DNA from: Candidatus Rokuibacteriota bacterium
GTDB taxonomy: Bacteria > Methylomirabilota > Methylomirabilia > Rokubacteriales > CSP1-6
Assembly: GCA_016866775.1 (NCBI GenBank)
Contig: VGLJ01000055.1
Coordinates: 1-33,102, forward strand
DNA length: 33,102 nucleotides
Reading direction: 5' to 3'
The translations under genes were made by a program, and so were the position numbers. The notes below the pieces were generated by a model that was not told where the DNA came from, made no database searches, and saw nothing but the letters and a program-made list of their open reading frames with translations. Below are positions 1 to 33,102 of the stretch, in pieces (within the stretch, counting starts at the first letter, position 1; each line of letters begins with the position of its first letter).

Positions 1-1
1 G

Positions 2-355
2 CCGGACGGACCGCGAGGGCCACGCCAGCGCGTACAGCCCGGGCTGGCAGCGCTCGCGGCGCTGACCGGCGCGCCCGTCGTGCCGCTCGCGTTCGCCGCG
101 CGCCCCGCGCGACGACTCCACACGTGGGACGCGTTCCTGATCCCGGCGCCGTTCGCGCGATGCGCGGTCGTGTTCGGCGAGGCGGTCTGCGTCCGCCGCG
201 ACGAGGACCGCGCGGCGGCGACTGAACGGCTGGAGCGCGCGCTCGAGAGCGTGACCACGCGAGCCGATACGGCAGTCGCGGAGGGCGGGGATTCACTCCC
301 GGCCCGCAGCGAGGGGGGCATGGGGGGTGCGTCTCGCACCCCCCATGTGAAATGA
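2..355 (+). CDS. DUF374 lysophospholipid acyltransferase-like protein, C-terminal part (5' end outside window)
   Basis: The open frame runs in from the left edge; I read it from base 2, and the true start lies upstream. The first residues include a PDGPRGP motif, the DUF374 counterpart of the FPEGTR motif of glycerolipid acyltransferases. They are followed by GAPVVPLAFAA and a W-D-x-F-L-I-P-x-P-F block typical of the family. DUF374 proteins are acyl-CoA/ACP-dependent acyltransferases, and from memory the family includes LpxJ-type lipid A late acyltransferases. Because waaA and lpxK follow directly, a late acyl transfer to lipid A at the inner membrane is a reasonable inference. The last ~28 residues do not look like family sequence: they are encoded by a palindromic repeat (271-346). 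The stop overlaps the waaA ATG (ATGA). Family call secure; substrate inferred. Confidence 0.85.
   Translation, partial: PDGPRGPRQRVQPGLAALAALTGAPVVPLAFAARPARRLHTWDAFLIPAPFARCAVVFGEAVCVRRDEDRAAATERLERALESVTTRADTAVAEGGDSLPARSEGGMGGASRTPHVK
271..346 (+). repeat. Two-hairpin G-run palindromic element, copy A
   Basis: It begins GGCAGTCGCGGAGGG. Hairpin 1 spans 283-305 (9-bp stem with one G-G mismatch, loop TTCAC). Hairpin 2 spans 320-346 (12-bp perfect stem, loop TCT). A GGGGGG-CAT-GGGGGG double G-run (312-327) overlaps its left arm. It matches copy B at 66 of 76 positions without gaps. It encodes the C-terminus of the DUF374 protein and ends five bases before the waaA ATG. Confidence 0.85.
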
Positions 356-1638
356 TCCTGCGTCCGATCTACACCGGCGCCGCTCTGGTCGCGCTCGCGA
401 CGGTCTACGCGCCCGCCGCGGCCGTGCGCAAGCTCACGCGGCGCGTCCCCATGCACCTGCGTGCGCGTCTGGGGCACGTCGGGCCGCTGCCGGGCCAGGG
501 GCCGCGCGCCTGGCTGCACGCGGTCTCGGTCGGCGAAGCCATCGCGGCGACGCCGCTGGTCGAAGGGCTGCGGCGGCGGTACCCGTCGCTGCCGCTCGTC
601 ATGACGACGGTGACCGAGACGGGCGCGACGGTCGTGCGCGACCGGTTCCAGGAGCACGCGACGCACCGCTTCTTCCCGCTCGACCTGCCGCGCCCCGCGC
701 GGCGCGCGGTCGCCGCGATCGATCCCGCCTTCCTCATCTGCATGGAGACCGAGCTCTGGCCGAATCTCTTCCGGACGCTCGCGCGCCGGCAGATTCCGGT
801 GATGATCGCCAACGGGCGGATCTCCGACCGCTCGTTCCGCCGCTACCAGCTCGTGCGCGGCTTCATGAAGGACGTGCTCAACGACGTGACGGTGTGCGCG
901 ATGCGCTCCGCCGAGGACGCGCGACGCATCATCGCGCTCGGCGCGCGCCCCGAGCGCGTCTTCGTCACCGGGAACGTGAAGCACGAGGCGGGCGACGATC
1001 CCGCCGGCGCCGCGGATCTCTGGCGCCGCCTGCTCGGTGTGCCCGACGGGCGGCCGGTGTGGATCGCGGGCAGCACGCACCGGGGCGAAGAGGAAGCGGT
1101 GCTCGACGCGCACACCGCCGCGCGTCGCCGCTTCCCGGACCTGACGCTCGTGCTGGCCCCGCGCCACCCCGAGCGCGTGCCCGAGATCGTGGAGCTGCTC
1201 ACCGCGCGCGGCGAGATCGCCGTCCGGCGCAGCGAGCTGCCGCGGCCCAAGCGGTCGGACGCCGTCATCCTCCTCGACACGGTCGGCGAGCTCGCGCAGC
1301 TCTACACCGTCGCCGACGTCGTCTTCGTGGGCGGCTCGCTCGTGGAGTCCGGCGGCCACAACATGCTGGAGCCCGCGGCGCGCGGCAAGCCGGTGCTGCT
1401 CGGGCCGCACAACGAGAACTTCCGCGAGTCGGCGGAGCTCCTGCTGGCGTGCGGCGCCGCGACGAACGTGCGCAATGCGCTCGAGCTCGGCGGCGAGCTC
1501 ACGGCACTCCTCGCCGATCGCGACCTGCGCGAGCGTCTGGGCACGTCGGGCCGCGCCGCGGTGGCCTCGCGTCACGGCGCCGTCCGCGAGACGCTCGACC
1601 TCGCGGCGAGGTTCCTCGCGTTTCCCGAGCGCGCATGA
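352..1638 (+). CDS. waaA: 3-deoxy-D-manno-octulosonic acid (Kdo) transferase
   Basis: WaaA/KdtA (GT30) transfers Kdo from CMP-Kdo to the lipid A precursor at the cytoplasmic face of the inner membrane. The 428-residue length is normal. Visible marks are a hydrophobic N-terminal anchor (about residues 5-25), the WLHAVSVGE motif whose Glu62 corresponds to the catalytic base, METELWPN, GSTHRGEEE and a C-terminal GGSLVESGGHN-LEPA-GKPVLLGPH block that forms the CMP-Kdo site. The ATG overlaps the previous stop by four bases, and a strong hairpin (320-346) ends only five bases before it, so translation is probably coupled. The lpxK start overlaps its own stop. Whether it adds one, two or more Kdo residues cannot be read from the sequence. 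Confidence 0.96.
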   Translation: MILRPIYTGAALVALATVYAPAAAVRKLTRRVPMHLRARLGHVGPLPGQGPRAWLHAVSVGEAIAATPLVEGLRRRYPSLPLVMTTVTETGATVVRDRFQEHATHRFFPLDLPRPARRAVAAIDPAFLICMETELWPNLFRTLARRQIPVMIANGRISDRSFRRYQLVRGFMKDVLNDVTVCAMRSAEDARRIIALGARPERVFVTGNVKHEAGDDPAGAADLWRRLLGVPDGRPVWIAGSTHRGEEEAVLDAHTAARRRFPDLTLVLAPRHPERVPEIVELLTARGEIAVRRSELPRPKRSDAVILLDTVGELAQLYTVADVVFVGGSLVESGGHNMLEPAARGKPVLLGPHNENFRESAELLLACGAATNVRNALELGGELTALLADRDLRERLGTSGRAAVASRHGAVRETLDLAARFLAFPERA

Positions 1639-2702
1639 GCACGCGCGGTGCCGCCGACCGTCTCGTGGCCGGCTGGGACGAGGGCTTCGGGGGCGCCACT
1701 GGAGTCGCGCTCGGGGCGGCCGCGGTCGCGTATCGCGGTCTCGTGCACGCGCGCGGCTGGCTCTACGGCCGCGGGGTCTTCCGTCCGCGCGAGCTGCCGT
1801 GCCCCGTCGTGTCGCTCGGCAACGTCACCGTCGGCGGGACGGGGAAGACGCCCGCGGTCGAGCTGGCCGTGCGCACGCTCGCGGAGCAGGGGCACCGGCC
1901 CGCGGTCGTGAGCCGCGGCTACGGCCGCAAGAGTCGCGGCGTTCACATCGTCGCCGACCTCGCGTCGATCCGTCTCAAGCCGGAGGACGCCGGGGACGAG
2001 CCGTTTCTCCTCGCGCGGCGGCTCCCGGGCGTGCCCGTCGTCGTGGGCGTCGACCGCTGGGCGGCCGCGCGCAGCGCGATCGACACGTGCGGCGCGACGG
2101 CGATCGTGCTCGACGACGGCTTCCAGCAGCGCACGCTCGCGACGACGCTCGACGTGGTGACCGCGCGCGCGCGCCGGCCGTGGGGCAACGGCCGCCTGCT
2201 GCCTGCCGGCCCGCTGCGCGAGCCGCTGCGCGCGCTCGCGCGCGCGGACCTCGTGGTCGCCGTCGGCGCCGCGACCACGGATGAAGTCGGCCCGGCGGTG
2301 GCGCGATGGGCGCCGCACGCGCCGATCGTCACCGCGACGCTCGAGCCGGTCGCGTGCTGGGAGGCGCGGCGCATGGAGGCCGTCCCGTTGACACGGCTCT
2401 CCGGCGCGCGCGTGGTGGCGTTCGCCGGGATCGCGGCGCCGGCGTCCTTCGCCGAGACGCTGCGCGAGCTCGACGTCGTCGGCGACGTGGTCGCGTTTCC
2501 CGATCACCACTGGTACACCGCGGACGACCTTCACGCGCTCGAGCGCCGCGCGGCCGGCGCGGACGCGCTGGTGACGACGGAGAAGGACTGGGTCCGGCTG
2601 CGGCACCTTCGTCCCGGACTCCCGCTGTACGTCGTCAGCGTCGCGCTGCGGCTCCTCGAGGGCGCGGAAACCTGGCGGCGCGCGTTCGAGCGATGTCGGT
2701 GA
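1635..2702 (+). CDS. lpxK: Tetraacyldisaccharide 4'-kinase
   Basis: LpxK phosphorylates the 4' position of the tetraacyldisaccharide 1-phosphate to make lipid IVA at the inner membrane. The start is the ATG overlapping the waaA stop (ATGA), giving 355 residues; upstream extension of the open frame is antisense-like shadow sequence within waaA. Seen: an N-terminal hydrophobic stretch (about 22-34), the Walker A GNVTVGGTGKT (62-72), SRGYGR, GDEP (120-123), the DDGFQ motif (160-164), LLPAGPLREP and a late TTEKDWVRL. All are LpxK signatures. The stop lies 10 bases inside the following heptosyltransferase gene. Identification is unambiguous. Confidence 0.96.
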   Translation: MSTRGAADRLVAGWDEGFGGATGVALGAAAVAYRGLVHARGWLYGRGVFRPRELPCPVVSLGNVTVGGTGKTPAVELAVRTLAEQGHRPAVVSRGYGRKSRGVHIVADLASIRLKPEDAGDEPFLLARRLPGVPVVVGVDRWAAARSAIDTCGATAIVLDDGFQQRTLATTLDVVTARARRPWGNGRLLPAGPLREPLRALARADLVVAVGAATTDEVGPAVARWAPHAPIVTATLEPVACWEARRMEAVPLTRLSGARVVAFAGIAAPASFAETLRELDVVGDVVAFPDHHWYTADDLHALERRAAGADALVTTEKDWVRLRHLRPGLPLYVVSVALRLLEGAETWRRAFERCR

Positions 2703-3757
2703 AACCCTCGGGCCGCGTGATCGTCCGCCTCCCGAACTGGCTCGGCGACACCGTGATGGCGGTGCCCGCGCTCCAGGCGCTGCGCGGAGGATGGCCCGAC
2801 GCGAGCGTGCTGCTCGCGGGGCCGTGGGCCGGCGTGCTTGCGGGCCAGGGGCTCGGCGACACGCTGGTGAGCTATCCGCGCGCGTGGCGCGGACGGCTCG
2901 CGACGGCCGACGCCGGGCGCGCGTTTCGTGGCGAGCTCGCGCTCCTCCTGCCGAACTCGTTCGAGGCCGCGCTGACCGCGCGGTACTGGGGCGCGCGGCG
3001 CCGCGTCGGCTTCGCGGTCGGCGGCCGATCGCTGCTGCTCACCGACCGTGTCGCGCCTCCGGCGCGTCTTCATCAGGTCGACGCGTACGCGCGCCTCGTC
3101 GAGCATCTCGGGCTCGCGGTCGCGACGCGCACGCCGTCGCTCGGGCCGCTGCCGGCGGACGGCGAGGCACGGACGCGCGCGCGTGCGCTGCTCGACGGCG
3201 CCGCTGCTCCGGCCGGTGGACCTCGAGTGGGCATCCATCTCGGCGCCGACTACGGGCCCGCGAAGCGGTGGCCGGTCCGCCGAGTGATCGAGGGATGCCG
3301 AGCGCTCGAAGCGGCCGGCCTCTCGCCGGTGCTGCTCGGCACGCCGCGCGAAGTCGCCGTCGCCGACGTGATCGCCGGCGCGACGGGCGCGCCGAGCCTC
3401 GCCGGGCGCGACGAGCCCGCGCTCCTGCCCGCGCTGCTGGTCGAGCTCGACGTGATCGTCGCGGGGGATACGGGTGTCGCCCACCTCGCGGCCGCGCTCG
3501 GCACGCCGGTCGTCGCGCTCTTCGGTCCGACGGATCCCGCGCTCACCGCGCCACGAGGCCCGGCGTCGGTGCTGACGCACCCGGTGCTGTGCGCGCCGTG
3601 TTTCTATCGCACGTGTCCGATCGAGCACCCGTGCCTCGACCGCATCACCGCCGACGAAGTGACGAAATCCGTGATTGGGGGGCTCGGGGGGCGCGGTGGT
3701 GCGGGCGGCGCGATTGGGGGGCTCGGGGGGCGCCCGGAGCCCCCCGACTTCAAATGA
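2693..3757 (+). CDS. waaF: ADP-heptose:LPS heptosyltransferase (GT9, WaaF-like)
   Basis: This GT9 enzyme adds L-glycero-D-manno-heptose from ADP-heptose to the LPS inner core. The N-terminus RLPNWLGDTVMAVPAL is the WaaF form of the motif, with Asp19 as likely catalytic base. The C-terminal half has GIHLGADYGPAKRWP, the AGDTGVAHLAAALGTPVVALFGPTDP nucleotide-sugar region and a CPIEHPCLDRI segment also typical of WaaF. The start ATG overlaps lpxK by 10 bases. The ~28 C-terminal residues (VIGGLGGRGGAGG...PDFK) are foreign to the family and are encoded by a tandem G-run repeat with a terminal hairpin (3674-3747). A second GT9 gene (10324-11322) looks like WaaC, so heptosyltransferase II is the better reading here. 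Confidence 0.88.
   Translation: MSVKPSGRVIVRLPNWLGDTVMAVPALQALRGGWPDASVLLAGPWAGVLAGQGLGDTLVSYPRAWRGRLATADAGRAFRGELALLLPNSFEAALTARYWGARRRVGFAVGGRSLLLTDRVAPPARLHQVDAYARLVEHLGLAVATRTPSLGPLPADGEARTRARALLDGAAAPAGGPRVGIHLGADYGPAKRWPVRRVIEGCRALEAAGLSPVLLGTPREVAVADVIAGATGAPSLAGRDEPALLPALLVELDVIVAGDTGVAHLAAALGTPVVALFGPTDPALTAPRGPASVLTHPVLCAPCFYRTCPIEHPCLDRITADEVTKSVIGGLGGRGGAGGAIGGLGGRPEPPDFK
3674..3747 (+). repeat. Tandem G-run element with hairpin, copy C
   Basis: ATTGGGGGGCTCGGGGGGCGC occurs twice in near-tandem (3674-3694 and 3713-3733; the first base of this 21-mer is shown for orientation only), 39 bases apart. The second copy runs into a 9-bp hairpin, TCGGGGGGC (3723-3731) with GCCCCCCGA (3739-3747). 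It resembles the right half of copies A and B (double G-run, then C-run). It encodes the heptosyltransferase tail and ends six bases before the next ATG. Confidence 0.75.
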
Positions 3758-4857
3758 CCGTCCTCCAGCTCGCCGCGAACCGCTGGTGGACCGGCAGCGC
3801 CGATCCCGTGATCCACCTCGTGACGGGCCTCTCGGCGCGCGGCCATCGCGTGCTGCTCGGCGTCGTGCGCGGCGATCGCTTCGAGGCGAAGGCGCGCGAG
3901 GCGGGCATCGAGCCGCTCGCGGGACTGGATCTCCAGCCGCGCGGGTGGCCCGTCCCGATCGTGCGCGATCTCGCCCGCCTGCGCGCGCTCGTCGCGCGGG
4001 AGCGCGTCGACGTCGTCCACGCGCATCACTCGCACGACCACTGGCTCGCGCGGCTCGCGACCCTGGGCCAGCGGCGCCGCGTGCCCCTCGTCCGCACGTT
4101 CCACAACGCCCGCGCGGTCAAGAGCGGCGCCGCGGCGCGCTGGCTGTACGGCGGCACCGCGGCGGTCTTCGCGGTCTCGCATGCCGTCGAGGCGCGATGT
4201 CGCGAGGTCGGGTTTCCCGCCGATCGCGTGGTGTGGACGCCCGGCGTCGCCGACACGGTGAGCTTCGGCCCGAACGGCGACGGCCGCGCGATCCGTGACG
4301 AGTTCGCGCTCGGGGACGCGCCCGTCGTCGTCACCGTGTCGCGGCTTGCCGCCAACCGCGGCCACGAGGCGCTCCTCACCGGCTTCAAGGCCCTGCTCGG
4401 GCGCCTCCCGCAGGCCCGCCTGCTCCTCGTGGGCAAGGGGGAGACGCGGCGGCACCTCGAGCATCTCGTCGACGATCTCGGGCTCGCGGGCGCCGCGATC
4501 TTCACCGGCTATCGCGATCGTGACCTGCCGGCCGTGCTCGCCGCGGCGGACTGCTTCGTGCTCATGGGCGCCGGTTCGGACGAGTCGTGTCGCGCGGCGC
4601 TCGAGGCGATGGCGGCGGCGCGCCCCGTCGTCGCGCGCCGCGTGGGCGCGCTGCCCGAGACGATCGTCGATGGAGAGACCGGACTCCTCCTCGCGGACGA
4701 CGGGGCGGAGGCGATCGCCGGCGCGCTCGCGCATGTCCTCGGTGATCGAGCGAAGGCGCGCGCGATGGGGGCCGCGGGGCGGCGACGCGCGGAGCAGACG
4801 TTCAGCGCGGCACGCGCGGTGTCGATCGTCGAGGACGTCTACCGGGCGATCGCGTGA
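3754..4857 (+). CDS. Glycosyltransferase family 4
   Basis: A 367-residue GT-B protein with an N-terminal acceptor domain (HLVTGLSARGHRVLLG, then a DVVHAHHSHDHWLA stretch) and a C-terminal GT1/GT4 domain. The latter contains VVVTVSRLAANRGHEALL, LLLVGKGETR and the E-x7-E block SDESCRAALEAM-AARPVVA-VGALPE. It should retain the donor-sugar anomeric configuration and act in the cytoplasm on LPS core or another surface glycan; the sugar cannot be told. The ATG overlaps the preceding stop (ATGA), six bases after the hairpin at 3723-3747. It is a recognisable paralogue of the next gene. Confidence 0.9.
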   Translation: MTVLQLAANRWWTGSADPVIHLVTGLSARGHRVLLGVVRGDRFEAKAREAGIEPLAGLDLQPRGWPVPIVRDLARLRALVARERVDVVHAHHSHDHWLARLATLGQRRRVPLVRTFHNARAVKSGAAARWLYGGTAAVFAVSHAVEARCREVGFPADRVVWTPGVADTVSFGPNGDGRAIRDEFALGDAPVVVTVSRLAANRGHEALLTGFKALLGRLPQARLLLVGKGETRRHLEHLVDDLGLAGAAIFTGYRDRDLPAVLAAADCFVLMGAGSDESCRAALEAMAAARPVVARRVGALPETIVDGETGLLLADDGAEAIAGALAHVLGDRAKARAMGAAGRRRAEQTFSAARAVSIVEDVYRAIA

Positions 4858-5969
4858 AGATCCTCCAGCTCGTCTCGTGTCGCGGCTGGTCGTCGGACGC
4901 ATACTGGGCGGCCCGCGTGACGCGCGAGCTCGAGCGGCGCGGTCACGAGGTGACGCTCGGCTGCCGCGCGGGCACCGAGGAGCGCGTCGCCGCGCGCGCG
5001 CGACGTGAAGGCGTCACGCGCCTGGCCACGTTCGATTTCGCCGGCGGACTCACGCCCCGCCGCGATGCCGCGGACGTGCGCCACCTGGCCCGCGCGCTGG
5101 CCGCGACCGACGTCGTCCACGTGCATCGAGGCAAGGAGCACTGGCTCGCCGCCGTCGCCAACCGCATCGGCCGCGCGCGCCGCCCGCTGGTGCGCACGCG
5201 GCACATCGTGCAGGCGGTACGCCCGCACGCCGGCAACCGCTGGCTCTACCGGCACGCCACCGACCTCGTGGTGACGGTGAGCGAAGCGATCCGCCGTCAG
5301 TACGTCGCCTCGCGGCTCGTGGCGCCGGGCCGGGTGATCGCGCTGCTCGGCGGCGCGGACGCCGAAGCGTTCCGGCCGCATGCGGCGGACCCGGCGCTGC
5401 GCGCGCGTCTCGGGGTCAACGACGGCACGCCGCTCATCGGCATGGTCGCCGGTCTCCGCGTGATGAAGGGGCACGCCGTCACCGTGGATGCCGCGGCGAC
5501 GTTGAAGGCGCGCGGGGTCGACGCGCACATCGTCTTCATCGGGCAGGGACGCTGGGAGGAGCGCGTTCGCCGCATGGTGAAGGAGCGCGGCCTCGACGAG
5601 CGGGTGACGCTCGCCGGCTTCGTCCCCGACGTCCCGGCGGCGATGGCGGCGCTCGACGTCGCGCTCTACGTGCCGCTGGAATCCGACGGCATGTCGCGCG
5701 TGGTCTTCGAGTATCTCGCCGCCGGCCGCGCGCTGGTCGCGGCGCGCACCGGCGTCGTCCCGGAGATCCTGCAGGACGGCGCGCACGCGCTGCTGGTTCC
5801 CGCGGGCGACGCGGCCGCGCTGGAGCATGCGCTCGGGCGCCTCGTCGCCGATGCGGCATTGCGCAACCGTCTCGGCGCGGCGGGGCGGCAGCTGGTCGAG
5901 TCGGAGTATTCTGGCGCGCGGCTTGCCGAACGCTTGGAAGAGCGCTATGCGGAACTACTCGATCACTGA
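4854..5969 (+). CDS. Glycosyltransferase family 4
   Basis: A 371-residue GT4 protein starting at a GTG that overlaps the previous stop (GTGA). N-terminal features are MKILQLVSCRGW, RGHEVTLGCRAG and a DVVHVHRGKEHWLAAVA segment. The catalytic half has a GMVAGLRVMKGHAV donor-binding strand, IVFIGQGRWEERV, and the E-x7-E region SDGMSRVVFEYLAAGRALVA followed by GVVPEIL. The N-terminal halves of this protein and the one before it align along their length (shared LQL, RGH-V-LG, DVVH-H, HWLA, PLVRT, RWLY), so they are tandem duplicates. Probably a core-sugar transferase; substrate unknown. Confidence 0.9.
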   Translation: MKILQLVSCRGWSSDAYWAARVTRELERRGHEVTLGCRAGTEERVAARARREGVTRLATFDFAGGLTPRRDAADVRHLARALAATDVVHVHRGKEHWLAAVANRIGRARRPLVRTRHIVQAVRPHAGNRWLYRHATDLVVTVSEAIRRQYVASRLVAPGRVIALLGGADAEAFRPHAADPALRARLGVNDGTPLIGMVAGLRVMKGHAVTVDAAATLKARGVDAHIVFIGQGRWEERVRRMVKERGLDERVTLAGFVPDVPAAMAALDVALYVPLESDGMSRVVFEYLAAGRALVAARTGVVPEILQDGAHALLVPAGDAAALEHALGRLVADAALRNRLGAAGRQLVESEYSGARLAERLEERYAELLDH

Positions 5970-5978
5970 GAAGGCAGA

Positions 5979-6012
5979 GCCCCCCTCAGAGTGAACCGCG
6001 AAGCCCCCCTCC
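5979..6012 (-). repeat. Degenerate C-run element spanning a start codon
   Basis: AGCCCCCCTC occurs at 5979-5988 and 6002-6011, flanking the GTG start of the third GT4 gene. On the minus strand it reads GGGGGGCTT, GGTTCACTC, GGGGGGCTC, which recalls the G-runs and TTCAC loop of copies A and B in a different order. It may be a decayed inverted copy; the relation is weak. Confidence 0.4.
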
Positions 6013-7136
6013 GGGTAAGTGTGCTCACCTTTGATTTTTCCGACAACGCCACCGGCCGCGCCGACCTCCTCGCGCGGCTGCTCGCGCCGCGCTACGACGT
6101 GCACGTCGTCGGCCCGCGCTTCGGTCCGGCGTTGTGGGGCCCCGCGCGCGCCGCGAAGATCGAGCGCCGCGAGGTCGAGGGCGCGCGCTATCCGCGCTTC
6201 GCCGGCCGGCTCGGCGCGCTCGCGCGCCTCGCCGACGGCGACATCCTCTACGCCTCGAAGCCGCGCGCGACCAGCTTCGGCGTCGGGCTCCTGGCGCGCC
6301 GGCAGCGGCGGCGGCCGCTCGTGCTCGACATCGACGATTGGGAGCTCGGCTTCTTCCTCCGGTCCGGCGCGTGGGGCACGGCCGGCCGCGCCGTGAACGT
6401 CTCCAACCCGAACGGCCTGCCCTGGACGTGGCTGATGGAGCGGCTCGTGCGGCGCGCCGATGCGCTCACGGTCGGCTCGCGCTTCCTCGAGCACCGTTTC
6501 GGCGGCACGTTGCTGCCGCACGTGCGCGACACCGAGGCATGGGATCCCGCGCACTACGACCGCGAGGCGACGCGCGCCATGCTCGGCGCCGGGAACCGGC
6601 GCGTGGTGATGTTCCTCGGGACGCCGCGCGGTCACAAGGGTGTCGACGACCTCGTGGCCGCGGTCGCGACGCTCGGCGCCGACGTCATGCTCGCGATCGT
6701 GGGCGCGGACCCGTCCGGCGGCGCCGCGCGCGGCTGGGCGAGCGTGCCCGCGGTGCGTGTGTTCGGGGAGATCGCGTTCGACGACATCCCGCGGTGGCTG
6801 ATCGGCGCCGACATCGTCGCGATCCCGCAGCGGGAGACCGCCGACACCGTGGGCCAGGTGCCCGCGAAGATCTTCGACGCCATGGCGCTCGCGCGCCCGA
6901 TCGTGTCGACGCGGGTCTCGATGATCCCCGAGATCCTGGAGGACTGCGGCGTCGTCGTCCCGCCGGGCGACGTCCCCGCGCTGGCGGCCGCGCTGCGCCG
7001 GCTGCTCGACGACCCCGCGGAGGCGTCCGCGCTCGGCCGTCGCGCGCGCGCCCGCTGCGAGGGCGAGTACAGCTTCCGCGCCGCCCGCGCGCGCCTCTTT
7101 CCGCTTTTCGAGCGCGTCGCGAAAGGGCGGCGGTGA
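5991..7136 (+). CDS. Glycosyltransferase family 4
   Basis: A 381-residue GT4 enzyme. The GTG at 5991 lies inside a small C-run repeat (5979-6012), so the first eight residues (MNREAPLR) may derive from the repeat; the conserved part begins at VSVLTFDFSDNATGRADLLARLL. An alternative GTG at 6021 would cut the first strand. The C-terminal domain shows VVMFLGTPRGHKGVDDLV, MLAIVGADPSGG and a late TVGQVPAKIFDAMALARPIV-TRVSMIPEIL block, with the E-x7-E motif in the variant VPAKIFDAM form. No clear Shine-Dalgarno sequence precedes the start. Donor and acceptor are unknown; the LPS context is the only guide. Confidence 0.88.
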   Translation: MNREAPLRVSVLTFDFSDNATGRADLLARLLAPRYDVHVVGPRFGPALWGPARAAKIERREVEGARYPRFAGRLGALARLADGDILYASKPRATSFGVGLLARRQRRRPLVLDIDDWELGFFLRSGAWGTAGRAVNVSNPNGLPWTWLMERLVRRADALTVGSRFLEHRFGGTLLPHVRDTEAWDPAHYDREATRAMLGAGNRRVVMFLGTPRGHKGVDDLVAAVATLGADVMLAIVGADPSGGAARGWASVPAVRVFGEIAFDDIPRWLIGADIVAIPQRETADTVGQVPAKIFDAMALARPIVSTRVSMIPEILEDCGVVVPPGDVPALAAALRRLLDDPAEASALGRRARARCEGEYSFRAARARLFPLFERVAKGRR

Positions 7137-8206
7137 AACTCCTCGTCATCGCGCGCCCGATCACGTTCCACGGCGGCGTCGAGCGGGCGACCGCCGGACT
7201 CCTCGGCGGCCTCGTCGAGCGCGGCGATGCGGTCCATCTCCTCAGTCCGGGTCCCGATCCGCGCCTGCCGGGCGTGACCCACCACTCGCTCGCCGTTCCT
7301 CCGGCCCCGCCACCGTTGCGGCCGCTGGTGTTCGCCTCGGCCGTTCGCCTCGCGCGCGGCCGCTCGTGGGACGTCGTGCAGAGCCACGAGCGCACCCTCG
7401 GGCAGGACGTCTACCGTGCGGGCGAGGGGTGTCACCGCGCCTGGCTCGCCGCCCGCGGCCGGCGCGGGCGCGGCGTCTACAACGCGGTCGTGCTCGCGCT
7501 CGAGCGGCAAGTGTTCGCGCGGACCCCGCGCATCGTCGCCATCGCGCGCCTCGGCAAGACCGAGATCGAGCGGCTGTACGGCGTCGAGCCGGCGCGTGTC
7601 CGCGTCATCTACAACGGTGTCGATCACGGCCGCTTCGAGCGCGCGGCCCGCGAGCGGCGAGCCGCCCGCGCCGCCGCCGAGATCGCGGAGGACAGGACCG
7701 CGCTCCTCTTCGTCGGCAGCGGATTCGAGCGGAAGGGCCTGGCGACGGCGATCGAGGCGCTGGCGCGGCTCCCGGACGACGCGCGCCTCATCGTGATCGG
7801 CAAAGGCGACATCGCGCCGTACCACGCGCGCGCGGAGCGTCTCGGCGTGGCGAAGCGCGTGGTGTGGCTCGGTGCCCGGCCCGACGTCGAGCGATGGTAT
7901 GCGGCGGCCGACGCCGTCGTGTTGCCCACGACGTACGAGCCGTTCGGTAACGTGCACCTCGAAGCCCTCGCGTCCGGCGTCCCGATCGTCACGACCTCGC
8001 GCGCGGGCGGCGCCGAGATCGTCACCGACCAGTGCGGCGCGATCGTCGAGCCCGGCGATGCGGGCGCCGTCGCCGCCGCCGTGGAACGTCTGCGCGCACA
8101 GGACCGCGCGGGGCTCGCGGGCGCCTGCCGCGCCGCCGCCGCGCCGTACACCCACGCCGCTCAGGCCGCCGCCTTCCACGCGCTCTATCGCGGTGCAAGC
8201 GGGTGA
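7133..8206 (+). CDS. Glycosyltransferase family 4, WaaG-like
   Basis: A 357-residue GT4 protein beginning at a GTG in a GTGA overlap. Its layout matches LPS glucosyltransferase I (WaaG/RfaG). An early FHGGVERATAGLL is followed by TLGQDVYRAGEGCHRAWL (WaaG has a comparable glycosyl-acceptor segment around its LDVYFAAD). Later come RVRVIYNGVDHGRF, FVGSGFERKGLATAIEAL and WYAAADAVVLPTTYEPFGN-HLEALASGVPIV with the E-x7-E motif. In enteric bacteria WaaG adds glucose to heptose II of the core, so a role on the heptose region fits the surrounding heptose genes. The exact sugar is inferred only. It ends the run of overlapping genes; a 42-base gap with promoter-like sequence follows. Confidence 0.87.
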   Translation: MKLLVIARPITFHGGVERATAGLLGGLVERGDAVHLLSPGPDPRLPGVTHHSLAVPPAPPPLRPLVFASAVRLARGRSWDVVQSHERTLGQDVYRAGEGCHRAWLAARGRRGRGVYNAVVLALERQVFARTPRIVAIARLGKTEIERLYGVEPARVRVIYNGVDHGRFERAARERRAARAAAEIAEDRTALLFVGSGFERKGLATAIEALARLPDDARLIVIGKGDIAPYHARAERLGVAKRVVWLGARPDVERWYAAADAVVLPTTYEPFGNVHLEALASGVPIVTTSRAGGAEIVTDQCGAIVEPGDAGAVAAAVERLRAQDRAGLAGACRAAAAPYTHAAQAAAFHALYRGASG

Positions 8207-8212
8207 TTTTCC

Positions 8213-8242
8213 TTGAGAAAAGGCCCCAACGGCACGTACACT
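8213..8242 (+). promoter_or_regulatory. Candidate sigma70-type promoter upstream of gmhB
   Basis: TTGAGA (8213-8218) and TACACT (8237-8242) are separated by 18 bases and match the -35 and -10 consensus at five and four of six positions. This is one of the few AT-containing patches in the first 12 kb, in one of the few real gaps. A transcript starting about seven bases past the -10 would begin at or next to GTG 8249, which would make gmhB leaderless. Sequence match only. Confidence 0.4.
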
Positions 8243-8248
8243 TGGCCG

Positions 8249-8830
8249 GTGGGTTCGCGGCCCGCGGTCTTCATCGATCGTGACGGGACGCTCACGGAGG
8301 AAGTGGGGTACGTCAACCATCCGAAGCGCCTGCGTCTGCTGGCGCGCTCGGGGGAGGCGATCCGTCGTCTCAACGCCGCCGGTGTCCCCGCCGTCGTCGT
8401 GACGAACCAGGCCGGCATCGCGCGGGGCTACTTCACCGAGGACATCCTGCACGCCACCAACGCCGAGCTGCACGCCCTGCTGCGGGCGGAGCGCGCCCAT
8501 CTCGACGGCCTGTACTTCTGCCCGCACCATCCGACCGCGGGGGAGCCGCCGTTCCGGATGGCCTGTGACTGCCGCAAGCCGAAGCCGGGCCTCCTCCTGA
8601 AGGCCGCCGCGGACCTCGATCTCGACCTCCGGCGCTCGGTGATGATCGGCGACAAGGGCTCGGACCTCGAGGTGGCGCCGGCCGTCGGCGGACGGAGCGT
8701 GCTCGTGCTCACCGGGTACGGGCTCGGCGAGTGGGAGTACCGGCGCGATCTGCTTCCCGTGACGCCCGATCACGTCGCCACCGACCTCCTCGATGCCGTC
8801 GAGTGGGCGCTGAAGGCGCAGGCCGCGTGA
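8249..8830 (+). CDS. gmhB: D-glycero-D-manno-heptose 1,7-bisphosphate 7-phosphatase
   Basis: GmhB removes the 7-phosphate in ADP-heptose synthesis. HAD motifs are all present: FIDRDGT (Asp10/Asp12), VVVTNQAGIARGYF, RKPKPG and MIGDKGSDLEVA. The zinc loop typical of GmhB is also visible (CPHHP followed by CDCRKP). I chose GTG 8249, giving 193 residues, because family members begin just before the first HAD motif. TTG 8213 in the same frame would add 12 residues of unlike sequence, and it overlaps the promoter-like -35. Neither start has a convincing ribosome binding site. The stop overlaps the rfaE1 GTG, linking it to the next two heptose genes. Confidence 0.92.
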   Translation: MGSRPAVFIDRDGTLTEEVGYVNHPKRLRLLARSGEAIRRLNAAGVPAVVVTNQAGIARGYFTEDILHATNAELHALLRAERAHLDGLYFCPHHPTAGEPPFRMACDCRKPKPGLLLKAAADLDLDLRRSVMIGDKGSDLEVAPAVGGRSVLVLTGYGLGEWEYRRDLLPVTPDHVATDLLDAVEWALKAQAA

Positions 8831-9849
8831 GCGCGCGGCTGCGGGACGTCGTCCGGCACTTCGCCGGGCGTACCGTCGTCGTCGTGGGCGACCTGATCGT
8901 CGACGAATACCTCTTCGGGCGGCCCGCGCGGATCTCGCGCGAGGCGCCGGTGCTCATCCTCCGCTTCACGGAGCGCGAGATCAGCCTCGGCGGTGCCGCG
9001 AACGCGGTGAACAACGTCCACGCGCTCGGCGCGCGCGTGATTCCGGTCGGCATCGCCGGCGGCGATCCCGCCGGCACGGAGCTGTTGGAATTGCTCCGGG
9101 CCACGGGGATCGAGAGCGACGGGATCGTCGTCGAGGATCGCCGGCGCACGCCGGTGAAGACGCGCGTGATGGCCGGCGGCTACCAGGCGACGCGCCAGCA
9201 GGTCGTCCGGATCGACCGCGAGCCGGTGACCGAGCCGCATCCCGCGACCGAGGACGCGCTCGTGGAGCGGGTGAGCGCGCTCGCGACCCGCGCCGACGCG
9301 GTGATCATCTCCGACTACGGCTACGGGACCGTGACCGCGCGCGTCCTCGAGCGTGTGCGCGACGTCGCGCGGCGCGCCGGCGCGATCGTCACCGTCGACA
9401 GCCGCTACGAGCTGCTGCGCTTCACCGGCCTCACCGCCGCCACGCCGAACGAGGCGGAGCTGGAAGCGCTGGCCGGGATGCCGGTCGACGACGAGCGGAG
9501 CGTCGAGAAAGCCGGACGCCACCTGCTCGAGCGCCTCGACGCGCGGCTGCTCCTTGTCACGCGCGGCAGCCGCGGCATGGCGCTCCTCGAGCGCGAAACA
9601 TTTGACGGCCATGGGCCGTCAAGGTCCGGCGGCGGCAGCGCGTTCATTCCGATCCACGGCACCGACGAGATCGCGGACGTGACCGGCGCCGGCGACACGG
9701 TCATCAGCGCGTTCACCGTGGCGCTCGCCGCCGGGGCGACGCCGCTCGAAGCCGCGACGCTCGCGAACGTCGCCGGCGGTCTCGTCGTCATGAAGCGCGG
9801 CACGGCCACGGTCGCCGTGGCGGAGCTCGCGCAGGCCCTGGTGTCTTGA
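8827..9849 (+). CDS. rfaE1: D-glycero-beta-D-manno-heptose-7-phosphate kinase (HldE kinase part)
   Basis: A PfkB-family kinase of 340 residues that phosphorylates C1 of heptose 7-phosphate. Seen: VVVVGDLIVDEYLFG, SLGGAANAVNNVHALGA, DSRYELLRFTG, ATPNEAELEAL and the DVTGAGDTVISAF anion-hole/catalytic motif. GTG start in a GTGA overlap with gmhB. The kinase and adenylyltransferase are separate genes rather than the fused HldE of enteric bacteria. Residues ~259-270 between the last beta strand and the GAGD motif are encoded by a perfect 9-bp palindrome (9602-9622). This segment is longer and more Gly/Ser-rich than I expect for the family, so it looks like an in-frame insertion. Confidence 0.94.
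   Translation: MSARLRDVVRHFAGRTVVVVGDLIVDEYLFGRPARISREAPVLILRFTEREISLGGAANAVNNVHALGARVIPVGIAGGDPAGTELLELLRATGIESDGIVVEDRRRTPVKTRVMAGGYQATRQQVVRIDREPVTEPHPATEDALVERVSALATRADAVIISDYGYGTVTARVLERVRDVARRAGAIVTVDSRYELLRFTGLTAATPNEAELEALAGMPVDDERSVEKAGRHLLERLDARLLLVTRGSRGMALLERETFDGHGPSRSGGGSAFIPIHGTDEIADVTGAGDTVISAFTVALAAGATPLEAATLANVAGGLVVMKRGTATVAVAELAQALVS
9602..9622. repeat. Perfect inverted repeat inside rfaE1
   Basis: TTGACGGCC (9602-9610), spacer ATG, then GGCCGTCAA (9614-9622): a 9-bp perfect stem with a three-base loop, read in frame as part of FDGHGPSR. It lies in a surface loop region of the kinase just before the GAGD motif. It could be a small palindromic insertion or chance in GC-rich DNA; the perfect nine pairs including three A/T pairs favour the first. 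Confidence 0.55.
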
Positions 9850-10313
9850 CGGTGCCGGAGGCGGTCGCGCTCGCCGGGCGGCTTCGCGCCGCGGGGCGAC
9901 GCATCGTCCTCGCCAACGGCTGCTTCGACCTCCTCCACGTCGGCCACATCCGCTACCTCGAGGAAGCGCGCCGGCTCGGCGACGTGCTGTTCGTCGGCCT
10001 CAACTCGGACGCGGCGGTCGCGCGGCTGAAGGGGCCGGGGCGCCCGCTGATGCCGGCGCAGGAGCGGCTCGAGATCCTCGCAGCACTGCGCGCGGTCGAC
10101 CACGTGGTCGTGTTCGACGACGACACGGCCGACGCGCTGCTCCGCGCGCTGAAGCCCGACGTCCACGCCAAGGGCACGGACTACACGGTCGAGTCCGTCC
10201 CCGAGCGCGCCACCGCGCGCGCCATCGGCAGCGCCACCGCGATCACCGGCGACCCGAAGCGGCACGCCACGCGCGACCTGATCGCGACGATCGTGGAGCG
10301 TTTCCGGCGGTGA
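9846..10313 (+). CDS. rfaE2: D-glycero-beta-D-manno-heptose 1-phosphate adenylyltransferase
   Basis: A 155-residue nucleotidyltransferase that makes ADP-heptose from heptose 1-phosphate and ATP, completing the GmhB-RfaE1-RfaE2 pathway here. The signature ANGCFDLLHVGHIRYLEEA contains the HxGH motif (31-34); GLNSDAAVARLKGPGRP and HAKGTDYTVESVPE are further family blocks. The TTG at 9846 forms a TTGA overlap with rfaE1; GTG 9852 is an in-frame alternative two codons later. Gene partners and length agree with a stand-alone HldE C-domain. Confidence 0.93.
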   Translation: MTVPEAVALAGRLRAAGRRIVLANGCFDLLHVGHIRYLEEARRLGDVLFVGLNSDAAVARLKGPGRPLMPAQERLEILAALRAVDHVVVFDDDTADALLRALKPDVHAKGTDYTVESVPERATARAIGSATAITGDPKRHATRDLIATIVERFRR

Positions 10314-10323
10314 GGTCGCCCGA

Positions 10324-11322
10324 ATGAGAGTCGCCATCGTCAAGCTCTCGTCGATCGGCGACGTCGTGCACGCGCTGCCCGTCGCGAGCGCGCTCAAGGA
10401 GCGGTGGCCGGCGGTGCGCGTGACGTGGGTCGCGGAAGCGCGGGAGGCGACGCTGCTCTACGGCCACCCGGCGATCGACGAGGTCATCGTCGCCGACACC
10501 CGCGGCTGGCGCCGCGAGCGGGCGGGGCGCACCGCGATGCGCGAAGCGATGGCCGTCGCGCGTGCGCTGCGCGCCGGCAGCTTCGCGATCGCGCTTGACC
10601 TGCAGGGCCTGCTCAAGAGCGGAGTCCTGACGGCGTTGACGCGCGCGCGCCGGCGCGTCGGCTTCGCCAGCGGCTTTCGCCGCGAATGGATGAGCGGGAT
10701 CTTCGTCAACGAGCGTGTGCGGCCGCCCGCCGGCGCGCGGCACGTGGTCGAGCAATACCTCACGATTCTCCGGCCCCTCGGCCTCGAGAATCCCCGCGTC
10801 GAGTTCGCCGTGCCGCACGACGTGCCCGCCGACCTGCGCGTGGAGGAGTTCCTCTCCGCGCACGGCATCAAGCCGCACGATCGCCTGGTCCTGCTCAATC
10901 CCGGCGCCGCGCACGCGGCCAAGCGCTGGCCGACGGAGAACTTCCGCGCGGTGGCGCGGCGGCTCGCCGACGAGCCGGGCGTGCGGGTCGTCGTCCTGTG
11001 GGGGCCCGGCGAGGAGACGGATGCGCGCACGATCGCGGAAGGCCCCGGAGGCGCGGTGGTCGCGCTCCCGACGAGCCTGCGGGACGCCATCGCGCTGGCG
11101 CGGCGCGCGCACCTCATGGTCGCCTGCGACACCGGCCCCTTGCACCTGGCGGCGGCCGTCGGCACGCCGTGCATCGGCCTCTACGGCCCCACCTCGGGCG
11201 CGCGCAACGGCCCGTACGGGGAGGCCAACCGGGTGATCCAGAGCCCGGACGGGCGGCTCGCGTCCATCCCGGTCGCGAACGTGCTCGCCGCCGTGACGGC
11301 GGCGCTGGAGGCGACCGCGTGA
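10324..11322 (+). CDS. waaC: Lipopolysaccharide heptosyltransferase I (GT9)
   Basis: A 332-residue GT9 protein. The N-terminal VKLSSIGDVVHALPVASAL with the GD catalytic motif, DLQGLLKSGVL and RRVGFASGFRRE are WaaC-type. The C-terminal half has LLNPGAAHAAKRWPTENF and MVACDTGPLHLAAAVGTPCIGLYGPTS for ADP-heptose binding. WaaC adds the first heptose to Kdo. The start is the ATG with GAGG at 10312-10315, eight bases upstream and overlapping the rfaE2 stop. The following GT2 gene overlaps its stop (GTGA). Family is certain; I against II is judged from the N-terminal motif. Confidence 0.9.
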   Translation: MRVAIVKLSSIGDVVHALPVASALKERWPAVRVTWVAEAREATLLYGHPAIDEVIVADTRGWRRERAGRTAMREAMAVARALRAGSFAIALDLQGLLKSGVLTALTRARRRVGFASGFRREWMSGIFVNERVRPPAGARHVVEQYLTILRPLGLENPRVEFAVPHDVPADLRVEEFLSAHGIKPHDRLVLLNPGAAHAAKRWPTENFRAVARRLADEPGVRVVVLWGPGEETDARTIAEGPGGAVVALPTSLRDAIALARRAHLMVACDTGPLHLAAAVGTPCIGLYGPTSGARNGPYGEANRVIQSPDGRLASIPVANVLAAVTAALEATA

Positions 11323-12062
11323 GCGTCTCGGTCGTCGTGATCACGCTCAACGAGGAGGATCGGATCCGCGAGTGTCTCGCGAGCGTGGCGTGGGCCGACG
11401 AGATCGTCGTCGTCGACGCGGGGTCGGACGACAAGACCGTGGCGCTCGCGCGCGAGTACACCGATCACGTGGTCGTGCGGCCGTGGTCCGGCTTCGCGGC
11501 GCAGAAGAACTACGGGATCGACCGCGCGACCGGCGAGTGGATCCTGTCCCTCGACGCCGACGAGCAGGTCGAGCCCGAGCTTCGCGCGGAGATCGCCGCG
11601 GTGCTCGCCAATCCCGGAGGATTCGCGGGCTTCCGGCTCGCGCGGCGGAACATGATGTGGGGGCGCTTCATCCGTCACGGGCGTCTCTATCCGGACTGGC
11701 AGCTCCGGCTGTTCCGGCGCGGCCGCGGACGCTTCGCGGAGCGTGCCGTGCACGAGTCGGTCACGGTCGATGGGCCGGTGGGACGGCTGGGCACGCCGCT
11801 CCTCCATCACAGCTACCGTGACGTGAGCGACTTCCTCCGGCGCGCGGACCGCTACTCGACGCTCGCGGCCGAGGAGTGGGCGCGCAGCGGCCGGACCTTC
11901 CACGCGAGCGAGCTCGTGTCGGCACCGCTCGGCCGCTTCCTGTCGATGTACGTCCTCCACCGGGGCTTCCTCGACGGGTGGCGAGGCTTCCTGCTGGCGG
12001 TGCTCTACGCGTACTATGTCTTCGTTCGCTCCGCGAAAATCTGGGAGAAGAGCCACCGATGA
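11319..12062 (+). CDS. Glycosyltransferase family 2, WaaE/KdtX-type core transferase
   Basis: A 247-residue GT-A enzyme. The start VSVVVITLNEEDRIRECLASV is the usual GT2 first strand; DEIVVVDAGSDDKTV, GFAAQKNYGIDRATGEW and the LDADE (DxD metal site) follow, then a RLFRRGRGRFAERAVHE stretch. A hydrophobic C-terminal segment (about residues 212-235, GFLLAVLYAYYVFVRS) should associate with the membrane. This arrangement matches WaaE/KdtX beta-1,4-glucosyltransferases, which modify heptose I of the LPS core. GTG start in a GTGA overlap with waaC; its stop overlaps trpS. The sugar is inferred from family resemblance. Confidence 0.85.
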   Translation: MSVSVVVITLNEEDRIRECLASVAWADEIVVVDAGSDDKTVALAREYTDHVVVRPWSGFAAQKNYGIDRATGEWILSLDADEQVEPELRAEIAAVLANPGGFAGFRLARRNMMWGRFIRHGRLYPDWQLRLFRRGRGRFAERAVHESVTVDGPVGRLGTPLLHHSYRDVSDFLRRADRYSTLAAEEWARSGRTFHASELVSAPLGRFLSMYVLHRGFLDGWRGFLLAVLYAYYVFVRSAKIWEKSHR

Positions 12063-13042
12063 AAGACCGCGTGCTGTCGGGCATGCGTCCGACGGGAAAC
12101 CTGCACCTCGGCAACTACCTCGGCGCGCTCGCGAACTGGGTGCGGATGCAGGACGCCTACGAGTGCTTCTACTTCTCCGCGGACTGGCACGTGCTCACCG
12201 ACCACGCCGAGGACCGCGGCGACGTCCCCGCGCAGACGATCGAGATGTTCGCCGACTGGCTCGGCGCGGGCCTCGATCCGCAGCGCTGCACGCTGTTCGC
12301 GCAGTCGCTCGTGCCCGAGCACGCGGAGCTGCACCTGCTGTTCTCGATGGTGACGCCCGTGGGCTGGCTGGAGCGCGTGCCGACGTACAAGGAGCGGATC
12401 GAGCAGCAGGAGATCGCCTCGCCGTCCTACGGGCTGCTCGGCTATCCGCTCCTCCAGTCGGCCGACATCCTCATCTACAAGGCGAGGTGGGTGCCGGTCG
12501 GCATCGACCAGGTGCCGCACGTCGAGCTCACGCGTGAGGTCGCGCGGCGGTTCAACAACACGTTCGGCCAGGTCTTCCCCGAGCCCGACGCGAAGCTGAC
12601 CGAGATCCCGAAGGTGCCGGGCACCGACGGCCGCAAGATGTCGAAGTCGTACGGCAACGCGATCTATCTCTCCGACACGGCCGGCGACGTGGTGAAGAAG
12701 GTCAAGCCGATGATGACGGACCCGGCGCGCAAGCGCCGTGCGGATCCCGGCAACCCGGACGTCTGCCCCGTGTTCGACCTGCACAAGATCTTCACGACCG
12801 ACGGCGACCGCGAGGCGTGTGCGACCGGCTGCCGCACGGCGGGCATCGGCTGTCTCGATTGCAAGGACGTGCTCCTGAAGCACATGCTCCCCGCGCTCGC
12901 GCCGATCCGCGAGCGCCGCCAGGCGTTCGTCGAGAAGCCCGACCGCATCGTCGACATCATCCATGACGGCTCGCGCCGCGCGCGAGTGGAGGCCCAGCGC
13001 ACGATGGACGAGGTGCGATCGAAAGTGCGGCTCGCGCCGTGA
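12059..13042 (+). CDS. trpS: Tryptophanyl-tRNA synthetase, iron-sulfur cluster type
   Basis: TrpRS charges tRNA-Trp. The class I motifs are clear: TGNLHLGNY (12-20, HIGH-type) and KMSKS (193-197). The 327-residue length is normal. Four cysteines at 236, 258, 265 and 268 form C-x21-C-x6-C-x2-C (with an extra Cys254), almost exactly the [4Fe-4S] motif of Thermotoga maritima TrpRS (C-x22-C-x6-C-x2-C, beginning at the same residue number). A cluster near the anticodon-binding region is therefore likely. The ATG overlaps the preceding GT2 stop and the scpA GTG overlaps its own stop, so it is co-translated between LPS and chromosome-segregation genes. Confidence 0.96.
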   Translation: MKDRVLSGMRPTGNLHLGNYLGALANWVRMQDAYECFYFSADWHVLTDHAEDRGDVPAQTIEMFADWLGAGLDPQRCTLFAQSLVPEHAELHLLFSMVTPVGWLERVPTYKERIEQQEIASPSYGLLGYPLLQSADILIYKARWVPVGIDQVPHVELTREVARRFNNTFGQVFPEPDAKLTEIPKVPGTDGRKMSKSYGNAIYLSDTAGDVVKKVKPMMTDPARKRRADPGNPDVCPVFDLHKIFTTDGDREACATGCRTAGIGCLDCKDVLLKHMLPALAPIRERRQAFVEKPDRIVDIIHDGSRRARVEAQRTMDEVRSKVRLAP

Positions 13043-13890
13043 CGGGCATCACTCCGGCGTCGGATGATCTCACGCTCCGGGTCGGTGACTTCGAAGGCCC
13101 GCTCGACCTCCTCCTGCATCTCTGCCGCACCAACGAGATCGATCTGGCCGCGCTGCCGGTGCGGACGATCACCGACCAGTACCTCGCGCACCTCGAGGCG
13201 GTCGAGTTCCGCGACCTCGAGACCGCGGGCGCCTATCTCGTGATGGCGGCCACGCTCATCTACCTGAAGTCCAAGCTGCTGGTGCCGCCGGACGAGAACG
13301 CGGTCGAGGAGCTCGACGACGACGCGCTCGCGCTCAAGCAGGAGCTGGAAGAGCGGCTGCGCGAGTACGCGCGCGTGAAGGCGCTGGGCGGGCTGCTCGC
13401 CGAGCGCGAGGCCGCGCAGGCGCTCTCGTGGGGCCGGCCGGGCAGCCAGCTGCCGTCGGCGGACGACATCCCGCTCGAAGACCTGAGCGTGCACCTGCTG
13501 GAGCGCTCGCTCGCGCGTCTCATCGAGGAACAGGCACGCCGCAAGCCGCGCGAGATCGAGCCCAACCCACCCTCGGTCCTCGAGCGGATGACCGAGATCC
13601 TCACGCTGCTGCGCGACACGTGGTCGATGCTGTTCTCCACCCTCGCGGGCGGCGAGCGCCGGCGCGCCGACGTGGTGACGACGCTCCTCGCGGTGCTCGA
13701 GCTCGTGCGTCAGGGCCGGATCCGCGCGCAGCAGACGGAGCTCTTCGGAGAAATCGTGCTGGAACGCCAGCAGACGGAGATGTCCTTCCCGATCGAAAAC
13801 CTCGAGACCCTTGGCAGTCGCGGAGGGTCCGGATTCACTCCGGACCCGGAGCGTGGGGGGCTTGGGGGGTCCGTCTCGGACCCCCCATAG
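13039..13890 (+). CDS. scpA: Segregation and condensation protein A
   Basis: ScpA is the kleisin that bridges the SMC heads and recruits ScpB. The N-terminal FEGPLDLLLHLCRTNEIDL and LPVRTITDQYLAHLE, then ETAGAYLVMAATLIYLKSKLLVP, are diagnostic. A C-terminal winged-helix segment (DVVTTLLAVLELVRQGRIRAQQTELFGEI) would bind the SMC cap. GTG start in a GTGA overlap with trpS. The true family sequence ends near EMSFPIEN; the last ~25 residues (LGSRGGSGFTPDPERGGLGG and onward) are encoded by the two-hairpin repeat at 13813-13888, and the stop TAG is made at its end. scpB follows after eight bases. Confidence 0.95.
   Translation: MTGITPASDDLTLRVGDFEGPLDLLLHLCRTNEIDLAALPVRTITDQYLAHLEAVEFRDLETAGAYLVMAATLIYLKSKLLVPPDENAVEELDDDALALKQELEERLREYARVKALGGLLAEREAAQALSWGRPGSQLPSADDIPLEDLSVHLLERSLARLIEEQARRKPREIEPNPPSVLERMTEILTLLRDTWSMLFSTLAGGERRRADVVTTLLAVLELVRQGRIRAQQTELFGEIVLERQQTEMSFPIENLETLGSRGGSGFTPDPERGGLGGSVSDPP
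13813..13888 (+). repeat. Two-hairpin G-run palindromic element, copy B
   Basis: Hairpin 1: GGGTCCGGA (13825-13833), loop TTCAC, TCCGGACCC (13839-13847), nine perfect pairs. Hairpin 2: 13863-13887, eleven pairs, loop TCT, again overlapping a GGGGGG-CTT-GGGGGG double run. It encodes the last 25 residues of ScpA in a different reading frame from copy A. The scpB ribosome binding site begins at its right edge. Confidence 0.88.
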
Positions 13891-13898
13891 GAGCCAGA

Positions 13899-14501
13899 AT
13901 GGCGGAACAAATCGACGTGGTCGAGGCTCTCTTGTTCGCGTCGGACGCGCCGCTCGAGGCCGAGCGCATTCGCGAGGTCCTCGACCTCGAGCACGTGGCG
14001 GCGGCGCGCGCGCTCGTCGACGAGCTCAAGACCCGCTACGAGGAGCAGAACCGCGCGCTGAGCATCCAGGAGGTCGGCGGCGGCTACCGCATGGTCACGC
14101 GCGCGGAGCTGGCGCCGTGGCTCGTCCGCCTCGCGCGCGCCCGCACGCGCGTGCGCCTCTCGCGCGCCTCGCTCGAGGCGCTCGCGATCGTCGCGTACAA
14201 GCAGCCGGTCTCGCGCCCGGAGATCGACGCGGTCCGCGGCGTGAACTCCGAGGGTGTGCTCGAGAGCCTCATGGAGCGGCGCCTCGTCCGCATCGGCGGA
14301 CGCAAGGAGGCGCCGGGCCGCCCCTTCCTCTACGAGACGACGCGCGAGTTCCTGGTCGCGTTCGGGCTGCGCGACCTCGGCGACCTGCCGAAGGTCGAGG
14401 GCGAGCTCCTCATTCCCGCGCTCGAGGGCGGTGCCGATGGCAAAGCTCCGGCTGAACAAGGTCCTGGCCCAAGCGGGGCTGACGTCACGGCGGGGGGCTG
14501 A
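13899..14501 (+). CDS. scpB: Segregation and condensation protein B
   Basis: ScpB binds ScpA in the SMC-ScpAB condensin. Seen: VVEALLFASDAPLEAERI, GGGYRMVTRAELAPWL, LSRASLEALAIVAYKQPVSRPEI, GVNSEGVLESLMERRLVRIGGRKEAPGRP and FLVAFGLRDLGDLP: two winged-helix units in the usual order. The ATG at 13899 has AGGAG at 13889-13893, five bases upstream, placed directly after the hairpin that ends scpA. The last ~22 residues (after LLIPALEGG) are encoded in sequence that overlaps the first 65 bases of the next gene; they look like read-through rather than conserved protein. Confidence 0.94.
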   Translation: MAEQIDVVEALLFASDAPLEAERIREVLDLEHVAAARALVDELKTRYEEQNRALSIQEVGGGYRMVTRAELAPWLVRLARARTRVRLSRASLEALAIVAYKQPVSRPEIDAVRGVNSEGVLESLMERRLVRIGGRKEAPGRPFLYETTREFLVAFGLRDLGDLPKVEGELLIPALEGGADGKAPAEQGPGPSGADVTAGG

Positions 14502-15159
14502 GCGCCTCATCACCGAGGGCCGCGTCGCCATCAACGGGGTCGTGACCCGTGAGCTGGCGACGCTGGCCGATCCGGACGTCGACGTCGTCACCGTCGACGG
14601 TCGCCCGCTCCCTCGCTCCGAGGCGCTCCGGTATCTGCTCCTCCACAAGCCGCGCGGCTACGTCACCACCGTGCGCGATCCGCAGGGGCGTCCCGTCGTC
14701 ACCGACCTCGTGCCCGGCGACGTGCGGCTCTATCCCGTCGGCCGTCTCGACGCCGACGTCGAAGGCGTGCTGCTGCTCACGAACGACGGAGCGCTCACGC
14801 ATCGGCTGATCCACCCGCGCTACGCCGTGCCGCGCGTCTACGAGGCGGAGGTGGAGGGCATCGTGCGTCCGGGCGATCTCCCGCGGTGGCGCCGTGGGGT
14901 CACGCTCGACGACGGGCCGGCGTCACCGCTGGCCGTCGAGCCGCTGGGGCGCGGAGAGCGCGGGACCACGCGGCTCTCGCTGACGTTCACCGAGGGGCGC
15001 AAGCACGAGGTGAAGCGGTTCTGCGAGGCGCTCGGGCATCGGGTGGTACGACTGCGGCGCGTCGCTTTCGGCCCGATCGCGCTGGGCCGCCTGCGCCCCG
15101 GGGAGTGGCGGGTCTTGACCCCCCGCGAGGTGGCGCAGCTGCGGACGGGGGTTGTATAA
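14437..15159 (+). CDS. rluB: Ribosomal large-subunit pseudouridine synthase, RluB/RsuA family
   Basis: A 240-residue enzyme that isomerises uridine in rRNA. An S4 RNA-binding domain is at the N-terminus (RLNKVLAQAGLTSRRGAERLITEGRVAINGV). The catalytic domain has LLHKPRGYVTTVRDPQGRPVV and the VGRLDADVEGVLLLTNDG motif with catalytic Asp105, then EGRKHEVKRFCEALGHRVVRL. It starts at ATG 14437 inside scpB, an unusually long 65-base overlap; GTG 14431 is a near alternative. The S4 domain would be broken by a start after the overlap, so the overlap is real. RluB acts on 23S U2605; I prefer RluB because of the scpAB neighbourhood, but RsuA-type paralogues cannot be excluded. Confidence 0.9.
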   Translation: MAKLRLNKVLAQAGLTSRRGAERLITEGRVAINGVVTRELATLADPDVDVVTVDGRPLPRSEALRYLLLHKPRGYVTTVRDPQGRPVVTDLVPGDVRLYPVGRLDADVEGVLLLTNDGALTHRLIHPRYAVPRVYEAEVEGIVRPGDLPRWRRGVTLDDGPASPLAVEPLGRGERGTTRLSLTFTEGRKHEVKRFCEALGHRVVRLRRVAFGPIALGRLRPGEWRVLTPREVAQLRTGVV

Positions 15160-15160
15160 T
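15155..15160 (+). promoter_or_regulatory. Perfect -10 hexamer (TATAAT) before pheA
   Basis: A consensus TATAAT includes the rluB stop codon and lies 36 bases before the pheA ATG. I find no matching -35 at 16-18 bases upstream (the sequence there is GC-only), so the promoter would depend on the -10, or the TAA stop context may be coincidental. In DNA this GC-rich a perfect hexamer at the head of an operon is notable. The leader would be about 30 bases long. Confidence 0.45.
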
Positions 15161-15196
15161 GCCCCATTCCCAAGCGACAGGCCGGCAGGAGTCCTC

Positions 15197-16258
15197 ATGG
15201 ACCTGGACGAATGGCGTTCCAGGATCAATAACCTCGACAACCAGATCCTCCACCTCCTCAACCAACGCGCCGAGGCCGCTCTCAAGATCGGAGACCTCAA
15301 ACGGCACTCGGGAGCGCCTGTCTACTCGCCGCAGCGTGAGGCCGAAGTGCTCCGGCGGGTCGCGGAGGGCAATGCCGGGCCCCTGACCGAGGAGATGGCC
15401 CGCGCGATCTGGCGCGAGATCCTCTCGGCGTGCCGCGCGCTCGAGGCCCCGCTCACCGTCGCGTTCCTCGCCCCGCTCGCCACGTTTACCCACCAGGCTG
15501 CCCTGCAGCGCTTCGGCGAGTCCGCGGTGTACCGGCCGTGCCGCTCGTTCAACGAGGTGTTCGACGACGTCGAGCGCGGCCACGCCGAGTACGGCGTCGT
15601 GGCGGTGGAGAACAGCACCGAGGGCGCGGTGAACGTCACGCTCGACCGGCTCGTCGACTCCGACGTCGTGATCTGCGGCGAGTGCTACCTCGACATCGCG
15701 CAGCACCTACACTCGCGCGCGAGGGACCTCGGCGAGATCAAGCGCGTGCTGTCGCATCCGCAGGGGCTCGCGCAGTGCCGGCGGTGGCTGGCGGAGCACC
15801 TGCCCGACGTGTCGACCGAGGAGACGACGTCGACGGCGGCGGCGGTGGAGATCGCGGCGGGCGACCCGTCGGTGGCGGGGATCGCCTCGGACCTGGCCGG
15901 GAAGATGTACGGCGTGCCGGTGCTGCGCGCGCGCATCGAGGACAACCGGTCCAACGCCACGCGCTTCCTCGTGATCGGCCGCCGGCCTGTCGGCCCGACG
16001 GGTCGCGACAAGACGTCGATCCTCTTCGCGATGCCGAACACGCCCGGCGCCCTGCACGCGATCCTCGATCCGTTCGCGCAGCGGGGCATCAACCTGACCA
16101 AGATCGAATCGCGGCCGGCGCGCCAGCGGCCGTGGGACTACGTGATGTTCGTCGACTTCGAAGGACACCGGGACACCCCCGCCGTGGAGTCCGCCCTCGC
16201 CGACGTGCGCGGGCGGACGCTGTTCCTGAAGGTGCTCGGGTCGTACCCCGCGGCGTAA
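15197..16258 (+). CDS. pheA: Chorismate mutase/prephenate dehydratase (P-protein)
   Basis: A 353-residue bifunctional enzyme making phenylpyruvate from chorismate. Order: AroQ chorismate mutase (1-85; LDEWRSRINNLDNQILHLLNQR), prephenate dehydratase (88-270; VAVENSTEGAVNVTLDRL, SNATRFLVIG with catalytic-type Thr255) and an ACT domain (from ~280; NTPGALHAIL, TKIESRPARQRPW) with the GALH and ESRP motifs used for Phe feedback inhibition. The start is the ATG with AGGAG at 15187-15191, five bases upstream; upstream in-frame TTG 15152 lacks this. One oddity: the usual G-P-E-G/A-T-F strand reads A-P-L-A-T-F (92-97). It leads the aromatic amino-acid genes. Confidence 0.95.
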   Translation: MDLDEWRSRINNLDNQILHLLNQRAEAALKIGDLKRHSGAPVYSPQREAEVLRRVAEGNAGPLTEEMARAIWREILSACRALEAPLTVAFLAPLATFTHQAALQRFGESAVYRPCRSFNEVFDDVERGHAEYGVVAVENSTEGAVNVTLDRLVDSDVVICGECYLDIAQHLHSRARDLGEIKRVLSHPQGLAQCRRWLAEHLPDVSTEETTSTAAAVEIAAGDPSVAGIASDLAGKMYGVPVLRARIEDNRSNATRFLVIGRRPVGPTGRDKTSILFAMPNTPGALHAILDPFAQRGINLTKIESRPARQRPWDYVMFVDFEGHRDTPAVESALADVRGRTLFLKVLGSYPAA

Positions 16259-16267
16259 GGAGAGGGC

Positions 16268-17380
16268 ATGCACACGCAGTGGGAGGCGCTCGCGAACGAT
16301 CACATCCTCGGGATCGCGCCCTACGAGCCCGGGAAGCCCGTCGAGGAGCTCGAGCGGGAGCTCGGCATCCACGACGCCATCAAGCTCGCGTCCAACGAGA
16401 ACCCGCTGCCCCCCTCCGATCGCGTGCAGCAGGCGATCATCGCGGCGCTCTCGCAGCTCAACCGCTATCCGGACGGCAGCGCGTTCTACCTCCGCCAGGC
16501 GGTGGCCAAGAAGCACGGCTTCACGCCCGACCAGGTCATGCTCGGCAACGGCTCGAACGACCTGATCGAGCTGGTGGTGCGCGCGTTCATGCGCCCCGGC
16601 GACGAGGCCGTGGTGCCGCACCCGTCGTTCGTCGTCTACCCGATGATCGTGCAGGCCGTCGGCGGCATCCGCGTGATGGTGATGCTGCGCGACTCGCGAA
16701 TCGACCTGGAAGCGATGGCGCGCGCGATCACGCCGCAGACGAAGATCGTCTTCATCGCCAACCCGAACAACCCGACGGCGACGATCGTGACCGCGGACGA
16801 GGTCGACCACTTCATGGCCCGCGTACCCGAGCGCACCATCGTCGTCTTCGACGAGGCGTACATCGAGTTCGCGCAGGGCCGCGACTTCCCGGACACGCTC
16901 AACCAGGTGCGGCAGGGCCGCAAGGTCATCGTGCTGCGGACGTTCTCGAAGGCGGCGAGCCTCGCGGGGCTGCGCATCGGCTACGGGATCGCCGACGCCG
17001 ACGCGATGGCGCTGATGAATCGCATCCGCCAGCCCTTCAACGTGAACGCGCTGGGCCAGGCGGCGGCGCTCGCGGCGCTCGACGACGACAACCACGTGGT
17101 CGAGTGCGTGCGGATGATCGAGGCGGGGAAGGCCTACCTCTACGAGGAGTTCAAGACGCTGGGCGTGAAGTACGTCCCGTCGCGCGCGAACTTCATCCTC
17201 GTCGACGTCGGCCGCAGCGCCGCCGACATCTACCAGAGGCTCTTGCACGAGGGCGTCATCGTGCGCCCGCTGACCCCGTTCGGGATGGAGACCGCGCTCC
17301 GCATCACGATCGGCACGCCCGACGAGAACCGCCGGCTCATCAAGGGCCTGCGCGCCGTGCTCGGAGGCAAGCGCGCGTGA
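16268..17380 (+). CDS. hisC: Histidinol-phosphate/aromatic aminotransferase
   Basis: A 370-residue PLP-dependent fold-type I aminotransferase. Seen: KLASNENPLPPSDRV, YPDGSAFYLRQAVA, LGNGSNDLIELVVRAF, FIANPNNPT, VVFDEAYIEFA and the PLP lysine Lys228 in LRTFSKAASLAGLRIGYG. HisC transaminates imidazole acetol phosphate; between pheA and tyrA it is more likely (or also) to transaminate phenylpyruvate and 4-hydroxyphenylpyruvate, as known for HisC in such clusters. AAGGAG at 16257-16262 precedes the ATG by five bases and overlaps the pheA stop. The tyrA GTG overlaps its stop. No other his genes are in view. Confidence 0.93.
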   Translation: MHTQWEALANDHILGIAPYEPGKPVEELERELGIHDAIKLASNENPLPPSDRVQQAIIAALSQLNRYPDGSAFYLRQAVAKKHGFTPDQVMLGNGSNDLIELVVRAFMRPGDEAVVPHPSFVVYPMIVQAVGGIRVMVMLRDSRIDLEAMARAITPQTKIVFIANPNNPTATIVTADEVDHFMARVPERTIVVFDEAYIEFAQGRDFPDTLNQVRQGRKVIVLRTFSKAASLAGLRIGYGIADADAMALMNRIRQPFNVNALGQAAALAALDDDNHVVECVRMIEAGKAYLYEEFKTLGVKYVPSRANFILVDVGRSAADIYQRLLHEGVIVRPLTPFGMETALRITIGTPDENRRLIKGLRAVLGGKRA

Positions 17381-18228
17381 TCCGGCGCCTCGCCATCGTC
17401 GGCGTCGGTCTGCTCGGCGGCTCCGTGGCCAAGGCGGCGCGGGCGCGCGGAGTCGCGCGCGAGGTGATCGGGATCGGACGGGACATGGGGCGCATGCGGG
17501 CGGCGGTCGACGACGGCGCGCTCGATCGCGCGACGACCGACCTCGCCGACGGGCTGCGCGACGCCGACTTCATCATCCTCGGCGCGCCCGTGCGCGCCAT
17601 CGAGACGCTGCTCGAGCGGATCTGGGACGACGTTCCCCGCGACGCGATCGTCACCGACGTGGGCTCCTCGAAGGGCGCGATCGTGCGGGCCGCCGACGAG
17701 CTCGCGCGGCGCGCGCCGCGCACGTTCGTGGGGAGCCATCCGATGGCGGGCTCGGAGAAGAGCGGCTACGCGGTCGCGCGCGCCGACCTCTTCCAGGGGG
17801 CGCTGGTCGTCGTGACGCCGGGCGAGGCGAGCGGGCATGGCGCGGTGAAGACCGTGACCGCGTTCTGGGAGCGCTGCGGCGCGCGCGTGATGGAGCTCCC
17901 GCCCGACGCGCACGACGCCGCCGTGGCTGCGGTGAGCCATCTGCCGCATCTCGTCGCGTGCGCGCTCATGGACGCCGTCGCGCGCGAGGCGGCGGGCGCG
18001 CTTGCCGTCGCCGCGCGCGGATTCCGGGACACCACGCGCATCGCCGCGGGCGACCCCGTGATGTGGCAGGAGATCTTCCTGACGAACCGCGCGCCGCTGC
18101 TCGAGGCGGTCGCGGCTTTCCGCCGCGCGCTCGACGACCTCGAGCGTGTCATCGAGGACGGCGACCCGGCGAAGGTCGAGGCGGCGCTGGCCCGGATCAA
18201 GACCGCGCGCGAGACGCTGCCGTCATGA
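17377..18228 (+). CDS. tyrA: Prephenate dehydrogenase (TyrA/arogenate dehydrogenase family)
   Basis: A 283-residue NAD(P)-dependent enzyme converting prephenate to 4-hydroxyphenylpyruvate, or arogenate to tyrosine. The Rossmann GxGxxG appears as VGVGLLGGS near the N-terminus, followed by TDVGSSKG, FVGSHPMAGSEKSGYA with the catalytic-type His, a VSHLPHLVACAL segment and GFRDTTRIAAGDPVMWQEI. There is no ACT domain, so feedback control must come from elsewhere. GTG start in a GTGA overlap with hisC. In the related proteobacterial supra-operon aroA comes next; here cmk follows in an ATGA overlap. Confidence 0.94.
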   Translation: MIRRLAIVGVGLLGGSVAKAARARGVAREVIGIGRDMGRMRAAVDDGALDRATTDLADGLRDADFIILGAPVRAIETLLERIWDDVPRDAIVTDVGSSKGAIVRAADELARRAPRTFVGSHPMAGSEKSGYAVARADLFQGALVVVTPGEASGHGAVKTVTAFWERCGARVMELPPDAHDAAVAAVSHLPHLVACALMDAVAREAAGALAVAARGFRDTTRIAAGDPVMWQEIFLTNRAPLLEAVAAFRRALDDLERVIEDGDPAKVEAALARIKTARETLPS

Positions 18229-18911
18229 TCGAAAAGTCGGGACGGGAGCCCGTGGTGACGATCGACGGGCCCGCGGGCGCGGGCAAGAGCACGGTGGCCC
18301 GCCTGCTCGCGGCGCGGCTCGGCTATCGGCTGCTCGACACGGGCGGGATGTATCGCGCGGTCGCGTGGAGCGTCGCGCAGGCCGGGATCGACGCCGACGA
18401 CGCGGCGGCGATCGCCCGCCACCTGAAGTCGGTCACGGTCACGGTCGACGACGACCGGTTCCTCGTCGACGGGCGCGACGTGACGTCGGAGATCCGCAGC
18501 CCCGAGATCGGCGCGTTGACGTCGCGCATCACGGCGCTCGCGCCGGTGCGCGAGGCGATCACGCCCTTGCAGCGGCGGCTCGCGTCGGCGGGCGGCGTGG
18601 TGCTCGAGGGCCGGGACACCGGCACCGTCGTGTGTCCGGACGCCGAGGTGAAGTTCTTCCTCGACGCGTCGATCGAGACGCGCGCGCGGCGGCGCCAGAT
18701 GGAGCTGGCGGCGGCGGGCCGCACGGTGCCCCTGGACGCGGTGCGCGCCGAGATCATGGTGCGCGACGCGCAGGACCGCACACGCACGCTGGCGCCGCTG
18801 AAGAAGGCGGACGACGCGATCGAAGTGGACACGTCCGAGCGGTCGACGGACGACGTGGTGGCGACGATGCTCGAAGCCGTGGAGCGGATCCGGTGCTGTA
18901 CGCGATCCTGA
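18225..18911 (+). CDS. cmk: Cytidylate kinase
   Basis: Cmk phosphorylates CMP and dCMP. The 228-residue protein has the P-loop DGPAGAGKST (14-23), LDTGGMYRAVAW, VTSEIRSPEIGALTSRI, LEGRDTGTVVCPDAEVKFFL and a RDAQDRTRTLAPLKKADDAI lid/CMP region, all typical. The ATG overlaps the tyrA stop. Its own C-terminus overlaps the next acyltransferase gene by 19 bases. Position before rpsA is conserved in many bacteria. Confidence 0.95.
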   Translation: MIEKSGREPVVTIDGPAGAGKSTVARLLAARLGYRLLDTGGMYRAVAWSVAQAGIDADDAAAIARHLKSVTVTVDDDRFLVDGRDVTSEIRSPEIGALTSRITALAPVREAITPLQRRLASAGGVVLEGRDTGTVVCPDAEVKFFLDASIETRARRRQMELAAAGRTVPLDAVRAEIMVRDAQDRTRTLAPLKKADDAIEVDTSERSTDDVVATMLEAVERIRCCTRS

Positions 18912-19522
18912 AGCCGCTCGTCGTGGCGCTGTTGCGCCTGCTCTTCGGCCTCGAAGGCCGGGGTGCCCCGCACATCCCCGCGCGCGGGCCGGTGCTGATG
19001 GTCGCGAACCATTCGAGCTTCCTCGACCCGCCGCTCGTGGGCGGGATGTCGCCGAGGCCGCTCTCGTTCATGGCGAAGGAGGAGCTGTTCCGCGTGCCGC
19101 TGCTCGGCCCGCTGATCCGGCGCCTCAACGCGCGTCCGGTGCGGCGCGAGGGCGCGGACGCGAGCGCGCTCCGGACGGCACTGCGCATCCTCCAGGAGGG
19201 CGGCGTGCTGCTGATGTTCCCGGAAGGCACGCGCGGGCCCGAGGGCTCGCTGCGCGAGCCGAAGCCCGGCGCGGGCATGCTGGCGGTCCTGAGCGGCGCC
19301 CCCGTGGTGCCGGTCCTGATCCGGGGCGCCGGCCGCGCGTGGCCGCGCGGCCGGCGCTTCCCGCGCCCGACGAAGGTCGTGGTGACGTTCGGGCCGCCGA
19401 TGGTTTTCGAGCGCAGGGACGCGGAAGGGCGTGAGACGGACTATGAGGCGGTCAGCCGCGAGATGATGGCGGCCATCGGCCGCTTGATGGGTCAACAGCA
19501 GCACGTGATGCACGTTCGGTAG
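18893..19522 (+). CDS. plsC: 1-acyl-sn-glycerol-3-phosphate acyltransferase
   Basis: A 209-residue acyltransferase converting lysophosphatidate to phosphatidate at the inner membrane. An N-terminal hydrophobic segment (1-20, YAILKPLVVALLRLLFGL) precedes the NHSSFLD (HX4D, His40/Asp45) catalytic motif, FMAKEELFRVPLLGPLI and FPEGTRG. The start is GTG 18893, inside the end of cmk. The cmk-plsC-rpsA order is known in several phyla. Chain specificity is not visible, and a lysophospholipid rather than lysophosphatidate substrate is possible. Confidence 0.9.
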   Translation: MLYAILKPLVVALLRLLFGLEGRGAPHIPARGPVLMVANHSSFLDPPLVGGMSPRPLSFMAKEELFRVPLLGPLIRRLNARPVRREGADASALRTALRILQEGGVLLMFPEGTRGPEGSLREPKPGAGMLAVLSGAPVVPVLIRGAGRAWPRGRRFPRPTKVVVTFGPPMVFERRDAEGRETDYEAVSREMMAAIGRLMGQQQHVMHVR

Positions 19523-19550
19523 CAAAATACTGTCTGGAGGAACGCGCGGC

Positions 19551-21272
19551 ATGGCGGAGAAGGATGAACGGAAACCCCTCGGCAACCTGCGAAAGGAGGG
19601 TGGCCACGAGCAGGCCGAGGAACGCATGGAAGACTGGTTCAGGGAAGGCACCGCCACCAACGAGTTCGAGGAAGGCGAGGTCGTCCGCGGCCGTGTCGTG
19701 CACGTGGGCACCGGCGAGGTGCTCGTCGACGTCGGCTACAAGAGCGAGGGCACGATCCCCGTGGACGAGTTCCGCGGGAACCTGCCGAAGGTCGGCGAGG
19801 AGATCGAGGTCTACCTCGAGGCTAAGGAAGACAGCGAAGGCCTGATCGTCCTCTCGAAGGACAAGGCCGACAAGATCAAGGTCTGGGACGCCATCACGCG
19901 CGCGTACGAGAAGGGCGCCCCCGTGGAAGGTCGCGTGATCGAGGTCGTCAAGGGCGGCCTCGCGGTGGACGTCGGCGTCAAGGCGTTTCTCCCGGGCTCG
20001 CAGGTCGACCTGCGCCCGGTGAAGAACCTCACCTCGATGGTCGGCCAGAGCATCCGCGCCAAGGTCATCAAGCTCAACCGCCGCCGCGGCAACGTCGTGC
20101 TCTCGCGCCGCACCGTGCTCGAGGAAGAGCGCGAGGAGAAGAAGAAGCACACGATGGAGGTCCTCGCGGAGAACATGACCCTCAGCGGCACCGTGAAGAA
20201 CATCACGGACTACGGCGCCTTCATCGACCTCGGCGGCATCGACGGCCTGCTGCACGTGACCGACATGAGCTGGGGCCGCGTCGGCCATCCCTCGGAGATC
20301 TTCAACGTCGGCGACCAGGTCGAGGTCGTGGTGCTCCACTTCGACCGCGAGAGCGGCCGCGTCTCGCTCGGCTACAAGCAGAAGTCGTCCGACCCGTGGG
20401 AGCGCGTGGAGCAGACCTACGCCCCGGGCACGAAGACGACCGGGCGCGTGGTGAGCCTCACCAACTACGGCGCGTTCGTGGAGCTCGAGCCCGGCGTGGA
20501 AGGGCTCGTGCACGTCTCCGAGATGTCGTGGAGCCGGCGCGTGCGCCATCCCTCGAAGATCGTCAACGTGGGCGACGAGGTCGGCGTGATCGTGCTCGAC
20601 GTCAACAAGCGGGCCAAGCGCATCTCGCTCGGCATGAAGCAGGTCGAGCCCGACCCGTGGACGACGATCGAGGAGAAGTACCGTCCCAACACGCAGGTGG
20701 CCGGGCGCGTGCGCAACCTCACCGACTTCGGCGCGTTCATCGAGCTCGAGGCCGGCGTCGACGGCCTGCTGCACATCTCCGACATGTCGTGGACGCGCAA
20801 CGTCGCGCATCCCTCGGAGATCCTCAAGAAGGGCCAGGACCTCGACACGGTGATCCTGTCGATCGACCGCGAGAACAAGCGCATCTCGCTCGGGCTCAAG
20901 CAGCTCCAGCCCGACCCGTGGTCGACCGTCTCGCAGCGCTTTCCCATGGGCTCGCGCGTGACGGGCAAGGTCGTGCGCCTCACCGACTTCGGCGCCTTCG
21001 TCGAGCTCGAGCCGGGCGTCGACGGGCTGCTCCACATCTCGCAGATGTCGCACCGCCCGGTGAACCGGCCGGAAGACCTGGTGAACGTGGGCGACGAGCT
21101 CACGCTCCTGGTCATCCGCGTGGATCCGAACGAGCGCCGCATCGGGCTCAGCCTGAAGGAGCTCGCGCACGCGGCGGCGATGGAGCCGCCCGCGGACTTC
21201 GGCGGCGCCGGCGGACGCGGGCGCGGCAAGCGCGGCAAGAGCCGGGAGTACGACTACGACGATGAAGAGTAG
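19551..21272 (+). CDS. rpsA: 30S ribosomal protein S1
   Basis: S1 binds mRNA and the 30S subunit during initiation. The 573 residues contain six S1/OB repeats (about 36-105, 121-190, 206-275, 291-362, 378-449 and 465-534). The last four carry the ...NYGAF-VEL-PGVEGL-H-SEMSW pattern; the first two are the degenerate ribosome-binding type. The tail is Gly/Arg/Lys-rich, then acidic (YDYDDEE). GGAGG at 19536-19540 lies ten bases before the ATG, a little long. The 28-base gap before it holds the local AT-rich patch AGCAAAATACTG, but I see no paired -35. sppA begins within its last codons. Confidence 0.96.
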   Translation: MAEKDERKPLGNLRKEGGHEQAEERMEDWFREGTATNEFEEGEVVRGRVVHVGTGEVLVDVGYKSEGTIPVDEFRGNLPKVGEEIEVYLEAKEDSEGLIVLSKDKADKIKVWDAITRAYEKGAPVEGRVIEVVKGGLAVDVGVKAFLPGSQVDLRPVKNLTSMVGQSIRAKVIKLNRRRGNVVLSRRTVLEEEREEKKKHTMEVLAENMTLSGTVKNITDYGAFIDLGGIDGLLHVTDMSWGRVGHPSEIFNVGDQVEVVVLHFDRESGRVSLGYKQKSSDPWERVEQTYAPGTKTTGRVVSLTNYGAFVELEPGVEGLVHVSEMSWSRRVRHPSKIVNVGDEVGVIVLDVNKRAKRISLGMKQVEPDPWTTIEEKYRPNTQVAGRVRNLTDFGAFIELEAGVDGLLHISDMSWTRNVAHPSEILKKGQDLDTVILSIDRENKRISLGLKQLQPDPWSTVSQRFPMGSRVTGKVVRLTDFGAFVELEPGVDGLLHISQMSHRPVNRPEDLVNVGDELTLLVIRVDPNERRIGLSLKELAHAAAMEPPADFGGAGGRGRGKRGKSREYDYDDEE

Positions 21273-22155
21273 GGCCGCCAGGGTCCTCGCGGCCACCGTC
21301 GTCATCTACGTCGGCGTGGCCGCGCTCTTCCTCATGCTCGGTTCGGCCCGACGCGGGGACGCGGGCGGGCAGGCGCTCTTCGGGCCGCGAGTGGCGATCG
21401 TCGAAGTCGAAGGAATGATCCTCGAGGTCGACGACCTGGTCCGCGAGCTGCGCGCGCACCGCGAGAATCCTCAGATCAAGGCCGTCGTGATCCGGATCAA
21501 CAGCCCCGGTGGCGTCGTCGGCCCCACGCAGGAGATCCACCAGGCGCTCATGCGCGTGCGCGAGGCGGGCAAGCCCGTGGTCGCGTCGCTCGGCTCGGTC
21601 GCGGCCTCCGGCGGCTACTACACCGCGGTCGCCGCGGACCGGATCTTCGCGAACCCCGGCACGCTCACCGGCTCCATCGGCGTGATCATGCAGATGGCGA
21701 ACGTCGAGAATCTCTTCAAGAAGGTCGGCGTCGAGTACGTCGTCGTGAAGGCGGGGAGCTACAAGGACCTCGGCAGCTTCTCGCGCGCGATGACGGCGGA
21801 AGAGCGGCGCGTGCTGCAGACGCTGCTCGACGACGTCCACGCGCAGTTCATCGACGCCGTCGCGCAGGGGCGCAAGCTCGACCGCGCCGACGTGGTGAAG
21901 TTCTCCGACGGCCGCGTGTTCTCGGGCGTGCAGGCGAAGGACCTCAGGATGGTCGACACGCTCGGGAGCCTCGAGGACGCGGTGAACGAGGCGGCGAAGC
22001 TCGCGGGGCTGCCGCTGCCGCCCGCGGTGATCCGCCCGACGAAGCGGTTTTCGATCTTCGACCTCGTGCGGAGCCAGATCGGCTTCCATCTGCCCGGTCT
22101 AGGGGCGGCGCCCGGCCTCCCGACCTTCCGCACGCTCTTGTACCTGATGGATTGA
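21262..22155 (+). CDS. sppA: Signal peptide peptidase SppA (short form)
   Basis: A 297-residue membrane-anchored serine/lysine protease that degrades leftover signal peptides. An N-terminal transmembrane helix (about 9-27) follows a Lys/Arg-rich start. The catalytic pair is Ser116 in GSVAASGGYY and Lys168 in GSYKDLG, 52 residues apart, as in the Bacillus subtilis short SppA. NSPGG and GTLTGSIGVIMQ form the oxyanion region. Only one protease domain is present, unlike the duplicated E. coli enzyme. The ATG overlaps rpsA by 11 bases. A 100-base intergenic region with a promoter follows. Confidence 0.93.
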   Translation: MKSRAARVLAATVVIYVGVAALFLMLGSARRGDAGGQALFGPRVAIVEVEGMILEVDDLVRELRAHRENPQIKAVVIRINSPGGVVGPTQEIHQALMRVREAGKPVVASLGSVAASGGYYTAVAADRIFANPGTLTGSIGVIMQMANVENLFKKVGVEYVVVKAGSYKDLGSFSRAMTAEERRVLQTLLDDVHAQFIDAVAQGRKLDRADVVKFSDGRVFSGVQAKDLRMVDTLGSLEDAVNEAAKLAGLPLPPAVIRPTKRFSIFDLVRSQIGFHLPGLGAAPGLPTFRTLLYLMD

Positions 22156-22188
22156 GCCGACCCGGTGGCTTGTAACTCCTTGCTCCGG

Positions 22189-22218
22189 TTGACATTCTCG
22201 ACGGCGGCGTGCTAGCGT
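22189..22218 (+). promoter_or_regulatory. Sigma70-type promoter with extended -10 for ihfB
   Basis: A perfect TTGACA (-35, 22189-22194) is followed after 18 bases by TAGCGT (22213-22218), which keeps the important T, A and final T. TG at 22210-22211 one base before it makes an extended -10. A start near 22225 gives a ~31-base leader containing a small hairpin (GCCCG-CCT-CGGGC, 22230-22242) just ahead of the GGAG ribosome binding site (22246-22249). It sits in the only sizeable intergenic region of the window (22156-22255), which otherwise shows nothing; I see no terminator for sppA. Confidence 0.65.
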
Positions 22219-22255
22219 GCCCCTCGGTTGCCCGCCTCGGGCCACGGAGCCGACG

Positions 22256-22531
22256 ATGACGAAAGCGGATCTGATCGACGAGGTCTCCAAGCTCTCCAAT
22301 CTGACGAAGAAGGAGACGGAGACCATCCTCAACACGATCTTCGACAACATCACCGACGCCCTGGCCAAGGGCGACAAGGTGGAGTTGCGCGGCTTCGGCA
22401 GCTTCCGCATCCGCCACCGGAACTCGCGCAAGGGCCGCAATCCGAAGACCGGCTCGAGCGTCGACGTTCCGCAGAAGCGCGTTCCCTTCTTCAAGGTCGG
22501 CAAGCGCCTGCGCGAGCTCGTGAACGCTTGA
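22256..22531 (+). CDS. ihfB: Integration host factor/HU-family DNA-binding protein (IHF beta-like)
   Basis: A 91-residue DNA-bending protein. It has MTKADLIDEVSKLSNLTKKETETIL (dimerisation helices), ELRGFGSFRIRHR, and the arm GRNPKTGSSVDVPQKRVPFFKVGK with the DNA-intercalating proline context, then a C-terminal helix. The RVPFFKVGKRLRELVN ending is closer to IHF beta than to HU, and its position after rpsA agrees with ihfB elsewhere; a homodimer or HU role is possible. The ATG has GGAG six bases upstream; in-frame GTG 22217 is rejected as it lies over the likely transcription start. Confidence 0.9.
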   Translation: MTKADLIDEVSKLSNLTKKETETILNTIFDNITDALAKGDKVELRGFGSFRIRHRNSRKGRNPKTGSSVDVPQKRVPFFKVGKRLRELVNA

Positions 22532-22538
22532 GGGCTGA

Positions 22539-22575
22539 GTCTCACGGGCGCGCCTCCGGCGCGACGGCGTGAGAC
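22539..22575. repeat. Nested palindrome at the ihfB/HIT junction
   Basis: Outer arms GTCTCACG (22539-22546) and CGTGAGAC (22568-22575) pair perfectly over eight bases. Inside them CGCGCC (22549-22554), loop TCC, and GGCGCG (22558-22563) pair over six. The right outer arm contains the GTG start of the HIT gene (22569), so in mRNA the start codon would be sequestered. No T-tract follows, so it is not a classic intrinsic terminator, although it may slow polymerase after ihfB. Confidence 0.7.
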
Positions 22576-23051
22576 GCCTCTGGGCGCCGTGGCGCATGGC
22601 CTGGGTCGGCGCCAGCAAGGCCCCCGCCGGCTGCGTCTTCTGCGACGCGTCCACGACCACCGACGACCGCGCGCACATCGTCCTGAGCCGCGGCGCGCAC
22701 GCCTTCGTCCTGCTGAACGCGTACCCCTACGCCTCCGCGCACCTCATGGTCGCGCTGACGCGGCACGTGGGCGCCGTGACCGACGCGCGCGTTGAAGAGC
22801 TCGCCGACGCGATGACGCTCGTGCAGCGCGCCGTCGCCGCGATCGACGCCGAGTACCGGCCGCAGGGCTACAACATCGGGATCAACCAGGGTGCGGTGGC
22901 CGGCGCGGGCATCGCCGAGCACCTGCACATCCACGTCGTCCCTCGCTGGGCCGGCGACGCGAACTTCATGACGAGCGTCGGCGAGACGCGCGTGCTGCCG
23001 GAGACCATCGACCGGACGTGGGAGCGTCTGCGGAGCCGCCTCCATGCCTGA
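22569..23051 (+). CDS. HIT-family nucleotide hydrolase/phosphorylase
   Basis: A 160-residue histidine-triad protein. The start RRLWAPWRMAWVGASKAPAGCVFC gives the W-A-P-W-R-M opening and a C-x2-C seen in AP4A-phosphorylase-like HIT proteins; VLLNAYPYASAHLMVAL and the triad EHLHIHVVPRW follow, then NFMTSVGETRVLPE. Such proteins cleave or phosphorolyse dinucleoside polyphosphates or AMP-adducts; the exact substrate cannot be told. GTG start 22569 is fixed by the conserved opening and sits in the right arm of a palindrome (22539-22575). It overlaps mutS by eight bases. Confidence 0.9.
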   Translation: MRRLWAPWRMAWVGASKAPAGCVFCDASTTTDDRAHIVLSRGAHAFVLLNAYPYASAHLMVALTRHVGAVTDARVEELADAMTLVQRAVAAIDAEYRPQGYNIGINQGAVAGAGIAEHLHIHVVPRWAGDANFMTSVGETRVLPETIDRTWERLRSRLHA

Positions 23052-25796
23052 TCCCGCGCTCACGCCGATGATGACGCAGTACCGCGAGCTCAAGCAGCGG
23101 TATCCCGACTTCATGCTGCTGTTCCGGCTCGGCGACTTCTACGAGCTGTTCCTCGAGGATGCCGAGCGGGGTGCCAGGATCCTGTCGATCACGCTGACCT
23201 CGCGGCAAGGCGCGCCGATGGCGGGCATCCCGCACCACGCGGCGGAGAGCTACATCGCGCGCTTGATCCAGGCGGGGCAGAAGGTCGCGATCTGCGAGCA
23301 GATGGAGGCGCCGGGCAAGGGCAAGAAGCTCCTGCGCCGGCAAGTGGTTCGCGTGGTCACGCCGGGCACGGTGACCGACACCGCGTACCTCGCGGGCGGC
23401 ACGAACAACTTCCTGCTCGCGGTCGTTCGCGCGCGTGAAGGGACGGGCGTCGCGCTCGTCGACGTCTCGACCGGCGAGTTCTGGGCGGGCGAGGACACGG
23501 CCGCGGACGACGGCGTGCTCGCCGCCGCGCTGCTGCGCCGGCCGTCCGAGATCGTGCTGCCGGAGTCGCTGCGCGAGGCGACCGACCTGCTCGCGCGGCT
23601 CACGGCGACCGGCGCGACGCTGAGCTTCACGGACGCCGCGAGCTTCGGCGGCCGCCGCGCCGGTGCCGAGCTGTGCGCACACTTCGGCGTGAGCAGTCTC
23701 GAGCCGTTCGGCGTCGGCGGGCTCACCGTCGGGCTGCAGGCGGCCGCGGGGGCGCTCGGCTATCTCCGAGCGACCCAGGGCGACGCGCTCGGGCACCTCA
23801 CGCGGCTGCAGCGCCTGCACACCGGTGACGCGCTCGCGCTGGATGCGACGGCGGTGGTGACCCTGGAGCTGATCGAGGCGAGCGCCGGCGGTGCGCGCGG
23901 CTCGCTCTTCGGCGTGCTGGACGAGACCGTGACGCCGATGGGCGCGCGCCTCCTCCGCCAGTGGATGCTGCGGCCGCTCCTCGATCCGGATGCCATCCGC
24001 GCGCGACAGGACGCGATCGCCGCGCTGGTCGAGGCGCCCGCGGTGCGCGACCAGCTTCGCCGCCTCCTCCGCCGCGTCGGCGATCTCGAGCGTCTCACGA
24101 GCCGCGCGATCCTGGGCTTGGCACACGCGCGCGACCTGGTAGGCCTCCGGACGTGCCTTGACCCTCTGGACGACATCCGAAGGGCGTGCGCTGCGCTGAG
24201 CGGTCCCATCGGTAACGCCCCGGGCGGGGCGGTAGCGGGGGCGGCGGATCGGGAGGGCGGGTCGGCGACAACCGCAGGCTCTGCGAGGACAGGAGCCGAT
24301 ACGCCCTCCCGATCCGCCGTCCCCGCCACCGCGCTACTCGAGACGGCACGCGAAGAGATCGCACCGCTGGCCGACGTGCGCGCCCTGCTGAACGACGCCC
24401 TGGAGGACGAGCCGCCGCTGACGCTCCACGACGGCGGCTTGATCCGCGAGGGATGGGACGAGCGCCTCGGCGCGATCGTCACCGAGGCGCGCGAGGCGCG
24501 CGAGTGGATCGCCGGCCTCGAGGAGCGCGAGCGCGCGCGGACCGGCATCGGCAGCCTCCGCGTCCGGTTCAACCGCGTCTTCGGCTACGGCATCGAGGTC
24601 ACGCACGCGCAGGCGGCGCGCGTCCCCGACGACTACGTGCGGCGGCAGACGCTCGCGGGCGCCGAGCGCTACGTGACCACCGAGCTGAAGGAGTACGAAG
24701 CGAAGGTGCTCGGGGCGGACGAGCGCCGCCGCAGGCTCGAGTACGACCTCTTCGACGACGTGCGCCGCCGCGTGGCCGGGCACGCGGTCGCGCTGCTCGC
24801 CACCGCGCGCGCGCTCGCGCGCCTCGACGTGTTCGCGGCGCTCGCGGAGGTCGCCCACGTGCGCGGCCACGTGCGGCCGGTGGTCGATCGCGGCGACGCC
24901 CTGGTCATCACCGAGGGGCGCCATCCCGTACTGGAGGCGCGCGCCGAGGCGCCGGTGACCGCGAACGACCTGGCGCTGGACGACGCCGCGCGGATCGTCA
25001 TCCTCACGGGCCCGAACATGGCCGGCAAGTCCGTCTACCTCCGTCAGACCGGCCACATCGTGCTCATGGCGCAGATGGGCGCCTTCGTCCCCGCGCGCGA
25101 GGCGCGCATCGGCGTGGTCGATCGGCTCTTCACGCGCGTCGGGGCGCAGGACAACCTGAGCCGGGGGCAGTCGACCTTCCTCGTGGAGATGGTGGAGACC
25201 GCGACGATCCTCAACAACGTCACGCCGCGCAGCCTCGTGCTGCTCGACGAGGTCGGCCGGGGCACCTCGACCTTCGACGGGCTCGCGATCGCGTGGGCGG
25301 TGGTGGAGGCGCTCCACGATGCGTGCGGTGGTGGGCCACGCGAGCGGGCGGCGGCAGAGCCGCCGGGAGCCCGCGAGTTCATGGACCGCCCCGGGCCCGC
25401 GAGTCCAAAGGTCCTCTTCGCGACGCACTTCCACGAGCTGACGCAGCTCGCGGATCGGCTCGCCGGCGTCCGTAACTTCCACGTCGCCGTCCGGGAGTGG
25501 AACGACGAGATCATCTTCCTCCACAAGGTCCGCGCCGGATCTACCGATCGGAGCTACGGAATCCAGGTGGCGCGCCTCGCCGGGCTGCCGGCGCCGGTCA
25601 TCGCCCGCGCGAAGGCGCTCCTCGCGGAGCTGGAAGCCACCGGCAACCAGCGCGCCGACGTCGCCGACGCCGAGCAGCTCGGGCTGTTCGTCGCGCCGCG
25701 CGACCCGATCGTGACCGAGCTCGCGCACCTCGACCTCGCGCACGTCACGCCGATCGAGGCGTTGAACCTGCTCGCGAAGTGGCAGGCGCGACAGAC

Positions 25797-25800
<4 letters not shown>
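23044..25800 (+). CDS. mutS: DNA mismatch repair protein MutS with two in-frame insertions
   Basis: MutS recognises mismatches and recruits MutL. The F-Y-E mismatch-binding motif is at 32-34, Walker A GPNMAGKS at 656-663, LVLLDEVGRGTST (Walker B) and ATHFHEL follow. The 918 residues exceed the usual ~850-880. The surplus lies in two places: residues ~391-429 of the lever/core domain (Ala/Gly/Ser/Thr-rich, encoded by the hairpin at 24216-24330), and ~760-788 between Walker B and ATHFHEL (GGGPRERAAAEPPG onward, encoded by a second GC-rich inverted repeat). Neither shifts the frame, and all motifs remain, so a working protein is likely. GGAG lies eight bases before the ATG. Confidence 0.95.
24216..24330. 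repeat. Long palindromic element inserted in frame in mutS
   Basis: Arms at 24231-24266 and 24295-24330 are inverted copies with 32 of 36 positions paired, enclosing a 28-base loop that itself holds CGCAG-GCT-CTGCG (24273-24285). A further hairpin, CGCCCC-GGGC-GGGGCG (24216-24231), abuts the left arm. Together they form a ~115-base structured block encoding a low-complexity peptide where related MutS proteins have only a few residues. The arms would cruciform in DNA or form a strong mRNA hairpin. Confidence 0.85.
25344..25374. repeat. Second GC-rich palindrome in mutS (ATPase domain)
   Basis: GCGGGCGGCGGC (25344-25355), loop AGA, GCCGCC (25359-25364), a GGGA bulge and GCCCGC (25369-25374) form a 12-bp stem with one four-base bulge. 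It is part of a ~27-codon in-frame insertion (about 25324-25408) in which CGCGAG occurs three times, between Walker B and the ATHFHEL motif. Confidence 0.65.
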
Positions 25801-27491
<1,691 letters not shown>

Positions 27492-27516
27492 ACGGTTGGT
27501 ACGATCCAAGGACCGG

Positions 27517-28500
27517 ATGACGCTGCCGCTGCTCGTGATCGCGGGACCCACCGGCGTCGGGAAGACCGCCACCGCCGTCGCCCTGGGCCGTCGCGTGCCG
27601 CTCGAGGTCGTCAGCGCCGATTCGCGCCAGGTCTACCGGTTCATGGACGTCGCCACCGGCAAGCCGTCGCCCGAGCAGCGCGCGGCGGTCCGGCATCACC
27701 TGATCGACGTGGTCGACCCGGACGACCGGTATCAGGCCGCCCGCTTCCGCGAGGACGCTGCCGCCGCGATCGCGGACATCCACCGGCGCGGCAAGCTCCC
27801 CGCGGTGGTGGGCGGCACCGGGCTCTACATTCGCGCGCTGCTGCGGGGGCTCGACCCCGCGCCGCCGGCGGACCTCGCGTTCCGTCACGAGCTGACCGCC
27901 GTGGCCGCGCGCGAGGGACGGGGAGCGCTGCACGCGCGTCTCGCGCGGACGGCGCCGACGGTGGCGCGCCGGCTGCATCCGCACGACGACGTGCGGGTGA
28001 TTCGCGCGCTGGAAAAGCTGCGCGCGGGCCATGGCGTGGAAGCGCGCGCGTGGAGTCCGGCGCGTGACACGCGCGCGGACGGCTACGACGTCGCGTTCGT
28101 CGGGCTCACGATGGAGCGGGGCGCGCTCAACGCGCGGCTCGAAGCGCGCGCGGCGGCGATGGCGCGCGGCGGGTTGATGGACGAGGTGCGGGCGCTGCTG
28201 GCGCGCGGCTACGACGCGCGACTGTCGGCGCTCCAGGGCATCGGCTATCGGGAGTTCGTCCGCGTGGTGCGCGGCGAGCTCGCGGAAGCCGAAGCGATCC
28301 GGCTCATGCAGCGCGACACCGTGCGCTACGCGAAGCGCCAGCACACGTGGTTCGCGCGCGAGCCGGAGGTCGCGTGGCTGGACGTGACGGGTGACGAGGA
28401 CGTGGAGACGAGCGCGACACGCATCATGAGCGTCTTGAACCAGAGGGGGTTTGGGGGTCCTCAGTTGTGTGGCCCCCATGTCCAGGGAGGACTCATCTGA
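27517..28500 (+). CDS. miaA: tRNA dimethylallyltransferase
   Basis: MiaA prenylates A37 of tRNAs that read UNN codons. The P-loop GPTGVGKT (10-17), SADSRQVYRFMDVATGKPS, HHLIDVVDPDDRYQAARF, VVGGTGLYIRALLRG and a late QGIGYREF and RYAKRQHTWF are all present. The start ATG 27517 has AAGGA four bases upstream; an in-frame TTG seven codons earlier is less likely. The last ~18 residues (QRGFGGPQLCGPHVQGGLI) are encoded by a G-run repeat (28443-28485), extending the protein beyond its normal end. The stop forms a CTGA overlap with the proposed hflX start. miaA next to hflX and mutL is a conserved grouping. Confidence 0.95.
   Translation: MTLPLLVIAGPTGVGKTATAVALGRRVPLEVVSADSRQVYRFMDVATGKPSPEQRAAVRHHLIDVVDPDDRYQAARFREDAAAAIADIHRRGKLPAVVGGTGLYIRALLRGLDPAPPADLAFRHELTAVAAREGRGALHARLARTAPTVARRLHPHDDVRVIRALEKLRAGHGVEARAWSPARDTRADGYDVAFVGLTMERGALNARLEARAAAMARGGLMDEVRALLARGYDARLSALQGIGYREFVRVVRGELAEAEAIRLMQRDTVRYAKRQHTWFAREPEVAWLDVTGDEDVETSATRIMSVLNQRGFGGPQLCGPHVQGGLI
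28443..28485 (+). repeat. G-run element at the miaA 3' end, copy E
   Basis: GAGGGGG-TTT-GGGGG-TCC is followed by a loop and GGCCCCCATGTCCAG. The G-run and C-run pair as TGGGGGTC with GGCCCCCA (eight pairs, one wobble). The block is homologous to the reverse complement of 32095-32135 (three substitutions and a few one-base gaps in ~40 bases). It encodes the MiaA tail and lies just before the hflX ribosome binding site. Confidence 0.75.
28484..28499 (+). promoter_or_regulatory. Strong ribosome binding site with CUG start for hflX
   Basis: AGGGAGG (28484-28490) is followed after six bases by CTG (28497-28499), in frame with hflX and overlapping the miaA TGA as CTGA. Neither in-frame GTG (28467 or 28551) has a comparable Shine-Dalgarno sequence. 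Confidence 0.6.
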
Positions 28501-29645
28501 AGAACGGGCGGAACGGGCACGAGACGGGGCGGCGCGGACGAGAGCGGGCGGTGATCGGCGCGGTGCGGCTGCCGAAGCAGCGGCGGTTCGAGGTCGAGGA
28601 ATCTCTCTCGGAGCTGGCGGCGCTCGCGGGCGCGGCCGGCGCCGACGTGGTGGCGCAGGTCGTCCAGGAGCGCCCGGCCCCGACACCGGCGCTCTACTTC
28701 GGCCGGGGCAAGATCGAGGAGATCGGCGAGCTCGCGAAAGCGAAGGGCGCCAACCTGTTCGTGTCCGACGACGCGCTCTCGCCCGTGCAGGAGCGCAACA
28801 TCTCGGAGGCGACCGGCCTGAAGGTCATCGACCGGACCGCGCTCATCCTCGACATCTTCGCGCAGCGCGCGCGTACCGCCGAAGGCAAGCTCCAGGTGGA
28901 GCTCGCCCAGCTCACGTACCTGATGCCGCGGCTGGTGGGCCAGTGGAAGCACCTCGAGCGTCTCGGCGGCGGCATCGGCACCCGCGGACCGGGTGAGACG
29001 CAGCTCGAATCCGACCGCCGGATCATCCAGCGCCGCGTGATGAAGATCCGGCGCGACCTCGAAGGCGTCTCGATCCACCGGCGGCTGCAGCGCAAGGGCC
29101 GCCGCCGTAACGGCGTCCCCGTCGTCGCGATCGTCGGCTACACGAACGCGGGCAAGACCACGCTGATGAACCGGCTCACCGGCGCGTCGCTGCACGCCGC
29201 CGATCAGCTCTTCGTCACGCTCGACCCCGCGGCGCGGCTGGTGGAGACCGGGTTCCACACGCCGTTCATCCTCACCGACACGGTCGGCTTCATCCGCAAG
29301 CTGCCGCACGAGCTGGTGGCGGCGTTCCGCGCGACGCTCGAAGAGCTCGCCGAGGCGGACGTGCTCCTGCACGTGGTCGACGCGAGCCAGGGGGCACTCG
29401 AGGAGCACCTCGCGGCCGTGGAGAGCCTGCTCGACGAGCTCCAGGTGCGCGACCGGCCGACCATCCTCGTGCTGAACAAGATGGACCGCGTGGAGTCGGA
29501 CAAGAGCGTCGAGCGCCTCATGGTGTCACGCCCGCGCGTCGTGCCGATCTCGGCGGCGACGGGCAAGGGGATCGAGAGCCTGCTCGCGGCGATCGAGACC
29601 GCGCTGCGTCGCTCGGCGACCGTCGCGGTGGCCAAAGCGGAGTAG
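28497..29645 (+). CDS. hflX: Ribosome-associated GTPase HflX
   Basis: HflX is a GTPase that binds the 50S subunit and splits stalled ribosomes. The N-terminal domain has ALYFGRGKIEEIGELAKAKGANL, DDALSPVQERNISEATG and DRTALILDIFAQRARTAEGKLQVELAQL. A GGIGTRGPGETQLESDRR link follows, then the G domain: GYTNAGKTTLMNRL, DTVGFIRKLPHELVAAF and NKMD. I start at CTG 28497 because of the Shine-Dalgarno sequence and CTGA overlap, giving 382 residues; GTG 28551 would remove RERAV, which aligns with other HflX N-termini, while GTG 28467 lies in the repeat. The protein ends shortly after the G domain, without the longer E. coli tail. Confidence 0.94.
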   Translation: MKNGRNGHETGRRGRERAVIGAVRLPKQRRFEVEESLSELAALAGAAGADVVAQVVQERPAPTPALYFGRGKIEEIGELAKAKGANLFVSDDALSPVQERNISEATGLKVIDRTALILDIFAQRARTAEGKLQVELAQLTYLMPRLVGQWKHLERLGGGIGTRGPGETQLESDRRIIQRRVMKIRRDLEGVSIHRRLQRKGRRRNGVPVVAIVGYTNAGKTTLMNRLTGASLHAADQLFVTLDPAARLVETGFHTPFILTDTVGFIRKLPHELVAAFRATLEELAEADVLLHVVDASQGALEEHLAAVESLLDELQVRDRPTILVLNKMDRVESDKSVERLMVSRPRVVPISAATGKGIESLLAAIETALRRSATVAVAKAE

Positions 29646-29660
29646 ACTCGAAGGACTCCC

Positions 29661-30233
29661 ATGGGACTCGCGAACTGGCTCACGGTGCTCCGGATCCTGC
29701 TCGTCCCGGTCTTCGTGACTCTGCTCGCCTACCGCAAGCCCGGGCCCGCCATCCTGGTGTTCGCGGCCGCGGCGTTCACGGATCTCCTCGACGGGTGGTG
29801 GGCGCGGCGGCACGGGCTGCAGAGCCGGCTCGGCGCGTTCCTCGATCCGCTCGCCGACAAGATCCTCCTCACCGCGTCGTTCATCATGCTGACCGTCCTC
29901 AAGGTGATCCCGTTCTGGATCACCGTCGTCGTCCTGAGCCGCGACGCGATTCTCGCGCTCGGCACGCTGCTCATCCACATGGTCGGCGCGCGCGTCTTCC
30001 CGCGGCCCACGCGCGCCGGCAAGATCACGACGTTCGTCCAGGTCCTCACCGTGCTCGTCGGCCTCGTCGGCTACTACTGGGGTGTCCGGCGCGTGACGGA
30101 GCCGCTGCTCTGGCTCACGGCCGCCTTCACGCTGATCTCGGGGCTGCAGTACCTCGTGCAGGGCATGCGATTCCTCAACGCCGCCCAGGACGCCGAGCGC
30201 GAGGAGTCGCATGAACGCCTCTACCTGCAGTAG
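29661..30233 (+). CDS. pgsA: CDP-diacylglycerol-glycerol-3-phosphate 3-phosphatidyltransferase
   Basis: PgsA makes phosphatidylglycerol phosphate from CDP-diacylglycerol in the inner membrane. The 190-residue protein has several hydrophobic helices and the complete CDP-alcohol phosphotransferase motif DG-x2-AR-x8-G-x3-D-x3-D, at Asp44, Gly45, Ala48, Arg49, Gly58, Asp62 and Asp66. The N-terminal NWLTVLRILLVPVF is typical of PgsA. AAGGA (29651-29655) lies five bases before the ATG. The next gene starts 23 bases inside its 3' end. Other CDP-alcohol transferases are possible but the N-terminus favours PgsA. Confidence 0.92.
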   Translation: MGLANWLTVLRILLVPVFVTLLAYRKPGPAILVFAAAAFTDLLDGWWARRHGLQSRLGAFLDPLADKILLTASFIMLTVLKVIPFWITVVVLSRDAILALGTLLIHMVGARVFPRPTRAGKITTFVQVLTVLVGLVGYYWGVRRVTEPLLWLTAAFTLISGLQYLVQGMRFLNAAQDAEREESHERLYLQ

Positions 30234-31530
30234 CGCCGAAGGCGTCGTGGTCGCGGCGGTTCGTGCGGGGAGCGACGCTGCCGCGGCCGGTCTGCGCGCG
30301 CAGGATCGCGTGCTCGCCGTCAACGGGACGCCGCTGCGCGACGCCATCGACTTCCAGTTCCACGCGTCGGACGGCGTGCTCCGGCTCGACGTCGAGCGCG
30401 AGGGACGACGCCGGCCGCTGACGGTCGTCCGCGCGCGCGGCGATCTCGGCGTGGAGCTGGTGCCGCCGCGTCCCGGCGACATCGCGACCTGCGCCAACAC
30501 GTGCGTCTTCTGCTTCATCCACCAGCTGCCGAAGGGCATGCGGCGCAGCCTCTACGTCAAGGACGACGACTACCGGCTGTCGTTCCTGCACGGCAACTAC
30601 ATCACGCTCACCGACCTCGACGACGCCGCGTTCGACCGCATCGTCGAGCAGCGGTTGTCGCCGCTCTACGTCTCGGTCCACGCGACCGAGCCGGCACTCC
30701 GCCATCGGCTGCTCGGTACTCCGCGCCGCGCGGCCGAGATCCTGCCGCGGCTCGAGCGGCTGGCGAAGGCGCGCATCCGCGTGCACGCGCAGATCGTGCT
30801 GTGTCCCGACCTCAACGACGGGCCGCACCTCGCGCGCACGATCGGCGAGCTGGCGCCGCTCCATCCGCACGTCGCGACGGCGGCGATCGTGCCGGTCGGG
30901 CTGACGCGTCATCGCCAGCGGCTGCCGGAGCTTCGCGTGCTGACCGCCCGCGAGGCGCGCGCGCTCGTCGACACGGTGGACGCCTGGCAGCGCGACTACG
31001 CCGCCACGCTCGGCAGCCGCTTCGTGTTCCTCGCCGACGAGGTGTATCTGCTCGCCGATCGTCCGCTGCCGCCCGCCGGCGCGTACGAAGGATTCCCGGT
31101 GATCGAGGACGGGATCGGGCTCGTGCGCCGGTTCGAGGACGGCTGGCTGCGCTCGCTGGCGCGCCGCCGGACGCGACGCGTCGTCCGCGACGTGACGGTG
31201 GTGACCGGCGAGATGTTCGCGCCGCGACTCGGAGCACTCGTCGGCACGCTGGAGGACGGCGGTCGGGCGCGCGTCGCCGCCGTGCCGAACGACTTCTTCG
31301 GGCGTGGGATCGGCGTCGCCGGCCTGCTCACCGGCGTCGACATCCAGCGCCATCTCGCGGCGGGTGGCGACCTCGGCGAGGCGGTGCTCATCCCCGCGGT
31401 CACCGTGCGGGACGGCGACGGGGTGTTCCTCGACGACGTCACGCCCGCCGACCTCGCGCGCGACCTCGGCGCCGCCGTCACGCTCGTCGCGCCGGCGCCG
31501 GGGGCGCTGCTCGACGCGCTGTGCCGGTGA
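30211..31530 (+). CDS. PDZ/radical SAM/DUF512 protein
   Basis: A 439-residue protein with three parts: a short PDZ-like N-terminus (GVVVAAVRAGSDAAAAGLRAQDRVLAVNG, about 10-40), a radical SAM core with C-x3-C-x2-C (Cys94, Cys98, Cys101 in CANTCVFCF) and a C-terminal DUF512 region (VVTGEMFAPRL, VPNDFFGRGIGVAGLLTG). The HQLPKGMRRSLYVKDDDYRLSFLHGNYITLT stretch is the family hallmark. The function is not known; it often neighbours der, as here. ATG 30211 has GAGGAG four bases upstream and overlaps pgsA. The product should carry a [4Fe-4S] cluster and bind S-adenosylmethionine. Confidence 0.92.
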   Translation: MNASTCSSAEGVVVAAVRAGSDAAAAGLRAQDRVLAVNGTPLRDAIDFQFHASDGVLRLDVEREGRRRPLTVVRARGDLGVELVPPRPGDIATCANTCVFCFIHQLPKGMRRSLYVKDDDYRLSFLHGNYITLTDLDDAAFDRIVEQRLSPLYVSVHATEPALRHRLLGTPRRAAEILPRLERLAKARIRVHAQIVLCPDLNDGPHLARTIGELAPLHPHVATAAIVPVGLTRHRQRLPELRVLTAREARALVDTVDAWQRDYAATLGSRFVFLADEVYLLADRPLPPAGAYEGFPVIEDGIGLVRRFEDGWLRSLARRRTRRVVRDVTVVTGEMFAPRLGALVGTLEDGGRARVAAVPNDFFGRGIGVAGLLTGVDIQRHLAAGGDLGEAVLIPAVTVRDGDGVFLDDVTPADLARDLGAAVTLVAPAPGALLDALCR

Positions 31531-32960
31531 GTGCCGGCGGCCGCACGCTCGTTCGTCCCGTCATCGCCATCGTCGGGCGCCCGAACGTGGGCAAGTCCAC
31601 GCTCTTCAACCGCCTGGTCGGGCGGCGCCAGTCGCTCGTGCGCGACGTGCCCGGTGTCACGCGCGATCGCCTCTACGGGCAGGTGACGTTCGAGCGATGG
31701 CAGGCGACGGCGATCGACACCGGCGGCTTCGACCCCTTGTCCACCGAGCCGCTGATCGAGGCCGTGCGGCGCCAGGTCGACGCCGCGATCGCGGAGGCGG
31801 ACCTCGTGCTGTTCGTCGTCGACGCGCGTGCCGGGGTCACCGCGCTCGATCTCGAGATCGCCGGCCTGCTCCGGCGCTGCGGGCGTCCCGTGATCCTCGT
31901 CGCGAACAAGGTCGAGAGCGACGCGCAGACGGCCGCGCTCGCGGAGCTCTTCACGCTCGGCCTCGGCGAGCCGGTGCCGGTGTCCGCCGAGCACGGCCGC
32001 GGCGTCGGCGAGCTGCTCGAGATCGCGCGCGACCGCGCGCCGCGCGCCCCGCTACGGAAGCCGGAGCAAGGCCCTTTGGACATGGGGCCCGCCTCTGAAC
32101 ATGGGGCCCCACACCTGAAGGACCCCAAACCCCTCTCGAGGACCCCAATCCCTCATGTCGCGATCATCGGACGGCCGAACGCCGGCAAGTCGTCGCTCGT
32201 CAACGCGATGGTCGGCGGCGAGCGGGTGCTCGTGCACGAGGCGCCCGGCACGACGCGCGATGCCGTCGACACGGCGATCGAGGTCGACGGCCGCCCGTAC
32301 GTGCTCGTCGACACGGCGGGGATCCGGCGCAAGGGCCGCGTGAGCGAGGCGCTGGAGAAGCTGTCCGTCGTCATGGCGCTGAAGAGCCTCGAGCGCTGCC
32401 AGGTCGCGCTGATCGTCGTCGACGCCAGCGAAGGGCTCGCCGCGCAGGACGCGCACATCGCGGGGTACGCGCACGAGGCCGGGCGCGCGAGCGTGATCGT
32501 CGTCAACAAATGGGACCTCGTCCCGCCGGGCATGGTGCGCAAGGCCGAGGTGATCGAGCAGATCCGCGAGCGCCTGTCGTTCCTCGACTACGCGCCGATC
32601 TGCTTCACGTCGGCGCTGCGCGGCGAGGGGCTCGACGATCTCTTCACGACCATCGACGAGGTCGCGCGCGCGGCGCGCCGCCGCGTGCCGGCCATGGACG
32701 TCACGCGCGTCGTGCGCGAGGCGATCGACCGGCGGCCGATCTCGGTGGGTGGCGCGCCGCTCACGCTGCAGGCGGCGGCGCAGGTGAGCGTGGAGCCCCC
32801 GACGTTCGCGCTGCGCGTGAACCGCCCCGACGAGGTGCACTTCTCGTACGAGCGCTATCTCGTGAAGTCGCTGCGGCGCGTCTTCGACTTCACCGGATCG
32901 CCCGTGCGCCTGTCGCTGCGCAAGGCGACCGGGCCGCGCGCGCGGAGGGTCGAGCGCTGA
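31527..32960 (+). CDS. der: Double-domain ribosome assembly GTPase Der (EngA)
   Basis: Der binds the 50S subunit during maturation and carries two tandem G domains and a C-terminal KH-like domain. First G domain: IVGRPNVGKSTLFNRL, DTGGF, NKVE. Second: IIGRPNAGKSSLVNAM, DTAGIRRKG, NKWDL. The KH-like end runs to LRKATGPRARR. GTG 31527 overlaps the DUF512 stop (GTGA), giving 477 residues. The linker between the G domains (about 182-210; GPLDMGPASEHGAPHL and onward) is not the usual acidic linker but the translation of an inverted G/C-run repeat (32071-32148). All GTPase motifs remain. The stop gives a second CTGA junction. Confidence 0.95.
   Translation: MSAGGRTLVRPVIAIVGRPNVGKSTLFNRLVGRRQSLVRDVPGVTRDRLYGQVTFERWQATAIDTGGFDPLSTEPLIEAVRRQVDAAIAEADLVLFVVDARAGVTALDLEIAGLLRRCGRPVILVANKVESDAQTAALAELFTLGLGEPVPVSAEHGRGVGELLEIARDRAPRAPLRKPEQGPLDMGPASEHGAPHLKDPKPLSRTPIPHVAIIGRPNAGKSSLVNAMVGGERVLVHEAPGTTRDAVDTAIEVDGRPYVLVDTAGIRRKGRVSEALEKLSVVMALKSLERCQVALIVVDASEGLAAQDAHIAGYAHEAGRASVIVVNKWDLVPPGMVRKAEVIEQIRERLSFLDYAPICFTSALRGEGLDDLFTTIDEVARAARRRVPAMDVTRVVREAIDRRPISVGGAPLTLQAAAQVSVEPPTFALRVNRPDEVHFSYERYLVKSLRRVFDFTGSPVRLSLRKATGPRARRVER
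32071..32148 (-). repeat. Inverted G/C-run element in the Der linker, copy F
   Basis: The minus strand of 32095-32135 matches copy E. The block also holds internal direct repeats: ACATGGGGCCC twice (32080-32090 and 32099-32109) and AGGACCCCAA twice (32119-32128 and 32139-32148, exactly 20 bases apart). It is read through in frame and forms the hinge between the two GTPase domains. Confidence 0.75.
32944..32959 (+). promoter_or_regulatory. Strong ribosome binding site with CUG start for the last ORF
   Basis: GGAGGG (32944-32949), inside the der 3' end, lies seven bases before CTG 32957, which overlaps the der TGA as CTGA. The arrangement mirrors the hflX start. Confidence 0.5.
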
Positions 32961-33102
32961 GGCGCCGCCGGGCGCGCCGCCGCCGGATCCGGCTCGCCGT
33001 CACGCTGGTGCTGGCGGCGGCCGTCGTCGGCATCGTCGTGCTGCTCTCGGCGAGCCCGCGCCATCGCGCGTTCTATCTCGGACAGCTGGGCGGCGCCGCC
33101 GC
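32957..33102 (+). CDS. Membrane-anchored or secreted protein, N-terminal part (3' end outside window)
   Basis: From CTG 32957 the frame is open to the window edge. It gives an Arg-rich start (MRRRRARRRRIRL), a hydrophobic helix of about 20 residues (LAVTLVLAAAVVGIVVLL) and then SASPRHRAFYLGQLGG. This is a typical signal anchor or uncleaved signal peptide with the positive charges inside. GTG 33008 is the only standard in-frame start; it would remove the charges and part of the helix. I do not recognise the family. plsY, which often follows der, starts differently, so this is probably not PlsY. Confidence 0.55.
   Translation, partial: MRRRRARRRRIRLAVTLVLAAAVVGIVVLLSASPRHRAFYLGQLGGAA

Follow-up and report, generated by a model that had tools for sequence, protein, structure and literature searches.

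Protein tails read from a REP-like palindromic element at gene 3' ends in a Rokubacteria genome

How can the same stretch of DNA end two proteins in two different reading frames, and is it built to do so? The window analysed here, a stretch of 33,102 nucleotides from the genome of a soil bacterium of the Rokubacteria, holds a pair of 76-bp repeats (271-346 and 13813-13888) that are 87% identical. The first-pass annotation had proposed that both are translated as C-terminal tails in different frames, neither of which meets a stop until the very end; that the peptide is incidental; and that in several frames the element either tolerates stops or avoids them, so that it can reside within genes. 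Here, we describe the repeat throughout the genome, the way in which genes meet it, and the explanations that its structure, location and stop codons allow. The features of the window to which we refer are the following.

2-355, + strand: 3' end of an ORF called DUF374 in the first-pass annotation, truncated by the contig edge, with an element-encoded tail
271-346, + strand: repeat copy 1, the C-terminal tail of ORF 2-355; folds at z = -5.4 (single-stranded DNA)
277-311, + strand: hairpin 1 of copy 1, CGC-GGA-GGGCGGGGA-TTCAC-TCCCGGCCC-GCA-GCG, with a symmetric 3x3 internal loop (covariation and fold)
314-322, + strand: extra G-run and 3-nt spacer of copy 1, here GGGGGG CAT, in the consensus GGGGGG CTT
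322-344, + strand: hairpin 2 of copy 1, GGGGGGTGCG-TCT-CGCACCCCCC, limits good to about 1 nt (fold and covariation)
13039-13890, + strand: scpA, with PF02616 at residues 31-239 and an element-encoded tail from about residue 258
13813-13888, + strand: repeat copy 2, the C-terminal tail of ScpA, in another frame than copy 1, with a TAG stop at the element edge

Both tails were confirmed. The first base of the element falls on codon position 3 in ORF 2-355 and on codon position 1 in scpA, and the two proteins end in VAEGGDSLPARSEGGMGGASRTPHVK (element part AEGGDSLPARSEGGMGGASRTPHVK) and SRGGSGFTPDPERGGLGGSVSDPP (element part GGSGFTPDPERGGLGGSVSDPP), each followed by its stop. Neither frame is interrupted within the repeat, as had been claimed: ORF 2-355 runs to a TGA at 353-355, 7 nt beyond the element, and scpA to a TAG at 13888-13890, the T of which is the final element base. 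The Pfam match makes the identity of ScpA firm, and its closest named relatives belong to Candidatus Rokubacteria/Rokuibacteriota MAGs. Since the Pfam domain ends at residue 239, and since ScpA of two relatives without the element at this site (L106 and L107) is 254 aa long, the 25-residue tail is an addition. ORF 2-355 lies directly upstream of kdtA (PF04413); truncated as it is, it has no Pfam match, and the name DUF374 was not confirmed. In L108 (3600-3870), the scpA-scpB junction holds another G-run/hairpin element with a different hairpin 1, apparently in more than one partial copy.

A search of the window's own genome (G000; 5.13 Mb, 97.5% complete) with a pattern for hairpin 1 returned 109 copies, 57 on the + and 52 on the - strand, and none for the reversed pattern that served as control, so the repeat is not a product of chance. 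A profile HMM applied to the 934 kb surrounding the pattern matches likewise gave 109 copies above a threshold of 27 bits, including a few more diverged than the pattern permits. The consensus is GGCACTCGCGGAGGG(NNN)GGATTCA(C/T)TCC(NNN)CCCGGAGCGT-GGGGGG-CTT-GGGGGG-stem-loop-stem-CCCCCC-ATGTC. Hairpin 1 rises from a base of three pairs through a GGA/GGA internal loop to an upper stem of nine pairs; the outer stem of hairpin 2, which pairs G6 with C6, comes after a run of six Gs and a 3-nt spacer.

Covariation supports both hairpins. In hairpin 1 (106 copies), the two most variable pairs of the stem are 11/25, which is C-G in 76 copies and G-C in 23, and 12/24, which is C-G in 62 and G-C in 37; they are paired in 101 and 99 of the copies, against 63 and 54 when shuffled. 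Two inner pairs of hairpin 2 are paired in 35 and 40 of the 42 copies of standard length, compared with 18 and 25 when shuffled. Both strands of the element fold far more stably than shuffled sequences, whether treated as RNA or as DNA. Mismatches in stem 1 are nearly balanced between G.T (10) and A.C (7) across the 106 copies, which, small as the numbers are, fits a structure on either DNA strand rather than one in the RNA of a single strand.

A few copies depart from the common form. In three of them (L063 4281, L087 5176 and L092 5235) hairpin 1 is joined to a second half of another kind (GGGG-TTT-GGGGTCC...GGGGCCCC), which suggests modular exchange of element halves, and the copy at L100 7556-7650 has part of its 5' end duplicated in front of it, which looks like a rearrangement within the hairpin. 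Two contig ends, L015 55-130 and L026 72-146, have a copy and its flanks in common and differ in the second G-run (GGGGGG and GAGCGG), which is an assembly or strain-variant effect.

To place the copies relative to genes, we relied on a codon-usage gene caller made for this analysis, which called 90% of the sequence as coding and recovered the dense operon structure of the window. By these calls, 54 of the 109 copies are intergenic and the remainder abut or enter a gene. For the first-pass annotation, copies elsewhere that were mostly intergenic and full of stops would have spoken against its reading; only about half of them lie between genes, and the others touch one. Genes run toward the element from both sides, 69 toward its 3' side and 61 toward its 5' side, and their stops cluster within the element or no more than about 15 nt from it, many genes ending just before it. 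The 93 junctions that hold copies divide into 67 co-directional, 24 convergent and 2 divergent, compared with 556, 81 and 95 among the 732 junctions elsewhere (p = 1e-5): divergent junctions are nearly devoid of copies and convergent ones enriched. About 30 copies are themselves translated and about half are non-coding; with several + strand frames and the - strand among those read, the peptide does appear to be largely incidental, as had been suggested.

We consider it likely that the repeat is a REP-like, non-autonomous palindromic element of about 76 bp, recognised as DNA hairpins, that settles at the 3' ends of genes and whose translation is mostly a by-product. The element would be non-autonomous DNA that is or was mobile, its hairpins being recognised by a protein supplied in trans, and it would spread to, or survive at, gene 3' ends, whichever its orientation. 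Insertion at a stop codon or upstream of one would make the gene read into the element: a gene coming from the 5' side would pass through and stop just beyond, and one coming from the 3' side would usually end at the TGA of the hairpin-1 loop. The observed basis is the copy number, the covariation, the location at gene ends, the use of the loop stop, the in-frame copies inside genes and the absence of the transposase domain Y1_Tnp, the last three of which are taken up below; from it we infer past mobility, recognition at the DNA level and neutrality of the tails. The covariation could also stem from quasi-palindrome correction during replication and not from selection of a binding site. As for mobility, target-site duplications gave no signal above chance (k = 3-10, 102 copies), and no exactly matching empty site was found in a close relative, so that movement can only be inferred.

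The location at gene ends would also be expected if the element were under selection to form a structure at mRNA 3' ends, namely a hairpin directly behind the stop codon by which ribosomes are stalled or the transcript is stabilised or terminated, as has been described for Escherichia coli REPs lying up to 15 nt from stop codons. The scarcity of divergent and the enrichment of convergent junctions, the many stops within 15 nt of the element and the very stable folds of both strands agree with such a role, and in E. coli a distance of less than 16 nt between a REP and the stop codon can reduce translation (PMC12306157). We nevertheless regard it as rather unlikely: the element occurs in both orientations, pairs of the G.U type are not favoured over A.C, many copies sit at co-directional junctions, at which termination would have polar effects, and in the roughly 30 translated copies translation would melt the hairpins. 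An intrinsic terminator was rejected, the flank after hairpin 2 reading ATGTC... with no T-run.

The reading as a REP-like mobile element raises the question of how widely the repeat is distributed. A search of 39 relatives, all from other genera, gave no match to the hairpin-1 pattern, which also has no exact match among the contigs of named genomes, a set that may leave out the own genome and those near it. For the second half we used a more permissive pattern, G5 N2-6 G6 N4-24 C6, which counts long runs repeatedly; it gave 209 matches in the own genome and none in the control. Other genera of the family and order are similarly rich (examples with matches/control: 255/1, 140/4, 108/5 and 404/18), unlike the class's outgroup families, in which the pattern is not one-sided. 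The family maximum, 773 matches, was seen in genome G009, with 170 in the control. In four genera that we inspected, the G6-N3-G6 hairpin module is preserved behind differing hairpins 1, and GGGGGGCGCCCGGAGCCCCCC is common to the own genome and genome G011.

That many Rokubacteria genera retain G6-N3-G6...C6 despite differing stems and a differing hairpin 1 could mean that the extra G-run forms a G.G:C triplex or a G-quadruplex with hairpin 2, itself functional or recognised, and the geometry would be compatible with an antiparallel purine triplex. The run lengths make this improbable: the first G-run is not coupled in length to the runs of hairpin 2 (rho = 0.09, p = 0.36), whereas the two arms of hairpin 2 are coupled to each other (rho = 0.52).

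The search for a mobiliser gave no enzyme. Y1_Tnp (PF01797) has no match in the own genome, 97.5% complete as it is, and only a partial one in a single genome of the 15 in the order that are rich in the G6-N3-G6 motif (own included); it is present in several element-poor genomes. Given its absence from nearly all rich genomes, it is unlikely that proteins of the RAYT or IS200 kind mobilise the element. Somewhat short of an even chance, in our estimate, is the broader proposal of an undescribed Rokubacteria superfamily of REP-like elements in many genera of the family, made of a variable hairpin 1 and a G6-N3-G6-stem-loop-C6 module, mobilised by an enzyme other than a RAYT and, in this lineage, delivering a loop stop to adjoining genes.

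The loop stop deserves separate attention. The TTCAC loop of hairpin 1, as in copy 1, contains a TGA on the - strand, and the variants TTTAC and TTTAT still give a stop there (TAA). Genes that enter from the 3' side beyond the edge region end at this stop in 20 cases, nearly all at TGA and one at the TAA variant, and continue past it in 6; the expected ratio is 1:2 (p = 7e-6). Entry from the 5' side is usually stop-free, and eight genes pass through the element to end 4-22 nt beyond it, both window cases included.

The marked use of the loop stop, together with its retention in the variants, would suit selection on the TGA itself as a portable stop that gives invaded genes a clean end. This is a little less probable still than a triplex or quadruplex, for the loop is equally conserved in copies whose stop no gene uses, the loops of other Rokubacteria subfamilies have no stop, and the frame bias may equally reflect losses among insertions that reached deeper into neighbouring genes.

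Whether the element avoids stops, as the first-pass annotation supposed, was put to a count in all six frames over 102 copies (79% G+C), with mono- and dinucleotide shuffles as controls. The + strand, whose consensus has three open frames, carries 0.23 stops per copy, compared with 0.37 in dinucleotide and 0.78 in mononucleotide shuffles; since 77% of copies are stop-free on this strand against 69% of dinucleotide shuffles, its openness is mostly compositional. The - strand is enriched in stops, with 1.06 per copy versus 0.61 in shuffles; 96 of the 102 copies carry one there, leaving 6 stop-free, compared with about 52% of shuffles, and the surplus is nearly constant, being the TGA of the hairpin-1 loop. 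The count bears out no stop avoidance: one strand is open mainly through composition, and the other has a fixed stop.

Some copies do lie inside genes. Pfam matches span an in-frame element in LarC (PF01969), HtpG (PF00183/HATPase), an AMP-binding enzyme (PF00501) and a GcvT-like protein (PF01571), which makes at least four internal in-frame copies. LarC and HtpG of relatives have a short loop and no insert at the same position, the HtpG site being the segment immediately before IGQFGVGFYS, and in the AMP-binding enzyme the element takes the place of a variable linker. The internal copies are thus loop insertions or replacements translated in frame. Most of them are in the same frame, and they are too few for a claim of frame preference. 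The idea that the element was shaped without stops to permit residence inside genes can point to these enzymes, to the few + strand stops and to the three open frames, but it is very unlikely given the compositional expectation, the stop-enriched - strand and truly internal copies that number only a handful.

The window also contains a second, unrelated palindromic element, at 24216-24345, in frame within mutS domain III. It has 51-nt arms and a DNA fold of z = -6.7, encodes a stop-free stretch of about 40 residues (SGPIGNAPGG...SRSAVPA), and has pieces that match 13 further places in the genome.

If REP-like repeats are indeed spread here without a RAYT, there would be a second route for their dissemination, and the many genomes of Rokubacteria in which copies number from tens to hundreds would offer a contrast for finding the enzyme. 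With a stop in the loop and in-frame insertions in enzymes, such repeats would continually generate new protein tails and loops. Repeat-derived tails are to be expected in gene annotation across the phylum.

How does the element compare with known systems? It had no match in Rfam 15 at the gathering score within the window, and our literature search found no publication that links Rokubacteria to REPs. A MITE was rejected, as the 102 copies show no target-site duplication and the element has no terminal inverted repeats. Rickettsia RPE-1, as cited in PMC3733652, is a palindromic repeat translated within unrelated proteins; it is longer and unrelated in sequence, and most copies of our element are instead intergenic or at gene ends. 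The E. coli REPs near stop codons likewise place a hairpin no more than 15 nt from the stop, and are unrelated in sequence.

The nearest parallels are two classes of REPs. CGTC REPs, which include Rickettsia RPE-4 and RPE-6, reportedly have no dedicated transposase and occur in frame in many genes (PMC3733652). The element resembles them in being REP-like, in that no transposase of its own was found and in lying in frame inside genes, but it has no terminal CGTC (by base composition at both ends), another architecture and, at 76 bp, a larger size. Both GTAG and CGTC REPs occupy co-directional and convergent junctions and may lie within ORFs, and the termini of GTAG REPs often supply a TAG stop to flanking ORFs; REPs that supply stops or sit inside ORFs are already published (PMC3733652). 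With GTAG REPs/REPINs and their RAYT, our element has in common a short palindrome in more than 100 copies (109, of which 54 lie between genes and the rest mostly at gene ends), the preference for gene 3' ends, rarity in divergent junctions and an occasional position inside ORFs. It differs in its two hairpins with a G-run and in a stop codon placed in a hairpin loop and not at the terminus; its ends, GGCACTC and CCCCCCATGTC, have no GTAG-type tag, and the genome gave no match to the RAYT domain Y1_Tnp. The element acts like a REP but lacks two features that define the GTAG/RAYT system, the tag and the transposase.

Follow-up and report, generated by a model that had tools for sequence, protein, structure and literature searches.

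Dispersed short palindromic repeats often lie directly before Shine-Dalgarno sequences and are also present within miaA and der in a Rokubacteria genome

Matching segments in miaA and der and the repeat family to which they belong

The window, a 33,102-nt stretch of the genome of a Candidatus Rokuibacteriota bacterium, carries miaA and the adjoining hflX and, further downstream, the gene of the GTPase Der. By aligning positions 28443-28485 (+) near the 3′ end of miaA with the reverse complement of 32095-32135 in der, 3 substitutions and 4 single-base gaps in G/C runs were found over approximately 45 columns. The local score of 47 exceeded the maximum of 41 obtained for random pairs of real 100-base stretches of the window, of which as many as 2,000 were drawn, and together with the genome-wide matches given below this indicates that the likeness noticed by a first-pass annotation is real. 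The miaA segment (copy A, 28444-28485, + strand; model match C55:28445-28491, E 2.3e-15), with hairpin arms at about 28453-28460 and 28471-28477, lies directly 5′ of a GGAGG (28486-28490, + strand), the presumed Shine-Dalgarno (SD) sequence of hflX. It had been described as extending MiaA, and it is indeed inserted in frame near the 3′ end, but MiaA ends at its own stop 4 codons further and not on the insert. From homology, a CTG (28497-28499) that overlaps the miaA stop codon may be the start of hflX.

The second segment (copy B, 32089-32135, − strand; model match E 1.2e-16) runs antisense through the linker between the GTPase domains of Der, consistent with the inverted copy annotated in the middle of this gene, but the match seen at first covers only the inner part of a nested composite. 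Copy B is enclosed by the 3′ half (32071-32094, − strand; nhmmer partial match 32071-32090) and the 5′ half (32136-32157, − strand; weak nhmmer partial match 32138-32152, E 0.29) of an outer copy, and the two halves fold with each other. Composites with one copy within the loop of another were found at L031, L032 and L033, the last two having the same layout as the Der site.

Next, the repeat, hereafter family-1, was searched for in the entire assembly (5.13 Mb, 159 contigs, 97.5% complete). At least 41 BLAST matches were obtained to each of copies A and B. When 55 copies were aligned and turned into a covariance model, this model matched 112 sites at E<=1, with a best E of 1.2e-17, so that about 100 further copies exist. 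For the analyses below, 92 copies with E<1e-4 were used, with genes called by a custom-built caller. The unit is 5′-AGGGG(G)TTTGGGG(G)TCC-loop-GGGG-CCCC(C)ATGTTCAA-3′ and forms one G/C hairpin; it measures 39-42 nt in most copies, and the majority consensus of the 55 copies reads GAGGGGTTTGGGG(G)TCC-TCAGTTGTG-GGGCCCC(C)ATGTTCAA, followed by NGG. Two length forms of the hairpin arms were found among the 83 of 92 copies that could be parsed, 4/4 in 51 and 5/5 in 23, with unequal arms in 9; the matched lengths could mirror two subfamilies. A 68-nt form with an additional loop hairpin is present in 3 of the 92 copies, copies stand in tandem at L039 and L026, and additional copies sit within the hairpins of a second repeat family. 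The RNA hairpin is predicted to fold with −17.8 kcal/mol, at a modest z of −1.88 against shuffles, and RNAalifold found no two-sided compensatory pair among the family-1 copies. No Rfam match at the gathering score was obtained within the window, nor any match in viral contigs to one exact degenerate pattern of the repeat.

Filled and empty sites and related repeats in other Rokubacteria

Orthologous sites were compared with those of relatives. None of the 57 family genomes searched is of the same genus, so that no nearly identical pair of filled and empty sites is among them. In all six Rokubacteria Der homologues, a linker segment of 24-27 residues is absent where this genome carries the composite. 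Among named genomes, the closest Der homologues are those of Candidatus Rokuibacteriota/Rokubacteria metagenome-assembled genomes, at 61-71% identity (6 of the 80 loci kept), which places the window in a Rokubacteria genome. Similarly, in 5/5 relatives with both miaA and hflX, the MiaA C-terminus lacks the insert and a G-rich GGAG-type sequence is kept at the junction. Through comparison with these five junctions, the bounds of copy A could be estimated, pointing to an insert of 42 nt, or 14 codons, between CCAG and GGAGG, with CCAG^GGAGG as the probable insertion target.

The clearest empty site was found upstream of a gene that we take, from its protein motif, to be iscS-like. The relatives G013, G004 and G038 have TGAGGAG, TAAGGAG and TGAGGAG, respectively, upstream of the start codon, and in this genome the element lies between the TGA and the AGGAG. 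Among 30 loci compared, 21 could be parsed (this genome included) and 9 could not; the parsed loci have an SD in 18 cases and a hairpin element in 2, this genome and G009, which leaves 19 of the 20 parsed relatives without one. The G009 hairpin (L395) is different but related and likewise abuts the SD of this junction, which suggests repeated insertion at one site.

In-frame copies were found in the der, miaA and HisF-like genes. For HisF, 30 loci were compared and rejected as an empty site: the loop is naturally variable in length in relatives, and this obscures the precise position of an empty site. Among same-class relatives, the HisF genes at L310, L311, L312 and L315 show this length-variable loop, with short tandem-repeat insertions in several. 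A spermidine-synthase-like gene was dropped as a comparison site, its relatives being only 30-38% identical.

Thus the element is dispersed in about 100 copies and missing at the tested orthologous sites; some copies are nested or in tandem, and some are translated in frame as part of a protein. The proposal that it is dispersed and probably mobile is borne out by the genome-wide copies and the filled and empty sites, and it is from these that we infer mobility.

Of the 57 family genomes, only this one carries repeats of the same type: all scores above 38.5 bits were found here, with 87 matches at E<=1e-6. At E<=0.1, the covariance model matched in 27 of 60 genomes (this one included) and in none of the other 33. 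These cousin repeats number 22-55 each in G033, G015, G017, G030, G035 and G004, and 14 in G009; they are longer, have two hairpins, and lie mainly beside antisense gene ends. In 29/48 unique copies, a reverse-complement stop codon begins precisely 2 nt downstream of CCCCCAT, compared with 0-5 copies at each other offset tested. At L171 and L197 (G013), a cousin repeat is followed, from about position 1500, by tandem partial copies (GGCGGCGGAGCCTGGGGGG... units).

A similar two-hairpin layout characterizes a related second family in this genome, family-2 (about 78 bp), which has at least 40 matches. In the window it is present at 277-344 (+ strand) and at a gene junction at 13819-13886 (+ strand), with AGGAG and the ATG of the next gene directly after. 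Two further segments of the window were observed. Within mutS (24216-24345), an imperfect 51-nt inverted repeat, 80% complementary with a 28-nt gap, encodes a low-complexity segment in frame and may be another palindromic insert. At about 3675-3757, the glycine-rich tail of a predicted gene has G-run palindromes like those of the repeats and is possibly a decayed copy.

Placement beside Shine-Dalgarno sequences and stop codons

Approximately half of the family-1 copies lie in sense orientation exactly 5′ of an SD, often straight after the stop codon of the upstream gene. An SD starting at the 3′ edge and followed by the start codon of a coding ORF was found in 42/92 copies, compared with 2/92 in the mirror test of the antisense side and 28/3,000 at random positions. 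Copies do occur on both strands, as implied by the earlier description of the insertion as orientation-independent, but this wording has to be corrected because orientation is strongly fixed beside SDs (42 sense versus 2 antisense). The stop codon of the upstream gene lies between −6 and +4 relative to the first G-run in 21/92 copies, versus 121/20,000 random positions, and for six copies the TTCA of the element supplies the TGA at which an antisense gene terminates.

GG-type motifs predominate after the in-gene copies: among the 21 parsed, the motif was GGCG in 9, GGC in 3, GGA in 2 and other GG in 4, with none in 3; lengths were not enriched for multiples of three among the in-gene copies (11/24, compared with 24/38 for SD copies). 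At non-coding sites of the loci analyzed, 33 copies were found for about 241 GGAG sites versus 4 for about 619 GGCG sites, while GGAG did no better at coding sites (1/2,645 versus 9/10,434 for GGCG), all these counts coming from loci chosen for containing copies and with 14/92 copies unparsed. As for target-site duplication, words shared between the flanks were slightly longer than in shuffled pairs, with 11 of 500 shuffles reaching the observed mean (91/92 copies).

These patterns would be explained by directional insertion 5′ of (N)GG[A/C]G. Where operons are compact, stop codon and SD often overlap, as in TGAGGAG, and insertion at A^GGAG would harm neither gene because the overlapping stop and SD get split. 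The remaining survivors would be those in flexible linkers and at protein ends, where no gene is damaged. In the mRNA, the hairpin would probably stand about 7-8 nt before the SD, where it may tune translation, and it need not have been selected for that. It is also conceivable, at a tentative level, that the insertion machinery recognizes the SD context itself, perhaps because single-stranded DNA is exposed, or by way of an RNA intermediate, where translation starts, which would give one orientation between stop codon and SD. Selective retention could yield the same GGAG versus GGCG pattern.

Origin of the repeat and comparison with known palindromic elements

In our view, a REP-like mini-palindrome that is lineage-specific and non-autonomous is the likely nature of the element. 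A host-made cis-regulatory RNA hairpin, multiplied before SDs for translation control and not a selfish element, would account for the sense copies flush with SD and start codon and for the predicted fold, but appears unlikely. The folding z-score is modest, the SD is already native in relatives at the miaA-hflX and iscS-like junctions, and a pre-SD regulatory role is impossible for many copies because they lie in genes (in both orientations), in other repeats, or antisense at gene ends. Resemblance of G/C runs by chance would be eased by the GC content of 72.5% in the window, but it is hardly credible given about 100 copies with E values down to that of the best match; low complexity is ruled out by the silence of the same model in 33 of 60 genomes. 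Local duplication with inversion, which the first-pass annotation had also disfavored, deserves equally little credence: copies on both strands and nested in each other argue against it, and the genome-wide copies rule it out.

As for a mover, the transposase families searched were Y1 and IS110. A classical REP whose RAYT (Y1) transposase has been lost or is absent from the assembly would fit the size, the hairpin, the copy number, the presence within genes and the contact with stop codons, which agree with REPs as portrayed in PMC3733652. We nevertheless regard it as improbable, since Y1_Tnp (PF01797) had no match in this nearly complete genome, with control genomes positive in 5/14, nor in the six cousin-rich relatives G033, G015, G017, G035, G030 and G004, G009 having one partial match; mobilization by RAYT in cis is thus unsupported, and neither a GTAG nor a CGTC tag is seen in the consensus. 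Descent as a miniature derivative (MITE) from another insertion-sequence family such as IS110 would agree with three IS110-type matches over the cut-off in this genome, but is very improbable: the repeat is present in none of five IS110 loci, and the ends of the consensus are not inverted repeats of each other.

The REP-like mini-palindrome was further compared with known repeats. According to PMC3733652, REPs of the GTAG and CGTC superfamilies are high-copy hairpins of 20-40 bp located between genes that run in the same direction or converge; they touch stop codons and are sometimes intragenic, and RAYT transposases are regarded as the movers of the GTAG class. Family-1 likewise is a short palindromic repeat in high copy, with stop-codon contact and intragenic copies. 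It differs in having no terminal GTAG/CGTC tag (55 copies, by inspection), no Y1/RAYT gene detected in its own genome, and a position flush 5′ of the SD in fixed orientation, whereas the distances of REPs to downstream ORFs vary (PMC3733652). Rickettsia palindromic elements, described in PMC2229807 and PMC3733652 as small palindromes in frame within conserved protein genes, share the in-frame insertion in such genes; however, the repeats tabulated in PMC2229807 are about 100-200 bp compared with 39-42 nt, and family-1 is GC-rich, belongs to a different phylum and is devoid of a 12-bp terminal inverted repeat. The MITE-type Correia/NEMIS, ERIC and RUP repeats are, according to PMC2229807, similarly non-autonomous and dispersed with hairpin transcripts, whereas family-1 is without terminal inverted repeats, TA ends or a clear target-site duplication. 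The TAACTGA repeats of marine Beggiatoaceae also lie a few nucleotides upstream of start codons, but PMC4679880 presents them as heptamer direct repeats with canonical ribosome-binding sites rare nearby, whereas a canonical SD is next to family-1. Insertion of repeats into one another has also been reported for pneumococcal repeats (PMC3049150).

High copy number, hairpin, stop-codon contact and in-frame intragenic copies are therefore already known for small palindromes (PMC3733652; PMC2229807); what is different here is the lack of a GTAG/CGTC tag and of a detectable RAYT, and the directional SD-flush placement. Among the texts returned by a full-text literature search, we found no description of such repeats in Rokubacteria, Rokubacteriales or Methylomirabilota. 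These are mini-palindromes in a lineage in which the usual RAYT is mostly undetectable. Their precise and directional position next to SDs raises the testable questions of how repeats this short are moved when the usual transposase is missing and what effect a hairpin before the SD has on the translation of dozens of operons. In addition, the in-frame copies in the der, miaA and HisF-like genes show the way in which conserved enzymes gain segments from short repeats.
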